A stretch of DNA of 64,000 nt from assembly GCA_013377095.1 (NCBI GenBank), contig JACAAY010000012.1, forward strand, positions 1 through 64,000. The letters are read 5' to 3'. The translations under genes were made by a program, and so were the position numbers. Below are positions 1 through 64,000 of this stretch, in pieces. Every line of letters begins with the position of its first letter. Within the stretch, counting starts at the first letter, position 1. Source of the stretch: Desulfuromonadales bacterium (GTDB lineage Bacteria; Desulfobacterota; Desulfuromonadia; Geobacterales; Pseudopelobacteraceae). The notes beneath the pieces are model-generated. The model ran no database searches. It saw nothing but the letters and a program-made list of their open reading frames with translations, and had not been told where the DNA came from.

Positions 1-98
1 AGGGACTCCGGTTCTAACATGACAAAAATATACTGTCAATGGAAAAACAAACGATTGGATCAATTATCTGGCTGCATCTAATAGTCACTTAGCTCAAC

Positions 99-1541
99 TC
101 AATAGATTTCAAAGAACCGCCCTGTGCCAAGCTTGTGAATTTTCATCAGGTTTGTCGATCCGCGTGCCTCAATAGGCATTCCCATGATAACCACAATGAT
201 ATCTCCCTTGTGGAACCCTGACGCAAGCAGGATTCCCTCAACGGCCCTGATTGCCTCATCAAGTTCGACCATAACCGCAATTCCAGTGGGTGTAACACCC
301 CAGTTGAGCGAGAGTCTGCACTGAATCTCTCTGGTAGTGGTAAAAGCTCGTATGGGTATATTGGGGCGGAATCGAGAAATCAGCGATGCGGTACTTCCCG
401 TTTGCGTAAATACCGCAATTGCCTTGGCATCAAGACTTGATGCCGCCTGGCAAGCGGATTCAGCAACCGCTCGTGAAATACTGTGAGATGATGATTTCCG
501 ATCAGCTTTTATTGGCCAGGTATGGGTTTGTTCCACGTACCGTGCAATTCGATTCATTATTTCTACAGATTCTACGGGGTAATCGCCAGCTGCGGTTTCA
601 GCCGAAAGCATAACTGCGTCAGTGCCATCGATTATCGCATTGGCCACATCAGATGTTTCCGCACGGGTTGGGCGTGGATTACGCACCATTGAGTCCAGCA
701 TCTGGGTTGCTGTAATAACCGGTTTCCCAGCTTCATTGCATGCAGCAATGATTTTTTTTTGATAAAATGGCACTTTTTCAGCCTTTACCTCAACACCGAG
801 ATCGCCACGCGCCACCATGATCGCATCCGCTGAAAGCAGAATTTTCTTAAAATTTCTGAGCGCTTCAGGTTTTTCAATCTTTGCAACAACCGGAGTGTCC
901 ATCCCTTTTGAATAGATAATTCGCTTGAGCTGATCAACATCTTCCGCCGTACGTACAAAAGAAAGCGCCACAAAATCAACACCTGCATCAAGGGCACTGT
1001 CAAGGTCGCGCAAATCCTTATCCGTAAGTGACGACTCAGACACATAGGTCCCGGGCAAATTGATACCTTTATTGTTCTTTAGCAGCCCCCCGGTTATGAC
1101 ATGGCAGAGTACATTATGATCATCAACAGCAACCACCTTTAACTCCATCAATCCATCATCCAGCAAAATCCTCGAACCATTGCGCACATCATGCGGCAGA
1201 CGACCATAGGTTGTAGGAATAACGCCATTTTCACCGATAATGTCTCTGGTTGTAATGGTTACATCCTGTCCCTTGGTCAATGCCATGGCGCCACCGGCCA
1301 TGATACCAGTCCTTATTTTGGGCCCCTGAAGATCCGCAAGAATTCCTGCCTGTCTGCCAAGCTTGTTGGAAACCGCACGAATGGACAGGATAGTCTGCAT
1401 CTTCTGGGCACTATCGCCATGGGAATAATTCAGTCGAAATACATCCACGCCGGCGTTCATCAGTCGCGCAATCATATCGGGAGTTGAGCTGGATGGGCCG
1501 AGAGTTGCGACAATCTTGGTTTTTCGCGTTGCCTTTGACAT
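99..1541 (-). CDS. pyk: Pyruvate kinase
   Basis: Catalyses phosphoenolpyruvate + ADP to pyruvate + ATP, the last step of glycolysis, in the cytoplasm. At 480 residues it has the normal bacterial length. The protein opens with the family start TRKTKIVATLGPSS. It carries the active-site stretch VVAKIEKPEAL around residue 220, the MVARGDLGVEV motif that helps bind phosphoenolpyruvate and metal, and the ITATQMLDSM loop. The C-terminal allosteric domain follows, with the FTQTGSTASLISRFRP segment. The start lies 14 bases after the stop of the aconitase gene, so it is probably the last gene of an lpdA-aconitase-pyk operon. No clear terminator is visible in the 98 bases to the left edge. The call is secure; the operon is inferred from spacing. 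Confidence 0.97.
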   Translation of the reverse strand: MSKATRKTKIVATLGPSSSTPDMIARLMNAGVDVFRLNYSHGDSAQKMQTILSIRAVSNKLGRQAGILADLQGPKIRTGIMAGGAMALTKGQDVTITTRDIIGENGVIPTTYGRLPHDVRNGSRILLDDGLMELKVVAVDDHNVLCHVITGGLLKNNKGINLPGTYVSESSLTDKDLRDLDSALDAGVDFVALSFVRTAEDVDQLKRIIYSKGMDTPVVAKIEKPEALRNFKKILLSADAIMVARGDLGVEVKAEKVPFYQKKIIAACNEAGKPVITATQMLDSMVRNPRPTRAETSDVANAIIDGTDAVMLSAETAAGDYPVESVEIMNRIARYVEQTHTWPIKADRKSSSHSISRAVAESACQAASSLDAKAIAVFTQTGSTASLISRFRPNIPIRAFTTTREIQCRLSLNWGVTPTGIAVMVELDEAIRAVEGILLASGFHKGDIIVVIMGMPIEARGSTNLMKIHKLGTGRFFEIY

Positions 1542-1555
1542 AGTAACACCCCTGG

Positions 1556-3490
1556 TTATGTAACCTGCTTCCTTACATGGTTGAGTGTTCCACCCGCGAG
1601 AAGCTCCTTACGCTGTTTTTGGGAAACGTCAAGTATCGTGACAACTTCCTTTCCATCCACCTGCACGGGGATTTCCTGAGCACCACTTTCAATCAACAGT
1701 CGTACATCGGGAATGGAAATACTACTCCCCTGCATGAAATGGCCATGGTCAGAAGGATCCTTGAATGTCAACGGAAGGATACCGAAGTTAACCAGATTTG
1801 CCTTGTGAATTCGGGCAAAGCTCTTGGCAATTTTTGCCCGAATACCCAGATAGCGCGGTGCCAAGGCGGCATGTTCGCGAGATGAGCCCTGACCGTAATT
1901 TTCACCAGCAACGATTATACCATTTCCGGCAGCCCTGGCACGGGCAGGAAATTCCGGATCGACCTGTTCAAACACATGCACGCTTATTGCCGGAATATTA
2001 CTTCGTAAAGGAAGTACTTTATTGCCGGCCGGCATAATGTGGTCCGTCGTGATGTTGTCACCAAGCAAAATGACTACTTCGGCGTGCAATGACTCGGGAA
2101 GCGGATCGAATATTGGAAACGGTACGATATTCGGCCCGGTCTTGATCGTAACGGTCGAGCTATCGTCCAACGGAAAGATAATACCGGAATCATCCAGCAC
2201 ATATCTTGCCGGATTCTGCACCGCTGGATACGGTTTGATTGCAGCCAGCTTGCGCGGATCGGTAATCACTCCAAAAATGCCTGATGCGGCAGCAGTCTCC
2301 GGTGAGCAGAGATACACCTTGTCATCTTTGGTTCCACTTCTTCCGGGAAAGTTCCGCGGAAAGGTCCTGAGGGAAATTTGATTGGTGCCTGGCGCCTGCC
2401 CCATGCCGATACAACCAAGGCAACCTGATTGATGTATGTTGGCGCCAGCCAGCAGCAGTGTCATGATTCCGCCCTGTTCAGCCACGTTTTCAAGTACTTG
2501 ACGACTGCCGGGGTTAACATGGAAAGAGACATGGGAAGCAACGTGCTGCCCTTCCAAAATCCGGCAAACGGTCATCAAATCCCGGAACGATGAATTCACC
2601 GAACTCCCCACCAGCACCTGATCTACCCTGATACCCTCAACATCGGAAACCCGCACAACATTGTCAGGAGACGATGGGCAAGCGATCAACGGTTCCAAAC
2701 AGGAGAGATCGATCTCATCATATTCGTCGTAACCAGCCCCCTCATCGGCAGCAAGCGGTTTCCAACATGCTCCGCGCCCCTGTGATTCGAGAAACTCCCG
2801 AGTCCGTTCGTCCGAAGGAAACAGAGATGATGTGGCGCCCAATTCGGCGCCCATGTTACCTATAGTGGCACGATCAGTAGCGGAAAGCGTGGCCACACCG
2901 GGGCCAAAGTACTCGATGACCTTGCCGACACCCCCCTTGACTGTATGGCGGCGCAGTATCTCAAGTATGACATCCTTACCCGATACCCAATCAGGAAGTT
3001 GGCCCGTCAGCTTGATTCCCATCACCCTGGGACAGGGAAGACTGAAGGGGTGACCGGCCATGGCCAGCGCCACGTCCAATCCTCCGGCACCCATGGCCAG
3101 TACAGAGAGACCAGCGGCAGTGGGGGAGTGGGAGTCGGCTCCCAGCAAGGTTAAGCCCGGAGCACCGAAACGTTCAAGGTGTACCTGATGAGAAACGCCA
3201 TTTCCCGGTTTGGAGAGATGCACACCAAATTTCATGGCCGCGCTAATCAAAAAGGCATGATCATCGGCATTTTTATAATCGGTCTGCAGCAAATTGTGGT
3301 CGATATATTGAGCTGAAAGTGGGGCCTTTACCCGAGGCAATTCCATTGCCATGAATTCCAGCATGGCCATGGTACCGGTTGCGTCTTGAAGCAGTGTGTG
3401 ATCAATGCGTATGGAAATCTCACTTTCCGGAACAAGCTCACCTTCAACAAGATGGGCTTCCAAAATCTTTGTGGTCAAATTTTTCGGCAT
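1556..3490 (-). CDS. Aconitate hydratase, short (about 640-residue) aconitase-family form
   Basis: Predicted to isomerise citrate and isocitrate in the TCA cycle using an Fe-S cluster. The 644 residues fit the compact aconitase family sometimes called Aquifex type, not AcnA or AcnB (about 850-900). Visible motifs are LLGADSHSPTAAG near residue 115, SGCLGCIGMGQAPG with Cys357 and Cys360, and the swivel-domain motifs GDNITTDHIMPAG and GENYGQGSSREHAAL. An oddity is that the usual GSCTNS motif, which carries the third cluster cysteine, reads GSSVNSS, with Ser297 at that place. Another cysteine, Cys395 in VYLCSPETAAAS, might substitute, but that is speculation. The gene lies 23 bases after lpdA and 14 before pyk. 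Aconitase-superfamily membership is sure. The substrate is inferred from context, and isopropylmalate or homoaconitate relatives are less likely. Confidence 0.88.
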   Translation of the reverse strand: MPKNLTTKILEAHLVEGELVPESEISIRIDHTLLQDATGTMAMLEFMAMELPRVKAPLSAQYIDHNLLQTDYKNADDHAFLISAAMKFGVHLSKPGNGVSHQVHLERFGAPGLTLLGADSHSPTAAGLSVLAMGAGGLDVALAMAGHPFSLPCPRVMGIKLTGQLPDWVSGKDVILEILRRHTVKGGVGKVIEYFGPGVATLSATDRATIGNMGAELGATSSLFPSDERTREFLESQGRGACWKPLAADEGAGYDEYDEIDLSCLEPLIACPSSPDNVVRVSDVEGIRVDQVLVGSSVNSSFRDLMTVCRILEGQHVASHVSFHVNPGSRQVLENVAEQGGIMTLLLAGANIHQSGCLGCIGMGQAPGTNQISLRTFPRNFPGRSGTKDDKVYLCSPETAAASGIFGVITDPRKLAAIKPYPAVQNPARYVLDDSGIIFPLDDSSTVTIKTGPNIVPFPIFDPLPESLHAEVVILLGDNITTDHIMPAGNKVLPLRSNIPAISVHVFEQVDPEFPARARAAGNGIIVAGENYGQGSSREHAALAPRYLGIRAKIAKSFARIHKANLVNFGILPLTFKDPSDHGHFMQGSSISIPDVRLLIESGAQEIPVQVDGKEVVTILDVSQKQRKELLAGGTLNHVRKQVT

Positions 3491-3513
3491 ATCAGCTACC
3501 CTTTTGAGTCAAT

Positions 3514-4965
3514 TTATGCATGCAGGGCCTCGCCATGCACGTCCAGAGCCGCTTCTCTCAGCGCCTCGGAAAGTGTCGGATGTGCATGGCACGTTAGGGC
3601 TATATCCCGTGCAGTGCCTCCAAAACTCATCACACTTACCGCTTCGGTTATCAGATCCGATGCCCTGGGGCCGCATATATGAACACCCAATACCCGGTCT
3701 GTCTCAAGGTGTGCCAGGATTTTTACGAATCCTTCGGTTTCTTCCAGGCAACGCGCCCGGCCCGAAGCGGCAAAGCTGAAACGCCCACTCCGGTAAGGAA
3801 TACCATTTTCTTTCAGCAGTTCCTCGGTTGCACCGACAAAAGCTCCCTCCGGCCAAGTATACACAACGCCCGGAATGTATTCATATTCAACAGCTGAAGC
3901 CTGGCCGTTGATCCGTTCAACACACACAACTCCTTCCGTGGAGGCTTTGTGAGCCAGCATCGGACCGCGCACCAGATCGCCGATGGCATAAACTCCCGGA
4001 ACAGATGTCTGGAAATAGTCATCGACAACGACTTTTCCTCTTTCGTCAAATCTTACGCCAAGCTCCTCAAGACCGAGTCCGGTAGTCAAGGGACGTCGTC
4101 CAACCGCCACCAGAACCCTGTCGCAATCAATTTCTTCGCTCCCGGTACCAGCATTGAACTGCACAATTGCTTTAGCTCCCAAACGTCGCACTCCGGTAAT
4201 GCGGGTACCGAGCCTGAACTGAAACCCCTGTTTGCGAAGCGAACGGTAGAGGACATCCGCAATCTGTTTATCCATGGTCGCTAAAATTCGAGGAAGTGTC
4301 TCGATCACCGTTACCTTTGCACCCAGCCTGTTCCAGATCGATCCCATTTCAAGCCCGATATAACTGCCTCCGGCAATGACCAGGTGTTCCGGAACCCTTT
4401 CAAAAGAAAGTGCATCGCGGGAACTAACCACAACCTGACCGTCAAAGGGGATACCGGGCAGAGAAACCGCCTCGCTGCCCGAGGCAAGGATCACCTTTGG
4501 CGCTCGTAAGGAAACCACTGACTGAGAGAGGTCCTGAAGAGCCTGCTGCCCCTGGGCAGCACTCACCTTCACCTCAACCAGATGCCGATTCGCTGCATCA
4601 CATCCTTTAAGAAGAGCGATCCCCTGAAACCGCTCAATCGCCCGTTTTTTAAAAAGGAAATCTATTCCTTCAGCCAACTTCTTTACTACACTCTCCTTGC
4701 GGAGCATCATTGTACCCAAATCCAGCTCAGGAGGGGGGGTGACGATGCCATGCACGGCAAGATTGTCCCGCACTTGGGCAAACAGCTCGCTGGAATCAAG
4801 CAAGGCCTTGCTGGGAATGCATCCTTCGTTAAGACAAACACCACCGAGTCTGGGATTTTTTTCCACCACGGCCACGTTCATGCCGAGCTGCGAAGCGCGA
4901 ATGGCAGCCACATACCCCCCCGGCCCTGCGCCGATGACAATCAGGTCAAACTGTTTTTCAGGCAT
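3514..4965 (-). CDS. lpdA: Dihydrolipoyl dehydrogenase (E3)
   Basis: The flavoprotein E3 subunit, which reoxidises dihydrolipoamide in the 2-oxoglutarate, pyruvate or glycine-cleavage complexes and reduces NAD+. The N-terminal FAD-binding Rossmann motif is IGAGPGGYVAA. The redox-active disulfide is GGVCLNEGCIPSK (Cys44 and Cys49). A central NAD-binding glycine motif (VIAGGSYIGLEMGS) and the C-terminal catalytic histidine motif CHAHPTLSEALRE are present. I place the start at 4965 (MPEKQFDL), because a purine-rich GGGGGAGGGGG stretch lies about 8-10 bases upstream. A longer reading from 4992 would need an ATG without a ribosome-binding site. It heads the lpdA-aconitase-pyk gene string. A sucA gene at the far right of the window is a possible functional partner. 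Confidence 0.95.
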   Translation of the reverse strand: MPEKQFDLIVIGAGPGGYVAAIRASQLGMNVAVVEKNPRLGGVCLNEGCIPSKALLDSSELFAQVRDNLAVHGIVTPPPELDLGTMMLRKESVVKKLAEGIDFLFKKRAIERFQGIALLKGCDAANRHLVEVKVSAAQGQQALQDLSQSVVSLRAPKVILASGSEAVSLPGIPFDGQVVVSSRDALSFERVPEHLVIAGGSYIGLEMGSIWNRLGAKVTVIETLPRILATMDKQIADVLYRSLRKQGFQFRLGTRITGVRRLGAKAIVQFNAGTGSEEIDCDRVLVAVGRRPLTTGLGLEELGVRFDERGKVVVDDYFQTSVPGVYAIGDLVRGPMLAHKASTEGVVCVERINGQASAVEYEYIPGVVYTWPEGAFVGATEELLKENGIPYRSGRFSFAASGRARCLEETEGFVKILAHLETDRVLGVHICGPRASDLITEAVSVMSFGGTARDIALTCHAHPTLSEALREAALDVHGEALHA

Positions 4966-5015
4966 GCAACACACCCCCTCCCCCTGTAACATTCATTCCA
5001 TGCAGAGTACATACG

Positions 5016-5043
5016 ATCTTAGCGCAGACTTCAACAGATGCAA
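5016..5043 (-). promoter_or_regulatory. Candidate sigma-70 promoter of the lpdA-aconitase-pyk operon
   Basis: On the minus strand TTGCAT (5038-5043) and TAAGAT (5016-5021) are separated by 16 bases, about 50 bases before the lpdA start codon. It is the best match found by eye in the gap between lpdA and the terminator of the preceding gene. The -35 match is only partial and nothing here shows use. Confidence 0.35.
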
Positions 5044-5084
5044 ATCCGACATGATCGGAGCACAGGCTTGACATAAGTCTCAAC

Positions 5085-5110
5085 GAAAAAACGTTTCGGG
5101 AACATTTTTC
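5085..5110 (-). terminator. Rho-independent terminator after the solute-binding protein gene
   Basis: Reading the minus strand, GAAAAATGTT, a short CCCGA loop and AACG then TTTTTTC form a bulged stem ending in a T run, about 50 bases after the stop codon at 5158. A further small inverted repeat (CACCCTC / GAGGGTG) lies between the stop codon and this hairpin. It separates the lipoprotein pair from the lpdA operon. Confidence 0.5.
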
Positions 5111-5157
5111 AGCTCCTGCACCCTCTTTGACACTGTGAAACATTTTTGGGGAGGGTG

Positions 5158-6783
5158 TCAGTAGATCTGTTCCGACTCAGGTACATACCATTTAATCTGG
5201 TTATAACCAATCCCGGCTGGAGCTGGTTCCACACCACGGATACGAGCACTTACCACCGGAAGCGCATCGGGAATATATAAAAAAGTATAGGGTTGTTCAT
5301 CTGCCAGAATCTCCTGAATGCGGAAATAGGCACGTTTACGTTTTTCAATGTCAAACGTGCTGCGCCCTTCCACCAGCAGGCGGTCCACCTCGAGACTCTT
5401 GAAACCGATAAAATTGAGTTCACCCGGTTTGGTTTTACTGGAATGCCAGACATCGTACATGTCAGGATCCTGGGAGATACTCCATCCCAACATAACAACC
5501 TCAAAATTGCCCTTATCAACGAACTCCTTTAGGAATGTTGCCCATTCGACAATACGGATTTTCACTTCAATTCCCACGAACCTCAGTCGTTGCTGGATGA
5601 TCTGGGCCGTCAGCAGCCGTTGTTGGTTGCCCTGATTGGTAAGAATAGTAAATGAAAACGGTTTGCCGTCCTTGACCAGAACCCCTGCGCTGTTCTTCTC
5701 TTGCCACCCGGCCTGAGCCAGCAGCTCTGCGGCGTGGCGCGGATCGTAGGCAATATCCTTTACATGGGGATTATAAGCCCAACGACCAGGAACAATCGGG
5801 CCATGTGCTTTCTGCCCCATGCCGAACAAAACTCCATGAATCAATTCATCCTTATTGATGGCCGCAGTCAGGGCCTGTCGAATCCGCTTGTCACCAAACA
5901 ACGGATGTCGGAGATTGTACCCCATATAGACGTAGCTGGGGGAAGGATAGCGGTATTTGTTGAATCGGGAAGTAAACTCGTGGGACACTGTCTGGCGGGC
6001 ATACTGGACCGGGGTCAGATTCATAAGATCGATGGAACCCGCTTTGAGTTCCATATACATAGTTGAGATGTCGGGAATGATCCTATAGATATAACTGGCA
6101 ATGTAGGGGCGCCCCTCGAAGTATTCGGGATTTGCCTCCAGAACAATCTTCTGGCCGGGTATCCATTCCTTAAAGAGATAGGGGCCTGTCCCAACTGGAT
6201 TCCGGGCTAGGGGACTCTTGGTAATATCTCTGCCTTCCAGCAAGTGCGCGGGAAGGATACTGGTTCCCCACGATGCCAGAGCCGGGGCAAAGGGAGCTGC
6301 GTAGGTCACCCTGACAGTGTGATCATCGGGCGCATCAACACGCTTGACCTGTTTAAAATCCTCTGAATAAGCTGTGGGTGTTTTGGGATCAATAATAACA
6401 TGGTAGGTATACAGCACATCACGTGAGGTGAAGGGAGCGCCGTCGTGCCATTTCACTCCTCGGCGCAGGGTAAATGTTATTTCAAGACCATCGGGAGAGA
6501 TTGAAAAGGATTCCGCCAAATCACCTACGAGATTAAGATTCTTATCGTATTTAACCAGCCCGTTATAAATCTGACCGGCCACGGCATGGGATGATGAATC
6601 CGTTGCAAGAATGGGAATCAATGTGGAGGCTTCACCAATGGTACCCTCAACAATCGCATCTCCAAAAGCAGGAGTTTCGACTTTAATGGTTGATTTCGCA
6701 CCTGATGGTGATTCCCGGTTGCAGGCCGCTAGTAACGCCATGGCGACAAGCATGAGGAGCTTGCACCAGAAAAGCCTGTTCAT
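5158..6783 (-). CDS. Peptide/nickel-type ABC transporter solute-binding lipoprotein (SBP_bac_5 family)
   Basis: Extracytoplasmic binding protein of the oligopeptide/dipeptide/nickel class. The N-terminus is a lipoprotein signal with lipobox LLAAC and acylated Cys21. The 541-residue protein has the family features throughout: LTFTLRRGVKWHDG near residue 100, NPVGTGPYLFKEW followed by ANPEYFEGRPYI, and the central RQALTAAINKDELI helix. No permease or ATPase genes of an ABC transporter are adjacent, so it either uses a remote transporter or acts as a sensor or cell-wall-peptide binder; its ligand cannot be told from sequence. Its ATG overlaps the stop of the TPR lipoprotein gene (ATGA), which implies translational coupling. 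Confidence 0.9.
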   Translation of the reverse strand: MNRLFWCKLLMLVAMALLAACNRESPSGAKSTIKVETPAFGDAIVEGTIGEASTLIPILATDSSSHAVAGQIYNGLVKYDKNLNLVGDLAESFSISPDGLEITFTLRRGVKWHDGAPFTSRDVLYTYHVIIDPKTPTAYSEDFKQVKRVDAPDDHTVRVTYAAPFAPALASWGTSILPAHLLEGRDITKSPLARNPVGTGPYLFKEWIPGQKIVLEANPEYFEGRPYIASYIYRIIPDISTMYMELKAGSIDLMNLTPVQYARQTVSHEFTSRFNKYRYPSPSYVYMGYNLRHPLFGDKRIRQALTAAINKDELIHGVLFGMGQKAHGPIVPGRWAYNPHVKDIAYDPRHAAELLAQAGWQEKNSAGVLVKDGKPFSFTILTNQGNQQRLLTAQIIQQRLRFVGIEVKIRIVEWATFLKEFVDKGNFEVVMLGWSISQDPDMYDVWHSSKTKPGELNFIGFKSLEVDRLLVEGRSTFDIEKRKRAYFRIQEILADEQPYTFLYIPDALPVVSARIRGVEPAPAGIGYNQIKWYVPESEQIY

Positions 6784-8486
6784 CTTTCACCTTGCTCCCC
6801 TTTGAACCTGTGGATCTTGTCAGCAACTTCTTTGCGATCCGGGTCAAGCTCCAACGCCTTTTTATACACCTTCAGCGCTTTTTTAGAATCTCGTCGAGCA
6901 ACATAGGCATCTCCCAGATGTTCAAGAATGGTTGAATCATCATCAACAATGCGGCTGGCTTCTTCCAGGTTGCTGACTGCTTCATCATATTTTTTCATTT
7001 TAAAGTAAACCCACCCAAGACTATCCAGAATAAAACCATCATTGGGGCGAATTTCAACAGCCAACTTAAGGAATCCCAGCGCCTCGTCCAAATTTATACC
7101 CATCTCCGCATAGGTATACCCCAGATAATTGAGTGCCTGAGCATCTTTGGGGCTAAGACTGAGCACCTTTTTCATTCGGTCTATTGACTCCTGTTTCTTC
7201 CCAAGCGTGTCATAGAGTACACCGATGCGAAAATGCAGGCGTGGCTCATCCGCAAAAGACTTTTCCGAGTCAAGCAGCAGCTGAAGAGCAGTTTCAACTT
7301 TTCCGGCTGTTTCATAGATTGTGGAAAGATTCAGATATAATTCTATCTGGCTAGGATTTACGGCAATGGCATTTTTCAGTATTTCGATGGCAGCATCATT
7401 TTTCCCTTTTTCCGAGAGAATGAATGCTATGTGCCCAATGGCATCCACATACACGGAAGAATCAGTGGGGATTTTTTGAAATTCTGTGAGGGCGCGATCA
7501 AGATCGCCCTTTTCTTCGTAAGCTACCCCCAGATAGATTCTGATGGGGTGGGCAGAAGGGTCCTTTTCGAGCAAATCGCTGAAAACGGTGATGGCATCAT
7601 CGTACTGCTCAAGCTCAAGATGGATCAATCCGATCTTGCGCATGGTTTCCGCCCCACTCAGCCCTGAATCAGCAGACTGGGTGAGTTGCTCCAAAGCCTC
7701 CTCGAGCCTATGCTGTTGAATAAGTAGCTGAATGAGGCGTTGCTGGACGGCAACACGGCTTTCGTCTTCATCCAGAAGCGTTTGATAAACTTCTATCGCC
7801 TTGTCGTAATCGCCAAGTGCCTCATAGGAAATAGCCATATCAATGGAAGCCTGCGTAAATTCAGGCCGCAAATCGAGGGTTTTTTTAAAATATCCCACTG
7901 CATCACGGTAAAGTTTCATCTGGCTGTAGGTTCGGCCAAGGTAGTAGTATCCCAACACCGATTCGCTGTTTAACTTTATCAGTTCCTTAAGGTTGTTGAC
8001 CGCCTCTTCATATTCAAACAGCCGCGTAAGGGAAACCGCCAAGTGTAAATAAGCATCCTCCTTGGCAGGGTCCAGTTTAATGGCGGTGCGAAGATAGCCT
8101 GCAGCTTCACTGTCCTTACCGGCTGAGGCCATCAGAACACCAGCCATGACGTATGGCTCACGGTAAGCAGGATCCAGCTTGATGGCCTTGTTTATGAACT
8201 CCAACGCCTCCTGCACCTGCCCAATCTTCAGTTTATTCTCAGCCACAGCCGTATAAAGAAATGCTGACGATGGATCACGATCAATGGCTTCACGCAGATT
8301 ACTCAAGGCACTGACATAATCACCCTCATCGCTCGCCAGCCGGGATCTTGAGTAGAGGTACAGTGCACGGGAACGCGCATCATGAAATGCAGGCGGCTCG
8401 GTTGAAGTGGCAGGGACATGACTACCGATGTTCGCGCATGAAACAAGCGACGCAGCGCAGAGGAATATACTCAGGAAAAATTTCAT
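6780..8486 (-). CDS. TPR-repeat lipoprotein
   Basis: A 568-residue protein made almost wholly of tetratricopeptide repeats, more than a dozen, with the W/Y-G-A-F-A-P pattern visible, for example in FALGDYDKAIEVY-like and LGYTYAEMG-like segments. The N-terminus is a lipoprotein signal peptide ending in LVSC (Cys17), so it is probably anchored in the outer membrane facing the periplasm. TPR lipoproteins commonly scaffold envelope complexes, including secretin assembly factors (PilF/PilW type), but those are shorter, so no specific role is claimed. It is the first gene of a two-gene unit with the downstream solute-binding lipoprotein (4-base overlap). The 140-base gap upstream separates it from the plus-strand block. 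Confidence 0.85.
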   Translation of the reverse strand: MKFFLSIFLCAASLVSCANIGSHVPATSTEPPAFHDARSRALYLYSRSRLASDEGDYVSALSNLREAIDRDPSSAFLYTAVAENKLKIGQVQEALEFINKAIKLDPAYREPYVMAGVLMASAGKDSEAAGYLRTAIKLDPAKEDAYLHLAVSLTRLFEYEEAVNNLKELIKLNSESVLGYYYLGRTYSQMKLYRDAVGYFKKTLDLRPEFTQASIDMAISYEALGDYDKAIEVYQTLLDEDESRVAVQQRLIQLLIQQHRLEEALEQLTQSADSGLSGAETMRKIGLIHLELEQYDDAITVFSDLLEKDPSAHPIRIYLGVAYEEKGDLDRALTEFQKIPTDSSVYVDAIGHIAFILSEKGKNDAAIEILKNAIAVNPSQIELYLNLSTIYETAGKVETALQLLLDSEKSFADEPRLHFRIGVLYDTLGKKQESIDRMKKVLSLSPKDAQALNYLGYTYAEMGINLDEALGFLKLAVEIRPNDGFILDSLGWVYFKMKKYDEAVSNLEEASRIVDDDSTILEHLGDAYVARRDSKKALKVYKKALELDPDRKEVADKIHRFKGEQGER

Positions 8487-8626
8487 TGTAATGTCAATCC
8501 GTTTCTTGAAAAAATGTAATAAAAACTAGCATGAATCAACACAAGCGTCAAATGAATATCAAGATGCCCAAGGCCTTGCGGTAGAGCTGGTTTGATGCTA
8601 CTCTTTATGCGAAATGAGGAAGTGTT

Positions 8627-10189
8627 ATGATACGAAGCATCCTGAAATCACTTCTGAAACCCGATGCATATCCGGAGCTGACCACAAAGGTTGACTTGGT
8701 GCAAACACACGCTTCGTGGATATTTCTTACCGACAGCCATGCATATAAAATAAAAAAACCTGTTGATTTCGGTTTCCTCAACTTTACCACAATAGATCGA
8801 CGCCGTTTTTACTGCAATGAAGAGGTTAAATACAACAACCGCCTCTGTCCTAAAGGCATCTATGAAGGAGTCGTGGAATTGCGCCAGACTGCGGGCGGAG
8901 CCAGCTTTCTGGGGGATGGCCAGATCCTTGACTACGCTGTCAAGATGAAACGCCTGCCTGCGGAGCGAATGCTTGACCGGCTTATTGTTAATAACAATGT
9001 ATCGGTGTCAGAGATCCGGGATGTTGCTCGTGTAATTGCCAAATTTCACCTATCCACTCCAACCTCTCCCTCAGTTTCAGAATTTGGTCGTCTTGACCGC
9101 ATCCTTTTCAATTGGAATGAAAATTTCGAACAGACCAATACTTTTGAAAACACGAGTCTTCCTGGATCGGAGCGGGAGTATATTAAGATCTGGGTATCCT
9201 TATTCGCTGAACAGAATGCTGAGATTTTTGAAAGGAGAATCAAAAACGGCTTCATCCGCGAGTGTGATGGTGATATCCACCTGGAAAACATCTGTCTGGT
9301 TGACGGTATTCCCTATATTTTTGACTGTATCGAGTTCAACGAGCGTTTCCGCTGCTGCGATACAGCTGCAGATATTGCCTTCCTGCTCATGGATCTGGAT
9401 TTTCATTGTCGGCGTGACTTATCCGGGGAGGCATTAGCAGCCTACCACGACACAACGGGTGACGATGAAATGCTTGTGTTACTTGATTTCTATAAAATCT
9501 ACCGTGCCTTTGTGCGGGGCAAAATAGAAAGCTTTCACTCCAATGACATGGGAATCGATCAGCAAGGACGTATTGCCGCCACCCAAAAAGCGATTAGATA
9601 CTTCAGACTGGCCAGAGGATATATCGAGCGCAGGAAACTTCAGCCAACCCTGTTTATCACCTGCGGATTGATGGGCTGCGGCAAAAGCACACTTGCCGGA
9701 CAGTTATCCTTTGAGCTGGGAATCGCCTGCTACAATTCAGATATTGTTCGAAAACAGTTGGCCGGTATTTCACCCTTAACTTCCTCTCCTGCTGCCTTTG
9801 GTGAAGGGCTCTACACCGAACAGTTCACAACGGACACCTATACTGAACTTTTGAGGTTAGCTGAGATGGAAATCGAGGTACAAGGTTCCGTTATCATTGA
9901 CGCATGTTGTATCAAAAAACAAGACCGCCTGAAATTTGCCACTCTGGCAGCACGATACGCAGCACAATTTGTCATTTTGCACGTCTCATGCAGTGAAGCG
10001 ATTAACCGGAGAAGGCTCAGCGCTCGCTTGGCATCCGACAGAACGGTATCTGACGGCAGAACAGAGCTTCTTAATATCCAGCGACTAGAGTTCGAGCAGC
10101 CAGAAACGGAGGAAGGACTTGTCATATCCATTCGCACCGTTTCCTCTCCATCAGCGCTGACCAGCATAATATACGAGAGGCTTTGCTGA
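8627..10189 (+). CDS. APH-like kinase domain fused to a P-loop (zeta-toxin/AAA-like) kinase domain
   Basis: A two-domain protein of 520 residues. Residues 1-330 resemble the aminoglycoside-phosphotransferase/choline-kinase fold, with the catalytic-loop motif CDGDIHLENICL and the metal motif IFDCIEFN. The C-terminal part has a Walker A motif GLMGCGKSTLAGQL near residue 345 and resembles small-molecule kinases and the zeta-toxin class. This fusion (COG2187 plus COG0645 type) is widespread and of unknown substrate. Antibiotic resistance should not be inferred. The start ATG follows GAGGA by 7 bases. It is the first gene of the plus-strand block; the next gene starts one base after its stop, so the two are probably co-transcribed. 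Confidence 0.8.
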   Translation: MIRSILKSLLKPDAYPELTTKVDLVQTHASWIFLTDSHAYKIKKPVDFGFLNFTTIDRRRFYCNEEVKYNNRLCPKGIYEGVVELRQTAGGASFLGDGQILDYAVKMKRLPAERMLDRLIVNNNVSVSEIRDVARVIAKFHLSTPTSPSVSEFGRLDRILFNWNENFEQTNTFENTSLPGSEREYIKIWVSLFAEQNAEIFERRIKNGFIRECDGDIHLENICLVDGIPYIFDCIEFNERFRCCDTAADIAFLLMDLDFHCRRDLSGEALAAYHDTTGDDEMLVLLDFYKIYRAFVRGKIESFHSNDMGIDQQGRIAATQKAIRYFRLARGYIERRKLQPTLFITCGLMGCGKSTLAGQLSFELGIACYNSDIVRKQLAGISPLTSSPAAFGEGLYTEQFTTDTYTELLRLAEMEIEVQGSVIIDACCIKKQDRLKFATLAARYAAQFVILHVSCSEAINRRRLSARLASDRTVSDGRTELLNIQRLEFEQPETEEGLVISIRTVSSPSALTSIIYERLC

Positions 10190-10190
10190 A

Positions 10191-10448
10191 GTGTTAAAAC
10201 GACTCCATCTCAAACTACTGAATCGTCTGCAACTTCGAGAGTCCTGGGTTATTTTCTTTATCTTGGGCATTATCCTGATAAACTTTCCATTTCTCCACAT
10301 CTTCAACAAGTCAGACATTATCGTTGGTTTCCCACTCTTGTTCATCTATCTTTTTGCCGGCTGGATAATCTCAATTTTTATCATCTATCTGTTCACCCTT
10401 GCCATCGGCAAGAATGAAGTAAAGCATACGGAGAGACGCCAGCCGTGA
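10191..10448 (+). CDS. Small two-helix membrane protein, candidate accessory subunit of the SLC5-like protein
   Basis: An 85-residue protein with two hydrophobic segments (about residues 19-36 and 44-71) and a charged C-terminus. It starts with GTG preceded by GAGAGG at a 10-base distance. Its stop overlaps the GTG start of the next gene (GTGA), which implies translational coupling to the SLC5-STAC-SpoIIE protein. Small two-helix proteins coupled to sodium/solute symporters are known (for example the DUF4212 and YhdT classes), and this would fit by position and topology. I cannot assign it to a named family by sequence. Confidence 0.7.
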   Translation: MLKRLHLKLLNRLQLRESWVIFFILGIILINFPFLHIFNKSDIIVGFPLLFIYLFAGWIISIFIIYLFTLAIGKNEVKHTERRQP

Positions 10449-13400
10449 ACAACGGCCTCGCCCAGACAGCACTCATAACGATACTCTATACTCTGTTGAT
10501 CTTTCTGATCGCCTGGTATGCCCATTATCGTAAAGAAGCAGGACGGAGTGTCGTCGACAATCCATATATCTATACCCTCTCAATTGCCGTTTTCTGCACA
10601 TCTTGGACATTTTACGGCAGTGTTGGTAAAGCTGCCACCACCGGTATTGATTTCCTTCTGATCTATCTAGGTCCTTCTCTTACTGCATTTTCATGGTTTT
10701 TTCTGCTGCGTCGCATTATCAGGATCAGCAAGGAAAACAATATCACCTCCATTGCAGATTTCATAAGTCTGCGTTATGGAAAGTCGCTCTGGTTAGGCGC
10801 CTTGGTGACGGTATTCGCAGTCCTGGGTATTACGCCCTACATCGCACTGCAGATAAAAGCCGTTTCCACTAGTTTTTATCTCGTAAGTGGTTTCTCGGCC
10901 GACTCCATCACCCTATACAACGGCGCTTACAAAGTTTCTGTTCCCAGTGGACTTTTGCTAACCCTGATCCTGTCGATATTTGGAGTAATTTTTGGTGCAC
11001 GCAGACTGGCCTCATCCGAACGTCATGAGGGACTGATTGCAGCGGTTGCCTTTGAATCCCTGGTGAAAATGATCAGTCTTTTAGGTGTTGGAATTTTCGT
11101 CACCTACTTTTTGTACGACGGTTTTAGCGACCTTTTCTTTCATTTTCGAGAAATCCGTCCAGATGATTTCAGCCGTCTGACCACCATAAATCCAGCAAGC
11201 ACCTCAGACGACGTTATTCCTCCATTCACCATGATGTTCATGTCCATGGGCGCCATTATGCTGCTTCCTCGCCAATTTCACGTCATGGTGATCGAAAACG
11301 CAAATGAGCATCATGTCAATAAAGCCATGTGGCTCTTCCCCTTGTATCTCATTATGATCAATATCTTTGTCTTGCCGATTGCAATTGGCGGGATCCTGGT
11401 AACTGGTAGCGCCGCGAATTCAGACTTTTTCGTCCTGAATATCCCACTGATTACCGGCCACAGAGCCATAGCCATGCTGGCTTATCTGGGAGGACTTTCT
11501 GCAGCTGCGGGAATGGTCATGGTTGAATCAGTCACCATATCAACCATGTTACTGAATTATGTATTCATGCCAATCATCGTCCGATTCACCCCGCAGACAT
11601 GGTTTCCCAATCTACTCATAAACCTAAAGCGTCTCGGAATTTTTCTGATTATCTTTCTCGGCTACCTCTACTACCTGATTGCGGGTGAGGCATTTACATT
11701 GGCCAATCTCGGAATGTTTTCCTTCTCGGCTGTTATCCAGTTCATGCCAGCCATGCTGGGAGGACTCTACTGGAGGCGTGGCAACCGTATCGGCGCCATT
11801 ATCGGCATTTTATTAGGTTTGCTTACCTGGCTCTACACCCTATTTCTGCCATCCTTCACCAAATTTGGTTGGATCCATACCATTATCCTAGATAACGGCC
11901 CTTTTAATATCTCCCTGCTTAAACCAACTGCCCTCTTTGGTCTCACGGGTATGGATCCTTGGACCCATTCACTGTACTGGAGCATGTTTTTCAATGTGGG
12001 CAGCTATGTCATTTGCTCAATTGTCCTCAGCCAAGATGAACGAGAGCGAGACCAGATCAAGAAGTTTTTTGGAACATTCGAACTTGAACGCCGCAAGCGT
12101 CACCAGGTCGAGACTAGACGCCTTTCAAAACCGGTAACTATCACCCAGTTTGTTTCCTTACTGGCTAAATTTATCGGGAATCAGGAAGCACAACAGGCCA
12201 TTACCGAGTATAGGAGTGATCGTGATATTGATGACAAAGGAAACGTTTCCGAATCGGAACTTCCAAACCTGAAACGTTTTACCGAGAAAACACTCGCCGG
12301 ATCAGTCGGTGCAGCTGCTGCTGGAGCTATAGTAGATAGCTTTCTTTCAGATATGGGTTCACGCATGGAGGTAGTCTATGACATCTTTAGCACGGTAAGA
12401 ACCTCGCTTGACCAAAGCCGAGAAGCATTGTTTGTCCGACTCAAGGCATCTGAGATCATAAATCGCACCCTGGATATTCAGATTATAATGGATGACCTTC
12501 TTGATCTTCTTATAAAAGAATTCCAGCTGGATCTGGCCATGATTTCTCTTCGGGACTCAAAGGGCAAACTAAAGATATACAGTTTCAGAAACAGAACACA
12601 CCATCAAATGCCCAACCTTCTATGGTGTAACGAATGCATATCTTTTTGCGAATTCGTGTTAACAACCGGTGAAACATTAGTAATTAATGACACGTTAGAC
12701 ACGACCCAAGGTGATACACTTACTCAAACCATCGCAGCAGGCGCTGTTTCATGTGCCTACATTCCCATAAGGCGTGAAGGAGAGACTTCACTTGGAATTA
12801 TTACAGTTTTTTCAAACTCTATTCCCGGACTTTTTACTCATGAGTTCACCGGGCTTCTTGAAAGTCTTGCCGGCCAATTAGCGCAAGCGGTCACCATCTC
12901 GCGTGAAATCGAGGCCAAAGAGCAGGAACGTACCCAGAAAGAGCAGGCTTTTTTACAGAATGCCCGTATCAAACGTGATATGGAAATAGCACAGCAAATC
13001 CAGATTTCACTTCTCCCGAGCGAACCTCCAGAGTTATTTGGTATTGAGATTGGTGGACGTTGTGTTTCAGCTGCCCATGTGGGCGGGGACTACTACGATT
13101 ATTTTTTACGAGATGATCACACCATAGATCTCTTAATTGCAGATGTCTCCGGGCATAGTGTTGGCGCTGCTCTTATCATGGCGGAAGTCCGAACTCTCCT
13201 CAGACCGCAGATCAATTCTGCTCACAGTGCTTGCGCAATACTAAAAGCCCTCAACAGTCAACTTTATGATGACCTTACCCGAGCTGAACTGTTCATCACC
13301 ATGTTTTACGCAAAATACAATTCAGCCACCGGGCGTCTGTCATATGCAAATGCTGGGCACAATCACCCACTTGTCTGCCGTGATGGGGAAAACAGTTGTA

Positions 13401-13696
13401 TTGAACTCGACGCTGAAGGGCTTATAATAGGCGTTAAACCATCAGTACTTTTTGAAGAGCGAAGTATAGTTCTTGTCAAGGGTGACGTGTTGCTTTTCTA
13501 CACTGATGGCCTGATCGAGGCAACTGACCCTGACGGCGAATTATTTGGTATTCCAAGAGTTAGCAGTCATCTCCAAGCAACACGTCATCTGCCAGCAAAT
13601 GATATTATTGACTCGTTCTATACAACTATTACAGAGTATACTGGTCTTGACGCTTTTCAGGATGACATATCATTGGTGGTACTCAAGATTCTCTGA
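10445..13696 (+). CDS. SLC5/sodium-solute-symporter-like sensor fused to STAC, GAF and SpoIIE (PP2C) phosphatase
   Basis: A 1083-residue membrane-bound signalling protein. Residues 1-545 form a sodium:solute symporter-like region with 12-13 hydrophobic helices, similar to the N-terminus of CbrA-type kinases. Residues about 560-650 look like the STAC linker (FVSLLAKFIGNQEAQQAI, then EKTLAGSVGAAAA). A GAF-like domain follows (about 690-830). The C-terminus is a SpoIIE/PP2C Ser/Thr phosphatase with metal ligands in VGGDYYDYF (Asp882), IADVSGHSVGAAL (Asp900), FYTDGLIEATD and DDISLVVL. SLC5-STAC units are best known fused to histidine kinases, so here the output is a phosphatase. Two genes downstream encode a STAS antagonist and a HATPase kinase, the usual partners of such a phosphatase. 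The GTG start overlaps the previous stop. Confidence 0.88.
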   Translation: MNNGLAQTALITILYTLLIFLIAWYAHYRKEAGRSVVDNPYIYTLSIAVFCTSWTFYGSVGKAATTGIDFLLIYLGPSLTAFSWFFLLRRIIRISKENNITSIADFISLRYGKSLWLGALVTVFAVLGITPYIALQIKAVSTSFYLVSGFSADSITLYNGAYKVSVPSGLLLTLILSIFGVIFGARRLASSERHEGLIAAVAFESLVKMISLLGVGIFVTYFLYDGFSDLFFHFREIRPDDFSRLTTINPASTSDDVIPPFTMMFMSMGAIMLLPRQFHVMVIENANEHHVNKAMWLFPLYLIMINIFVLPIAIGGILVTGSAANSDFFVLNIPLITGHRAIAMLAYLGGLSAAAGMVMVESVTISTMLLNYVFMPIIVRFTPQTWFPNLLINLKRLGIFLIIFLGYLYYLIAGEAFTLANLGMFSFSAVIQFMPAMLGGLYWRRGNRIGAIIGILLGLLTWLYTLFLPSFTKFGWIHTIILDNGPFNISLLKPTALFGLTGMDPWTHSLYWSMFFNVGSYVICSIVLSQDERERDQIKKFFGTFELERRKRHQVETRRLSKPVTITQFVSLLAKFIGNQEAQQAITEYRSDRDIDDKGNVSESELPNLKRFTEKTLAGSVGAAAAGAIVDSFLSDMGSRMEVVYDIFSTVRTSLDQSREALFVRLKASEIINRTLDIQIIMDDLLDLLIKEFQLDLAMISLRDSKGKLKIYSFRNRTHHQMPNLLWCNECISFCEFVLTTGETLVINDTLDTTQGDTLTQTIAAGAVSCAYIPIRREGETSLGIITVFSNSIPGLFTHEFTGLLESLAGQLAQAVTISREIEAKEQERTQKEQAFLQNARIKRDMEIAQQIQISLLPSEPPELFGIEIGGRCVSAAHVGGDYYDYFLRDDHTIDLLIADVSGHSVGAALIMAEVRTLLRPQINSAHSACAILKALNSQLYDDLTRAELFITMFYAKYNSATGRLSYANAGHNHPLVCRDGENSCIELDAEGLIIGVKPSVLFEERSIVLVKGDVLLFYTDGLIEATDPDGELFGIPRVSSHLQATRHLPANDIIDSFYTTITEYTGLDAFQDDISLVVLKIL

Positions 13697-13778
13697 CAAT
13701 GACGTTTTGCATTAGAAGATCTATGTGAATAAAATATCAAACATTCAATGTGTTGAACTCATCATGTTAGGAGAAACT

Positions 13779-14114
13779 ATGAACCTTAAAACAGAAACAA
13801 TCAATAACAGGCAGGTCGTTTTTGTACAGGAAGAGCGCTTGGATGCACACAATTCTGAGGATTTGAAAGCTGAAATGAATCGGCTTTTTGCTGCAGGATC
13901 AAAGGAATTGATTGTAGACCTTAAAGACGTTCGCTTTATTGACAGTTCTGGATTAGGAGTGCTTGTGTCAGGCTTTAAAAATGCCTCTACCCGTCAGGGT
14001 TCTCTTAAACTTTCCGGACTACAGACCCAGGTCAGATCAATGTTTGAACTAACTCGTCTTCACCGGGTCTTTGATATATTTCAAACCACAGATGAAGCGC
14101 TCGAAAGTTATTAA
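13779..14114 (+). CDS. STAS-domain anti-sigma factor antagonist
   Basis: A cytoplasmic STAS protein of 111 residues, of the SpoIIAA/RsbV type. The signature FIDSSGLGVLVSG is complete, with the phosphorylatable serine at position 56 or 57. In the established scheme the unphosphorylated form binds the HATPase kinase and releases that kinase's target; the SpoIIE phosphatase reactivates it. I place the start at 13779 because TTAGGAG lies 6-11 bases upstream; a reading from 13725 would add 18 residues without a ribosome-binding site. It lies 82 bases after the SLC5-SpoIIE gene and directly before the HATPase gene. Confidence 0.93.
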   Translation: MNLKTETINNRQVVFVQEERLDAHNSEDLKAEMNRLFAAGSKELIVDLKDVRFIDSSGLGVLVSGFKNASTRQGSLKLSGLQTQVRSMFELTRLHRVFDIFQTTDEALESY

Positions 14115-14141
14115 TTGTCAAAATGCTTACGTGGGAAATCC

Positions 14142-14570
14142 ATGAGAAATGAAATAGATATACAGATCAGGGTCCCCAATCAGACGAGATATCTCAGCTT
14201 GATCGGTAACATCGGTGAAAATATGGCTCGTGAGATATGCGGGCCACCCTGTGACAGGGAATGCCTTGCACGCAACCTCAATGTTGTACTGACAGAGGCT
14301 ATGGCAAATGCCATACGGCATGCGAATTCAGCAGACCCTGACAAAGAAATACAAATATGCATTCATGTCACCAATGATGTTCTCAGCATATTCGTCTACG
14401 ACAACGGAGAGGGATTTGATCTGAACTCAGTTCCCTGTCCATCCTTTGATTCGGACTGCTTAAATGAGTCCGGACGTGGGATATTTATCATCAGAGCGTT
14501 AATGGATTCGGTTGTGTACAGAAAAGCAAATGGAGGAAATGTGTTGGAGATGAAAAAAACATTGAAGTAA
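14142..14570 (+). CDS. HATPase_c anti-sigma factor-type serine kinase (RsbW/SpoIIAB-like)
   Basis: A small GHKL ATPase of about 142 residues. The N box is NVVLTEAMANAIRHAN, the G1 box is DNGEGFD and the G2 box is SGRGIFIIRALMD. In partner switching such proteins phosphorylate the STAS antagonist and otherwise bind a sigma factor or another target. No sigma factor gene is adjacent, so the target is unknown. The start is chosen at the ATG at 14142, after GTGGGAAAT; a TTG at 14115, directly after the previous stop, would add nine residues. It ends the plus-strand block and is followed by a strong hairpin. Confidence 0.88.
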   Translation: MRNEIDIQIRVPNQTRYLSLIGNIGENMAREICGPPCDRECLARNLNVVLTEAMANAIRHANSADPDKEIQICIHVTNDVLSIFVYDNGEGFDLNSVPCPSFDSDCLNESGRGIFIIRALMDSVVYRKANGGNVLEMKKTLK

Positions 14571-14629
14571 AATGGAGCAACCAGGAAGAGTCATTGCCTG
14601 CAAATTGCAGCACACATTAAGGGTTGGAA

Positions 14630-14670
14630 ACAAACAACCTCCGAGGTTTTGCTCCACGGAGGTTGTTTGT
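14630..14670. terminator. Strong inverted repeat between convergent genes, probable bidirectional terminator
   Basis: A perfect 14-base-pair stem (14630-14643 with 14657-14670, core ACCTCCG / CGGAGGT) encloses a 13-base loop. It sits between the plus-strand HATPase gene and the minus-strand lipoprotein gene. T runs after the stem are short on both strands, so efficiency is uncertain. The remaining 120 bases to 14789 are AT-rich and show nothing else. Confidence 0.65.
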
Positions 14671-14789
14671 AATTAATAGTATCAATAACTATTTTTGTTC
14701 AATTTTAGTCTAGTTACCAACTATGTTTACAATATTAAAATGTTAAATAGTATTTAAAGAAAACTTCTACCAATAACAGATAAAGAATA

Positions 14790-15389
14790 TCACGGCGCGC
14801 GTAAGCTTACTTCAACACCAACTGACCAGGGAACCAATATCTGTTTGCCGGTATTTGCCTCTACACAGAAAAACAAAAGGTTTGCAATATAATTGTACTG
14901 AACGTTTGTAAGTTTTGATGCAGTAAAAGCATTCAAGAGAACCGCTCCGTCACTAAGTCCTAAAATTGGAATTCCGTCAATTTTCAATGTGCCTGGACCA
15001 GGGATTACCCCACCAACCCCTTGAGTAATATTGGTATATGCTGGATTAGGTATAACCGGTGATAGTGCATTTGAGGAATTATCTGTATTGGAGGAAGGTA
15101 GCGGCGTCAAGCTCATTGAGATTCGACTAATACTAACCGGTGAGGTAGGTACAGTGTTATTGGTACTTGTTGCAACAGAAGTCAAGGTAACGCTTATTGG
15201 ACTCGCCGTAAATACACTACTACCAGTAGATGTAGTACTAATATTCGCAAAAACACTTCCAGCTGACCCAGTTGTTATTCCGGCGGTCACAGCTACCGTA
15301 TTACCAATGGCTGTTGTCCCACCACTTCCACAACCAGCTATAAACAGAGCCAAACCAAGAGTAAGAATCCCCTTTAAAAACCAATTCAT
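14790..15389 (-). CDS. Uncharacterised Ser/Thr-rich lipoprotein at the end of the pil operon
   Basis: A 199-residue protein that I do not recognise. It has a lipoprotein signal (lipobox FIAGC, Cys20). A long low-complexity region rich in Thr, Ser, Val and Gly follows (about residues 24-105), then a proline-rich stretch and a more ordered C-terminus (residues 130-199) with one Cys in LLFFCVEANTGK. GGAGG lies 6 bases before its ATG. It begins 76 bases after the pilQ stop on the same strand, with no terminator seen between, so it is probably transcribed with pilM-Q. An outer-membrane or pilus-associated role is inferred from position and signal only. A function as a pilotin cannot be claimed. 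Confidence 0.7.
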   Translation of the reverse strand: MNWFLKGILTLGLALFIAGCGSGGTTAIGNTVAVTAGITTGSAGSVFANISTTSTGSSVFTASPISVTLTSVATSTNNTVPTSPVSISRISMSLTPLPSSNTDNSSNALSPVIPNPAYTNITQGVGGVIPGPGTLKIDGIPILGLSDGAVLLNAFTASKLTNVQYNYIANLLFFCVEANTGKQILVPWSVGVEVSLRAP

Positions 15390-15465
15390 ATAAACCTCCG
15401 CAGAAAAGTTTCCTCCAGACAGACCAGAGGCAATATATTATTAGCTTACAATAGCTGACGTATTA

Positions 15466-18261
15466 CTAGGATATTCCCAATATCCTTGGAGTTATAAATA
15501 TAAGCAATTCTGTTTTAGTTTTTGTTTTGTTGCTTGTTTTGAATAATTTACCAAAAAGCGGTATATCCATTAAAAAAGGAACGCCTTCATCAGAATCATT
15601 ATCAGAGTCAACAAAAATCCCACCAATTACAGTTGTCTCACCATCTCTCAGTAACATTTCCGTTGTTGCCTGTTTCTTATTAATAGCAGGAGCCGTGCTC
15701 CCGGTTGGAACTGTTCCCACGGAATCATTCTTTGCATCGATTTTCATACCGATAGTTCCATTGGCGTTAATGTGCGGAGTAACCTCAAGCGCAAGAGCAG
15801 CCTCAATAAACTTTGTCTCAACTTTATCTGATGTTGAAGAAGTGTAAGGAACCTGCTGCCCCTGAGTTATCTTAGCTGTTTTATTGTTGATTGTTGCCAC
15901 CTTCGGAGTAGACACAATTTTAATTAAACCAGCAGCTGCCGCAGCGCTAAGCCTCAAGTCCAAACGAATATTGCTTGCCAACGTACCAAATGAAATACCC
16001 ATATTGCCACCGGATTGCGTTCCGGTACCACTTGTAGGGGGGGTGGATGTCAGGCCTCCAAAGCCTGTATCAAGGCCGGTAATTCCAAGAATTGAACCAG
16101 CAGCATCACGATAATGAATACCCCAGTTAACTCCCAGACTGCGGGTAAACGTTGAAGTTGCTTCAACGATACGGGCCTCAATCATAACCTGTCTTTCTGG
16201 AATATCGAGCTGAGCAAGCAGTCTTCGCATATCCTCAATAACCTGTGGTATATCTTTTACAATAACCTTATTGGTTCTTGCATCTGGCGAAATAATACCG
16301 CGGTCAGACTTTATTGCAGTAAACTGAGATACTATCCCCCCAATATCGGAATAGTTAATATTGAATGTCTCCGACTTCAACTCTATGGATCTGAGCTGTG
16401 TCTTTTTAATTTCCAGATCCTCGTCTGCCTGTGATTTAAACTTTCCTTTACCCTTTATGATGATTATGTTGCCATCTTCACGCTTATCAAGCCCCTTAGT
16501 ATCCAAAATAATATCCAGAGCCTGGTCCCAAGGAACATTCACAAGTTTGATACTTATCGAGCCGGTTACATCGTCTCCTAGCACAAAGTTTTTATTGCTT
16601 ACCTCAGACAGGAGTTGGAATATCTTACGTACCTCCGCGTCTGCAAACTCAAGAGTCACCTTACGACCTTTATAAGATTTTGACGAATCAAGCGGTTTAA
16701 GTGAAGGCTCAGCGTGGGAAACTAACTCTGTATTTAGCTCAGTATCTTTATGTGCATTTGCCTTTACTTCTCGATAACTATTTAGTCGATTATCCTGAAG
16801 ATCAGAAGTAATATTATCAACTGTCATACTTACTGGATTTTTAAAATCCAAGAAAAGCATATCTCCTTCCTGCCTAAACTCGTAAGGAACATTTTTACGC
16901 ATTGCAACACGTATTTTTGTATCTATAGCCTTACGGGATTTAACTTGGAGCGGCGTAACTCGCAGCACCGGGGAGACAAAACCCTTTGTCTCTAATGATC
17001 GTTGCAGTTTTTTTGGTAGTGCAGCATTCTTAATGGTTAATGTTACAAAACCAGGAGACTTTATCGGCGAATCAACGACAAAATCACCAACGATTTTTAC
17101 AGCAACTCGAGAAATTCCATCAACCACCTGAAAATCGATCATTTCAACACTTGGAGCAACAACATGCTCTGTGCTTTTTAAAGTTGTTTGCAATGCAGGT
17201 TTTTCTGTTAATGATGCAGGTACCGCTACAGGGGCAGACTTTGGCAGATTTGTTGAAACTGGTTCTGGCACTTTAACCGGTTCTGATAATTTATCATTAT
17301 TTTTTGCAGTCATCAAACGTGTGTTCGGATTTTCTTCAGAAAGTGTTTTTTTAAAAGCAATTGTCACACCTTCAGCAGACTTAAAAATGGTTGACTCAGG
17401 AAAACTGCCATCCACCGTATCAAACACAACTCTCACTTTTTCAGGGTAAATACCCAAGCGCGCTGAAGACACACCAAATGAGTTAATAGGAATTATTCTT
17501 GGCGACAAGGAACTGCTAACTCCCTGCAAATCAACAACATACCGCTCTGGTTTGCTAAGTCGAATTGTCTTAAATTCGCCTGCACCACCTTCTATTGTGA
17601 GAACAACAGTATTGTCTTTGATGGATATCGCTGTCAAAGCTCTCACAACAGAAGCATGCACTGAAGGTGTAGAAGCTGTCGATGGAACTATTACAGAAGA
17701 TTGTTCAGGAACAGTCGTTTTGGGGGGTGTTATAGCATCATCTTTTACTTGCTCCACAAGTGCTGCCTTAGAAGCATTGGCAGAATCAGCAACTGCTGGC
17801 TGCGCAGCCAGTAACGGAAATGCCACCCGTATCTCGCCTGGCTTTTCCTGAGACACGGAAAGAACGGCATCCGCATCATTCTTTAGTTCCACATCAACAC
17901 GGGTCAAGACCCCTGCATCGGTATCATAACGATTAACATTAACATTTTTGAAGTTACCCTTATTAAATATAACCGGTGAAATAACTTTCCCCTGAGTTGT
18001 TTGAGACAAATCAATAACAAGTCTAAGTGGTGATGTAGTTTTGTAACTGGTATATGTAGCAGGAGAGGATAGTTTAATAACAAGTTCAGCCGCATCCCCC
18101 TCACCACTCACCGTGATTGCTTCAACGTCAGATAATTTTATTTGCGCGTTTTGTGGAGTTTCCCGAGCAGATTCCGCGTCACTCGGAACAACACTCGCTA
18201 AGCCCACCACAAGTACAAGGGCAAAGGCCAAAACTATCGATTGTTTCGTTATCCACCTCAT
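15466..18261 (-). CDS. pilQ: Type IV pilus secretin PilQ
   Basis: The outer-membrane secretin through which the pilus passes. From the chosen start it has 931 residues: a signal peptide (hydrophobic IVLAFALVLVVGLASVV), several AMIN-type peptidoglycan-binding segments (for example LVIDLSQTTQG and YVVDLQGVSSSL) with Pro/Ser/Val-rich linkers, a STN/secretin N-terminal domain (VTLEFADAEVRKIFQLLSEV), an N1 domain and the C-terminal secretin barrel with ERQVMIEARIVEA, LLRDGETTVIGGIFVD and FGKLFKTSN. The start at 18261 follows AAGGAG and lies 10 bases after pilP; an upstream in-frame reading from 18390 would overlap pilP heavily and has no signal peptide at its start. It is larger than the Pseudomonas homologue because of the AMIN/linker region. 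Confidence 0.96.
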   Translation of the reverse strand: MRWITKQSIVLAFALVLVVGLASVVPSDAESARETPQNAQIKLSDVEAITVSGEGDAAELVIKLSSPATYTSYKTTSPLRLVIDLSQTTQGKVISPVIFNKGNFKNVNVNRYDTDAGVLTRVDVELKNDADAVLSVSQEKPGEIRVAFPLLAAQPAVADSANASKAALVEQVKDDAITPPKTTVPEQSSVIVPSTASTPSVHASVVRALTAISIKDNTVVLTIEGGAGEFKTIRLSKPERYVVDLQGVSSSLSPRIIPINSFGVSSARLGIYPEKVRVVFDTVDGSFPESTIFKSAEGVTIAFKKTLSEENPNTRLMTAKNNDKLSEPVKVPEPVSTNLPKSAPVAVPASLTEKPALQTTLKSTEHVVAPSVEMIDFQVVDGISRVAVKIVGDFVVDSPIKSPGFVTLTIKNAALPKKLQRSLETKGFVSPVLRVTPLQVKSRKAIDTKIRVAMRKNVPYEFRQEGDMLFLDFKNPVSMTVDNITSDLQDNRLNSYREVKANAHKDTELNTELVSHAEPSLKPLDSSKSYKGRKVTLEFADAEVRKIFQLLSEVSNKNFVLGDDVTGSISIKLVNVPWDQALDIILDTKGLDKREDGNIIIIKGKGKFKSQADEDLEIKKTQLRSIELKSETFNINYSDIGGIVSQFTAIKSDRGIISPDARTNKVIVKDIPQVIEDMRRLLAQLDIPERQVMIEARIVEATSTFTRSLGVNWGIHYRDAAGSILGITGLDTGFGGLTSTPPTSGTGTQSGGNMGISFGTLASNIRLDLRLSAAAAAGLIKIVSTPKVATINNKTAKITQGQQVPYTSSTSDKVETKFIEAALALEVTPHINANGTIGMKIDAKNDSVGTVPTGSTAPAINKKQATTEMLLRDGETTVIGGIFVDSDNDSDEGVPFLMDIPLFGKLFKTSNKTKTKTELLIFITPRILGIS

Positions 18262-18271
18262 GCGAAACTCC

Positions 18272-18835
18272 TTATTGTTTCCTCGGCATGCTGATTTTAA
18301 TGTGCTCTTTGCGCACCCTGCCGTTATCATCCTTAAACTGCTCCAGCACTTCAACTCCATTATTTGCAATTGACACAATCCGACCATCATTTTTTCCTAT
18401 TGTCATGCCAACCTTAAGGACATAGCCTTTTCCATTAGGGTCTGTCACCATTGCCTGGCTCTCTTTGCCCCCCGAAATAACACCTATCAACTTAAACTGA
18501 CTGATATCAAAGCTGTGAATAGGAAGTGCAAGTCTCTGGTTATTCCGCAACTTTTCAGCAGACAATATTGGAACTTTTTTAATAATGGCGTAGGGTTTAA
18601 ACGGATCTTTTTTCGTACTAAAATCAAACTGATTTACTGGCGGTACATTCAACTTTAATGATGTACTAACCTGTTTTTGAACCGGTTTTTGTGGTTGCTT
18701 TGCAGGGAGTGGTGCAGCAGGTACTGGTAGAGGGGGAGGCTCATTTTTACTGCATCCATGAGCAAACAAAACAACTGTTGCAATGCCGATCAACAGCATA
18801 AACTTATGACTATTTTTTGACAGTTTTTGAGTCAT
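18272..18835 (-). CDS. pilP: Pilus assembly lipoprotein PilP
   Basis: Inner-membrane lipoprotein that links the PilMNO platform to the PilQ secretin. From the chosen start (18835, after AAGAGA) it has 187 residues, a signal with lipobox FAHGC (Cys28), a proline-rich stretch (residues 31-50) and the C-terminal PilP/HR fold, visible in KDPFKPYAI and FKLIGVISGGKESQAMV followed by GKGYVLKVGMTIG. The start overlaps the end of pilO by 26 bases. The longer reading from 18877 would put charged residues before the signal peptide and is less likely. Confidence 0.94.
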   Translation of the reverse strand: MTQKLSKNSHKFMLLIGIATVVLFAHGCSKNEPPPLPVPAAPLPAKQPQKPVQKQVSTSLKLNVPPVNQFDFSTKKDPFKPYAIIKKVPILSAEKLRNNQRLALPIHSFDISQFKLIGVISGGKESQAMVTDPNGKGYVLKVGMTIGKNDGRIVSIANNGVEVLEQFKDDNGRVRKEHIKISMPRKQ

Positions 18836-19415
18836 TCTTAATCTCTTTCTTGTCAAGGAAGCGGAAAGTTGTTGCAAGACAATTTACCTTGGTTAGTATC
18901 CTATTATTAACACTCTTTACATCTGTGAAAGCGACATTTGTTATGTTGACAATCCGCGGTAAATTTGAAACAGCAGCGAAAAAATTGGCTACACTATAAA
19001 AAGAACCCGACACTGTAATTTCAACAGGAACCTCGGCATAGAAATCTTTTGAAACCTCGGATTTCGGTTTAAAAGACAGGAAATCAAGTCCGGAACTTTT
19101 GCCAAGTGTAGTAATACTTGTCAAGAGCGATGGGATCTCCTTGGAGTTGGGTAATTCAGTTAATGCCTGCACAAGCTCTCGATTTAGCTGATCATACTCC
19201 TGCTGTAACCTGGGCAGGTTAGCCACAATTCGATTTTTTTCTTCAATTTCATTTTGCAACTTAGTCAAATCAGCTTTCAAGCTCTCATGTTCTTGATACA
19301 CTGGCCTGTACAAAAACCAAACCAGTGCAGTTGCTTCAAGAATCATGAAGAGTACAAATAAAAGTATCTTTTGTTTAGTCGGCAATTTGAGCAATTTTTC
19401 AACTTGTGGATCCAT
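18810..19415 (-). CDS. pilO: Pilus assembly protein PilO
   Basis: Bitopic inner-membrane platform protein that pairs with PilN. It is 201 residues long, with a short cytoplasmic N-terminus, one transmembrane helix (about residues 18-36), a coiled coil (about 40-90, rich in L, Q, E and K) and a periplasmic ferredoxin-like domain containing FLSFKPKSEVSKDFYAEVPVEI-type strands. This is the standard PilO layout. It lies between pilN and pilP with the usual gene order, 28 bases after pilN. Confidence 0.94.
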   Translation of the reverse strand: MDPQVEKLLKLPTKQKILLFVLFMILEATALVWFLYRPVYQEHESLKADLTKLQNEIEEKNRIVANLPRLQQEYDQLNRELVQALTELPNSKEIPSLLTSITTLGKSSGLDFLSFKPKSEVSKDFYAEVPVEITVSGSFYSVANFFAAVSNLPRIVNITNVAFTDVKSVNNRILTKVNCLATTFRFLDKKEIKNDSKTVKK

Positions 19416-19443
19416 GGCAAGTCCGTTCTTTATGGGTAAAGTG

Positions 19444-20049
19444 CTATTTTACGTGTGTGGCAGGCGCAGGTGATAACGGTGCCGGTTGCTGTGATTTTGA
19501 AGCCTCTACAGATGAACGCAACTTACATGTAATATCAAATCTTTTATACTTAACACCTTCCGATTCTTTTTGTTCGGAAACCAGGAGTTCGACGCCTGCA
19601 TAGTCAGTAGATGCTTCAAGGGAACGCATGAAATTTGCAATCATTTCTTCATTGAAGGCAAGACCTGACATTTTTATGTCGGCATTGGTCTCTGTATAGG
19701 ATGTCAGCCATAATTGATCTGGTGCGCTATCGCTAAGTATTGCGAGCCTTTGAGCAGGACCAGTTTTGTTTTTCCGTAATTGATTCAATACATCAAGCTT
19801 CTTCTTGACCTGCTCCTTGAGTGTTTTTAGCTCTTCTAATTTACCAATTTTTGACTTCAGGTCATTAATTTTATTGTTTGCTGTTGAAATGTCATTTTTA
19901 GTATCTGAGATTTGAAGGCGTTTCACAAAAAACATTGTCATGGCAATAGCAAGGACTAGAACCAGACCGAAAAAAAATATTGAAATTTGCTGTACAGCTG
20001 TTTCTTTCTTTTTTGCAGCCCTAACAGGCAAGAGATTAATTTTAATCAT
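19444..20049 (-). CDS. pilN: Pilus assembly protein PilN
   Basis: Bitopic inner-membrane protein of the alignment platform. It begins with the conserved cytoplasmic INLLPVR motif, which docks on PilM. A transmembrane helix (about residues 22-43) and a long coiled coil follow, then a periplasmic domain with LWLTSYTE and IKMSGLAFNEEMIANFM. Length is 201 residues, near the family norm. The ATG overlaps the pilM stop by four bases (ATGA). Confidence 0.95.
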   Translation of the reverse strand: MIKINLLPVRAAKKKETAVQQISIFFFGLVLVLAIAMTMFFVKRLQISDTKNDISTANNKINDLKSKIGKLEELKTLKEQVKKKLDVLNQLRKNKTGPAQRLAILSDSAPDQLWLTSYTETNADIKMSGLAFNEEMIANFMRSLEASTDYAGVELLVSEQKESEGVKYKRFDITCKLRSSVEASKSQQPAPLSPAPATHVK

Positions 20050-21101
20050 TTGTCTCCGACCCTCCTTATGGCAAGTCCAACAGGTACTGCCATCAGCGGA
20101 CCGATTTCCTGCAGGTAATCTGGGTCAAAATCCTTTTCAGAATATTGGAGTTTGGCAAATGGATTAATAAATTCCACAGGTAATGCAAGCTTTTCAGTAA
20201 TCGTGTAAACCAGGTTATACATTTTCGAACAGCCACCACTTACAAAAATTTTTGTAACTCTGTCATCATTAGCTGTTGAATTATAAAAGTCCAGCGAACG
20301 TCTAATTTCCTGCGTGATAGTATCGTTTACTTTGCTGATAACATCAGCAAGAGTGTCGCTGCGAGTTTCATGAGCCAACATCTTCAATGACTCGGCTTCA
20401 GCGCCACTAACCCCCAACTGTTTTTGAATATCCTCTGTATAGAGATTACCACCCATCTGTACATCACGGGTGAACAGAGTCAGACCGTCCTTGACCACAT
20501 TTATATTCATGATGCCGGCGCCAATATTCACCAACGCCAGAACCTCATCAGAATTGATGTCATGGTTAATTTCAAAGGCATTCTGGACGGCAAACGAATC
20601 AACGTCAACGACCGAAAGCTGCAGCCCAGCCTCATTAAATACTGTAACATAGTCATTAATAATATCTTTTTTGCTTGCAACAAGAAGAACATTCATCTTT
20701 GAAGGGTCAATATTATCCGGGGAAAGTATTTGAAAATCAATATTAACATCATTTATGTCAAAGGGGATGTATTGTTCGGCCTCCCAGCTGATCTGATCTT
20801 CAAGTTCATCAACTGACATGGCAGGAAGAGATATTTTACGTATGATTACTGAATTTCCAGATATGGAACAGGCCACTCCTTTAATTTTAACACCAAGGCT
20901 CGAGATCAGGTTGTTTATTGCGTCTACAATTGAAGAACTGTCCATAAGAGTATTATCGACAATAGCCTCGGGAGGAAGGGGCATAATACCAGCATTGATA
21001 AGTTGGTATCCTCCCTTATGCTCTTTTAGCTGAACAAGCTTTATAGAGCTGGATCCGATATCAATTCCGACGACTTCTTTATTTCTGTTTAATAAAAACA
21101 T
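20046..21101 (-). CDS. pilM: Pilus assembly ATPase-like protein PilM
   Basis: Actin-like (FtsA fold) cytoplasmic component that binds the N-terminal tail of PilN. It is 351 residues long. The phosphate-1 motif is VGIDIGSSSIKLVQL, followed by ISLPAMSVDELEDQISWEAE and FVSGGCSKM in the adenosine-binding part. It follows the small HTH gene after one base and is the first structural gene of pilMNOPQ. The whole operon lies downstream of a GEMM-I riboswitch on the same strand. Confidence 0.96.
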   Translation of the reverse strand: MFLLNRNKEVVGIDIGSSSIKLVQLKEHKGGYQLINAGIMPLPPEAIVDNTLMDSSSIVDAINNLISSLGVKIKGVACSISGNSVIIRKISLPAMSVDELEDQISWEAEQYIPFDINDVNIDFQILSPDNIDPSKMNVLLVASKKDIINDYVTVFNEAGLQLSVVDVDSFAVQNAFEINHDINSDEVLALVNIGAGIMNINVVKDGLTLFTRDVQMGGNLYTEDIQKQLGVSGAEAESLKMLAHETRSDTLADVISKVNDTITQEIRRSLDFYNSTANDDRVTKIFVSGGCSKMYNLVYTITEKLALPVEFINPFAKLQYSEKDFDPDYLQEIGPLMAVPVGLAIRRVGDK

Positions 21102-21102
21102 G

Positions 21103-21321
21103 TTATGATCCCGTCAGTAATTCAGTCTGAAAGACCTTTTCCTTATCTTCAAGTGAGTAACCCAATGCTAAGATTATTTTCCTCATTGTTTCCAAGCGAC
21201 ACTTCTCACCACGTTCAACCCTGTCGATGGTTAGTGAGGATACTCCAGCCTGGCGTGCTAATTCTGCCTTGCTCAACAAGCGCGACTCCCTGATTGACTT
21301 AACACTGTTTTGAATCTTCAT
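21103..21321 (-). CDS. Small Xre-family helix-turn-helix protein
   Basis: A 72-residue single-domain HTH_3 protein (Cro/CI fold): ESRLLSKAELARQAGVSSLT is the helix-turn-helix core, followed by IDRVERGEKCRLETMRKI. It has no effector domain. It is the first gene after the riboswitch leader, and its stop is one base from the pilM start, so it is expressed with pilM-Q. It may regulate this operon or another, or adjust expression by binding its own leader. None of that is shown by sequence. Confidence 0.85.
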   Translation of the reverse strand: MKIQNSVKSIRESRLLSKAELARQAGVSSLTIDRVERGEKCRLETMRKIILALGYSLEDKEKVFQTELLTGS

Positions 21322-21484
21322 ATTAGCATCCTAAGACATTGATAATACTGTCGTAAGATTTACTACAAATGACATCAAAGTCAAGTAATTTATATGAAGT
21401 TATATATAAAAACAGAAAATGACGGCTTTATTCCTCATTTTTACTCATTCTATGCATAAAAAAGTGTTATTTTTTCTTTTGGAC

Positions 21485-21535
21485 AAAAAAAACCGAATCG
21501 CCAAACTCTTTTCACAAGAAATTTCGGCGACCCGG
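21485..21535 (-). terminator. Riboswitch expression platform: intrinsic terminator overlapping the aptamer 3' strand
   Basis: On the minus strand CCGGGTCGCCGAAA (21522-21535) can pair with TTTGGCGATTCGG (21493-21505) with one bulged G and two G-T pairs, followed directly by eight T (21485-21492). The 5' half of this hairpin is the conserved 3' strand of the aptamer, so aptamer folding and terminator folding exclude each other. That predicts an ON switch: ligand prevents termination. Transcripts that pass it reach the HTH gene 164 bases further on. Confidence 0.85.
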
Positions 21536-21606
21536 CTATCTCGATGAGACCCAATGGGCTTTCCGTCCCACCCTCGCGGGTGGTTTAGTATTATCGGTTA
21601 ACTTGC
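21518..21606 (-). promoter_or_regulatory. GEMM-I cyclic dinucleotide riboswitch aptamer with A at the ligand-selecting position (predicted cGAMP type)
   Basis: Read on the minus strand, this carries the GEMM-I core: AAACC, a CACCC-GCGA-GGGTG hairpin with a GNRA tetraloop, GGGACGGAAAGCC, a second hairpin arm (GGGTCTC ... GAGATAGCC) and the closing GGGTCGCCG. Aligned by eye with the Vibrio Vc2 aptamer, the base that stacks between the ligand bases (A47) is present. The position equal to G20 is A (plus-strand T at 21589). The neighbouring 21:46 pair is C-G where Vc2 has G-C, a covariation that supports the alignment. A20 is the hallmark of GEMM-Ib aptamers from Geobacter that prefer 3',3'-cGAMP. 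The aptamer lies about 200 bases before the HTH-pilMNOPQ operon. Confidence 0.9.
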
Positions 21607-21831
21607 TATATGGATATCTAACCTACAGCATTGAACCCCCTGATTTCGATTCAACAATCCCATAAACTATAATATAACTCTGTTTTTAAATCCATCTTAA
21701 AATAGAAAAAACTCGCTTCAAGTTGAAATCAAAAGAACTTCACTGCTGATTTTTTTGCATGTTAAAATAGTATTAAGTTGTAGGTTTATAGTTATGCAGT
21801 TCGTTCAAAAAATATATTAGCAAGAACCTAA
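21607..21831. other. AT-rich intergenic region: pil riboswitch promoter region and end of the minor-pilin operon
   Basis: No gene is visible. The region must hold the promoter of the riboswitch transcript, but I see no convincing pair of -35/-10 boxes. A weak option on the minus strand is TTCAAT, 17 bases, CATATA, just before the aptamer. No sigma-54 GG-N10-GC element was found. A small terminator-like hairpin for the minor-pilin operon is listed separately. Confidence 0.5.
21704..21724 (-). terminator. Weak terminator-like hairpin after pilX
   Basis: Minus strand AACTTG-AAG-CGAGTT followed by a T run: a six-pair stem with a three-base loop and a T tail, about 110 bases past the pilX stop. 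It is the only candidate end for the pilY1/minor-pilin transcript before the riboswitch. The short stem makes it uncertain. Confidence 0.4.
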
Positions 21832-22458
21832 TTAATAGGCGTAAAGAACTGAAATATTAGATTTTTCAATCGAGTTTCTTTGTCGCTCACCTTGCACCTC
21901 TAAACGATACATATATGGGAAAGGCATGGGTGTCGTTGTTGCTGAATTGTATGCTGCGCCACTACCATCTTCTAAGCGGGATCCGCTGGTATCTGAGTTA
22001 CCGACAATAGTATCAACAATTTTTGCATAAACAGTAAAAGGTGTATTGGATGTGGCTTGAAGTGTCATAGTCACATCTGGCAGCGTTTTTGGGTTGAAAG
22101 TTGCATTACAGGACGTTGGCCAGTTTGCGGTGTTTTGATACATTTTTGATTTCAAGCAATCTGCTGTTGTTGTTTCCAAACTTACACCAGCAAAATCAGT
22201 TTTTGCATTATTGATTACCTGTGAGCTAGTATAAGACTGAAACTGGTTCATCAGGTAGGGCATAAGATCCTTTACAACAAGAACAGCTCCACCATTTGCT
22301 GCTTCCAACACAGAATGATAGCGCTTGGCTGCACCGGAACGTTGCGTACTTGCAGTCATCACATAAAGTAACGTCATAATGATAGCCATCGAAATTAGCG
22401 TCATCATAAGCGCAGTAACCAGGGCTATTCCTTGATTGTCATACAGATAGCGTTTCAT
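21832..22458 (-). CDS. pilX: Minor pilin-like protein PilX
   Basis: A 208-residue protein with the PilX N-terminal signature. After a short basic leader, QG/IALVTALM starts the hydrophobic helix (about residues 10-35). It lacks the Glu at mature position 5, which is usual for many PilX proteins. The soluble part carries Cys residues in TADCLKSKM and TSCNATF. Minor pilins such as this form the pilus tip complex with PilY1 and prime assembly. It is the last gene of the pilY1 operon, 24 bases after pilW. Confidence 0.85.
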   Translation of the reverse strand: MKRYLYDNQGIALVTALMMTLISMAIIMTLLYVMTASTQRSGAAKRYHSVLEAANGGAVLVVKDLMPYLMNQFQSYTSSQVINNAKTDFAGVSLETTTADCLKSKMYQNTANWPTSCNATFNPKTLPDVTMTLQATSNTPFTVYAKIVDTIVGNSDTSGSRLEDGSGAAYNSATTTPMPFPYMYRLEVQGERQRNSIEKSNISVLYAY

Positions 22459-22482
22459 GGTATGAGCCTTTTTGACTTAACA

Positions 22483-23889
22483 TTAATTATTGGTTGTCAA
22501 GTTTTTGGGGGTAATGATCAATCGATAGACCTTCCAGCGATAATGGGTCAGATCCGCACCACCAGCAGGCTTTAAAGGGAAAACGCGACCTAGAGTCAGT
22601 GTTTCTGGCCTGCCTGAATTGTCGACAGGCCCAACAAATATATCTGTAGCACCAACCCCTGTCACAGGATTAGTGTTGACATATGTGTATTCCCGATCTC
22701 TTCTTCCAACCTGTGCCAGAATATACACTTTTATCGTTTTTAAGCGGGCACTAAGTAATGCAGGGTCCAAAAGAGCGGCACTCACCTGGGCCGCAGATGC
22801 AGCTCCACTCACAGTATTTGGCCCGGTCCCATCAGAGTTTAATGGCGTCGACCACGTATCAATCAAACCATCTCCCATCACATCAGCGTCAGTGCTAACC
22901 GTACCAGTGGAATCACGAAAATTCCACCCATAGATCACCTGCATGTCTGCCACGCAATCAAGAATCGGCATATAGGTTAATTTGCCATTAGCGTGATTGA
23001 CCGTTGCCTTATAGAGTATGCCGACAAGCCGATTGCCGCCGCCATCAATCTCACTTGCACATACATCGGGTATTCTGGCGCTCGTCGAAGGGATACCAAC
23101 AAAATAGTCTGCACGATTGAATGGCATTCCGGGGGTAGTACCGCTGGGAGTTATACCATACACATAAAAGAACTGTTCGGGCGACTTTGGAGAATATATA
23201 CCAGCTAGTCCAGAATTGCTGTAACTTGCCCAATAGTTAGCAGGCGTCGTGTTGGTATCCGCCATCAGCGTGTTTTTATACACGCCATTTGCAAAAGTAC
23301 GGTTAAGTATAATAACTCGGTCACCAGGCAATAAATTTTTACTTTGCCATGTTTTGGGAGGTTTGCTGCCGAGTGATTCACTCGAGTAATTAATGTACGA
23401 CCAGCGCTGTGACGCTTCATTGGTACCAACTGATGACGCCTTGATGCTCAGATAATCGGTACCCGGAAGCAATCTGAACGATCCAGTGCCAGAGTATGAA
23501 GTGGTGTCATCCAAACCGGCAGGAATATTATTTGCTCCAGCAACAGCACGTGGAACTCCACTAGGGGCGTCATTCAGCCTACCGGCCACTGTCCCCGAAC
23601 CCGTAGAAGCTTCCGTATATGATACTATGGCATCACCATATGAGCCGGGAAGCCCGAAACCCACCTGTTCAAGGTCATGCCGGAACATCTCCAATCCGAT
23701 AAGCCCTTCAATATTGCTTTCTTCACTCTTCACAAGTCTGGTCGAATGGCTCAGAATCGTTTTAAAAGCGCCACCTGCTATCGAGATGATCACGCCAAAT
23801 ACAAGCATTACGACGATTAGTTCGACAAGGGTGAATCCTTTTGAGTTTGTGGTCATCATAAATTTACCGTTCATAAAGTTGAGATTCAT
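22483..23889 (-). CDS. pilW: Minor pilin PilW
   Basis: A 468-residue minor pilin. The type III signal is SKG/FTLVELIVVMLV, with Gly at -1, Phe at +1 and Glu at +5, processed by the PilD peptidase encoded further right. The large C-terminal part (over 400 residues) is typical of PilW proteins. Its ATG overlaps the pilV stop (ATGA), which is why I keep the start at 23889. A later ATG nearer to the signal peptide (residue 11 or 12) is possible. Confidence 0.9.
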   Translation of the reverse strand: MNLNFMNGKFMMTTNSKGFTLVELIVVMLVFGVIISIAGGAFKTILSHSTRLVKSEESNIEGLIGLEMFRHDLEQVGFGLPGSYGDAIVSYTEASTGSGTVAGRLNDAPSGVPRAVAGANNIPAGLDDTTSYSGTGSFRLLPGTDYLSIKASSVGTNEASQRWSYINYSSESLGSKPPKTWQSKNLLPGDRVIILNRTFANGVYKNTLMADTNTTPANYWASYSNSGLAGIYSPKSPEQFFYVYGITPSGTTPGMPFNRADYFVGIPSTSARIPDVCASEIDGGGNRLVGILYKATVNHANGKLTYMPILDCVADMQVIYGWNFRDSTGTVSTDADVMGDGLIDTWSTPLNSDGTGPNTVSGAASAAQVSAALLDPALLSARLKTIKVYILAQVGRRDREYTYVNTNPVTGVGATDIFVGPVDNSGRPETLTLGRVFPLKPAGGADLTHYRWKVYRLIITPKNLTTNN

Positions 23890-24359
23890 CGTATGTTGGG
23901 CGAGTTAGACCTGCTCCTGCTCGCCATTCCAGACATTGTGTGTTCAAACCGATTATTTTTATATCTCCAACTCACCCTGATATTAACAATTTTAGAATAG
24001 ACATCATCAGAGCTATCTCTATCTGCAAGAGGAAGCCCAGACACATCGGGCATTGTTGAACCGCTACGAATGACACTATAGTTTTTAAATGTATTATTTA
24101 TTGGTCTTGGGATTACCAGTCTGCTTACTTCGGCAGATGATATCAGGGTGAATGTCTTTGCCGTCTCAGCAGCCAAGCGTTCATCTGCCAGTGAAACCGC
24201 CCCATCTCGGTACTGGTTTTCCAGATTCCTGACTATGGCAACGTTTACACACTGAAGAAGCGCCATGAGTCCAACCATCATGATGACAATAGCTACCAGG
24301 AACTCAATGAGCGTAAAACCCTGATTATTTGAAGGAGCATATTTGTGTTGAAGCATCAT
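23886..24359 (-). CDS. pilV: Minor pilin PilV
   Basis: A 157-residue type IV prepilin with the cleavage motif NQG/FTLIEFLVAIVIMMVG (Glu at +5). It is a short PilV-family minor pilin expected in the tip-priming complex. A GGGGAAAT stretch precedes the ATG, and the gene overlaps the end of the upstream FimT/GspH-like pilin gene by 35 bases. Four minor pilins in a row with pilY1 reproduce the Pseudomonas/Geobacter arrangement. Confidence 0.92.
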   Translation of the reverse strand: MMLQHKYAPSNNQGFTLIEFLVAIVIMMVGLMALLQCVNVAIVRNLENQYRDGAVSLADERLAAETAKTFTLISSAEVSRLVIPRPINNTFKNYSVIRSGSTMPDVSGLPLADRDSSDDVYSKIVNIRVSWRYKNNRFEHTMSGMASRSRSNSPNIR

Positions 24360-24810
24360 ATTTCCCCATGTTCACTCTCGTATTTGACACGACCAGACAG
24401 TCTGCACTTGCGACGGCTTGCCCAGGAATTACAATTGTATAAAGGTTAAAGGTATAACCACGAGCATTTACGGACATCACTTCACCCGAGAAATTCTGTA
24501 AGGCGCCTCCTGAAACAAATTGAATGGGGTACTTCAGGTCTTTTCTATAAACATTAGTGCCCGGTGTGCCCTCACTTGAGTAGCGAATAAAGACATAATT
24601 TGATGAATTGAAGACCACATCGTGCTGCATCTTGCTCTGCACCGCCTTCAAACGAACATCGCTCAAATCGTTGTGCATCTCCTTGATCTGGGCATCTACG
24701 TCGTATTTTCTCATCCACGATCCAAAATCAAGTGTCGTAATAGCGAGAATAATGCCTATGATAGTCATCACAACAATCAGTTCTGTCAGAGCAAATCCCC
24801 GAGATTTCAT
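24325..24810 (-). CDS. Minor pilin of the FimT/GspH type
   Basis: A 161-residue pseudopilin-like protein with the signal SRG/FALTELIVVMTIIG (Glu at +5) and the GspH/FimT fold after it, recognisable by LSDVRLKAVQSKMQHDVVF. I choose the start at 24810 because AAAGAGA precedes it and the leader then has the usual few residues; a reading from 24840 would add ten. It is the first minor pilin after pilY1. FimU would be the Pseudomonas equivalent, but the exact orthology is not certain. Confidence 0.88.
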   Translation of the reverse strand: MKSRGFALTELIVVMTIIGIILAITTLDFGSWMRKYDVDAQIKEMHNDLSDVRLKAVQSKMQHDVVFNSSNYVFIRYSSEGTPGTNVYRKDLKYPIQFVSGGALQNFSGEVMSVNARGYTFNLYTIVIPGQAVASADCLVVSNTRVNMGKYDASTQICSFK

Positions 24811-24887
24811 GGTTGTTCTCTTTTCGTGTAGTAACCGCAACCGGACGGTAACAGTTTCATGGGTAAACTCCGGGCACTCTGCGACAC

Positions 24888-27800
24888 TTAATTTTCTTGA
24901 TAATGCAGCATCTTTTTGACGGGCTTTGGATTCGTAACAAGCAACAGCCCTACTCCCGAAGGCGGCATACCAGAAATGGGATGGTCAATTCGTCTGTTGT
25001 CATAACGCTTATTATTAGTTGAACTTTTAAAGGCATCCGCAAGGGAAATTTCCGCCAGTGCACCCGTTGACACCTGCATTATCGCCTTGCCTTGCATTGC
25101 TGCAGCAGGTGGTTCTGCGCCCGAGTCATACTTCAGCGCCCAGATATAAGAATCTCCACCGTACTTGCAGATATCAGGCGTTGGTCTGAATGTTGTAAAG
25201 AAAACTGCTCCAGCAGTGGATGCAACCGGATTGGTAACAACTCGTTCCGAACTGAAGCCGTCGTTGAGGGCAGACGTATCGAGGTCAACGTACCACCCAC
25301 GTGCAGTCAGAGGCAGAGTTTTCAGGGCAGAGGTGGTCGCATTCCCGTTTTGTGACTGTAAATCTCCTATTGACACAGATTTAGTGCACGATGGGTCAAT
25401 TTTATTTTTCGGACCAACAGGTGTGAAATTTGGGGAGCCAATATTATTAGAATAACAGGGCTCTTCAATGCCAAAAAGCTGGTATGGTTTATCAAGAGCG
25501 TCAGCCTTGTTGAAATAGCGTCCAGTTCCGAAGTAGAGCCACAATTTTCCGGTTGCGGCTGCAACCTTGGTCTTGTCATACACCCCAAACCTGTCCTGCA
25601 GTTTCGTAACTGAGGTGGTAACTGGTCCAATGTTATCAATAACCGTACTCAGAACCCATTGACTGGGGTCGGGATTCTCTTTTGTCGTCAACCTGAGTAC
25701 GCCACCTTTAGTCCAGGTGTTTGGAGTGACGGAGGTATCAACCTGAACGTAACCGATGTGCACGACATCGTCACTATAGAAACCAGTTGCAGCATTATTC
25801 CATCGATCATTGTCTGAAACAGCCCCAGATATTGAACCTGCAAACGCTTTGGTAATACCTGTATCAATAGTACGCAGAAGTGCCCCAGACACCAAATCAA
25901 CAATAAAAATTTTCAGATTCTGGTCAGACTTACCCAAAAATGAACGACTGGCATTATCAATTGGGCCCGTTGGACCAGATGCAAAGACTGCATACCATTG
26001 TCCATTTCTATCCTTTGGTCCAATTCTTACAATGGCCGGCCCAGACGTGGTGTAACCGAGGTAGTCATTATTTGCAGGATCTCCATTAAACTCCCATAGA
26101 AATTTAACATCTTCGGTTGCATTAGTCCCGGGCAAAACATGCGGATTGGTAACATCCAGCGCAAAATATGAAGAGTAACCAACTCCCGCTATGGGGGTCT
26201 TTACGCACGTCCCGGTGCTAACCTTATCATCACAGCCACCCAGTGCGAATGTTGGTGTGGTGGAATTTCGGCTTGCACCACCAAAACCCATGCCCCCAAT
26301 AAGAATCGTTCTCCAACTGGTTTTGTTCATATCTAGAATTTTGCTTGTATCAACATCAGTTTTCTTCTCACAGTTCCAGTAATTAGCTGCATTGCACGAC
26401 CCTATCGCAGTATCAGACGGCGCGTGAATACTCGCATCAAAAAGTGTTGCGGTGTTATCAACATAAAAAAGGTGTGAATAATTTGGGTCGGCCATATATT
26501 TCAGATATGGCAATACATTGCGGGGGGCAAAGGCCCACTCTTCACGACCAAGATGGCTTGCAGCAGTTGCCTGTGTATCATCAAAATTATCAATTCTGGC
26601 CTTATGAAATTTGGTTTGATTTTTCACATTGAGGATGCCGAGTTTAAACGCATGCAACAAACCGTCGTTGGCGCCGACAAAGGTCATTCCGCGATGAGTG
26701 TAATTATGTGAGTTGATGAAACTGTTATACGAACTATCGCTATACCCGGCTGGCGGTTGCGAATTATATGTATTCAGCCTGACAGAAGACTCCAGTCGTG
26801 GTGTCGAGTTGATGATATCTCCCAACTTCCAGGTACGTGTACATCCTAGTACGTCGGCGAGACCGCACCCGGAAATGGTAACGGTGCGGCTGCGGTATCC
26901 TGACAATGGTTGATCGTCTCCGTTTAGATAATCGAGAATTTTACCAGCCTCAACCCCTGAATCAGTCGTGGAGGCCTGCAAAAGATTGATCACCGTCGCA
27001 TTTGTGTTGAAAGTTCCGTTATTGGCCATCAGTGTCAAGGGAGATCCAGCAGCAGGATTTGTAACAGTATAAATTTTACGCGGATCCGAGGTCAGATTGC
27101 GTTCCCACAGTAGACGTCCCGCCCTCCAGAGACTCAAGACATTAGGATCATCAGATCCATATGTAGTTGGGGTAGAAAGCACGGATCCATCACCTTTGGT
27201 ATCTTGAATCAGGTCGACAACGGTCTGGTTTTGTTCTGTGTCAAACCGAAACTTCGCAATATTGTCCTGTTTCAAATCCAGGCTAAAGTCGCTATTCGAA
27301 TCGACCCGCACTGTACTGAGTTGAAAAAATGGATCGAGGTAGTACCACAGATTCTGCATTTCTCCAATCCAGTCTACCTTGCTGTCACTGCTGAAGTTTT
27401 TCTGTGGATAAAATACCGCCTGAAGAAGATTTGCCCCACTTCCCTCGCTGTTGTTGAGAATCGAAGAGGCTGTGCCGGAAGCGACCTTTGTAAGAATGTC
27501 ATTCAACGCTTTATTCAGCTGCGTTTCCAGCTTTAGAGGGTTAACAACCAGGTAATAATTGTCGGGATCGCATTTGGCAAGTTGAGTATTGTAATATGAA
27601 CCAGGAACAGTATCAGGAGTAAGACCCTGAATATACGGACAGTTATTTGCCCATTCCTTAGCATCATCCGGTTTGGCGACATAGGTGGTAAGCGCGGTCA
27701 AATCGGATGGTGCGTTTTTATCCTGGAATCCGCCCCACTTGGCAGCATACCAAAGTGGGTCATGCAGCAACTGAACATTGGTGCTGGAGGCAGTGAAAAC

Positions 27801-30800
27801 TTTGGTCCATTTAAGCGGAAGACCTACTCCACCAACTCCAGACCCAGTTTGCGGAGGTGTCCCGTGATTTTCGTTATTTCTGATCGGCATATACACACCG
27901 TCATTTGCGGTCCCATTTACGCGTGAGCCACTTGTTCCTGTAATAACGAAACCAAGCGCCGAATCGATACCTGCTGAAGAGAATTGGGAGTTTAGTGTAA
28001 CCATGACCTGATCCGAAGCGAGTGTTGCGCCATTGCAGGTTCCTTCACCCGTTCCACAGTCTGCGTCCACATTACAACGTTTGGGATAGGTAGCATTCGT
28101 TAGCGAACAAACCTTACAGCCACTACCATTTCCGGCAGTAACCGACGCCTTGGTACAGAGCTCATAACCGATAACCGAATCCATGTCATGGTCATTACCC
28201 TGCTCCGAATCCTCGAAATTGATCCGGAAGTCTGCGTAGGTCAGGTTGTGGCTGGTATCGTATCGGATGTCATTAACATAGATCGGAACGATCTGTTGTC
28301 CGCCACAGTACGCATCTGATGCACAACTAGTCATCCTCAATCCATCGGCATCGATTGTTTTTGTGCATTTGTTCCAGCAGTTCGCGGCAAAGTCTGAACC
28401 ACCGGTCCAGTAGATCGACTTGCCGAAGGGCACTAATCCAATAGTTTTACCAGTGCCCAGTTTGACTTTCAACTCGGGAATGGGGGAAGCAATCGGAACG
28501 GCATAGGTGGTTATGGACGGCACGCCCGATTTTCTCAATCGGGGTCCATTGGGTGCGGCGGTGCCATCATTTAGCTTGTTACCGCTTGCATCGATCCGGT
28601 ATGGCAGCAACGTAGCACCGTAATACGATACGGCAGCGGCATAATAGGTTCCACGACGGGTCGGCTCTTCGGGACAGAGCCCCCGCAGAAAGCTGAAATT
28701 TGAAGAAGCATTTTTGGAAGAGCAAAGATCATCGTTATTTGTCGCGAGACTCTGGCCGATAAACTGATTAGTTCCGTTGATCAACTCGGCGGAACCGATG
28801 ATATTCAACAAATTGGCCGCGTTAAAATTAAGAGTGGGTTTGTTTGCATCTTCCGTCATGGTTGAGTAGCTGCTGCCCGGGAGCTTATCTCCATCATAAC
28901 TGCTGTTAATGTCGCTCAATACAAGCATAAAGGGTTTGGAGCAACGCGGAAAAAGAGCGTTCTCTCGTTTCAGCATCAAGGGGTCGCTTGGGTCTGGGGT
29001 GGTTCCATCCGTAGTGCCATAGGGTTGCAAAAGCGGAGTTGATGTACTGGTTTTGGCTATTCCCCAAGGCTGGTTGGGACCGATCCAGGAATCAGTCGCA
29101 GCATAGTTGGTATCTGGTGATGCCTTGCCGGCCAGGTAGCGAAGTCCTTCATACATTATTTCGGCCAAGGGATTACCCCAATCGCGGCATTGCCCAACTG
29201 CATTATTTTCCATCCTGACAAAAGGCGTACATCCTCCGCTATAGGCCGGAGTCGCAGTGTAATTGGAGCCGTCAAATCCGACAATGCCAAGTCGTTCATA
29301 GGTTCTGATAATTTCACCCTGCGGTTTGACTGCCGGGCGTGTGGTCACTGAGCTGTTATAGTTAAACACCCCGGTATCCTGATTGATCTCGTCGGTGATG
29401 CTGGTGATATCTTTTCTGAGAACACCTCCGGACAAGTTGTTTGTATACGACCCGGTCATAAGTCCAAAATACATTTGCGAAACCGGCACACAGAGCCCTT
29501 CCGTGGCAGTGGTACAGTCTGCGTCTGTCGTACAGGTTTTTGTAAAGGTGCGGGAGCATATGTTCGTATTTTTCTGTCCTTCACCGTATTTTTGCAACAG
29601 CCCGATCGGTTTCCAGGTTGCGACATTGGAAGCATTTACATATTTCTTGCACTTCTCATAATTTGTGGCCGGGTCGAAAAAGTTCGGATCGCAGGACTTG
29701 ACCCTGACAATGTACTGTGATCCGCTTTTTGTACCACTGGTTGTCCCGTTACTCACGCCGTCAAAGGGAAAATCGCAGAGTGGGGCTTGCTTGGCGCCCC
29801 AGTCCCACAGACGCAAAGTTGAGTTTTTTACCAGTTTGAGAAGTGGAGGACCGGGCCTGAAGTTTCCGGTAACTCCGTAGGCACTATTGTCAGTCGTATC
29901 GGTGGTGGAGCAGAATATGTGGCGCTGCTGAGAGACGGCAGTGGAAGTAGGTTGACCGGAGGCAATAAAATTGTCAGTTTTCAGGCTACAGACATTGCTT
30001 GTGGTTATATTGTAGCGTCTGAACTGGGTATTTTTAAAATTACCATCACCGGCCACAGCTGGCACAGGAACGCCAAAGATACGCCAGGGATCAGTAGCGC
30101 TGTCAGTTGGTTTTTTGTACCACAAGCGTACACCTGATTGTCCGATTCCGTTGGTCTGTCGAACAATGAGGCGATACCAGGTTGGGTCGGCTGACATTAC
30201 AAAATTACTGCCAATGCCAGTGGTCGTATTCAGAGTAGTGCTTATGGGGGTAGTTGTCATTCCGGCACAGGCATTGGTAAGCGGTTCACCAACCGGCCCG
30301 CCAGCTGTGGGAAAACAGGCGCCATGGGGACCGTAGAACGAGGCCACGACCAACTGGGCGGAGGTCGTGGTATTAATCAGGGTAGCGTCAGCGCCATCAT
30401 CACTATCAACAACAAATCGCCATCCGGCGCCTGTGGTTGATGACGCAGGAGAAGCATCAGCGATTGGAAATTTAAATTCCGTTGTAACCATGATATTCGC
30501 ATGATCAGGGCTGCTGTTAAGATTCGGGTCAAGCCTGGTATCTGCAAATGAACCAACAGTAAAATAATCGATCAGACTCAACGGATCAAACGATGTCACG
30601 ATATCTGTGTTGGTATTTCCATTGTCAATACTTGAGGGGAAAGCGCTGGAGTGCTGATAGCGGGCCACAAGCATCAATCCGTCGATAGCGGTATTTACCG
30701 TAACCGCGGACGAGCATGCCGTTGGCAAAGGAGCCTGCGCAAAGCCAATCAGCTGGTTTGATACATCGTCACATTCCGTATAGCCAATATTTGTTTCACA

Positions 30801-31493
30801 TTCAGCAGAAGTAATACATGACGTGGTGTACTTGGGCTTTGAGGCGCTGGGGGCCAGTGTCCGGCAGAGACGCCCGGACATTTCCTTGGCCCAGCTATGG
30901 GCATCCCTCGGAACAAAGGTTCTTTCAAGCATCGTGGAATATCCGGCACCCGAAGTGTCCCGGCTTCGGTGCCCGCCATACAGAACCTTACGTAGAACAT
31001 CCATCCTGGTCATGGTAAGCCAGTTCAATACATTGCCGCTCCATTGACCTGCAGCACAAAATTTTGTGTATTCGTGGCCATATGTCGCCTTGCTGTAAGC
31101 TGTATCATTACTGTTGGCAACTAGGGGAGAGAAACCAACCGGCTTGAAAAAACCATTATTTGTAGTGTCCAGATCTGAGCCTGAGGCGCTTGAGTCATAG
31201 GTGTAACATTTGACTGGATCAAAATATCCGTAATAATCAATTGAATGCTTGTAGTCAGCATCAATCTTGCCATCTTCATCAAGGTCTGCAGAATCACTGT
31301 AAGCCGTGTAATTAAACTTGTGATCCTTGCTGCCGACAATCAGCACCAGAGGAGGTGAAGATGCGCTAACAAAAGGCGGAACACTACAGTAATCATTCAT
31401 CACCGCTGCCGAAGCAGGACTCACCGATATAGCCATGAGCATGAGCATGGCAACGGAACAAGTAATCGAGAAAACAGTACTATTGACTTTCAT
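24888..31493 (-). CDS. pilY1: Giant PilY1/PilC-type pilus tip protein
   Basis: A 2201-residue exported protein, about twice the size of Pseudomonas PilY1. A signal peptide (ending SPASAA) is followed by a calcium-loop-like DLDEDGKIDAD near residue 65. A very large N-terminal region contains four short cysteine modules of the form C-x2-D/S-A-x-C (for example TCTTDADC and RCNVDADC). The C-terminal third is the PilC/PilY1 beta-propeller, seen in KVDWIGEMQNLWYYLDP, TFVGANDGLLHAFKLG, GGMGFGGASR and LWLYFGTGRYF. PilY1 acts at the pilus tip in adhesion, surface sensing and assembly. The start at 31493 follows AGGAG and lies one base after the stop of a small exported protein. N-terminal function is unknown. 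Confidence 0.95.
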   Translation of the reverse strand: MKVNSTVFSITCSVAMLMLMAISVSPASAAVMNDYCSVPPFVSASSPPLVLIVGSKDHKFNYTAYSDSADLDEDGKIDADYKHSIDYYGYFDPVKCYTYDSSASGSDLDTTNNGFFKPVGFSPLVANSNDTAYSKATYGHEYTKFCAAGQWSGNVLNWLTMTRMDVLRKVLYGGHRSRDTSGAGYSTMLERTFVPRDAHSWAKEMSGRLCRTLAPSASKPKYTTSCITSAECETNIGYTECDDVSNQLIGFAQAPLPTACSSAVTVNTAIDGLMLVARYQHSSAFPSSIDNGNTNTDIVTSFDPLSLIDYFTVGSFADTRLDPNLNSSPDHANIMVTTEFKFPIADASPASSTTGAGWRFVVDSDDGADATLINTTTSAQLVVASFYGPHGACFPTAGGPVGEPLTNACAGMTTTPISTTLNTTTGIGSNFVMSADPTWYRLIVRQTNGIGQSGVRLWYKKPTDSATDPWRIFGVPVPAVAGDGNFKNTQFRRYNITTSNVCSLKTDNFIASGQPTSTAVSQQRHIFCSTTDTTDNSAYGVTGNFRPGPPLLKLVKNSTLRLWDWGAKQAPLCDFPFDGVSNGTTSGTKSGSQYIVRVKSCDPNFFDPATNYEKCKKYVNASNVATWKPIGLLQKYGEGQKNTNICSRTFTKTCTTDADCTTATEGLCVPVSQMYFGLMTGSYTNNLSGGVLRKDITSITDEINQDTGVFNYNSSVTTRPAVKPQGEIIRTYERLGIVGFDGSNYTATPAYSGGCTPFVRMENNAVGQCRDWGNPLAEIMYEGLRYLAGKASPDTNYAATDSWIGPNQPWGIAKTSTSTPLLQPYGTTDGTTPDPSDPLMLKRENALFPRCSKPFMLVLSDINSSYDGDKLPGSSYSTMTEDANKPTLNFNAANLLNIIGSAELINGTNQFIGQSLATNNDDLCSSKNASSNFSFLRGLCPEEPTRRGTYYAAAVSYYGATLLPYRIDASGNKLNDGTAAPNGPRLRKSGVPSITTYAVPIASPIPELKVKLGTGKTIGLVPFGKSIYWTGGSDFAANCWNKCTKTIDADGLRMTSCASDAYCGGQQIVPIYVNDIRYDTSHNLTYADFRINFEDSEQGNDHDMDSVIGYELCTKASVTAGNGSGCKVCSLTNATYPKRCNVDADCGTGEGTCNGATLASDQVMVTLNSQFSSAGIDSALGFVITGTSGSRVNGTANDGVYMPIRNNENHGTPPQTGSGVGGVGLPLKWTKVFTASSTNVQLLHDPLWYAAKWGGFQDKNAPSDLTALTTYVAKPDDAKEWANNCPYIQGLTPDTVPGSYYNTQLAKCDPDNYYLVVNPLKLETQLNKALNDILTKVASGTASSILNNSEGSGANLLQAVFYPQKNFSSDSKVDWIGEMQNLWYYLDPFFQLSTVRVDSNSDFSLDLKQDNIAKFRFDTEQNQTVVDLIQDTKGDGSVLSTPTTYGSDDPNVLSLWRAGRLLWERNLTSDPRKIYTVTNPAAGSPLTLMANNGTFNTNATVINLLQASTTDSGVEAGKILDYLNGDDQPLSGYRSRTVTISGCGLADVLGCTRTWKLGDIINSTPRLESSVRLNTYNSQPPAGYSDSSYNSFINSHNYTHRGMTFVGANDGLLHAFKLGILNVKNQTKFHKARIDNFDDTQATAASHLGREEWAFAPRNVLPYLKYMADPNYSHLFYVDNTATLFDASIHAPSDTAIGSCNAANYWNCEKKTDVDTSKILDMNKTSWRTILIGGMGFGGASRNSTTPTFALGGCDDKVSTGTCVKTPIAGVGYSSYFALDVTNPHVLPGTNATEDVKFLWEFNGDPANNDYLGYTTSGPAIVRIGPKDRNGQWYAVFASGPTGPIDNASRSFLGKSDQNLKIFIVDLVSGALLRTIDTGITKAFAGSISGAVSDNDRWNNAATGFYSDDVVHIGYVQVDTSVTPNTWTKGGVLRLTTKENPDPSQWVLSTVIDNIGPVTTSVTKLQDRFGVYDKTKVAAATGKLWLYFGTGRYFNKADALDKPYQLFGIEEPCYSNNIGSPNFTPVGPKNKIDPSCTKSVSIGDLQSQNGNATTSALKTLPLTARGWYVDLDTSALNDGFSSERVVTNPVASTAGAVFFTTFRPTPDICKYGGDSYIWALKYDSGAEPPAAAMQGKAIMQVSTGALAEISLADAFKSSTNNKRYDNRRIDHPISGMPPSGVGLLLVTNPKPVKKMLHYQEN

Positions 31494-31494
31494 G

Positions 31495-31797
31495 TTATCT
31501 CCTCGAAATGGTAATAACAAGAATGGATGCGCCCTGTTCCTGAATGGTAACGATGTCGCCGGGCCTGAGCGAATCTACTGTTGAGGGAACCAGATTAGCC
31601 TCTGCCTGATTTCCTCCCGGCGCGATAAAAACTTTTACCTGCCGCGACAACACATATGCAACGCCGCCAATCACATAACGCCCCTGCTCAATCCGCTCTA
31701 ATTGCTGATTAAAACGCCATGTCATTGGCGCGGCGCAGAGTATTGTAGAAAAAAAACAGAACATCAAAACTGAAACAAATATCTTTTTTGCTCGCAT
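31495..31797 (-). CDS. Small exported protein coupled to pilY1
   Basis: A 100-residue protein with a signal peptide (hydrophobic KIFVSVLMFCFFSTILCAA). The compact mature part of about 75 residues ends in RPGDIVTIQEQGASILVIT, which looks like a small beta-barrel. I do not recognise a family. The start at 31797 follows TGGAGGTG; a TTG six codons earlier would sit inside that site. One base separates its stop from the pilY1 start, so the two are almost certainly translated together. A periplasmic helper of PilY1 or the minor pilins is a reasonable guess from position only. Confidence 0.8.
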   Translation of the reverse strand: MRAKKIFVSVLMFCFFSTILCAAPMTWRFNQQLERIEQGRYVIGGVAYVLSRQVKVFIAPGGNQAEANLVPSTVDSLRPGDIVTIQEQGASILVITISRR

Positions 31798-31903
31798 TAA
31801 AACACCTCCACGCAACTGACAGCATGATCAGAAATTTCTTTTTACAATCTTACTGTAATCTATTACCAAGCATGGTGAACGTAGTTAAATCAAAAACACT
31901 AAG

Positions 31904-32689
31904 CTACTTCCCTTCCAGCATCTTCTTCAAAGTTTCAGCATCCCGTACACCAACCTCAATCTTGCCATCCGGCATGACCATGGTCGGGGTTCCGGAAATG
32001 CCGTTGGCATTGGCATATTTAATATTCTCATCGACGGTTGCCTTGCTGGTTTCCTTCACTGGCTTGGGAACGTCCTTGCCCTCAAAGGCCTTATCAAGTA
32101 TGTCCAGGCTCTGGGCTTCCACGATACTGCGAGCCTTGTCATAGGCACCAGGATGCATCGGCAAAGGAAACAGTACAACATGGATGGCCACATCAGGCGC
32201 AAGCTTGACCAGCTTTTTTAACTCGGCATGCGCATTGCGGCAATAGGGACAGTCGGGATCGGTAAAGACATACAGTTTTTTGGCTCCCTTGGGGTTGCCC
32301 ATGATGATAGCGCCGCCGACGGGAATGGTTTTGACATCAAGCGAAGTTTGCTGTTTGGGTTGTGGAATATCCAGTTTATGGGCAGTTACCGGTTCCAGTT
32401 TCTCCCGGTCGAAGACCATACCCTGGAGCAGAAATTTTTTGCTGTAATCCATGAAGATCAGGCCTTTTTGGCCATTTCTCTCCACCTGCAATTCAAAAAG
32501 ACCCTTGGCAGGCGACTGCTTGACTGAGGTGACCACCCCTCCGGTTTTGCTGATCAATTCCGTGGCTTCCTTTTCAGTGAGCTTGTGACAAGAGGCGCAA
32601 TCACCACCATGACCGGTCATGGCAAGTGCAAAAGCAGGTAGCGCAACGATAAGGATGGTTAAGAGAGAGAGGGACATTTTTTTCAACAT
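31904..32689 (-). CDS. DsbC-like thiol isomerase with an N-terminal c-type heme motif
   Basis: A 261-residue periplasmic protein. A signal peptide (to about residue 23) precedes GGDCASCHKLT, a CxxCH heme-attachment motif (Cys31, Cys34, His35). The rest resembles DsbC/DsbG: a small dimerisation-like domain (residues 40-105) and a thioredoxin domain with the redox motif DPDCPYCRNAH (Cys147-Cys150) and a cis-proline segment GISGTPTMVMPDG. It would shuffle or form disulfides in exported proteins. It is the first gene behind a sigma-54 promoter and lies upstream of cysteine-rich pilY1, a likely client. Heme attachment is predicted from the motif only; the CxxCH could instead bind metal or act as a second redox pair. 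Confidence 0.88.
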   Translation of the reverse strand: MLKKMSLSLLTILIVALPAFALAMTGHGGDCASCHKLTEKEATELISKTGGVVTSVKQSPAKGLFELQVERNGQKGLIFMDYSKKFLLQGMVFDREKLEPVTAHKLDIPQPKQQTSLDVKTIPVGGAIIMGNPKGAKKLYVFTDPDCPYCRNAHAELKKLVKLAPDVAIHVVLFPLPMHPGAYDKARSIVEAQSLDILDKAFEGKDVPKPVKETSKATVDENIKYANANGISGTPTMVMPDGKIEVGVRDAETLKKMLEGK

Positions 32690-32725
32690 TGAGGTTCCTT
32701 TCGGATATCAGGTAAGTTGTTTTCA

Positions 32726-32742
32726 AGCAAATAAGGTGCCAC
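32726..32742 (-). promoter_or_regulatory. Sigma-54 (-24/-12) promoter of the thiol isomerase-pilY1-minor pilin operon
   Basis: Minus-strand GTGGCAC-CTTAT-TTGCT matches the RpoN consensus TGGCAC-N5-TTGCW with the required GG-N10-GC spacing (-24 at 32736-32741, -12 at 32727-32730). Transcription would start near 32715, giving a leader of about 26 bases before an ATG with a good AAAGGAA site. Downstream genes on the same strand are the isomerase, the small exported protein, pilY1 and four minor pilins. A sigma-54 activator gene lies immediately upstream and rpoN about 10 kb to the right. Confidence 0.85.
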
Positions 32743-32821
32743 TTATTCATCAACCGTAACTAGCCGTAATTATTAATTAATTTTATTCGGCACCACATGA
32801 CTACGCAATTTTTTCATACCA

Positions 32822-32849
32822 AATAAAAATCCAGCCTTTTTCAGGCTGC
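32822..32849 (-). terminator. Rho-independent terminator after the response regulator gene
   Basis: Minus strand CAGCC, a seven-base loop (TGAAAAA), GGCTG, then GATTTTTATTT. It starts about 10 bases after the regulator's stop codon and separates the ptsH-ptsI-pilD-kinase-regulator string from the sigma-54-driven pilus operon. Confidence 0.8.
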
Positions 32850-32858
32850 AACTTTTGC

Positions 32859-34226
32859 CTAGTCGATTCCAAATTCCTTGAGTTTATAGAGCAGAGATCT
32901 ATGGCTGATTTCGAGTATTTTTGCCGCCTGGGTGCGATTTCCGCCGGTCCTGACCAAGGCTTTTCTGATCAGATCGCGTTCCATCGCGTCCTCAGCCTTT
33001 TTGATGGAAAGATCTTCTTCTGAATCCGTGACCGAGCGCGATACCCCCGCAGACCCGATTGAAAGCGGGAGACATGAGTCTGAAATGAGTCCGCCCTCGC
33101 AGACAATTGCGGCATGTTCGATGGCATTTTCAAGTTCGCGAATATTACCCGGCCATCCATAGGCCATCAGGCTGCGCATGGCGTCTGGTTCAATGCGTGG
33201 TTTTTCCGTTCCTCGCTCACCAAAACAGGCAGACAGAAAATGCTCCGCCAAAAGCGGAATATCTTCAACCCGCTCCCTCAGGGGCGGAAGCCGAAGACAA
33301 AAGACATTCAGACGAAAAAAAAGGTCTTCCCGGAAACGCCCATTTCGAATATCTGCTTCCAGGTCACGTGAAGTGGCGGAAAGAACGCGCACATCTATTC
33401 TGCTGGACTTCGATCCCCCAACCCGGCGAATCTCCTCTTCCTGCAAAACCCTCAGAAGCTTAACCTGGAGTGCCAGCGACATTTCGCCAATTTCGTCCAG
33501 AAAGAGGGTACCACCGTCAGCTTGCTCGAAAAGGCCTATTTTATCGCCCGTGGCATCGGTAAATGCGCCCCGTACATGACCAAACAATTCGCTTTCAAGA
33601 AGATTTTCCGGGATTGCGCCGCAATTGACAGCCACAAAGGGCTTTGAGGCGCGACGGCCGTTTCTGTGAATGGCGCGAGCGACCAATTCCTTTCCTGTGC
33701 CGGACTCACCCAAAATCAGTATGGTTGTTTTGAGATCGGTAACCTTGCGAATCTGATCAAAGATTTCTTCCATTCTGGCGTTACGGCTGATGACTCCACT
33801 ATACTCAAAGCGACCAGAAACCTTGTCCCGAAGACGGCTGTTTTCATCCTTCAGGCGTTCACGTTCCTCGGCTTTTTTCAATACCATAATGATTTCATCT
33901 TTTTTAAAAGGCTTGGAGATAAAATCATAGGCGCCCTTCTTCATACACTCCACTGCCGTATCCACCGTACCATAGGCGGACATCATAATAATGGGAGAAC
34001 TGACATGCTCATGGAGCGCATTGACCAGAAATGTCTTACCATCCATCTCCGGCATGCGGATATCACAGAGAATAAAGTCAAAGACTTTTCTGCGGACGGC
34101 GTCCAATCCTTCCGCGCCATGCGCCGCACTGTCAACCAGGTACCCCTGACGGGTGAGCATAACGGTCAGCATGTGGCGCAGGTTTTCTTCGTCGTCAATG
34201 ATCAGAATATGTTTGGCAACGGTCAT
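32859..34226 (-). CDS. NtrC-family sigma-54-dependent response regulator
   Basis: A 455-residue activator with three domains. The receiver has Asp11/Asp12 and phospho-acceptor Asp55 (ILCDIRMPEMDG). The AAA+ domain has Walker A GESGTGKE (173-180) and Walker B-like GGTLFLDEIGE. A Fis-type helix-turn-helix ends the protein (NRTQAAKILEISHRSLLYKL). The sigma-54 contact loop reads GAFTDA (220-225) instead of the usual GAFTGA. The start at 34226 overlaps the kinase stop (ATGA); an upstream in-frame reading would run into the kinase gene. Its neighbour, across a terminator, is the sigma-54 promoter of the pilY1 operon, which makes it the likely activator (inference). PilR proper may be encoded elsewhere. 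Confidence 0.95.
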   Translation of the reverse strand: MTVAKHILIIDDEENLRHMLTVMLTRQGYLVDSAAHGAEGLDAVRRKVFDFILCDIRMPEMDGKTFLVNALHEHVSSPIIMMSAYGTVDTAVECMKKGAYDFISKPFKKDEIIMVLKKAEERERLKDENSRLRDKVSGRFEYSGVISRNARMEEIFDQIRKVTDLKTTILILGESGTGKELVARAIHRNGRRASKPFVAVNCGAIPENLLESELFGHVRGAFTDATGDKIGLFEQADGGTLFLDEIGEMSLALQVKLLRVLQEEEIRRVGGSKSSRIDVRVLSATSRDLEADIRNGRFREDLFFRLNVFCLRLPPLRERVEDIPLLAEHFLSACFGERGTEKPRIEPDAMRSLMAYGWPGNIRELENAIEHAAIVCEGGLISDSCLPLSIGSAGVSRSVTDSEEDLSIKKAEDAMERDLIRKALVRTGGNRTQAAKILEISHRSLLYKLKEFGID

Positions 34227-35740
34227 TGCCCAACTCCTTGTGTCGAAACAAACGGCAGCCACAGGGTAAAGCAACTGCCTCTGCCGATGGTGCTTTTCAC
34301 GGTAATCCTTCCTCCAAAGCCCTCGATGATGCGTGCTGAGATTGCCAACCCCAGGCCGGTTCCCCTGCCGGGCGGCTTGGTGGTGAAAAAAGGTTCAAAG
34401 AGACTAGTGATGTTCTCTGGCGGAATACCCATACCGTTGTCCAGAACCTCCACCAGCATATATCCTTGGGTCTGGTCGCGCCTACCCGAATCACCAGCCG
34501 TAACCCTGATATTTATTTTTCCACCATCCGGCATGGCATCCCTGCTGTTGAGCAGCAGATTGATCAATACCTGCTGAAGCTGGTGTGCATCAGCCAATGC
34601 CGGCAAGAGCCCCTTTTCAAAATACGTTGACAGGGTGATCCGTTTAAAAGCCCCCTGCTGGTTGAGTAGTTCGATCGACTCCCTGACAACCTGGGGAATA
34701 TCTACCGGTGCAACACCACTGCTGCGAGGCCGGGAATAATCAAGCAAACCGCGAACGATGCGATCGATGCGACCGCATTCCTGCGAGATACGCCGCGCAT
34801 AGTCACTTACCTCCTCCCCATCCTGCTCCTCGCCGGTCAACAGTTCGGCATAGCCCATGATGGCAGCCAGCGGTGTCCCCACTTCATGGGCCATACCGGC
34901 CGCAAGGAGTCCAATTGAGGCCATCTTCTCCGAATGCAGCGCCTGTTCTCGCGCCTGCCTCAGATCGGAGTTGACCCTTTCCAAAGCGCCCATCTGTTCC
35001 ACCACCTGGCGGTCCTTGGAAAAGAGGGAGGTTGACATTTCATTGAATGCGTCGGCCAGTCGGGCCAGGTCCGCACTGCCGGTCACTTTCAAATGCTGGC
35101 CATAGTTTCCGCTGGTAATTTTTTCGGTTGCCGTCAACAAACGGTTTATGGGATTTACGACAATTTTGGAGAGGACAAAGGAACCCAACCCAAGCAGTAC
35201 AAAGAAATTTAGCACAAAGTACGCCACCAGAACCTGCTTTGTGCGTGAAAGCCGGGCTTTCTCCGGGTCCAGCGACATTTCCAAACCGGCTCTGGCGATT
35301 GGCACCCCGTTTCGTACTATGTTGACAACATGTGTGATCCCCCTCAGATCGTGCCGCAGGTAGCTTCCTGAAACTGTTTGCGGCACATTGGCAAAGGGAA
35401 GATAGACATCACTCCCTTCGCGTCCAGCACTGAAGATCGGCTTGCCGTTTTTGTCCAGAAGTGTCAGGCGGGTAAAAGAGGCATCTTCGGAAAGTTTTTG
35501 GGCATAGATGGCTGCGGATGAGTCGGGAGGAATAATTCCTTCGGGATAGGTAGGAATGGGATCGGGGAGCTGACTGATGAATGCCGCTAAAAGTGTACGG
35601 GCATGTTCACCTTTCTGGGCGTACAGATCGTTTGCAGCGGTTTTAAATGCCAACAGGCTGAACAGAAGCCAGGTCAATACCAGCAATAATCCCAGAAAGG
35701 CCATGATTGAAACGGTCAGGCTGGGACGGTATTGGGGCAT
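34223..35740 (-). CDS. Membrane sensor histidine kinase
   Basis: A 505-residue kinase with transmembrane helices at about 9-31 and 169-193 enclosing a periplasmic sensor domain of about 140 residues. A HAMP linker follows (193-245), then HisKA with the phospho-acceptor His285 in GMAHEVGTPLAAIMG, and a HATPase domain with N box INLLLNSRDAM, EVLDNGMGIPPE and GTGLGLAISARI. There is no PAS domain. It is coupled by an ATGA overlap to its regulator and begins four bases after pilD. Pilus-related control is inferred from its place between pilD and the pilY1 operon. The stimulus is unknown. Confidence 0.95.
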   Translation of the reverse strand: MPQYRPSLTVSIMAFLGLLLVLTWLLFSLLAFKTAANDLYAQKGEHARTLLAAFISQLPDPIPTYPEGIIPPDSSAAIYAQKLSEDASFTRLTLLDKNGKPIFSAGREGSDVYLPFANVPQTVSGSYLRHDLRGITHVVNIVRNGVPIARAGLEMSLDPEKARLSRTKQVLVAYFVLNFFVLLGLGSFVLSKIVVNPINRLLTATEKITSGNYGQHLKVTGSADLARLADAFNEMSTSLFSKDRQVVEQMGALERVNSDLRQAREQALHSEKMASIGLLAAGMAHEVGTPLAAIMGYAELLTGEEQDGEEVSDYARRISQECGRIDRIVRGLLDYSRPRSSGVAPVDIPQVVRESIELLNQQGAFKRITLSTYFEKGLLPALADAHQLQQVLINLLLNSRDAMPDGGKINIRVTAGDSGRRDQTQGYMLVEVLDNGMGIPPENITSLFEPFFTTKPPGRGTGLGLAISARIIEGFGGRITVKSTIGRGSCFTLWLPFVSTQGVGQ

Positions 35741-35744
35741 GATA

Positions 35745-36530
35745 TTATCCTTGTAAACCGCCCAATTTGAGATACCAGTCGATCAGACGGGGACCGAAAA
35801 AAATGTAGAGTAGAGCTCCAAAGGCGAGGTAGGGACCAAAGGGGATAGCCAGCTTGGAGTCTTTTTTCTGGATCAGCATCAGTGTAACACCAACCACAGA
35901 GCCGACCAGGGAACTGGCAAAGATAATAAACGGAATTGATTTCCATCCCAGGAAAGCGCCCATCATTGCCAACAGCTTGATATCACCACCACCCATGCCT
36001 TCTTTACCGGTAAGCCGCTGGTAGCAGTAAGCAACCAGCAGCAGGCTGCCCCCCCCCAGGAGTATACCGAGCAACGAGTTAAGCCATCCCAGGCCATTAA
36101 GAACGAAGGAGCAGAGAAAACCGATCACGATGCCAGGCAAAGAAATCTCATCGGGGATGATCTGGTGCTCAAGATCAATGAATGTAATTACCACCAGCGC
36201 CGAACAAAAGAGAAAAAAGACACAAAAATCAAGTGTCGGGCCAAAACTGATAAAAAGAGCCAGGCACACTAAGCCATTGAGCAGCTCAACCAACGGGTAT
36301 TGAAGTGATATCTTTGCTTGACAACCTCGGCACTTGCCACCCAACAGCAGATAACTGACGATCGGAATGTTGTCAAACCAGCGGATCGGGTATTGACAGT
36401 GAGGGCAGTGGGAAGGGGGAGAGACAACCGATTCATTTGCAGGAAGGCGACAGATACAGACATTGAGAAATGAGCCGACCACAGCCCCAAAAATGAAAGC
36501 GAACACCGAAAAAGAGATTTGCAGTGTCAT
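35745..36530 (-). CDS. pilD: Prepilin peptidase / N-methyltransferase PilD
   Basis: Inner-membrane aspartic protease that cleaves and N-methylates type IV prepilins. From the chosen start it has 261 residues. The N-terminal cytoplasmic domain holds the zinc-binding cysteines CPHC (42 and 45) and CRGC (67 and 70). Catalytic aspartates are in FIDLEHQIIPD (Asp119) and GGGDIKLL (Asp183), within eight hydrophobic helices. The start at 36530 gives the family beginning (hydrophobic helix, then GSFLNVCICRLP). An open frame continues upstream to 36818 but only inside ptsI in another frame. It begins 10 bases after the ptsI stop. Its substrates, the minor pilins, are encoded in the neighbouring operon. 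Confidence 0.95.
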   Translation of the reverse strand: MTLQISFSVFAFIFGAVVGSFLNVCICRLPANESVVSPPSHCPHCQYPIRWFDNIPIVSYLLLGGKCRGCQAKISLQYPLVELLNGLVCLALFISFGPTLDFCVFFLFCSALVVITFIDLEHQIIPDEISLPGIVIGFLCSFVLNGLGWLNSLLGILLGGGSLLLVAYCYQRLTGKEGMGGGDIKLLAMMGAFLGWKSIPFIIFASSLVGSVVGVTLMLIQKKDSKLAIPFGPYLAFGALLYIFFGPRLIDWYLKLGGLQG

Positions 36531-36540
36531 GGTTATCCCG

Positions 36541-38307
36541 TCAATCGAGACTATTGCAGAGATAGGGAGACATGGCGTCCTTGAGAAACGAATCGGCCTC
36601 CTCGGCAGTGGCAAACCCGGAACAGGCAGTGGCGATTTCCGCCGCCCGTTCCATTGTGCAGCGCCGCAACACCTGTTTAACCCGTGGAATGGAGGTGGCG
36701 CCCATGGAAAGTTCATTAAAACCAAGACCGAGGAGAACAGGTAGATAGAGTGGATCACCGGCCATTTCGCCACAGATGCACGCATCAATACCGGCTTCGC
36801 GAGCCACATCGACGACACGACGCAAGGAGCGGAGCACAGCCGGATGAAGTGGCTGGTACATGTGTGTCAGATGTTCGTTGGAGCGATCGATTGCCAGAAT
36901 ATACTGAATCAAATCGTTTGTTCCTACACTGAAAAAATCAACTTCGCGAGCCAGAAGGTCAGCAACTACAACCGCGGAAGGTATCTCGATCATGATACCG
37001 ACCGCAATTGATCGGTCAAAAGGGACACCGGCAGCATCCAGATCAGCCATGGCCCGATCCAGTAATGCACGGGCTTTGCGCAATTCCTCCAGGCCGGAGA
37101 TCATTGGAAACATGATACGCACATCCCCCTGTGCACTGACACGGAGAATTGCCCGCAACTGTTTCATAAACTCATCCGGCATCTGCAGGGCAAGACGAAT
37201 TGCCCTCACCCCAAGGGCCGGATTCTGTTCATTTGCGTGCAACATGCCATCCAGAAGTTTGTCTCCGCCCGCATCCAGAGTTCTGAATGTAAGAGCATGG
37301 GGTGCTACTGCACGCTGCATTGCAGCATAGACCTGGTACTGTTCTTCTTCGTCAGGCATCTGCTGCCGGTTCATGAAGAGGATTTCGGTTCGGTATAATC
37401 CGACCCCCTCACCTCCGTGCCGAAGCACCGAAGGTCCTTCCTCGGGAACTTCAACATTTCCCTTCAGCTTAATCCCATACCCGTCCAGTGTCTCGGGAGG
37501 AAGCTCCGCCATCTTGAGCAGCTCGGACTCCACATATTCATACTGTCGCTTGCGTTGAAGGTATTCGAGGAAGGTGTCGCTGTCGGGGTTCACAATCACA
37601 CACCCGGAAAGCCCGTCAAGTATAACCGATGTACCGTCCAGCAGCATGTCGGCGATCCCATCCACACCGGCTACGGCAGGAAGCTCGAATGCTCTGGCCA
37701 GGATTGAGGCATGTGCAGTTTTACCTCCAATTTCCGTAACCATTCCGATAATCCGCGTGCGGTCCATCTGGAGGATGTCAGCGGGTGAGACGTCGTGGGC
37801 GGCAATAATGATATGATCACCGTCGGGAATAATCGGCGCGTGCGGTTCTCCGGCCATATTGCGCAGGATCTTCTCGATGACAGTCTCCACATCGCTGATA
37901 CGCTCACGGAGGTAAAGATCATCGATGCCGTCAAAAAATTCCCGATACTTGTTAAGTGTGCGACGCAAGGCACATTCGGCATTAACCAGCTCTGTTTGTA
38001 TGTGTGCGACCGCCTCGGAAAAAAGCCGTTCATCAGCCAGAATCAACAAATGGGTATCGATAAAAAAAAGGTGATCGTCACCGGTCGTCTCTTTTAGTTT
38101 TTCCTTAAGAGCATTCAACTCATCACAGGTCCGGGATAAACCGGCCTTCAATCGTTCAATCTCGCCGGAAACTCCTTCCTGACTGACCGCATATTCTTCT
38201 ACGGACAGATGACGTCGATCAAAGACACGCAACCTGCCCACGGCAATACCGGGTGATGTGGCAATACCGGTGTACTGACGCATGCTATTATTCTTCGCCG
38301 AATCCAT
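36541..38307 (-). CDS. ptsI: PTS enzyme I (phosphoenolpyruvate-protein phosphotransferase)
   Basis: Transfers phosphate from phosphoenolpyruvate to HPr. It is 588 residues long, a normal size, with the phospho-acceptor His199 in EIGGKTAHASILAR, the PEP-binding signature (GEGVGLYRTEILFM) and the C-terminal TIM barrel with FSVGTNDLIQYILAIDR. The ATG at 38307 lies inside the end of ptsH (20-base overlap); an alternative ATG at 38283, five bases after the ptsH stop, would drop eight residues and fit the family start (YTGIATSPGIAVG) equally well. With ptsH, an EIIA-Man and hprK but no sugar permease nearby, it probably serves a regulatory phosphorelay. Confidence 0.96.
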   Translation of the reverse strand: MDSAKNNSMRQYTGIATSPGIAVGRLRVFDRRHLSVEEYAVSQEGVSGEIERLKAGLSRTCDELNALKEKLKETTGDDHLFFIDTHLLILADERLFSEAVAHIQTELVNAECALRRTLNKYREFFDGIDDLYLRERISDVETVIEKILRNMAGEPHAPIIPDGDHIIIAAHDVSPADILQMDRTRIIGMVTEIGGKTAHASILARAFELPAVAGVDGIADMLLDGTSVILDGLSGCVIVNPDSDTFLEYLQRKRQYEYVESELLKMAELPPETLDGYGIKLKGNVEVPEEGPSVLRHGGEGVGLYRTEILFMNRQQMPDEEEQYQVYAAMQRAVAPHALTFRTLDAGGDKLLDGMLHANEQNPALGVRAIRLALQMPDEFMKQLRAILRVSAQGDVRIMFPMISGLEELRKARALLDRAMADLDAAGVPFDRSIAVGIMIEIPSAVVVADLLAREVDFFSVGTNDLIQYILAIDRSNEHLTHMYQPLHPAVLRSLRRVVDVAREAGIDACICGEMAGDPLYLPVLLGLGFNELSMGATSIPRVKQVLRRCTMERAAEIATACSGFATAEEADSFLKDAMSPYLCNSLD

Positions 38308-38554
38308 TTATGATCAGTTCCCCTATAGCCTGCATGGCTTCAACCTCATCCTCGCCGTCCACAACCAGACGCACGGTAACTCCCTTGGATGCAGCCAGCA
38401 TCATAATGCCCATGATACTCTTTCCGTTAACCTCCACTCCTTCCTTTGCAAGCTTAACATCGGAGGAGAAACGGCTGGCGGTCTTGACAAAAAGGGCTGA
38501 CGCGCGGGCGTGCAACCCAAGCTTGTTTATAATAACGAATTCATTCTGGAGCAT
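38288..38554 (-). CDS. ptsH: Phosphocarrier protein HPr
   Basis: An 88-residue HPr with the canonical phosphohistidine His15 (KLGLHARAS) and the regulatory serine Ser46 (NGKSIMGIMML). The latter is the target of HPr kinase/phosphorylase, which is encoded about 2.3 kb to the right. HPr receives phosphate from enzyme I and passes it on to EIIA proteins. Presence of both sites with HprK suggests double control of HPr by metabolic state. A good promoter lies 60 bases upstream. It heads the ptsH-ptsI-pilD-kinase-regulator string. Confidence 0.97.
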   Translation of the reverse strand: MLQNEFVIINKLGLHARASALFVKTASRFSSDVKLAKEGVEVNGKSIMGIMMLAASKGVTVRLVVDGEDEVEAMQAIGELIINGFGEE

Positions 38555-38614
38555 GGGTCAATAGATCCTTTGAAGCGGATATCATAAATGCAGCATGTTC
38601 GCAAAGTAACCAGC

Positions 38615-38643
38615 TTAATATCATGGCACTTCCGGCCAGTCAA
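38615..38643 (-). promoter_or_regulatory. Candidate sigma-70 promoter of ptsH
   Basis: Minus strand TTGACT (38638-38643), 17-base spacer, TATTAA (38615-38620): five of six -35 bases and the preferred spacing. The transcript would have a leader of about 55 bases before the ptsH ATG. Confidence 0.55.
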
Positions 38644-38677
38644 GATGCACCCCGACGTACGTCCAATCCCACCAGGC

Positions 38678-39478
38678 CTAGTCCAAGGGATAATCTGACA
38701 GTTTCACAAAACGAAAACCACGTCGTTGCAGTTCCGGAAGAGCGTCAATAACCCCTGCGGCGGTTTCGCCTTCCGGATGATTCATGTGTAAAAGGGCAAT
38801 ATCACCTGGAGCTGCCTTGAGTAGTGCAGCTCTAACCTGTTCCCTGTGATAGGTTGCCCCCGCATCGCCCAGAATGGAGAATCCGATCACCTCGTGTTCT
38901 AGCCTGCGAGAGACCTGAACTGCCACTTCATCATAAAATGCAGTGCCTGAGCGATAATAACGCGTGCGTTTCCCTGTCAAAGCAAAGAGCTTTCGTGCAT
39001 TACTTTCTATCTCGGCAACCAACTCAGTAACGCTTCCGGTTCCGCTTATTCCGTATACGCTTCGACCCGTAACAGAAGCAGGTCGATGCAGCAGACCATG
39101 GTTGGCAACTTCAAAAAGTGGATTTACCGACAATTTTTTGAAAATCTCCGGATTTGCGTCGATCCAGCGGGCATTGATAAAGAGCGTTGCAGGAATCCGA
39201 TACAGTTCAAGAAAGTTTATCAAAGCGGCATCAAAACCCTTTCCACTTCGACTGCCACAGGCGTCCAGCGTCAAGGCAATAACTTTTTCCCGTGTTTTCA
39301 GTCGGGTGTGAACTCCTTGCACTGACTCACCCCACTGCCGGGGAACAGCACCTTTAAACTCTCGATCAAGCTGCTCGCAAACCTTGGCAAGCGGCATTTC
39401 GGCCACGGCGCCCGCTACAGCGACTGAAGCGGTACTAAAAAACAGCAGCAAGGACAGCAGGAATTGTGTCATTCTCAA
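38678..39478 (-). CDS. Exported polysaccharide deacetylase-like protein (NodB homology fold)
   Basis: A 266-residue protein with a signal peptide (to about residue 22) and a NodB-type domain: VIALTLDACGSRSGKGFD supplies the first aspartate, ANHGLLHRP the metal-binding histidines (the usual HxxxxH is shortened to NHGLLH), and YYRSGTAFYDE and LLHMNHPEG the later motifs. Such enzymes remove acetyl groups from peptidoglycan, chitin-like or exopolysaccharide sugars in the periplasm. The substrate cannot be assigned. It lies between the EIIA-Man gene (97 bases upstream) and ptsH on the same strand. Confidence 0.8.
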   Translation of the reverse strand: MRMTQFLLSLLLFFSTASVAVAGAVAEMPLAKVCEQLDREFKGAVPRQWGESVQGVHTRLKTREKVIALTLDACGSRSGKGFDAALINFLELYRIPATLFINARWIDANPEIFKKLSVNPLFEVANHGLLHRPASVTGRSVYGISGTGSVTELVAEIESNARKLFALTGKRTRYYRSGTAFYDEVAVQVSRRLEHEVIGFSILGDAGATYHREQVRAALLKAAPGDIALLHMNHPEGETAAGVIDALPELQRRGFRFVKLSDYPLD

Positions 39479-39575
39479 GGGACCACTATTTGATAAGGTG
39501 ATGGGAAATATCCATTCAAGTGGTGGGTTTTAACATGAAGGGGCTTTCCATTGAAACAGCCCCACTGATAACAGT

Positions 39576-39968
39576 TCACTTCAGGAATTCACCGGGAATC
39601 AGGATACTCTCTCTTCCGCATTTTTGCAGTTCGGCTGTCAGTTCAGCCACCCCCAGACGCTCACGCTTGGAACAAAACTCAATCACCATGGGGAGGTTTA
39701 CACCGGTCAGCACCTCCACATGTCCATCCTTGAGAAACGACATTGCCATATTTGATGGCGTCCCACCGAACAGATCCGTCATGATAATTGCGCCATTGGC
39801 AGATGATTTTTCAACGGCCGCGACCACGCGTGACATGATTACATCAGCATGTTCGCCAGGCTCTACCTCAACCTGCTCACAGCACTCAATCGGCCCGATA
39901 ATCATCTCCGCTGATCGAAGCAACGCAGTTGCCAAACCCGCGTGTGTAACGAGAACTAATCCTGTCAT
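39576..39968 (-). CDS. PTS EIIA protein, mannose family
   Basis: A 130-residue EIIA-Man-type protein with the active-site His9 in LVLVTHAGLATALL and the conserved TDLFGGTPSN motif. No EIIB, EIIC or EIID gene is near, so it probably acts as a phosphorylation-dependent regulator and not in sugar uptake; this is inference. Its ATG overlaps the rapZ stop by four bases. The set rapZ/EIIA-Man/HPr/EI after rpoN and hprK is common in Deltaproteobacteria. A GGGGCT/AGCCCC hairpin lies in the 97 bases after it, without a good T run. Confidence 0.92.
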   Translation of the reverse strand: MTGLVLVTHAGLATALLRSAEMIIGPIECCEQVEVEPGEHADVIMSRVVAAVEKSSANGAIIMTDLFGGTPSNMAMSFLKDGHVEVLTGVNLPMVIEFCSKRERLGVAELTAELQKCGRESILIPGEFLK

Positions 39969-40828
39969 TGCTGTCCCTTTTCAATATCCCTGTGAGTAAT
40001 ACGCACGGTCGGCCATGCTGCCCGGAGGTGCATGGCCGTTGCTTCCGCTATGGCTACCGAGCGGTGTCTTCCCCCGGTACAACCGATGGAGATGGTCAGG
40101 TAAAACTTTCCTTCCTTGCGATGCGCAGGAACAAGCATATCAAGCATCGGAAAAAAGCAGTCCAGAAACAAGGCTGTCTGGGGGCTATCCAGGATAAACT
40201 CCCGCACCTCATCATCCAGACCTGAACCGGCTTTGAGACTCGGCTCAAAAAAAGGATTGGGGAGAAAGCGAACATCCATGACGATGGATGATTCCAGCGG
40301 GATGCCATGGCGAAAGCCAAAGGACTGAACCTCAATTACCAGGGGTTCTTCAGCTTCCTCACCACGAATAATGCGCAGGATCAGCTCTTTGAGTTGATGT
40401 ACATTGAACTCGGATGTATCGATAATTCTGGTGGCCATCCGGCGCAACCCAGCCAGCCGCTCCCGTTCGATCTTGATTCCGTCAGAGACACTGCACTGTT
40501 CATCGGCCGGATGTCGACGACGAGTCTCGGAAAAGCGACGTATAAGCGTCTCGTCGGACGCGTCGAAATAAAAAATCTCAATACTGTGGCCCAGGGTACG
40601 GATTTTCTGAAAAGCCCCTTCGTGCCCCTTTAAGAATTCGCGGCCACGAATATCTGCCACAAGCACAATACCCTTATACGTCTCCCCCGATTTATGAATC
40701 AGGTCAACAAAAGGCCTGAACAAACGAATCGGCAGATTATCGATACAATAGTAACCTTCATCCTCCAACGCCCTGACCGCGGTTGATTTACCCGACCCTG
40801 ACATACCGGTGATGATGATAATTCTCAT
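39965..40828 (-). CDS. rapZ: RNase adapter / nucleotide-binding protein RapZ
   Basis: A 287-residue P-loop protein. Walker A is GMSGSGKST (8-16), the Walker B-like region is LVADIRGREF, and the C-terminal domain contains the family motifs DVRFLPNPFF and IGCTGGRHRSVAIAE. In E. coli RapZ directs RNase E to the GlmZ sRNA and senses glucosamine-6-phosphate; outside enterobacteria the role is less clear. It sits three bases after hprK and overlaps the EIIA gene, the usual neighbourhood of RapZ with PTS and rpoN genes. Confidence 0.95.
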   Translation of the reverse strand: MRIIIITGMSGSGKSTAVRALEDEGYYCIDNLPIRLFRPFVDLIHKSGETYKGIVLVADIRGREFLKGHEGAFQKIRTLGHSIEIFYFDASDETLIRRFSETRRRHPADEQCSVSDGIKIERERLAGLRRMATRIIDTSEFNVHQLKELILRIIRGEEAEEPLVIEVQSFGFRHGIPLESSIVMDVRFLPNPFFEPSLKAGSGLDDEVREFILDSPQTALFLDCFFPMLDMLVPAHRKEGKFYLTISIGCTGGRHRSVAIAEATAMHLRAAWPTVRITHRDIEKGQQ

Positions 40829-40831
40829 AAC

Positions 40832-41839
40832 TTACTCAACCTCATTTCCCAAGGGTCGCACTTCCAGGCGGGCCAGGAGACGGTTTTGAAAATCAAGGGC
40901 AGAATGGTACCCCATGCCTTTGAGGAGAAAGTTACGAGCGGCGACCTCAATGATGGAGCCGAGATTGCGCCCAGGGCGAACCGGTATGATGATATGAGGA
41001 ATCTCTACACCGAGGATTGTTGTCCTGTGATCGTCCACTCCCAAACGGTCGTACTCCTGGTTGGGGTCCCATTCCATCAGTTCCAGCAGGATATCAATGA
41101 TTTTTTTCTCACGGATTGAAGAAACACCATAGAGGTCCTTGACATTAATAATTCCCAGCCCTCGAATCTCCATCAGGTGTTGAATGGACTCTTCAGACTG
41201 ACCAACCAGCGTCGCCGGCATCTTTTTCTTGATATAGACCATGTCGTCGGCGACCAGGCGGTGTCCGCGGATTATCAGATCGAGCGCGCACTCACTCTTG
41301 CCAATCCCGCTTTTGCCGGTAATCAGAATGCCAACACCCAGAACTTCAACCAGTACACCATGCAGGTGCGTCGTGGGAAGCAGGCGTTCCTCCAGAAACT
41401 TGGTTATCAGGGAAATAAAGGTTGAAGATTTGAGAGAGGTACTCAGGGTCGGAATTCCGGCCGCCTCAACCGTATCCAGAAATATTTGTGGCGGGATCAG
41501 TCCCGTGGTGATGATAAAACAGGATATGGGAAAGGAACATATTTCCTTTACGCACTCGACAGCCAATTGGCCATCAATCTTGTTGAGGTAGGAAATCTCC
41601 GTATTTCCAAGTACCTGAACCCGATCTGGATGAAAGTGTGCGGTATAACCGGCCAAAGCCAGACCCGGTTTCTGAATCCTGGAACTGACTATTCGATTTG
41701 ACAACCCTCGTTTAGCGGCAAGAAGCGTCAAACCGAGGCCGTATTCGACGTCATCGAGAAGTTCCTGTATGGAGAGACTGATTCCTTCCACGGATATTCT
41801 CCGTTGAGACGCCCTCACGGGGCGTCTCAACTTTTTCAT
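40832..41839 (-). CDS. hprK: HPr kinase/phosphorylase
   Basis: A 335-residue bifunctional enzyme that phosphorylates HPr on Ser46 and reverses it. The C-terminal catalytic domain has the P-loop GKSGIGKS (175-182), catalytic His160 in LHGVLVEVLG, the RLVADDMV motif and the signature EIRGLGIINVKDLYG. The N-terminal domain (to about residue 135) has the usual MurF-like fold sequence. In Gram-negative bacteria with an incomplete PTS this gene is typically found next to rpoN-hpf, as here (32 bases after hpf). Confidence 0.96.
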   Translation of the reverse strand: MKKLRRPVRASQRRISVEGISLSIQELLDDVEYGLGLTLLAAKRGLSNRIVSSRIQKPGLALAGYTAHFHPDRVQVLGNTEISYLNKIDGQLAVECVKEICSFPISCFIITTGLIPPQIFLDTVEAAGIPTLSTSLKSSTFISLITKFLEERLLPTTHLHGVLVEVLGVGILITGKSGIGKSECALDLIIRGHRLVADDMVYIKKKMPATLVGQSEESIQHLMEIRGLGIINVKDLYGVSSIREKKIIDILLELMEWDPNQEYDRLGVDDHRTTILGVEIPHIIIPVRPGRNLGSIIEVAARNFLLKGMGYHSALDFQNRLLARLEVRPLGNEVE

Positions 41840-41871
41840 CTTTTATTCACACACTACCCAATTAGATTGTT

Positions 41872-42420
41872 CTATGACTGCTGCGGCTCGATAAGGCCGT
41901 AATTGCCATCCTTGCGGCGATACAGGACGTTAATGTCGCTGCTGGTTGCATCGGTAAAAACGATGAAATCCTTATGCAAAAGATCCATCTGCATGACAGC
42001 CTCATCAATGGACATCGGTTTGGCTGTTTCAATTTTCGTGCTGATAATAACTGGCTCGGCACTGGTATCGATGCTTTCGGCTTCAAATATTTTTTTGGAA
42101 ATCTGGCGACCATTGACATCGCTGCTCGGTTTGTGAGCCTTGATTTTTTCCTTATAGCGCTTGAGTTGACGCTCAATCTTGTCAATTACCGCATCAACCG
42201 CTGCGTACATATCATTGGTCGCTTCCGAAGCCTTTGTGCTGACACCTTTGGCGGATATGACAATTTCAACGATATGACGGATCTTTTTTTCTACGGCAAA
42301 AAAGACCTGGACGGAGATGGGCTCATCGATATATTTTTTTACACGATCAAGTTTCTCCTCCGCATATGATTTGAGGGCTTCACTCTGCTCCATGTGCCTG
42401 AATGTTGTCGTTACTTGCAT
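41872..42420 (-). CDS. hpf: Long-form ribosome hibernation promoting factor
   Basis: A 182-residue HPF. The N-terminal S30AE domain (residues 1-100) starts MQVTTTFRHMEQSEAL and contains HIVEIVISAKG. A linker leads to the C-terminal dimerisation domain (about 125-182) with SIDEAVMQMDLLHKDFIVF and VLYRRKDGNYGLI. The long form makes 100S ribosome dimers by itself. The gene follows rpoN by 41 bases, the conserved rpoN-hpf linkage. GAGGA precedes the ATG. Confidence 0.96.
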   Translation of the reverse strand: MQVTTTFRHMEQSEALKSYAEEKLDRVKKYIDEPISVQVFFAVEKKIRHIVEIVISAKGVSTKASEATNDMYAAVDAVIDKIERQLKRYKEKIKAHKPSSDVNGRQISKKIFEAESIDTSAEPVIISTKIETAKPMSIDEAVMQMDLLHKDFIVFTDATSSDINVLYRRKDGNYGLIEPQQS

Positions 42421-42461
42421 ACCTTCCTCCTCATGTGGTTTCGTGTTCAGTCGTTTATGTA

Positions 42462-43913
42462 TTAAAAATGCCGTTTTCGCTCAGACGATGAGCCGATCCT
42501 GAGCAATTCCCGATATTTTGTAACCGTACGTCTGGCAATATTGACCGTCTCTCCCGCAAGCATCTCTGCAATTTTCTGGTCTGAATACGGTTTTAAGTGA
42601 TCTTCTTTTTCGATAATTTCACGAATGCGCATCTTGACGCTTTCAGAAGCAACGAAATCGCCCCCGCTTGTGGCCAGACCGCTATTGAAGAAATACTTCA
42701 ACTCAAACAGACCCTGGGGAGTTTGCATATACTTGTTTGTGGTAACGCGACTTATGGTAGACTCGTGCATCCCTATGTCGTCCGCCACATCCCGGAGAAC
42801 AAGGGGCCGCAGACACTCTATTCCATGATCAAAAAACTCGCGCTGAAAACGGACAATGCTCTTGGATACCTTGTAGATGGTTCTCTGGCGCTGCTGGATA
42901 CTCTTGATCAGCCAGAGAGCAGACCTGATTTTCTCTCCAATATACTCTTCAGCGCGCGAATCCACGGAGCCATTTGAACGCACCTCGCTGTAAAATGGGC
43001 TCACTTTAAGGTTTGGCAATCCTTCCTCATTGAGCATGACAATATAATCATCCCCAAGTTTGGACACAAAAATATCCGGGGAAATGTAGTGCACCTCATC
43101 CGACCCGAAAACCCTTCCCGGACGGGGATCAAGTCCGCCGATAATCTTGGCGGCGATGTGAACCTGATTCAGGTCTACCCCCAGGTCTCGCGAGATAAGC
43201 TTGTAGTTTCGTGTTTCCAGGTCCTTGAGGTGGCTCAGGAGAATCTGCTCCACAACTCCACCCTGCATGCCCAGGAAACGTGCCTGAATTAAAAGACACT
43301 CTCGAAGGTCACGAGCGCCCACACCGTTGGGATCAAACTCCTGGATACGTTTCAGCGTTAACAGAACTTCATCTTCAGAAACGGAACAGACCTGACTGAT
43401 TTCATCAAGAGAGGAACGCAGGTAGCCACCCTCGTCGATATTACCGATGATTTCTTCTCCGATATGGACCTCATCCGGAGAAAAGTGCCCCATATGAAGC
43501 TGCCACAACAGATGATCAATCAGAGTACCCTTTCGGGTCAGAAGACTTTCGAAAGAAGGGCGATCCTCATCGCCGCTATACTGTTCACCGGAACTGTAGT
43601 TGTAACCGTCAAGATAGCTATCCCAGTCGCGAAGCGTTTCATCCCCGGCATCAACTTCGTGGAACGTATCCTGGTCACTATCCTGCTCTGGTTCCATTTC
43701 CACGGACTCAGACGACTCAGAATCATCCGCATCTTCACCGGTCTCTTCACTGTCGGCAACCTCCTCCAGCAACGGATTTTCCTCCAGCTCCTGCCGCACA
43801 ACATCCTGGAGCTCTATGCGGGTCAACTGGAGGAGTTTGATGGCCTGCTGCAACTGGGGTGTCATCACCAGTTGCTGGGTCATCTTCATTTGTTGGCGCA
43901 TCTCCAGGGCCAT
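42462..43913 (-). CDS. rpoN: RNA polymerase sigma-54 factor
   Basis: A 483-residue sigma factor for -24/-12 promoters. Region I is glutamine/leucine-rich (RQQMKMTQQLVMTPQLQQAI), followed by an acidic region II (about residues 55-95), the core-binding domain, the HTH and the C-terminal RpoN box ARRTVTKYRE. It acts with activators such as the NtrC-type regulator in this window, and a near-consensus target promoter lies at 32726-32742. It follows lptB by 29 bases and precedes hpf, the classic order. Confidence 0.98.
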   Translation of the reverse strand: MALEMRQQMKMTQQLVMTPQLQQAIKLLQLTRIELQDVVRQELEENPLLEEVADSEETGEDADDSESSESVEMEPEQDSDQDTFHEVDAGDETLRDWDSYLDGYNYSSGEQYSGDEDRPSFESLLTRKGTLIDHLLWQLHMGHFSPDEVHIGEEIIGNIDEGGYLRSSLDEISQVCSVSEDEVLLTLKRIQEFDPNGVGARDLRECLLIQARFLGMQGGVVEQILLSHLKDLETRNYKLISRDLGVDLNQVHIAAKIIGGLDPRPGRVFGSDEVHYISPDIFVSKLGDDYIVMLNEEGLPNLKVSPFYSEVRSNGSVDSRAEEYIGEKIRSALWLIKSIQQRQRTIYKVSKSIVRFQREFFDHGIECLRPLVLRDVADDIGMHESTISRVTTNKYMQTPQGLFELKYFFNSGLATSGGDFVASESVKMRIREIIEKEDHLKPYSDQKIAEMLAGETVNIARRTVTKYRELLRIGSSSERKRHF

Positions 43914-43942
43914 AGTGTGCCTACCTTCTCCTGAATATCAAC

Positions 43943-44683
43943 CTAAAGTCGGAATCCATCTCCCAAATAAATCTCCCGCGCCTTGCGACTGGTCGCAATC
44001 TCTGCGGGAGTGCCAAACTCCAATACCTCTCCGTCACTCATGATATACGCCAGATCACAGACACCCAATGTCTCCCGGACGTTGTGATCGGAAATCAGCA
44101 CGCCGATATTTCGCTCCTTAAGCGCCACGATCAGCTTTTGAATCTCGGCCACGGCAATGGGGTCTATACCGGCAAATGGCTCGTCCAGAAGAATAAACAC
44201 CGGGTTTGTGATCAGGGCCCGGGCAATTTCAACCCGTCGTCGCTCACCACCGGAAAGCGCATACCCTTTTACTGAAGCGATTTGCGTAATACCAAACTCT
44301 TCAAGAAGCTGGTCCTTCCGCCTCATGCGGATAGCGCGGTCTGGTTCCACAACTTCCAGGATCGCCAGGAGATTATCGGTCACGGTAAGCTTTCTGAAGA
44401 CCGAGGCTTCCTGGGGAAGATAGCCAATGCCCTGGCGCGCACGCTGATACATGGGTAAGCCGGTAATCTCGGAATCGCCGATAAAAACCTGGCCACCCGT
44501 TGGTTGTGTTAGCCCGACAACCATGTAAAAAGTTGTGGTTTTGCCGGCTCCGTTGGGTCCCAGGAGGCCAACCACCGTACCGGCTTCTATGGAGAGGTCA
44601 ACGCCCTTGACCACCTGGCGTTCACCATAGCTCTTGCGCAGCCCTGTGGTCCAGAGTCGCAGCCTGTCAGTGGGAAGGATCAT
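43943..44683 (-). CDS. lptB: LPS export ABC transporter ATPase LptB
   Basis: A 246-residue cytoplasmic ATPase that powers extraction of lipopolysaccharide from the inner membrane with LptFG. Walker A is LLGPNGAGKTT, the signature is LSGGERRRVEIARAL, Walker B is VFILLDEPFAGID, and the switch histidine is in VLISDHNVRET. The order lptC-lptA-lptB-rpoN is typical of proteobacteria. The start overlaps the end of lptA by 17 bases. Confidence 0.97.
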   Translation of the reverse strand: MILPTDRLRLWTTGLRKSYGERQVVKGVDLSIEAGTVVGLLGPNGAGKTTTFYMVVGLTQPTGGQVFIGDSEITGLPMYQRARQGIGYLPQEASVFRKLTVTDNLLAILEVVEPDRAIRMRRKDQLLEEFGITQIASVKGYALSGGERRRVEIARALITNPVFILLDEPFAGIDPIAVAEIQKLIVALKERNIGVLISDHNVRETLGVCDLAYIMSDGEVLEFGTPAEIATSRKAREIYLGDGFRL

Positions 44684-45185
44684 TGTCCTTCCTTGTCGGG
44701 GGGTGAATCGTTGTCACAACAGGGTCACTGGCATCACCTGTCACAATACTTCGTTCATCATCGATGAGATAGGTGATTGTTTTACCTGTTGTGGTATCGG
44801 CCCCCTGCATGACGCGCGGCTTTCCTGTCAGGGTTATTCGACCCAATGCGCTTTCGTAAACAGCATGGGAGGCAAGCCCAACACGGTTTTCCTGTATAAT
44901 GCGCACATTACCGTCCGCCTCGATCTTCTCAACATCACCCTTTTTATCGCCATAGTTGATAGTCAATTTGTCGGAGTAGATGGTGATGTCACCCTGTTTT
45001 GCCACCACCTTACCCGTAAAGATTGCCGTTTTACCCCTGTTGTCAGCCGAAAGCTGACTGGATTTGATGGTGATGGGCAAATTCGAGCGGTCTTTGCGAA
45101 TGCTACTTTTGGCAGGTGAAGCGGCAAAGACCAGCGATGCAGTACATAAAAACAATAAGAGGGTAATCAGGAAGTTAGTATTCAT
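44667..45185 (-). CDS. lptA: LPS transport periplasmic protein LptA
   Basis: A periplasmic OstA/LptA-type bridge protein of about 172 residues. It has a signal peptide (LITLLLFLCTASLVFAA) and a beta-jellyroll with LPITIKSSQLSADNRGKTAIFTGKV-like strands and VEKIEADGNVRII. I prefer the ATG at 45185 (after GAGAAG); an ATG at 45200 would add five residues. It follows lptC directly and overlaps lptB. Confidence 0.93.
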   Translation of the reverse strand: MNTNFLITLLLFLCTASLVFAASPAKSSIRKDRSNLPITIKSSQLSADNRGKTAIFTGKVVAKQGDITIYSDKLTINYGDKKGDVEKIEADGNVRIIQENRVGLASHAVYESALGRITLTGKPRVMQGADTTTGKTITYLIDDERSIVTGDASDPVVTTIHPPTRKDNDPSH

Positions 45186-45202
45186 AGAGTTTCTTCTCAT
45201 GT

Positions 45203-45778
45203 CTATTTGCGATTCAAACCTGCTACAGATGCTTCAACCGCAGAATGAAAGGTCGCCATCTGATCATCTACATCCAGATCCATTCCGTGAGCGGACAGTG
45301 TCATGCGCTGCTGACGGAAGCTGACCATGTCAGTAGTTTTAAAACGTGAAGGAGATGCCAGATAGTCGAGAGAGCGTGTATCGAATACAATACCCGACGC
45401 TGTTGTCATATGCACTTTACCGCGTAAAGCAACATTATTACTTTTCGTGGAGTAGGTACCCTTTTCGGCGGTTACGGTAATGGTTCCCGCAGAATGATTT
45501 CGTGAGAACTCCATGTGAATGCCGAAAAGATGGACAGTCTCGCTTTTTTTACTGTACTCAGCCCGATCAGCAACAATCGTCCAGACAGTAACGCCACCAC
45601 GCACCTCGGTGAAATGAGCTTTGTTGAGTGCTACATCAACATTAAGTGGAAGCTGCTGGGAAACCTGCTCCGGGGGGGCTGATTTTGAGCCTTTCTGGAA
45701 GATAGCGGCCACAATGCCGATGGTCGCCGAAATGACAAGAAGGGCCAGTGCAAGCCTGATGTTCCGGGGCGATACCAT
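45203..45778 (-). CDS. lptC: LPS export membrane protein LptC
   Basis: A 191-residue bitopic protein with an N-terminal transmembrane helix (about residues 8-27) and a periplasmic jellyroll domain (VWTIVADRAEYSKKSETVHL, then TVTAEKGTYSTKSNNVALRGKV). It takes lipopolysaccharide from LptB2FG and passes it to LptA. It lies 80 bases after kdsC and directly before lptA. Confidence 0.93.
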   Translation of the reverse strand: MVSPRNIRLALALLVISATIGIVAAIFQKGSKSAPPEQVSQQLPLNVDVALNKAHFTEVRGGVTVWTIVADRAEYSKKSETVHLFGIHMEFSRNHSAGTITVTAEKGTYSTKSNNVALRGKVHMTTASGIVFDTRSLDYLASPSRFKTTDMVSFRQQRMTLSAHGMDLDVDDQMATFHSAVEASVAGLNRK

Positions 45779-45858
45779 GGCCGTACTATATCATTGCGCC
45801 AAAAGGCTGTCCAGCAAAACTCAAACATCCCTTTGCAATTGGCATGGAGCTTGTATGC

Positions 45859-46374
45859 TTATAATTCATACCGTAATGCGATCTGGTCCCAGAGACCACG
45901 ACCTTTAAGAATAAGATCACAAATCTCACGTACTGCTCCCCTTCCACCAGAACGTGACGTCACGTAGTCAGCAACAGCTAACACGTCCGGAAGCGAGTCA
46001 GGAGGAGCGGCAGAGAAACCTACCCGCCGCATAACCGGTACATCAATAATATCATCGCCCACATAGGCAATCTGGCTGTCTTCAAATCCGGTTTTAAGCT
46101 TCACATCTGCATAGCTCTCCAGTTTTTTCAGCGCACCCTGATACACCAGACTGATGCCAAGTTCCCGAGCCCTGACATCAACTACCAACGAGGTACGTCC
46201 GGTAATGATACCGACCTGGATATCATAGCGCTGGAGCATCTTGATGCCGTGACCATCCTTGACGTTAAAGATCTTGGTTTCAAGGCCGTTACCATCGTAG
46301 ACAATGCTGCCATCGGTCATGACTCCATCCACATCAAGCAATAGCAGCCGTATATCCTTCAATTTTTCCTGCAT
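45859..46374 (-). CDS. kdsC: 3-deoxy-D-manno-octulosonate 8-phosphate phosphatase KdsC
   Basis: A 171-residue HAD-superfamily phosphatase of Kdo synthesis, without a cap domain. Motif I is LLLDVDGVMTDGS, motif II includes IITGRTS, and motif III/IV is AYVGDDIIDVPVM. Length and motifs match KdsC. The ATG shares a base with the kdsD stop (TGATG). Kdo is the inner-core sugar of lipopolysaccharide, which fits the lpt genes next to it. Confidence 0.95.
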   Translation of the reverse strand: MQEKLKDIRLLLLDVDGVMTDGSIVYDGNGLETKIFNVKDGHGIKMLQRYDIQVGIITGRTSLVVDVRARELGISLVYQGALKKLESYADVKLKTGFEDSQIAYVGDDIIDVPVMRRVGFSAAPPDSLPDVLAVADYVTSRSGGRGAVREICDLILKGRGLWDQIALRYEL

Positions 46375-47351
46375 CAGGCGATACCCGCTCTCAAAATATC
46401 GTGAAGATGAACAATGCCACAGGGACGTCTGCTCTGATCATCATCAAAAACGAACAGCGACGTAATTGCATGCTGCTCCATGATTTGCAAAGCTGCCGCT
46501 GCCAACTCATGCCGTTTGATCCTGCGCGGGTTCAGTTTCATGATTTCAGAAGCACGTCGTTCGAAAATATCATAGCCTTTCTCGAGCGCCCGCCGCAAAT
46601 CTCCGTCCGTGATTACGCCGCACAATGCATCGTCAGCCCCTGTCACGCCCGTCACCCCCATACGCTTGGAACTGATAACGAACAGGACATCTTTCATGAC
46701 TGTCTGATCAGACACAAGCGGTATTTCATCGCCACCATGCATCAGATCTTCAACGCGCAAAAACAGCTTTTTACCCAAAGAACCGCCGGGATGAAAAACA
46801 GCAAAATCCTCCGCCTTAAAACCGCGCTGAGCCAGGAGTACCACTGCCAGAGCATCACCCATGGCCAGTGTCGCGGTGGTTGATGAGGTTGGCGCCAGCC
46901 CGAGTGGACAGGCCTCTTCTTTTACGGAAACATCCAGGAACACATCACTGCTGCGGGCCAGAGTCGATGAGGGATTGCCACTCATGCCAATCAGGTGAGC
47001 GCCCAGCCTTTTGATTACCGGCAGAATGCGCAGCAGTTCTTCAGTTTCACCGCTGTTTGAAATGGCAATGACCACATCACCCTTCATGATCATACCCAAA
47101 TCGCCGTGAATACCTTCAGCTGGGTGCAGAAAGAACGCCGGAGTGCCGATTGAAGCCATGGTTGAAGCAATCTTTTGACCGATAAGCCCTGACTTGCCCA
47201 TGCCACTCACCACAACACGACCAGGACTGGCAAGAATGATTCTCACCGCTTGGTCAAATGAGTTGTTGATCCGCTCCGCCATGGCCAGAAGCGCATCTGC
47301 TTCCGCCCTAATTACCCGTCGTGCTTCTTCCAAAATAATACCCTGCCCCAC
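46374..47351 (-). CDS. kdsD: D-arabinose 5-phosphate isomerase KdsD
   Basis: A 325-residue isomerase that makes arabinose 5-phosphate from ribulose 5-phosphate for Kdo synthesis. The N-terminal SIS sugar-isomerase domain shows VVVSGMGKSGLIGQKIASTM and AISNSGETEELL, and two C-terminal CBS domains follow (VEDLMHGGDEIPLV; GVITDGDLRRALE). The start is GTG. A neighbouring kdsA (Kdo-8-phosphate synthase), often found here in related genomes, is absent from the window; pnp ends just to the right. Confidence 0.95.
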   Translation of the reverse strand: MGQGIILEEARRVIRAEADALLAMAERINNSFDQAVRIILASPGRVVVSGMGKSGLIGQKIASTMASIGTPAFFLHPAEGIHGDLGMIMKGDVVIAISNSGETEELLRILPVIKRLGAHLIGMSGNPSSTLARSSDVFLDVSVKEEACPLGLAPTSSTTATLAMGDALAVVLLAQRGFKAEDFAVFHPGGSLGKKLFLRVEDLMHGGDEIPLVSDQTVMKDVLFVISSKRMGVTGVTGADDALCGVITDGDLRRALEKGYDIFERRASEIMKLNPRRIKRHELAAAALQIMEQHAITSLFVFDDDQSRRPCGIVHLHDILRAGIA

Positions 47352-47444
47352 TTGGCTCGCACCATTCCCTTCCCGAAAAATGTAACGCCGCAGTTACCAC
47401 CAAAATACAAACACGATCAAGCATGACAGTCATCATGTTCAGGC

Positions 47445-47475
47445 CAAAAAAAGGCGAAGCACATGCTTCGCCTTT
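47445..47475 (-). terminator. Rho-independent terminator after pnp
   Basis: An 11-pair stem (AAAGGCGAAGC / GCTTCGCCTTT) with a four-base loop and seven T on the minus strand, 21 bases after the pnp stop. It ends the translation/RNA block. The rest of the gap to kdsD (about 90 bases) should contain the kdsD promoter, but I see no clear boxes. Confidence 0.9.
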
Positions 47476-47496
47476 ACTATAAGCAATTTCAGAAAG

Positions 47497-49617
47497 TTAC
47501 TCTGCAGCAGGTGTTCCAGCAACAGAACTTCCATCAAGGTTCAACCCCAGAGCTTCCTTACGAGAAAGCTTGACCTTGCCGTTTTTATCAACTCCAATAC
47601 ACTTGACCAGCACCCTATCACCTTCATTGAGAATTTCGGTAACGGTCTTGACTCGCTTGGTATCGAGTTCGGAGATATGTACGAGGCCGTCGGTTCCCGG
47701 CATAATTTCGACAAACGCACCGAAATCCATGATCTTTTTGACGGTTCCCATGTACAGTCTCCCCTCCTCAGCTTCATCCGTAAGCCCCCGGATCATCTGA
47801 ATGGCGAGGTCACATGCTTCCTTGCTGGTACTGGCAATGTTGATACGGCCGGTATCATCAATATCCACCGTGACGCCGGTAGTCTCGGTAATATTGCGAA
47901 TGTTCTTACCACCGGTACCGATAACATCACGAATTTTATCAGTCTTGACCCAGATAGTCGTTATACGGGGAGCAAAGGACGACATTTCGTCACGAGGCGC
48001 TGCCAGTGTTTCAGCCATCTTACCCAGAATATGCAGCCGTCCGTCACGGGCCTGCGAAAGCGCTGACTGCATTATTTCCCGGGTAACGCCACCGATTTTT
48101 ATGTCCATCTGCAGGGCAGTGATACCCTCAGCAGTGCCAGCCACCTTAAAGTCCATGTCTCCTAGATGATCCTCATCACCGAGAATATCAGACAGTATGG
48201 CAACCTTTTCACCTTCCTTGATTAAACCCATGGCAATACCCGCCACCGGAGCTGAAATCGGCACACCAGCATCCATTAATGACATACAGCCGCCACAAAC
48301 TGCTGCCATGGAGGAGGAGCCGTTGCTTTCCAGGGTTTCCGAAACAATGCGGATTGTGTACGGGAAGTCGTCATGTTTCGGAAGCACGGATGAAAGCGCG
48401 CGTTCCGCGAGCATCCCGTGGCCAATTTCACGACGACCCGGTCCGAGGCGAAAGCTGGTTTCACCGACCGAAAAGGGAGGGAAGTTGTAATGCAACAGGA
48501 ACCGTTTGCGATATTCTCCATAAAGAGAATCCATGCGCTGCTCATCACTGGATGTGCCCAGAGTGGTTACAACCAGCGCCTGGGTCTCACCACGGGTAAA
48601 AAGGGCTGAACCATGGGTTCGAGGAAGCAGGCCTGCCTCTGTGGTGATGGGGCGGATTGTTGTTGTATCTCGACCATCGATACGAATTCTGCTATCAAGA
48701 ACATCGGCGCGGACGCAATCATATTCAAAATTTCCCAGAAATGACCGTATCTGTTTGGCGCATCCTTCAAACTCGTTCGAGAGCGCCTCAACTGTTTCAG
48801 CAGAAATAAGATCGATCTGGTTGTGACGTTCCTGCTTGCTCTTGATTTTGACCGCGGCAGCCATGCGATCATAGGCCAGTTCGCGTACCCTGGCCATTAG
48901 AGCGTTATCGATAACGGGTGGCGGAACCTCCCTTTTGACAACGCCCGCAAGTTTCTTCAGTTTTTCCTGGGCATCAAGAACAGGTTGAACCGCAGCATGG
49001 CCGAAGAAAATTGCATCCAGCATGTCTTCCTCGGAAACGAAGCGAGCCTCACCCTCAACCATAATAATCGCATCACGACTGGCGGCAACTACAATCTCCA
49101 TATCACTTTGCTCAAGTTCATCGGCCGAGGGGTTGCAAATTAATCTACCGTCAACTCGCCCCACCTTGACACCGGCGATCGGTCCCTGGAAAGGGATGTC
49201 GGAAACTTCCAGCGCAGCGGAGGCGCCCAGCATAGAAAGTATGCGGGGATCATGATCCTTGTCGGCTGAGACCACGGTTGCAATGATCTGAGTATCATTG
49301 AGAAAGTTTTCTGGAAAAAGCGGACGAATCGGACGATCAATCAGGCGACAAGTGAGGGTTTCTGGATCTGACGGGCGCGCTTCTCGTTTAAAAAAACTGC
49401 CGGGTATTTTGCCACCAGCATAGGCTTTCTCTGTGTAATTCACGGTCAAGGGGAAAAAATCCTGGCCTTCCTTGGCCTCTTTCTGGGCTACAGCGGTCAC
49501 TAACACCATCGTGTCACCACTCCTTACCACAACGGCGCCATTAGCCTGTTTGGCCATTTTACCGGTGGAGATGGTAACGAGTTTGCCGCCAAACTCAACA
49601 TCTACAACGTGTTCCAT
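47497..49617 (-). CDS. pnp: Polyribonucleotide nucleotidyltransferase (PNPase)
   Basis: A 706-residue phosphorolytic 3'-5' exoribonuclease and degradosome component. Two RNase PH domains (the second with [19 protein letters not shown]-type sequence and [15 protein letters not shown]) flank an alpha-helical domain. A KH domain ([12 protein letters not shown]) and an S1 domain ([20 protein letters not shown]) follow. AGGAGG lies just before the ATG. It follows rpsO, the usual rpsO-pnp pair, with two terminator-like hairpins in between, so pnp probably has its own promoter. Confidence 0.98.
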
Positions 49618-49791
49618 AAAAACCTCCTGTTGTCTGTTGCGTTGGGGCCGTCGCTACAATTTCCCGAATATCACCCGTCTGATGCAGCAAACCGTTTTTT
49701 CGGTGTTCGCAGACATGTCGTCATCTCAAGCATCATGTCGTTTGCGGCTTTTCAACGGTGAAGTTTCGGGAGATTCTACCCACGCCCCCAA

Positions 49792-49822
49792 CAAAAAATA
49801 AAAAAGAGCCATAAAGCTCTCT
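49792..49822 (-). terminator. Second terminator-like hairpin between rpsO and pnp
   Basis: Minus strand AGAGC, six-base loop, GCTCT followed by TTTTTATTTTTTG. It lies about 20 bases beyond the first terminator. Tandem terminators are possible, or a leader hairpin of pnp; the remaining 175 bases to the pnp ATG contain no gene. Confidence 0.6.
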
Positions 49823-49844
49823 TTTAAACTACGAGCACACAATA

Positions 49845-49887
49845 ATAAAACAGGCACTTTACCTGAGCGAGCCAGGTAGAGTGCCTG
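49845..49887 (-). terminator. Rho-independent terminator after rpsO
   Basis: Minus strand CAGGCAC ... ACCTG, seven-base loop, CAGGT ... GTGCCTG and then TTTTATTATT. A seven-pair outer and a five-pair inner helix are separated by a small internal loop. It begins within five bases of the rpsO stop codon. Confidence 0.85.
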
Positions 49888-49890
49888 CCG

Positions 49891-50157
49891 TTACCTACGT
49901 ATGCCGAGACGCACGATAACCTGCTTGTACCTGTCAAGCTCTTTGCCTTTCAGGTAGTCCAGTAGGCGCCGCCTCTGTCCGACGAGCTTAAGAAGCCCCC
50001 TTCGGCTGTGGTGGTCTTTTTTGTGAATTTTAAAATGCTCGGTCAGATAGGTTATCCGTTCGGTCAGAATTGCAATCTGCACTTCTGGAGAACCTGTATC
50101 GCTGTCATGTTTTTTGAACGCATTGATGATTTCCTGCTTTTTTTCGGTTGCCAGCAC
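49891..50157 (-). CDS. rpsO: 30S ribosomal protein S15
   Basis: An 88-residue primary 16S rRNA-binding protein of the 30S subunit platform. The family sequence is clear: [20 protein letters not shown], then [20 protein letters not shown] and the end [13 protein letters not shown] choose the GTG at 50157 because AGGGGG lies eight bases upstream and the length then fits the family. A GTG at 50166 would fall within that site. Confidence 0.97.
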
Positions 50158-50232
50158 TGCCAACACCCCCTCTCATATTCGGTTACATATGTGTTGTTGA
50201 AACGAAAAATATCAATTCCCCGTAATCTGGAA

Positions 50233-50261
50233 GTAATATCATACCACCATCGCCGTGTAAA
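50233..50261 (-). promoter_or_regulatory. Candidate sigma-70 promoter of rpsO
   Basis: Minus strand TTTACA (50256-50261), 17 bases, TATTAC (50233-50238), between truB and rpsO. It is a fair match with ideal spacing. The leader of about 70 bases could hold an S15 autoregulatory structure, but none was identified. Confidence 0.45.
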
Positions 50262-50269
50262 GCACTTAC

Positions 50270-51181
50270 TTAGACAAATACCCGTTTGAGAATGAGTCGC
50301 CCGCAACCATCAGGCCCTGGAACAGACTGGGCAACGGCGTCAAGCGTTCCGTTTCGGGATAAGCGCACCATCTGGAATGCTTCAAATACTGCTGGGCCTG
50401 GCAACTCGGTTTCATGCCATTCCGGAAATCTACCGTTCATAACCTTTTCATGACCGGCCTCTGTCAGAGGAATTTCCGGTAAATGGCCAAGGGCGTTAAA
50501 CGGCGTCACACAAACAGTCTCCAGCGTGGTCTGTGCAGCGTACTCAGCCAGAGATTCGAGAGAAATTGCCGTCGAAAGGTGAAACGAACCGCTGGCGATC
50601 CGGCGCAGCTCCTGAAGCGCTGCGCCGCAGCCAAGTTCAGAGCCGATATCATAGGCCAGTGAGCGAATATATGTGCCACGGGAACAGGTTACCCGGAGCC
50701 TGACTAACGGAGATTCGAACTGCAGCAATTCCAAAGAGAATATCTGTATCTGGCGCGGTTGGCGTTCAACCTCGACACCCTGACGTGCCAGTTTGTACAG
50801 GGGCTGCCCCCCCTGTTTTATCGCTGAAAACATGGGAGGTATTTGACTGATAGTACCCGTAAAACATGCTAAAACAGCCTCAAGTCGGTCTTTTCCAATA
50901 CTGGAGCAATCAGACTGACCAACGACACTGCCGGTCATATCGAGAGTATCGGTGACAACGCCCAGACGAAGCAACGCATCATACTGCTTAACGCCCTCAT
51001 CAAGGAATGGAATAACCTTGGTTCCGTCATTAACGGCCACGGGCAGAACGCCTGTGGCAAAGGGATCAAGCGTACCCGTATGCCCAACCTTACGGGTACC
51101 GAGAATGCGGCGCACTCGACTAACCACATCGTGGGAAGTAATACCAGCCGGTTTATCAATAACAAAAAAACCGTTATTCAC
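50270..51181 (-). CDS. truB: tRNA pseudouridine-55 synthase TruB
   Basis: Makes pseudouridine 55 in the T loop of tRNAs. From the GTG at 51181 it has 303 residues and begins NNGFFVIDKPAGITSHDVV, as in the family. The catalytic aspartate is in VGHTGTLDPFATGVLP, and RLRVTCSRGTYIRSLAYDIG follows. The GTG overlaps the stop of the upstream DHH gene (GTGA). An upstream in-frame reading to 51247 would add 22 residues inside that gene and is rejected. Confidence 0.96.
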   Translation of the reverse strand: MNNGFFVIDKPAGITSHDVVSRVRRILGTRKVGHTGTLDPFATGVLPVAVNDGTKVIPFLDEGVKQYDALLRLGVVTDTLDMTGSVVGQSDCSSIGKDRLEAVLACFTGTISQIPPMFSAIKQGGQPLYKLARQGVEVERQPRQIQIFSLELLQFESPLVRLRVTCSRGTYIRSLAYDIGSELGCGAALQELRRIASGSFHLSTAISLESLAEYAAQTTLETVCVTPFNALGHLPEIPLTEAGHEKVMNGRFPEWHETELPGPAVFEAFQMVRLSRNGTLDAVAQSVPGPDGCGRLILKRVFV

Positions 51182-52137
51182 AGGGAAGCATCTACTATGG
51201 CGTAGACTCTTGCCTTGATATCGGCCAAACACCCTGACACCGTGCAACCAGCAGCGTTGTGATGGCCACCGCCACCAAGAGCAGCTGCGAAACCGGCCAC
51301 ATTGACGGAGCCTTTTGAGCGGAATCCAACCTTATAGGTCTGGTCATCCAACTGGCGGAAAAAAATAGCTACTTCAACCCCTCTGATGGAACGGGGGTAA
51401 TTGACAAACCCATCTGTCAACTCGGCATCGGCACCGGTTTCAGCATACATGGCTTGGGTGACGGTCAATGACGCAGCCTGTCCGTCACAGATCACTTCCA
51501 GGGTGGGCAGGGATCTGGTGAGAAGTTCAAGACGCTTCTGAGGCTGGTTTTCGTAAAGACGTTCGGCAACGTTCCATGCGTTCACGCCATACTCAATCAT
51601 CTCGCCTGCGATGGAAAACGCTTCCCGATTTGCATTTGAATAACGAAATGAGCCGGTATCGCTGATAATGGAAACATACAGGCAGAGAGCTGTTTCCGCA
51701 TCAATGCTGTAGCCGTAGGAACTAATGATACGGTATACCAGCGCCCCGGTGGCGGCAGCGGTCGAATCGATAAGATTATGCATGCCAAAGGGTTGGCATG
51801 AAAGGTGATGATCAAGATTTAGAAGTTTTCCAAAGCGCGTGAAGGAACAGAATTCACTGCCCGCACGCCTGAATTCGCCAATATCAAGTACGACAGCAAC
51901 ATCAAAATCACGGTCCGGAATATGTGCCACAACATGAGCACTTCCAGGAAGGAAGCAGAACAGCTCTGGAACGGGATCACGAAAATGAACACATACTTCC
52001 TTACCGATCTTTTTCAGAAAAGATGCCAGCGCAAGTGAAGAGCCAACCGCATCTCCATCGGGGCTCTCATGGGTGGTCAGGAGAAACGTGTGATTGGTGC
52101 GAATTTCATGAACTATGTTCTGAATCGTCTCCGTCAT
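51178..52137 (-). CDS. nrnA: DHH/DHHA1 phosphoesterase, NrnA-like oligoribonuclease
   Basis: A 319-residue bifunctional oligoribonuclease/pAp phosphatase-type enzyme. DHH-family motifs are visible: LLTTHESPDGDAVGSSLAL (motif I), VVLDIGEF (motif II), LNLDHHLSCQPFG (motif III, DHH) and YVSIISDTGSFRYSN (motif IV). The C-terminal DHHA1 domain carries GGGGHHNAAGCTVSG. The start is set at 52137 (MTETIQNIV) with GGGAG upstream; it overlaps the end of rbfA by 32 bases. Placement in rbfA-nrnA-truB order is usual. Confidence 0.93.
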   Translation of the reverse strand: MTETIQNIVHEIRTNHTFLLTTHESPDGDAVGSSLALASFLKKIGKEVCVHFRDPVPELFCFLPGSAHVVAHIPDRDFDVAVVLDIGEFRRAGSEFCSFTRFGKLLNLDHHLSCQPFGMHNLIDSTAAATGALVYRIISSYGYSIDAETALCLYVSIISDTGSFRYSNANREAFSIAGEMIEYGVNAWNVAERLYENQPQKRLELLTRSLPTLEVICDGQAASLTVTQAMYAETGADAELTDGFVNYPRSIRGVEVAIFFRQLDDQTYKVGFRSKGSVNVAGFAAALGGGGHHNAAGCTVSGCLADIKARVYAIVDASL

Positions 52138-52477
52138 GCTCTGTGGCAATCTCCCTGAGGATAGTGTCAATCCGGTTTCCATACTCCTGAGATCGATCGT
52201 AAGTAAAAATAAGCTCGGGTATATGTCGTATGGTCAGCACCCGGCCAAGTTCTTTGCGTATATATCCTTTGGCGCTATTCAGACCGGCTTCAGTATTCTT
52301 CTTGGCTTGTTCCTCGCCAATCACTGTGAAAAAGATCCGAGCCAGGCTCAGGTCATCAATCACGTCGACAGCGGTAATGGTGACAAAACCAATCCGGGGA
52401 TCATTCAGACCACGGGACAATAGTGATGAAACCGTTTCGTGGATAGTTTCTGCAAGTTTTTCTGAACGTTTACTCAT
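52106..52477 (-). CDS. rbfA: Ribosome-binding factor A
   Basis: A 123-residue KH-fold protein needed for late 30S maturation and 16S rRNA 5' end processing. The family pattern is clear: RSEKLAETIHETVSSLLSRG, then DPRIGFVTITAVDVIDDLS, and RKELGRVLTIRHIPELIFTYD. It lies six bases after infB, the usual operon position. Confidence 0.96.
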   Translation of the reverse strand: MSKRSEKLAETIHETVSSLLSRGLNDPRIGFVTITAVDVIDDLSLARIFFTVIGEEQAKKNTEAGLNSAKGYIRKELGRVLTIRHIPELIFTYDRSQEYGNRIDTILREIATEHDGDDSEHSS

Positions 52478-52483
52478 AATAAC

Positions 52484-55180
52484 CTATAGCTTCGTGGCGA
52501 TCTTTTCGATTTCAAAGGCTTCAATAAAATCACCGATCTTGATATTGTTGTAATTCTCTAGCCCGATACCACATTCATAGCCACTGGCAACTTCCTTGAC
52601 ATCGTCTTTGATACGGCGCAACGAGGAAAGCTTACCCTCGTAAATAACCACATTATCGCGCAGCAAGCGAACCTGGGCATTACGCAGCATCTTGCCATCC
52701 TGAATATAGCAACCGGCCACATTGCCAACCTTGGGCACCGTAAAAACCTCGCGTATTTCAGCACGTCCCATGTATTTTTCTCTTAGCGTCGGCTCCAGCA
52801 GACCTTCCATGGCATTTTTCACATCCTCAACCGCATCGTAAATGATGCTGTAAAGACGGATATCCACCCCTTCTTTTTCTGCCATTGCCTGAGCCTTGAC
52901 TTCCGGACGCACATTGAAACCGATGATGATGGTGTTGGATGCAGCTGCCAGATTGACATCGGTTTCAGTAATTGCGCCGACTCCGGAGTGAATAACATTA
53001 AGCCTCACCGCATCGGTGGAAAGCTTGCGGAACGATTCGGCGACAACCTCAACCGAACCCTGCACATCACCCTTGACAATAACATTGAGATCCTTGACAT
53101 CGCCGCTCTGAATCTGCTTGTAGAGATCTTCCAGGGTAATCTTGGAATGCTTTGCCATTTCGACTTCGCGCTGTTTGATCTGGCGTAATGTTGCAATCTC
53201 TTTGGCCTGTTTTTCATCCTTCAAGGCAACAAAAACATCACCGGCATCGGGTACACCCGAAAGCCCGATCACTTCGACCGGCATTGAAGGTCCGGCCTCA
53301 CTGACCTTTTCTCCGCGGTCATTATGGATGGCTCTGACCCTTCCGGAATGGATACCAACCACACAGTAGTCACCGTTTTTGAGGGTGCCCTCCTGGACCA
53401 AAACCGTTGCCACCGGGCCGCGACCTTTGTCGAGTTTAGCTTCAACAATGGTTCCCTTGGCCTGTTTGTCAGGGTTTGCCTTCAACTCCATGAGGTCTGC
53501 CTGCAGCAGAACCATCTCCAACAACCCTTCCAGGTTTAACCGCTTTTTGGCTGACACCTCAACCATGGTACTGTCGCCGCCCCACTCTGAACTCACCAGA
53601 CCGAACTCCATCAACTCCTGTTTTACTCGATCGGGTTTCGCCTCAGGCTTATCGATCTTGTTGATGGCAACAATGATCGGCACTCCGGCTGCCTTTGAGT
53701 GATTGATCGCTTCGCGAGTCTGGGGCATGACTCCGTCATCGGCTGCCACAACAAGGATAACGATATCGGTAACCTTGGCTCCGCGGGCACGCATTGCGGT
53801 AAAAGCCTCATGACCCGGGGTGTCCAGGAAAGTGATCTTGCGTCCATTCAACTCGACGTCATAGGCGCCGATATGCTGCGTGATACCACCGGCCTCACCG
53901 GCAATCACGTTGGCCTCGCGTATTGCATCCAGCAGCGAGGTTTTCCCATGGTCGACGTGGCCCATAATCGTTACAACAGGAGGCCTTTTGACGAGCGTTT
54001 CAGGAGCATCGGGAACTGATTCGTGTATTTCATCCAGATCAACAGCCATGTTTTCAACTTCATAGCTGTACTCAGCGGCCAGAATCACGGCTGTATCAAA
54101 ATCGAGAGTATGGTTGATGGTAACCATCATTCCCAGTTTCATCAGCGATTTGATCAGATCATTGGCCTTGATACCCATGCGTTTTGCCAATTCACCCACA
54201 CTGATGGTTTCAGAAATCTTGATAATACGCTTGATGGCCTTGGGTATGGTAATTTCCGTCTTGCGGGATTCCGACGCGCGTTCTTTGTTCTTTTTTCGCG
54301 ACCCCTTATAAACCGGATCAAAGACCCGCTCACGTTTTTCGAGAATGTCGTGTTTTTTGGGTTGCTCCTTCTTCTTAGCCGGAACTGCGCCACCCTTCTT
54401 GCCTACTTTACCGGGAGTATCACCATGGGGCGCGGCACTTTTTCCAGCGAATTTGCGGCGCTCTTCACCTGTTGGGGGAGCAGCAGCAGGCAGTGGCACC
54501 TGCTTCATACGTGAGCGATCCGGAGCGGGCGGGCGGGTACTTTCAGCTCCTGCAGCAGCAGGGGCCACCCTCCTCTGAGGCGGGGCAGCCTGGCGGGTAT
54601 CAGGAGCCTGGCCTGCGGGTGTATCCCGTTTTACTACACGAGTCGGCCGATTCGTAACACCGGGGATCTCCATCCTGCCCAGTATCCGCGCCTGATTGGC
54701 GCTTGGTTTTTCCGGCTGTATCGGTGCCTTGGGCTTCTCGGGGGCAATGGCTTCCCGTACTGCCTCAACCTTCGGGGCAACAACCACAGGGGCTGGTTCC
54801 TGGACAGCGGGAACAACAGGGGCAACGGACTCTACCGGAGTAACAGGGGGTAACGGCTCAATCTGCTTAATCGGAGCGGGTTGCACAACCACAGCCACCG
54901 GTTCAGCTATTTTTTGTTCAGGAGCCTCAGCCTCAACAGCTGGGAGTTCTTCGGCAACCGGAACAACCTTGGCGCGCCGTCGAATAATCGTAGTGGTAAC
55001 CCTGACCTCTTCGGGGCCATTTTCATGGGGTTCGGGTGGCATCAACTTTTTGAGCACATCCTCATCAACCAGAGAAGTGGCGGTTTTAGCGTCAACCCCA
55101 ATCTCTTTAAGTCGGGCAAGCACTTCCTTATGTTCCAGCCCCAGCTTTTCCGCCAGGTTACTCACACGTATTTTAGACAT
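52484..55180 (-). CDS. infB: Translation initiation factor IF-2
   Basis: An 898-residue GTPase that brings fMet-tRNA to the 30S subunit. The N-terminus has the IF2_N fold ([19 protein letters not shown]), then a Pro/Ala/Glu-rich linker of about 200 residues and a second IF2_N motif ([19 protein letters not shown]). The G domain has GHVDHGKTS (near residue 407), [15 protein letters not shown] and NKIDKPEA. Domains II-IV follow. It sits between the ylxR/L7Ae gene (five-base gap) and rbfA. The linker is compositionally biased, as usual. Confidence 0.98.
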
Positions 55181-55185
55181 ATGCC

Positions 55186-55788
55186 CTACACCTCCCCCAG
55201 GAAGTTTCTATATCGTTCAATTACACTGACAAGTCGCACAATAAACCCGCCCTGCCTCACAGCAACCGCACTTCGCAATGATTTGCCGAGTATGGCGCCA
55301 AACTCTTCCTTCGTCATAACTTTCTCCGTACGTACCTGGTGAAGCGCAGCCAAGGAAATGATTTTTTCACCAATACTCCCGGAAACATCTACCGCCACCA
55401 GCACCAGACCCGGCTTGTTGTTTCCCCGAATCGCATCGCACACGAGTGAACTGCCCGAGATGATTTTGCCAGCTTTGTTGGCCAGCCCCAGATAACCAAG
55501 AATCTTCTCACGCATCAGGAGGCCAACCAGTGCCAGCATATCATTAGAAGGCAGAACCGATACATCACACTTGAATGCCCGATTGAAGAGACGCTGCTTG
55601 ATCGCAACATCCAGACAGCGAGAACTGATACAGGTATATGCGCCCCTGCCCGGCAGCTTGGCTTCCAGATCCGGAACAACCTCACCTTGCGGAGAAAGCA
55701 CAAACCGGATCAGACGCTCTTTGTCACGCGTCTCGCGGCAACCGAGGCAACTCCGTTGTGGTTTTTCCTGTTCATGCTGTTTGGCCAT
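55186..55788 (-). CDS. YlxR (DUF448) fused to an L7Ae-like RNA-binding domain
   Basis: A 200-residue fusion. The N-terminal YlxR domain has [19 protein letters not shown] and PGRGAYTC, and the C-terminal half (about residues 95-195) is of the ribosomal L7Ae/YlxQ kind ([20 protein letters not shown]). In Gram-positive bacteria these are two neighbouring genes between nusA and infB; the fused form is common in Deltaproteobacteria. YlxR is an RNA- or nucleoid-associated protein of uncertain role. Gaps of nine bases to nusA and five to infB place it firmly in the operon. Confidence 0.92.
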
Positions 55789-55797
55789 ACCACCCTG

Positions 55798-56973
55798 CTA
55801 CTCTGTCTTTTCCTCGGCAGGAACATCAGCCACAGTGACATCCTGTTCTGCCGCCACAGCTTCGGTTACAGCTTCGGTTTCATCACCGGGCACGTCCGTT
55901 CCATCAAACGAAGCATAGGCCTGCAACTCATCCTCAGCTGCCTTTGCTTCACTCTTTATATCAATTCGGCACCCTGTCAATCGGGCAGCCAAACTAACAT
56001 TCTGTCCGCGCTTACCGATGGCCAGGGAAAGCTGATCATCGGCAACGACAACCTCCAGCGTCCGATTGTCCTCATCCACAAATACCTTCGACACCTGAGC
56101 AGGTGAAAGTGCATTACAGGCAAAACGGGCGATATCCTCGGACCAGGGAATAATGTCAATTTTTTCGCCGCGCAGTTCGGAAACAACATTCTGAACGCGT
56201 GAGCCACGCATACCGACACAAGCGCCAACAGGATCAACATCCGAATCATTGGACGATACCGCCAACTTCGCGCGGCTACCCGGATCCCGAACAATCGCAT
56301 TTATCTCCACGATTCCCTCGGCCACCTCGGGTACTTCAGCTTCAAACAGTTTTGCCAGCATACTTGGGTGGGTACGGGAAAGAATAATCTGCGGCCCCTT
56401 GGGAGTAGTGCGAATATCAGTAATTATGGCTCTAATACGGTCACCCGGCCGATACACTTCACGCGGCATCTGTTCCTTGGAGGGAAGTATGGCCTCTGCG
56501 CGGCCAAGGTCGATCAACAGATCTCCCTTTTCGAAACGGCGAACCATGCCGGTTATGATTTCCCACTGACGGTCGCTGTACTCGTTAAAAATTGTCTCGC
56601 GTTCCGCTTCTCGCACCTTCTGAATGATGACCTGCTTGGCTGTCTGGGCAGCAATGCGGGTAAAACCGCTTGAATCGAGCTTTTCACCCAGCGAATCGCC
56701 GACTTCCACATCAGGATCAATCTCGCGTGCTTCTTCCAGGCTGATTTCCTTGTAGGAGTCTACAACCTCATCCATGACGGTGACAAACTCAAACAGTTCC
56801 ACTTCGCCCGTATCGGAGTTATAGTGAGCTTCAAGTTCACGGGTATTGCGGTATTTTTTATTTGCGGCAGTCAAAACCGCTTGCTCCATGGCTTCAAGGA
56901 CCACCTGACGATCGATCCCCTTCTCCTTGACGATCTGCTCAATGGCGTGCTTGAGACTGATGTTCGTATCCAC
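55798..56973 (-). CDS. nusA: Transcription termination/antitermination factor NusA
   Basis: A 391-residue RNA polymerase-binding factor. The N-terminal domain (to about 130) is followed by an S1 domain (around 135-200; ITGMVRRFEKGDLLIDLG) and two KH domains (VDPVGACVGMRGSRVQNVV and LSLAIGKRGQNVSLAARL). The C-terminus ends in an acidic tail without the AR repeats of E. coli NusA, the shorter form usual outside gamma-proteobacteria. It follows rimP by 35 bases and precedes ylxR/L7Ae. A terminator-like hairpin lies in the operon leader (57511-57537). Confidence 0.97.
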   Translation of the reverse strand: MDTNISLKHAIEQIVKEKGIDRQVVLEAMEQAVLTAANKKYRNTRELEAHYNSDTGEVELFEFVTVMDEVVDSYKEISLEEAREIDPDVEVGDSLGEKLDSSGFTRIAAQTAKQVIIQKVREAERETIFNEYSDRQWEIITGMVRRFEKGDLLIDLGRAEAILPSKEQMPREVYRPGDRIRAIITDIRTTPKGPQIILSRTHPSMLAKLFEAEVPEVAEGIVEINAIVRDPGSRAKLAVSSNDSDVDPVGACVGMRGSRVQNVVSELRGEKIDIIPWSEDIARFACNALSPAQVSKVFVDEDNRTLEVVVADDQLSLAIGKRGQNVSLAARLTGCRIDIKSEAKAAEDELQAYASFDGTDVPGDETEAVTEAVAAEQDVTVADVPAEEKTE

Positions 56974-57008
56974 GGCTGCTTCTCCTTGCGTACGTCTATA
57001 AAATCAGA

Positions 57009-57494
57009 TCAAAATTCGAATTCCAGATTTGCCTTGGCTACACGCTCCAGTGGTATAGAAGCGGTCTGCCCTTCGTTGAGTGTCATGACAACAACACCAT
57101 CCTTCAGACCATCGAGTCTCCCCAGAAACGTTTTGCGCTTGTTGCCGGCATCGTCCTGGAACGGTTCGTAGGTTCGCACCTTAATAAGACGACCGGCAAA
57201 ACGCTCGTAATCCGCCTTGGTTTTAAGCGGTCGGTCAAGACCGGGTGAAGACACTTCAAGATTGTATTCACACGGAATAAAGTCTTCGATATCGAGCAGA
57301 ATTGATAGTTCCCTGCTGAAATCGGCGCAGTCGTCGAGCATGACTCCGCCCTCTTTATCGATGAACATGCGCAGAACCGCTTCACGCCCGCTACGATTGA
57401 ACTCTACCTCCACCAGCTCAAGATTCATTGAACAGAGTATCGGTTCAGCCAGCGCACGGATTCTGTCACAGATATCGTCTCGATGAAGTGCCAT
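57009..57494 (-). CDS. rimP: Ribosome maturation factor RimP
   Basis: A protein of 161 residues needed for 30S assembly. The N-terminal alpha/beta domain contains LELVEVEFNRSGREAVLRMF and YNLEVSSPGLDRPLKTKADYERF; the C-terminal SH3-like barrel holds GRLDGLKDGVVVM. The start at 57494 is preceded by ACGGGGA. An in-frame reading to 57536 would run through a terminator-like hairpin and is rejected. It is the first gene of rimP-nusA-ylxR-infB-rbfA-nrnA-truB. Confidence 0.95.
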   Translation of the reverse strand: MALHRDDICDRIRALAEPILCSMNLELVEVEFNRSGREAVLRMFIDKEGGVMLDDCADFSRELSILLDIEDFIPCEYNLEVSSPGLDRPLKTKADYERFAGRLIKVRTYEPFQDDAGNKRKTFLGRLDGLKDGVVVMTLNEGQTASIPLERVAKANLEFEF

Positions 57495-57510
57495 AATCCC
57501 CGTTAAAAAC

Positions 57511-57537
57511 AAAAAAAGTGAGCCTTGCGAGCTCACT
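57511..57537 (-). terminator. Terminator hairpin in the rimP-nusA leader (end of the ATPase gene and/or attenuator)
   Basis: Minus strand AGTGAGC, seven-base loop, GCTCACT, then seven T. It starts 73 bases after the stop of the PilB-like ATPase gene and ends only 16 bases before the rimP ATG. A candidate promoter for rimP lies upstream of the hairpin, so the hairpin may serve both to end the ATPase transcript and to attenuate the operon that encodes NusA. Confidence 0.85.
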
Positions 57538-57560
57538 CTGAGTGAACATAAATTTTACCT

Positions 57561-57589
57561 TAAATATCACGGCAATCGCGTAAAAGCAA
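57561..57589 (-). promoter_or_regulatory. Candidate promoter of the rimP-nusA-infB operon
   Basis: Minus strand TTGCTT (57584-57589), 17 bases, TATTTA (57561-57566). Since only 16 bases separate the hairpin's T run from the rimP ATG, a promoter for rimP has to lie on the far side of that hairpin, as this one does. Match quality is moderate. Confidence 0.4.
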
Positions 57590-57609
57590 GCTTTTTTTCA
57601 GCGCATCGC

Positions 57610-59544
57610 TTACTTGATACAGACACGCCGGACTTCAAAAATATCGGTCAACCCCTTGAGTACCTTGATCAGTCCATCCTGTTTTAGCGTGGTCATTCCG
57701 TCTTGAGCGGCTTGAATACGGATAAAATCAGTATCGGACTTCTTCTTTATCAAAGTTTTCAAGGGCGGAGTACACTCCAGAATCTCATGAATACCAAGTC
57801 GTCCACGGTAGCCGGTGTGCCCGCAACGCTCGCACCCCACGGCCCTGGCCAGGGCCACATCCCCCCTTGACACACCCGATGAGTCAAATGAATCGCGGCC
57901 ATACTCTTCAATGATTTCATTCAATTCAGCATCATCAGGGCTGTAGCTCTGTTTGCAGTTCACGCAGAGCCTCCGCGCCAGACGCTGGGCAACGACACAG
58001 ATCAATGAGTCTGAAAAACTGTAGGGATCCAACCCCATTTCAAGCAGACGGGTTACGGTTTCCGGAGCAGAATTGGTATGCAGAGTGGAAAAGACCAGAT
58101 GTCCGGTCAGGGATGCTTCCACCGCCATGGTGGCGGTCTCCTCGTCCCGCATCTCGCCGACCATGATAACATCCGGGTCCAAACGCAGAAAAGATCGCAA
58201 TGCCGCCGCAAAGGTAAATCCTATACGGGGATTTACCTGCACCTGGCGCAGTCCCGCCTGGGTTATCTCCACCGGGTCTTCTGCGGTCCAGATCTTGCGG
58301 CTGGGGGTGTTAATCTGGGCCAACCCCGAGTGCAGAGTTGTTGTCTTGCCGGAACCGGTTGGACCAACCACGAGCAGCAAGCCGTGAGGACTGGCCAGGG
58401 CATTCTGAAAAACACGCTGGTTGCGTTCGGTCAGCCCCAGGTCTTTAAAAGCCAGCGGATCTCCACCTGTCAGGATCCTGAGAACCACATCCTCAAGTCC
58501 TCCCACCGTTGGCATGGTGGCAACACGCAACTCGGTATCCAGTGGACCGAATTTTTTGAAGTCGATCTTACCGTCCTGGGGTTTGCGACGCTCGGCAATA
58601 TCCAGTTCTGCCATGATCTTGATGCGCGAAGGAATGGCAAATTTGTACTTATAGGGAATCCTCTGGTAAATAGAACACTGTCCATCGACCCGGGTGCGGA
58701 CAACCACCTCTTTTTTGCCGGGGTACGGTTCAATATGAATGTCCGATGCTTTGGCCATATAGGCATCATAGATGATCTTGTTGACCAGCTTGACAATGAC
58801 ACTGTCCCGTTCCGTAACCTTCTTCGTCTCCTCCTCAACATCCGGTTCATCGGTCATGGAGGATTTGCTGAGCAGCTCGACGATACTGTCGGGCACGAGA
58901 TCAAGATTAACCTCATCCTGAGCGGAAGCGGTGGATAGAGCATCGATATTGTAGAGCCGCTTGAGCGCGATACGAATATTTGTTTCCGTGGCTATGGCTG
59001 AAATGATCTTTAGACGAATATTGTCTTCCAGCTCGCGGATTTCATGACGTTTGAGTGGGTACGCCATGGCCAGAGTCAGCGTATTGCCGATCTTTGATAT
59101 CGGCGAAATTCTCTGTTTTTGGGCATAGACCGCACTGATATAATGAGACAGGGACATATCCAGTTCAAAACCGTTTATTTCAACATAGGGGAGGTCGAAC
59201 TGGGTGGCCAGGGCCCGGGCAAGCTGTGCCTCGTCAACGTAGTTCAGTTTGAGCAGGGCTTTTTCAAGAGTTATGGCGCTCTGTGCGCTTATTTCACGGG
59301 CATGGGATAATTTCTGTTGATCAATGACACCACTAATCAGGAGCAGGTCATGCAGCTTGAGACGCTTGTTCTTCTGGTCAAGCACGGCACTGAGGTCGTT
59401 TTCGCTGATAAACCCGAGTTTACAGAGTAGCTGTCCGATGGGCTGGTTGGGAAAAACCTTCTGCAACGCAAGAGCTTCATCCAACTGTTCCTGGGAGATC
59501 AGCTGCTGATCAATAAGAAGTTCACCAACTTTTATAGTGCTCAT
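57610..59544 (-). CDS. PilB/GspE-family secretion ATPase with N-terminal MshEN-type domains
   Basis: A 644-residue hexameric ATPase for type IV pilus-like or type II secretion-like assembly. The N-terminal 200 residues contain repeated T2SSE_N/MshEN-like segments (KVGELLIDQQLISQEQLDEA; PIGQLLCKLGFISENDLSAV). These domains bind c-di-GMP in MshE-type ATPases; binding here is not established. The catalytic part has Walker A GPTGSGKTTT (near residue 395), the Asp box WTAEDPVEIT, Walker B DPDVIMVGEMRD and a tetracysteine zinc motif (CVNC; CERC). It is preceded on the same strand by two uncharacterised genes across a terminator. No pilC or pilT is adjacent, so it may not be the main pilus ATPase. 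Confidence 0.92.
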   Translation of the reverse strand: MSTIKVGELLIDQQLISQEQLDEALALQKVFPNQPIGQLLCKLGFISENDLSAVLDQKNKRLKLHDLLLISGVIDQQKLSHAREISAQSAITLEKALLKLNYVDEAQLARALATQFDLPYVEINGFELDMSLSHYISAVYAQKQRISPISKIGNTLTLAMAYPLKRHEIRELEDNIRLKIISAIATETNIRIALKRLYNIDALSTASAQDEVNLDLVPDSIVELLSKSSMTDEPDVEEETKKVTERDSVIVKLVNKIIYDAYMAKASDIHIEPYPGKKEVVVRTRVDGQCSIYQRIPYKYKFAIPSRIKIMAELDIAERRKPQDGKIDFKKFGPLDTELRVATMPTVGGLEDVVLRILTGGDPLAFKDLGLTERNQRVFQNALASPHGLLLVVGPTGSGKTTTLHSGLAQINTPSRKIWTAEDPVEITQAGLRQVQVNPRIGFTFAAALRSFLRLDPDVIMVGEMRDEETATMAVEASLTGHLVFSTLHTNSAPETVTRLLEMGLDPYSFSDSLICVVAQRLARRLCVNCKQSYSPDDAELNEIIEEYGRDSFDSSGVSRGDVALARAVGCERCGHTGYRGRLGIHEILECTPPLKTLIKKKSDTDFIRIQAAQDGMTTLKQDGLIKVLKGLTDIFEVRRVCIK

Positions 59545-59582
59545 GACTCTCCCTCCCCCCCGCGCCCAAACAATACATCAAT

Positions 59583-59610
59583 AAAAACGCTCGTATGTCG
59601 AATACGAGCG
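59583..59610 (-). terminator. Rho-independent terminator between the exported-protein gene and the ATPase gene
   Basis: A nine-pair perfect stem, CGCTCGTAT / ATACGAGCG with a five-base loop, followed by TTTTTAT on the minus strand. It lies 35 bases after the stop at 59645. The ATPase ATG is only about 40 bases further, preceded by a G-rich ribosome-binding stretch, so either readthrough or a compact unseen promoter must serve it. Confidence 0.88.
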
Positions 59611-59644
59611 GATTCAATCAGAGAAACGTAAAACGGTTCAGCTG

Positions 59645-61000
59645 TCATTTAATCTGCACGTCAAAACCGTTTTCCATCAGCAGATCGCGAATAATGCGAT
59701 CAAGTTGAAGGTTGGTCAAAAACAGCGAACCACCGGGAACAGCCGCCCCTTCCAACTTGAAGCCGGACAATTGCAGAGAATAGTTCGCGCCCTTGTCAGG
59801 CCACATTGTATGCTGAGCATACTGTGCCGGCATACGCAAGGACGTCAGAACCTTTTCCGAAACTCTGCGGAAATCGTCCTGCCCATCCAGAATAACCACC
59901 TTATAGCCTTTGGTTTCCAGAATTCTGAACAGAGTATAGGCTACCGGATCTCCATCAAATCCAGTGACGACACAGCGCTGCCCATCCCGCTCGAAAAACC
60001 GCTGCGCCTTGACCGACAGGGATATTCCATTGTTGTCTCCGGCAAAAACATCCACCTGGTGATCACTGCGATAGCCAACCTTCAGGGCCGTGAGAATGGC
60101 ATCGGCCATCTCAATTTGGTTTTTGGCGGTAATCTGAAAAACCGGATGCAACGGGGCACCTGTTACAGGGGGCTTCGGCATTGCAAACGGCTCATAGGCT
60201 GTGAAGCCTTCCTTTTTCAAAAATGCAGTCAGTGTCTGCGGCAAGGCCTCCCTGCCGCTGTTCAGCAGCGCCACATCCTGCTTGATCAGGCTTTCAGCTG
60301 TTTTTTCAACCTTAAAATCGGAGTGGACCCGTAAACGCGGATCAACCCCAAAATCCACGGCAAAGTTTTCCTCCACTGAATAAAATCCGGCTGCATTCAG
60401 CATTGCTGAAAGAAAGCGCCTGTTATTGGCAGGAGATTCGGACACGATTCGGACGGAGGGATCCCGCGCCATAATCAGCGACTTGACCAGCGGCGGAATG
60501 GATGCGTGTTGGTCAACCACGATATTGGCGCCATCCAGGGCGCTGTAAACAGGAAACTTCTCTGGATCGAGAGCCAGTGAAAAAACAGATGACTGAAAGA
60601 CAAGCGGCTTCCGTGCATCTGCAGCTTGTGGCACCAGTATTTTCCAGAGTTCCGAAATCTTTGAGGTCGTTTCCTGGTCAGATTGGTGTTCCGAGGGCGC
60701 CTCCAGACGTAACGTCTGGAGAGTTGCTTGGGAATGCGGCTCCTTGCCCAGGCGGACGGCATGTTGTGCCCGGCGAGCAGTGTGGGGTCTGGCTGGGCCA
60801 GCAGAATGGGCCGCGTGAACGTTTGCGGGATGTTTTTGCAGTTTGGGAGCGGGCTTTACCGGTGCTCCGGCACGAGCCAGTGCCTGAGGGTCAAGTTCAA
60901 AGGAAGGGTTCATGGCTGCCTGCGCCACCAATGAGGAACAGACACACAGTACAGCAAGACCACTCGAAACACATGTACCGCGAAAGATAAAAGAAGACAT
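59645..61000 (-). CDS. Uncharacterised exported protein
   Basis: A 451-residue protein I do not recognise. It has a signal peptide ending near AQAAM (residue 28-30), a basic Ala/Pro/His-rich stretch (about 35-90), then a mixed alpha/beta region with a repeated-looking pattern, and a C-terminal segment VPGGSLFLTNLQLDRIIRDL near the end. The middle part contains ESPANNRRFLSAMLNAAGFYSVEEN, a compact helix-strand unit of the kind seen in LysM- or SPOR-sized domains, but I cannot assign either. The start at 61000 follows GGAGAG. It follows the next gene by 86 bases and precedes the PilB/GspE-type ATPase, so a role in that machine is possible. Confidence 0.7.
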   Translation of the reverse strand: MSSFIFRGTCVSSGLAVLCVCSSLVAQAAMNPSFELDPQALARAGAPVKPAPKLQKHPANVHAAHSAGPARPHTARRAQHAVRLGKEPHSQATLQTLRLEAPSEHQSDQETTSKISELWKILVPQAADARKPLVFQSSVFSLALDPEKFPVYSALDGANIVVDQHASIPPLVKSLIMARDPSVRIVSESPANNRRFLSAMLNAAGFYSVEENFAVDFGVDPRLRVHSDFKVEKTAESLIKQDVALLNSGREALPQTLTAFLKKEGFTAYEPFAMPKPPVTGAPLHPVFQITAKNQIEMADAILTALKVGYRSDHQVDVFAGDNNGISLSVKAQRFFERDGQRCVVTGFDGDPVAYTLFRILETKGYKVVILDGQDDFRRVSEKVLTSLRMPAQYAQHTMWPDKGANYSLQLSGFKLEGAAVPGGSLFLTNLQLDRIIRDLLMENGFDVQIK

Positions 61001-61086
61001 CGTCTCTCCATTATTTAAGACGTAAACCTCATACCCCGCTCTAGGGCTTAAGGGGCATGGTACTGCCATCCATCAGCTGTATCGGT

Positions 61087-62472
61087 TTAATCGAGAGAAA
61101 CAACAAACCCAATAATAGCCTTGGAGCCTATGCTGCGGTATACCAACAGATCGGCATGCTGACCTACACGGGAGCGCTGGACAAGATATCCCCGTTTCTG
61201 CTGGTGTGAGCCCGGTGAAACAGTGCTACTTCCGGTCACCTCGTTTAAGGCCGTTTTCAAAAACTCTTCGGTGATCGCCTGTCCCGGTGCGGCAACAACC
61301 TGGAGCGCCTTGATCCTATCACTCTGTCGGAAAATGCGAACATCACGTTGTGCGTCAACATAGCGCTCCCACCCCGGTTTACGGGTTGAGTAAGTCCTGT
61401 CACGGCTGTTCACTGAAACAAAAGATGGTAACGGAGGCAACGAGACCGCAGCAGACTTGGATACACTGGACATCACTCTCTGGGGAGCCGGAGGCACATG
61501 AGGCTGAGCAGATGCGGCAACCTTGCCCGTCTGCCCGGGTTTTGGCTCGGCTGGTTTTGTTGATGGCATCACGACGTGATAGAGAGACCGCAATCGAGGC
61601 TGGTCCCTGAATAGGTATGCTCCCCCAGCAATCACACCCAGCACAACAACTGCAATCACCAGGGCAGACTTCCTGGAACGGGTACGACAGTTCTCGTCAA
61701 ACGTGCGCAGAATATCCTCGGGAATCATTTCCGCATTGACCGTTGCCGAACCCGATATCGTAAAATCCTTAACGGATGGCGTTGGCTGCGCCCCCACCGC
61801 CGGCTTGGGAACTTGAACGGTTTTGACTGGCTCCGGCGGCAACTCAGTCTTGGCGCCGGAAACCGGGACAGGTAGAGCATCTACAGGAGGGGACACACGC
61901 TTGGGAACCACCTGTTTTCCGCGAACGTCCTCCCCTGTTTCACCACCAGGTGCGGAAGCAAAGAAGTCTGGTTCCTCCGGCGGCTCTCCAGATTGGGCTG
62001 ACTCTATGACGGGTACTGGCGCTTCCCGCTCCTTCTGAACGGTGCGCACCGGTGACTGGGCCGCAGGTATCGATGGCGGACGGTCAATGGCAACTTTTTC
62101 CCACTCAACTCCACAAATTTGTTTCAGGGCGGACAGTATTTCGGCGACCAGGGTTCTACCGGGTTGATTCAGGTCAATGACATGTTCAAACAGTCCCGGT
62201 ATGGGCTTAATCTTGGTGTTTCCCTCGTGGAGCAGGACAAATTTCGGCGCACCATTGCCCAGCAGCAGTTGAATATGCCGCGCAACACTCTCACCGGTAA
62301 CACCGGAAATCTGTTCCTGAATAATGACCGTTGCCGGTCGTTTTTCAAAAACATCCTTCAAGCCATGATCGAAGTCCGACACAACATCAATCTTGGCCTT
62401 GATCAGCGGCTGCATGATCTCCTGGATCGGCTGTATTTTGGGACTATTTGAAATAAAAAGAAGGTTTAGCAT
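61087..62472 (-). CDS. Uncharacterised membrane protein with degenerate receiver-like N-terminus
   Basis: A 461-residue protein in four parts. Residues 1-125 resemble a response-regulator receiver fold without the acidic pocket (LLFISNSPKIQ at the start and ATVIIQEQISGVTG where the phospho-aspartate would be). A Pro/Glu/Val-rich linker (125-235) follows, then one transmembrane helix (about 264-287) and a further proline-rich stretch. The C-terminal periplasmic domain of about 95 residues begins near KPGWERYVDAQRDVRIF. The topology (cytoplasmic pseudo-receiver, periplasmic C-domain) resembles bitopic assembly proteins. The start at 62472 follows AAAGGG, with a consensus-like promoter upstream. 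Function unknown; linkage to the ATPase suggests a secretion or pilus role. Confidence 0.72.
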   Translation of the reverse strand: MLNLLFISNSPKIQPIQEIMQPLIKAKIDVVSDFDHGLKDVFEKRPATVIIQEQISGVTGESVARHIQLLLGNGAPKFVLLHEGNTKIKPIPGLFEHVIDLNQPGRTLVAEILSALKQICGVEWEKVAIDRPPSIPAAQSPVRTVQKEREAPVPVIESAQSGEPPEEPDFFASAPGGETGEDVRGKQVVPKRVSPPVDALPVPVSGAKTELPPEPVKTVQVPKPAVGAQPTPSVKDFTISGSATVNAEMIPEDILRTFDENCRTRSRKSALVIAVVVLGVIAGGAYLFRDQPRLRSLYHVVMPSTKPAEPKPGQTGKVAASAQPHVPPAPQRVMSSVSKSAAVSLPPLPSFVSVNSRDRTYSTRKPGWERYVDAQRDVRIFRQSDRIKALQVVAAPGQAITEEFLKTALNEVTGSSTVSPGSHQQKRGYLVQRSRVGQHADLLVYRSIGSKAIIGFVVSLD

Positions 62473-62501
62473 GGCAACCCTTTGAAAATTATTCACGAAA
62501 T

Positions 62502-62530
62502 TACTTACATATGTTGCAGTGTGTTGTCAA
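62502..62530 (-). promoter_or_regulatory. Sigma-70 promoter before the receiver-like membrane protein gene
   Basis: Minus strand TTGACA (62525-62530), 17 bases, TAAGTA (62502-62507), with an additional TATG just before the -10 box. The -35 is a perfect match and the start codon is 30 bases downstream. It would drive the two uncharacterised genes at 59645-62472. Confidence 0.6.
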
Positions 62531-62566
62531 CCCACAAACAACTATTATGCAGATTATTCTCATTGG

Positions 62567-64000
62567 TCAGGATTCAAAAGCCCGGCTCACAAGAACGCGT
62601 TGTTCCTGAACATGGATATGGTGGGAACCGGTGGCCGGGCAACAGTCCTCCGGGCGGCCGATGAAGCGTACAGCCCCACACAGATCCATCAACCTCCGTC
62701 CGAGATACGGCCAAGCCCCCATGTTCTCCGGCTCCTCTTGAATCCAGACGCGTTCGGCATCTGCCGGAAACGGGGCCAGGGCCTGCTTCAGCAGGTCTCC
62801 GCGCAGAGGATACAGCTGCTCGATCCTGACAATGGCCGTATCGTCCCGTCCTCGTTTTTCTCGCTCCTCGAGCAGTTCGTAATACAGTTTCCCGCTGCAG
62901 AGCAACACGCGCGTAACCCGGCGTGACTCAGCGGCATCAACCAAAATCTCGTGGAAACCGCCGGTGGTCAGGTCGCCAAGAGATGATACACAGCGGGGGT
63001 GCCCCAGCAGACTCTTGGGGGTAAAGACAATCAGCGGCTTGCGGAACGACTGCAGCATGTGCCGACGCAGGAGATGAAATATCTGGGATGGGGTTGACGG
63101 GCACACCACAACCATATTCTCATTGGCGCACAATTGCAGGTAGCGCTCGATGCGGCCACTGGAGTGCTCGGCGCCCTGCCCTTCAAAACCGTGGGGCAGC
63201 AGCATGACCAGGGCGCTGGCCCGGTTCCACTTGGTCTCACCACTGGAAACAAACTGATCGATAATCACCTGCGCTCCATTGGCAAAATCTCCGAACTGTG
63301 CTTCCCAGATAGTCAGGCCATGGGGAGTTTCCAGGGAATAGCCATACTCGAATCCCAGCACACCCAGTTCCGACAAGAGACTGTCCCATGCCTGGAACGT
63401 CGCCGTTCCGGTGGCCAGGCCGGCAAGCGGTGTCAGGGTTGCATCGGTCGTACTGTCGTGCAGAACGCAGTGGCGATGATTAAAGGTTCCCCGTCGGCAG
63501 TCCTGTCCCGAGAGACGCACAGACACGCCTTCGTTCAACAGTGAGGCATATGCCAGGGTTTCGGCGTTGCCCCAATCGATCCCGTTGCCCCTCTCGACCG
63601 CCTCTCGGCGCCGCTGGATCAGGGCGCCAATCTTGGCGTGCGGGGTAAAACCGGGCGGCAGCTCCGTAACACGACGCGCCAGCATGGCCAGTTCTTCACC
63701 CGGCAGTGCTGTTTCAACGGCATCTGTCGTAAAAGCACGGGAGATGGCACTCCAGGCATCCTTAAAGCCGATCGTTCTGGGCTGGGGTTGGTTGTCAAAG
63801 GAGAATTCAAGACCGTTAACGATCTTTTGTTCAAGCTCCGCCAGGCGGTCCGGGGAAATTCCTTCAGCGGCCAAACGATCAGCATAGATGCGATTAAGCG
63901 ACGGCCGCGCGGAGATTTGCCGGTACATCAGCGGTTGGGTAAAAGCGGGTTCATCGCCCTCGTTATGACCATGGCGACGGTAGCAGATCAATTCCACGAC
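62567..64000 (-). CDS. sucA: 2-oxoglutarate dehydrogenase E1 component, C-terminal part (cut by the window edge)
   Basis: The reading frame is open to position 64000, so only the last 478 residues or so are present; the N-terminal part lies beyond the window. Visible is ICYRRHGHNEGDEPAFTQPL, typical of E1 of the 2-oxoglutarate dehydrogenase complex. The transketolase pyrimidine-binding domain follows (IWEAQFGDFANGAQVIIDQF, HGFEGQGAEHSSGRIERYL) and then the C-terminal WIQEEPENMGAWPYL motif. It decarboxylates 2-oxoglutarate with thiamine diphosphate. Its E3 partner may be the lpdA product at the left of the window. No terminator is seen in the 36 bases before the next promoter. Confidence 0.95.
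   Translation of the reverse strand, partial: VVELICYRRHGHNEGDEPAFTQPLMYRQISARPSLNRIYADRLAAEGISPDRLAELEQKIVNGLEFSFDNQPQPRTIGFKDAWSAISRAFTTDAVETALPGEELAMLARRVTELPPGFTPHAKIGALIQRRREAVERGNGIDWGNAETLAYASLLNEGVSVRLSGQDCRRGTFNHRHCVLHDSTTDATLTPLAGLATGTATFQAWDSLLSELGVLGFEYGYSLETPHGLTIWEAQFGDFANGAQVIIDQFVSSGETKWNRASALVMLLPHGFEGQGAEHSSGRIERYLQLCANENMVVVCPSTPSQIFHLLRRHMLQSFRKPLIVFTPKSLLGHPRCVSSLGDLTTGGFHEILVDAAESRRVTRVLLCSGKLYYELLEEREKRGRDDTAIVRIEQLYPLRGDLLKQALAPFPADAERVWIQEEPENMGAWPYLGRRLMDLCGAVRFIGRPEDCCPATGSHHIHVQEQRVLVSRAFES

Follow-up and report, generated by a model that had tools for sequence, protein, structure and literature searches.

The HTH-pilMNOPQ operon in a 64-kb stretch of DNA from a Geobacter relative (the whole of which we call the window) appears to be preceded by a cGAMP-sensing GEMM-Ib ON riboswitch that acts additively on an older, putative proximal promoter, a reading that we hold with a probability of roughly 0.7 on the evidence of sequence comparison. 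NMR and calorimetric work on the G. metallireducens pilM riboswitch describes it as a c-GAMP ON switch (PMC9262584), and most Geobacter species are reported to have conserved GEMM-Ib riboswitches ahead of their pilus assembly genes (PMC6456294). As cGAMP control of Geobacter pilM is thus already published (PMC9262584), the window represents a further case in a relative of that genus, indicating cGAMP control of a pilus-assembly operon beyond the model Geobacter species. The features discussed below are:

21523..21599, minus strand: GEMM-I aptamer, A20 type (RF01051, 44.9 bits, E 1.6e-5; our own model R1, 79.6 bits)
21510..21606, minus strand: aptamer with outer P1 helix (GCAAG with CUUGU; duplex fold −4.0 kcal/mol)
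21485..21536, minus strand: intrinsic terminator, hairpin 21536–21493 followed by eight U (21492–21485), from fold energy and shuffles
21357..21384, minus strand: putative riboswitch-independent proximal promoter, TTGACT-N16-TAAATC, from TTGAC conservation
21103..21321, minus strand: 72-aa Cro/C1-type HTH protein, first gene of the operon (Pfam HTH_3, E 9.2e-9)
20046..21101, minus strand: pilM (Pfam PilM_2, E 1.8e-83)
19444..20049, minus strand: pilN (Pfam PilN, E 9.4e-18)
18810..19415, minus strand: pilO (Pfam PilO, E 5.4e-48)
18272..18832, minus strand: pilP, start codon provisional (Pfam PilP, E 1.7e-14)
15466..18348, minus strand: pilQ, secretin with AMIN domains, start codon provisional (Pfam Secretin, E 2.8e-48; AMIN, E 2.1e-22)

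Organisation of the operon

The order runs from aptamer and terminator through the HTH gene, pilM, pilN, pilO, pilP and pilQ to a small lipoprotein-like ORF (14790–15389). Gene order and Pfam matches uphold the first-pass annotation of this DNA, which had placed a riboswitch at the head of an operon encoding a small HTH protein and PilM to PilQ. The nearest PilM proteins, at 77–81% identity, come from Geobacter, Oryzomonas and Pelotalea records and from a genome of the same genus. A Geobacteraceae-like pilM operon was also found in a record titled Candidatus Nanosynbacter (L073, JARKOR010000265.1), which is probably mislabelled or a mixed bin.

Identity and register of the aptamer

In an Rfam scan of the 64-kb window (cut-off 35 bits), c-di-GMP-I was the sole match above its gathering score, aligned over the full length of the model (1–87), so that the GEMM-I riboswitch recognised in the first-pass annotation is a complete aptamer. 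The edge given there as 21606 is accounted for by the outer P1 helix (CAAG/CUUG), which extends to about 21605; the duplex energy of this helix falls within the range of related aptamers, ruling out a suspected weakness of P1. The hairpin that had been described as GNRA-capped is P2, with the loop GCGA.

According to the Rfam alignment, the RNA shares with Vc2 of Vibrio cholerae the GEMM-I fold, a GNRA loop and the C to which a ligand guanine pairs (C92 of Vc2, 21527 here). It differs in having A for G20 (21589, just 5′ of the two-pair P2 foot), C-G at 21:46 (21588/21563) and U-G at 22:45 (21587/21564). The Vc2 letters we take to be G20, G-C at 21:46 and C-G at 22:45, in agreement with the Rfam consensus.

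The earlier assignment of A to position 20 depended on a register set by hand, which proved right: the structural alignments to Rfam and to our own model both give A, not G, at this position. The register is secure because the 21:46 pair covaries across 18 aptamers of the host genome (CG in 13, GC in five, broken in none), a set in which 14 of the 16 predicted aptamer pairs show two-sided changes. The five bases 5′ of the 21:46 pair also contain no G that could be slid into place, which rules out assigning G to position 20. The C-G at 21:46 was rejected as a mark of A20 aptamers in its own right, as it is shared by 12 of the 23 G20 aptamers of the host genome.

Ligand prediction

Structure 4YAZ, of an RNA homologous to the G. 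metallireducens pilM riboswitch, served as the reference for ligand contacts. The nucleotides that a review (PMC7288161) lists as touching cGAMP in this structure (G8, A11, A12, U13, A14, C15, A41, A42, G74, C75 and C76) are all matched in the window in a hand alignment on P2 of equal length. The pilM riboswitches of relatives are uniformly A20, both in the nine loci of named genomes and in the eight from other genomes of the family, two sets that overlap in part. The window RNA resembles the G. metallireducens riboswitch (PMC9262584) in operon position, in the A equivalent to position 20 and in a U-G pair at the P2 foot; it differs in host and in the sequences of P1, the P3 loop and the terminator. 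Our statements on A20 draw on open papers later than the pair of 2015 PNAS papers that defined GEMM-Ib.

Taken together, the 4YAZ contacts, the uniform A20 of the pilM-linked relatives and a GacA ortholog in the genome (below) make cGAMP a well-supported prediction for the ligand, and we infer that the window RNA prefers it; the earlier assignment to the cGAMP-type (GEMM-Ib) group thus gains computational support from A20 and the contact bases. A20 alone is no guarantee of selectivity, since a riboswitch of the A20 group upstream of OmcST reportedly responds to cGAMP and c-di-GMP alike (PMC6456294). That precedent, together with about 45 GGDEF matches in the host, nearly all with the ordinary Asp, so that c-di-GMP may be abundant, could be taken to mean that the window aptamer is promiscuous, responding in the cell to c-di-GMP at least as well as to cGAMP. 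We consider this improbable, because the G. metallireducens pilM riboswitch is described as sensing c-GAMP (PMC9262584) and both the contact bases and the U-G P2 foot are shared with the window.

Predicted cGAMP synthesis and GEMM-I content of the host

The GacA ortholog is a receiver-GGDEF protein (L149:2031-3449, contig C163) in which Ser (GHLVGS) replaces the ordinary Asp and the GGD start of the motif is kept (GGDEY). Its best PDB match is 6d9m, the solved GacA domain of G. metallireducens (E 2.7e-63; next best 4.4e-42). Ser at the ordinary-Asp position is the Hypr mark (PMC6456294, PMC8835794), and, with Hypr Ser348 and GGD both present, the host encodes a predicted cGAMP synthase. GacA-like proteins with Ser occur in 25 of 28 genomes, riboswitch-bearing or not, which rules out the absence of a synthase as the cause of absence of the pilM riboswitch.

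A second candidate, possibly also a cGAMP synthase, is an HDOD-GGDEF protein (L150:1046-2533, C180) with Ser at the Hypr position and GGDEF intact; about 1.4 kb upstream of its gene lies a G20-type GEMM-I aptamer (L037), before a MerR-like/B12-binding-like ORF. A membrane GGDEF protein (L151:1542-2891, C1) carries Thr (GHLAGT) at the Asp/Ser position.

The host has 41 GEMM-I aptamers over the cut-off, whereas the next highest of 76 family genomes has 24; the figure of 41 may be inflated, as the assembly is fragmented, has 5.56% contamination and contains nearly identical copies (L023 and L025). Eighteen are of the A20 type and 23 of the G20 type, so the host probably uses both messengers.

Terminator and predicted direction of switching

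The final 14 bases of the aptamer double as the 5′ arm of the terminator hairpin. The fold of 21545–21475 has an energy of −27.6 kcal/mol (z −4.2), equalled by none of 200 shuffles. In all nine related loci, which come from named genomes and were reached via a PilM search, the 3′ strand of the aptamer is likewise drawn into a hairpin with a T-rich tract behind it, an arrangement held in common despite differing terminator sequences.

As ligand binding and termination would compete for one strand, the window riboswitch should be a transcriptional ON switch. Without ligand, the terminator hairpin would capture the 3′ strand of the aptamer and the leader transcript would end short of the HTH gene; once cGAMP is bound, the aptamer would retain this strand, allowing read-through into HTH-pilMNOPQ. 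The G. metallireducens riboswitch (PMC9262584) has the same ON logic and a terminator that likewise takes up the ligand-pairing C. Structure thus points to ON as the direction in the cell. No convincing promoter was recognised in the window upstream of the aptamer, where sigma-70 candidates were indistinguishable from chance.

Distribution of the riboswitch among relatives

An HTH homologue lies upstream of pilM in most of 80 PilM loci, and a riboswitch in at least nine; among the best 30 family-wide PilM loci, at least nine, the window included, have an intact one. These counts are minima, as some loci end short of the riboswitch site. Judging by these loci, the position of the HTH gene directly 5′ of pilM is old. 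In one genome of the same genus (G058, L188), the pilM locus has neither a riboswitch nor a recognisable HTH gene, and a TTGACA element is kept.

Patchy presence among relatives, and a truncated aptamer in one of them (L207, below), might suggest that the window riboswitch is itself a decaying, non-functional remnant. We regard this as very improbable indeed: its core, P2, P3 and competing terminator are intact, and P1 is paired though different in sequence.

A putative proximal promoter and proposed additive control

Downstream of the terminator, 63 bases before the HTH start, the window contains TTGACT-N16-TAAATC. Of 63 loci, 60 have TTGAC within the interval 55–85 bases ahead of the HTH start, whereas a comparably long control stretch farther upstream contains it in four; the loci are mutually related, so 60/63 is to be read as a count and not as a probability. 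Loci with and without the riboswitch alike retain the element, which takes the perfect form TTGACA-N16-TATAAT in distant riboswitch-free relatives and TTGACA-N16-TAAATT or similar in Geobacter-like genomes. In the window the −10 half, TAAATC, is poor, and the proximal promoter may therefore be weak there.

The L207 locus is informative in this regard. The upstream gene now ends within the former aptamer, of which P2 and the 5′ half are lost; the 3′ strand of P3/P1 and the terminator are retained, and the HTH gene, the pilM start and TTGACA-N16-TAAAAG are intact. An upstream transcript should always stop here, which makes the putative proximal element the most likely start of the operon.

In G. 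sulfurreducens, deletion of gacA lowers the regulator and pilMNOP 2–3 fold and several other targets 10–16 fold (PMC6456294). That regulon resembles the window in its regulator with pilMNOP, its GEMM-Ib riboswitch and its GacA synthase; it differs in having been followed by RNA-seq in mutants, whereas the window is known from sequence alone. A second promoter behind the riboswitch would be a simple possible reason for the 2–3 fold response.

The conserved element, the L207 locus and the 2–3 fold effect of gacA loss (PMC6456294) lead us to propose that cGAMP is an additive input: the riboswitch would be a later addition to a promoter that is older than it, independent of it and placed between terminator and HTH gene, and cGAMP would raise expression of pilus assembly modestly rather than gate the operon alone. 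We infer that both promoters are active. The competing view is that the cGAMP riboswitch is the sole gate and that the TTGAC element either serves the HTH protein as an operator or is a relic; the intact aptamer and terminator, like the poor −10 half in the window, fit this view. It is nevertheless unlikely, given that distant relatives lacking the riboswitch have a perfect TTGACA-N16-TATAAT, that relatives with the riboswitch retain the element, that L207 could hardly express its operon otherwise and that the published effect is 2–3 fold (PMC6456294). The first-pass annotation had put PilM to PilQ under cGAMP; this stands in so far as the riboswitch heads the operon, but probably not as sole control, since a promoter-like element lies behind the terminator, most relatives have the operon without the riboswitch and the published loss of the synthase costs 2–3 fold (PMC6456294).

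The accessible literature on the G. metallireducens pilM riboswitch does not discuss a promoter behind the terminator, and we met no two-promoter reading in the accessible literature more widely, a search outside which the 2015 PNAS papers defining GEMM-Ib fell.

In many Geobacter-like loci (L039–L118), TTGAC is preceded, at a distance of 19 or 28 bases, by a palindrome-like ATAATTATGCATAATTAT site, and in more distant relatives a similar site lies over the −10 (+23); none is clear in the corresponding region of the window itself (21400–21385). It is possible that this site is an HTH operator that changed place. As a tentative extension of the additive reading, and one we rather doubt, the cGAMP leader might be a movable layer on an ancestral HTH-regulated promoter, with read-through raising the HTH protein, which would act at the palindrome-like site. 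If true, the messenger would both boost and re-set pilus assembly, by feed-forward or feedback, a design for cGAMP and an HTH protein that we did not find in the accessible literature.

Tandem aptamers elsewhere

At L033:4001-4307 (C220:58874-59180, minus strand), a G20 aptamer with terminator is followed, after 155 bases, by an A20 aptamer with terminator, the mixed tandem preceding an ORF that is lipoprotein-like and has a fibronectin III domain; were the two aptamers both ON switches, c-di-GMP and cGAMP would be needed together. Two further tandem GEMM pairs (L217 and L218) were ruled out as mixed G20/A20 on inspection. At L021:1725-2019 (C34), two tandem A20 aptamers, each with a terminator, lie before an L,D-transpeptidase (YkuD) lipoprotein, an arrangement resembling GSU0181-0183, a lipoprotein transpeptidase operon in the G. 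sulfurreducens regulon (PMC6456294).
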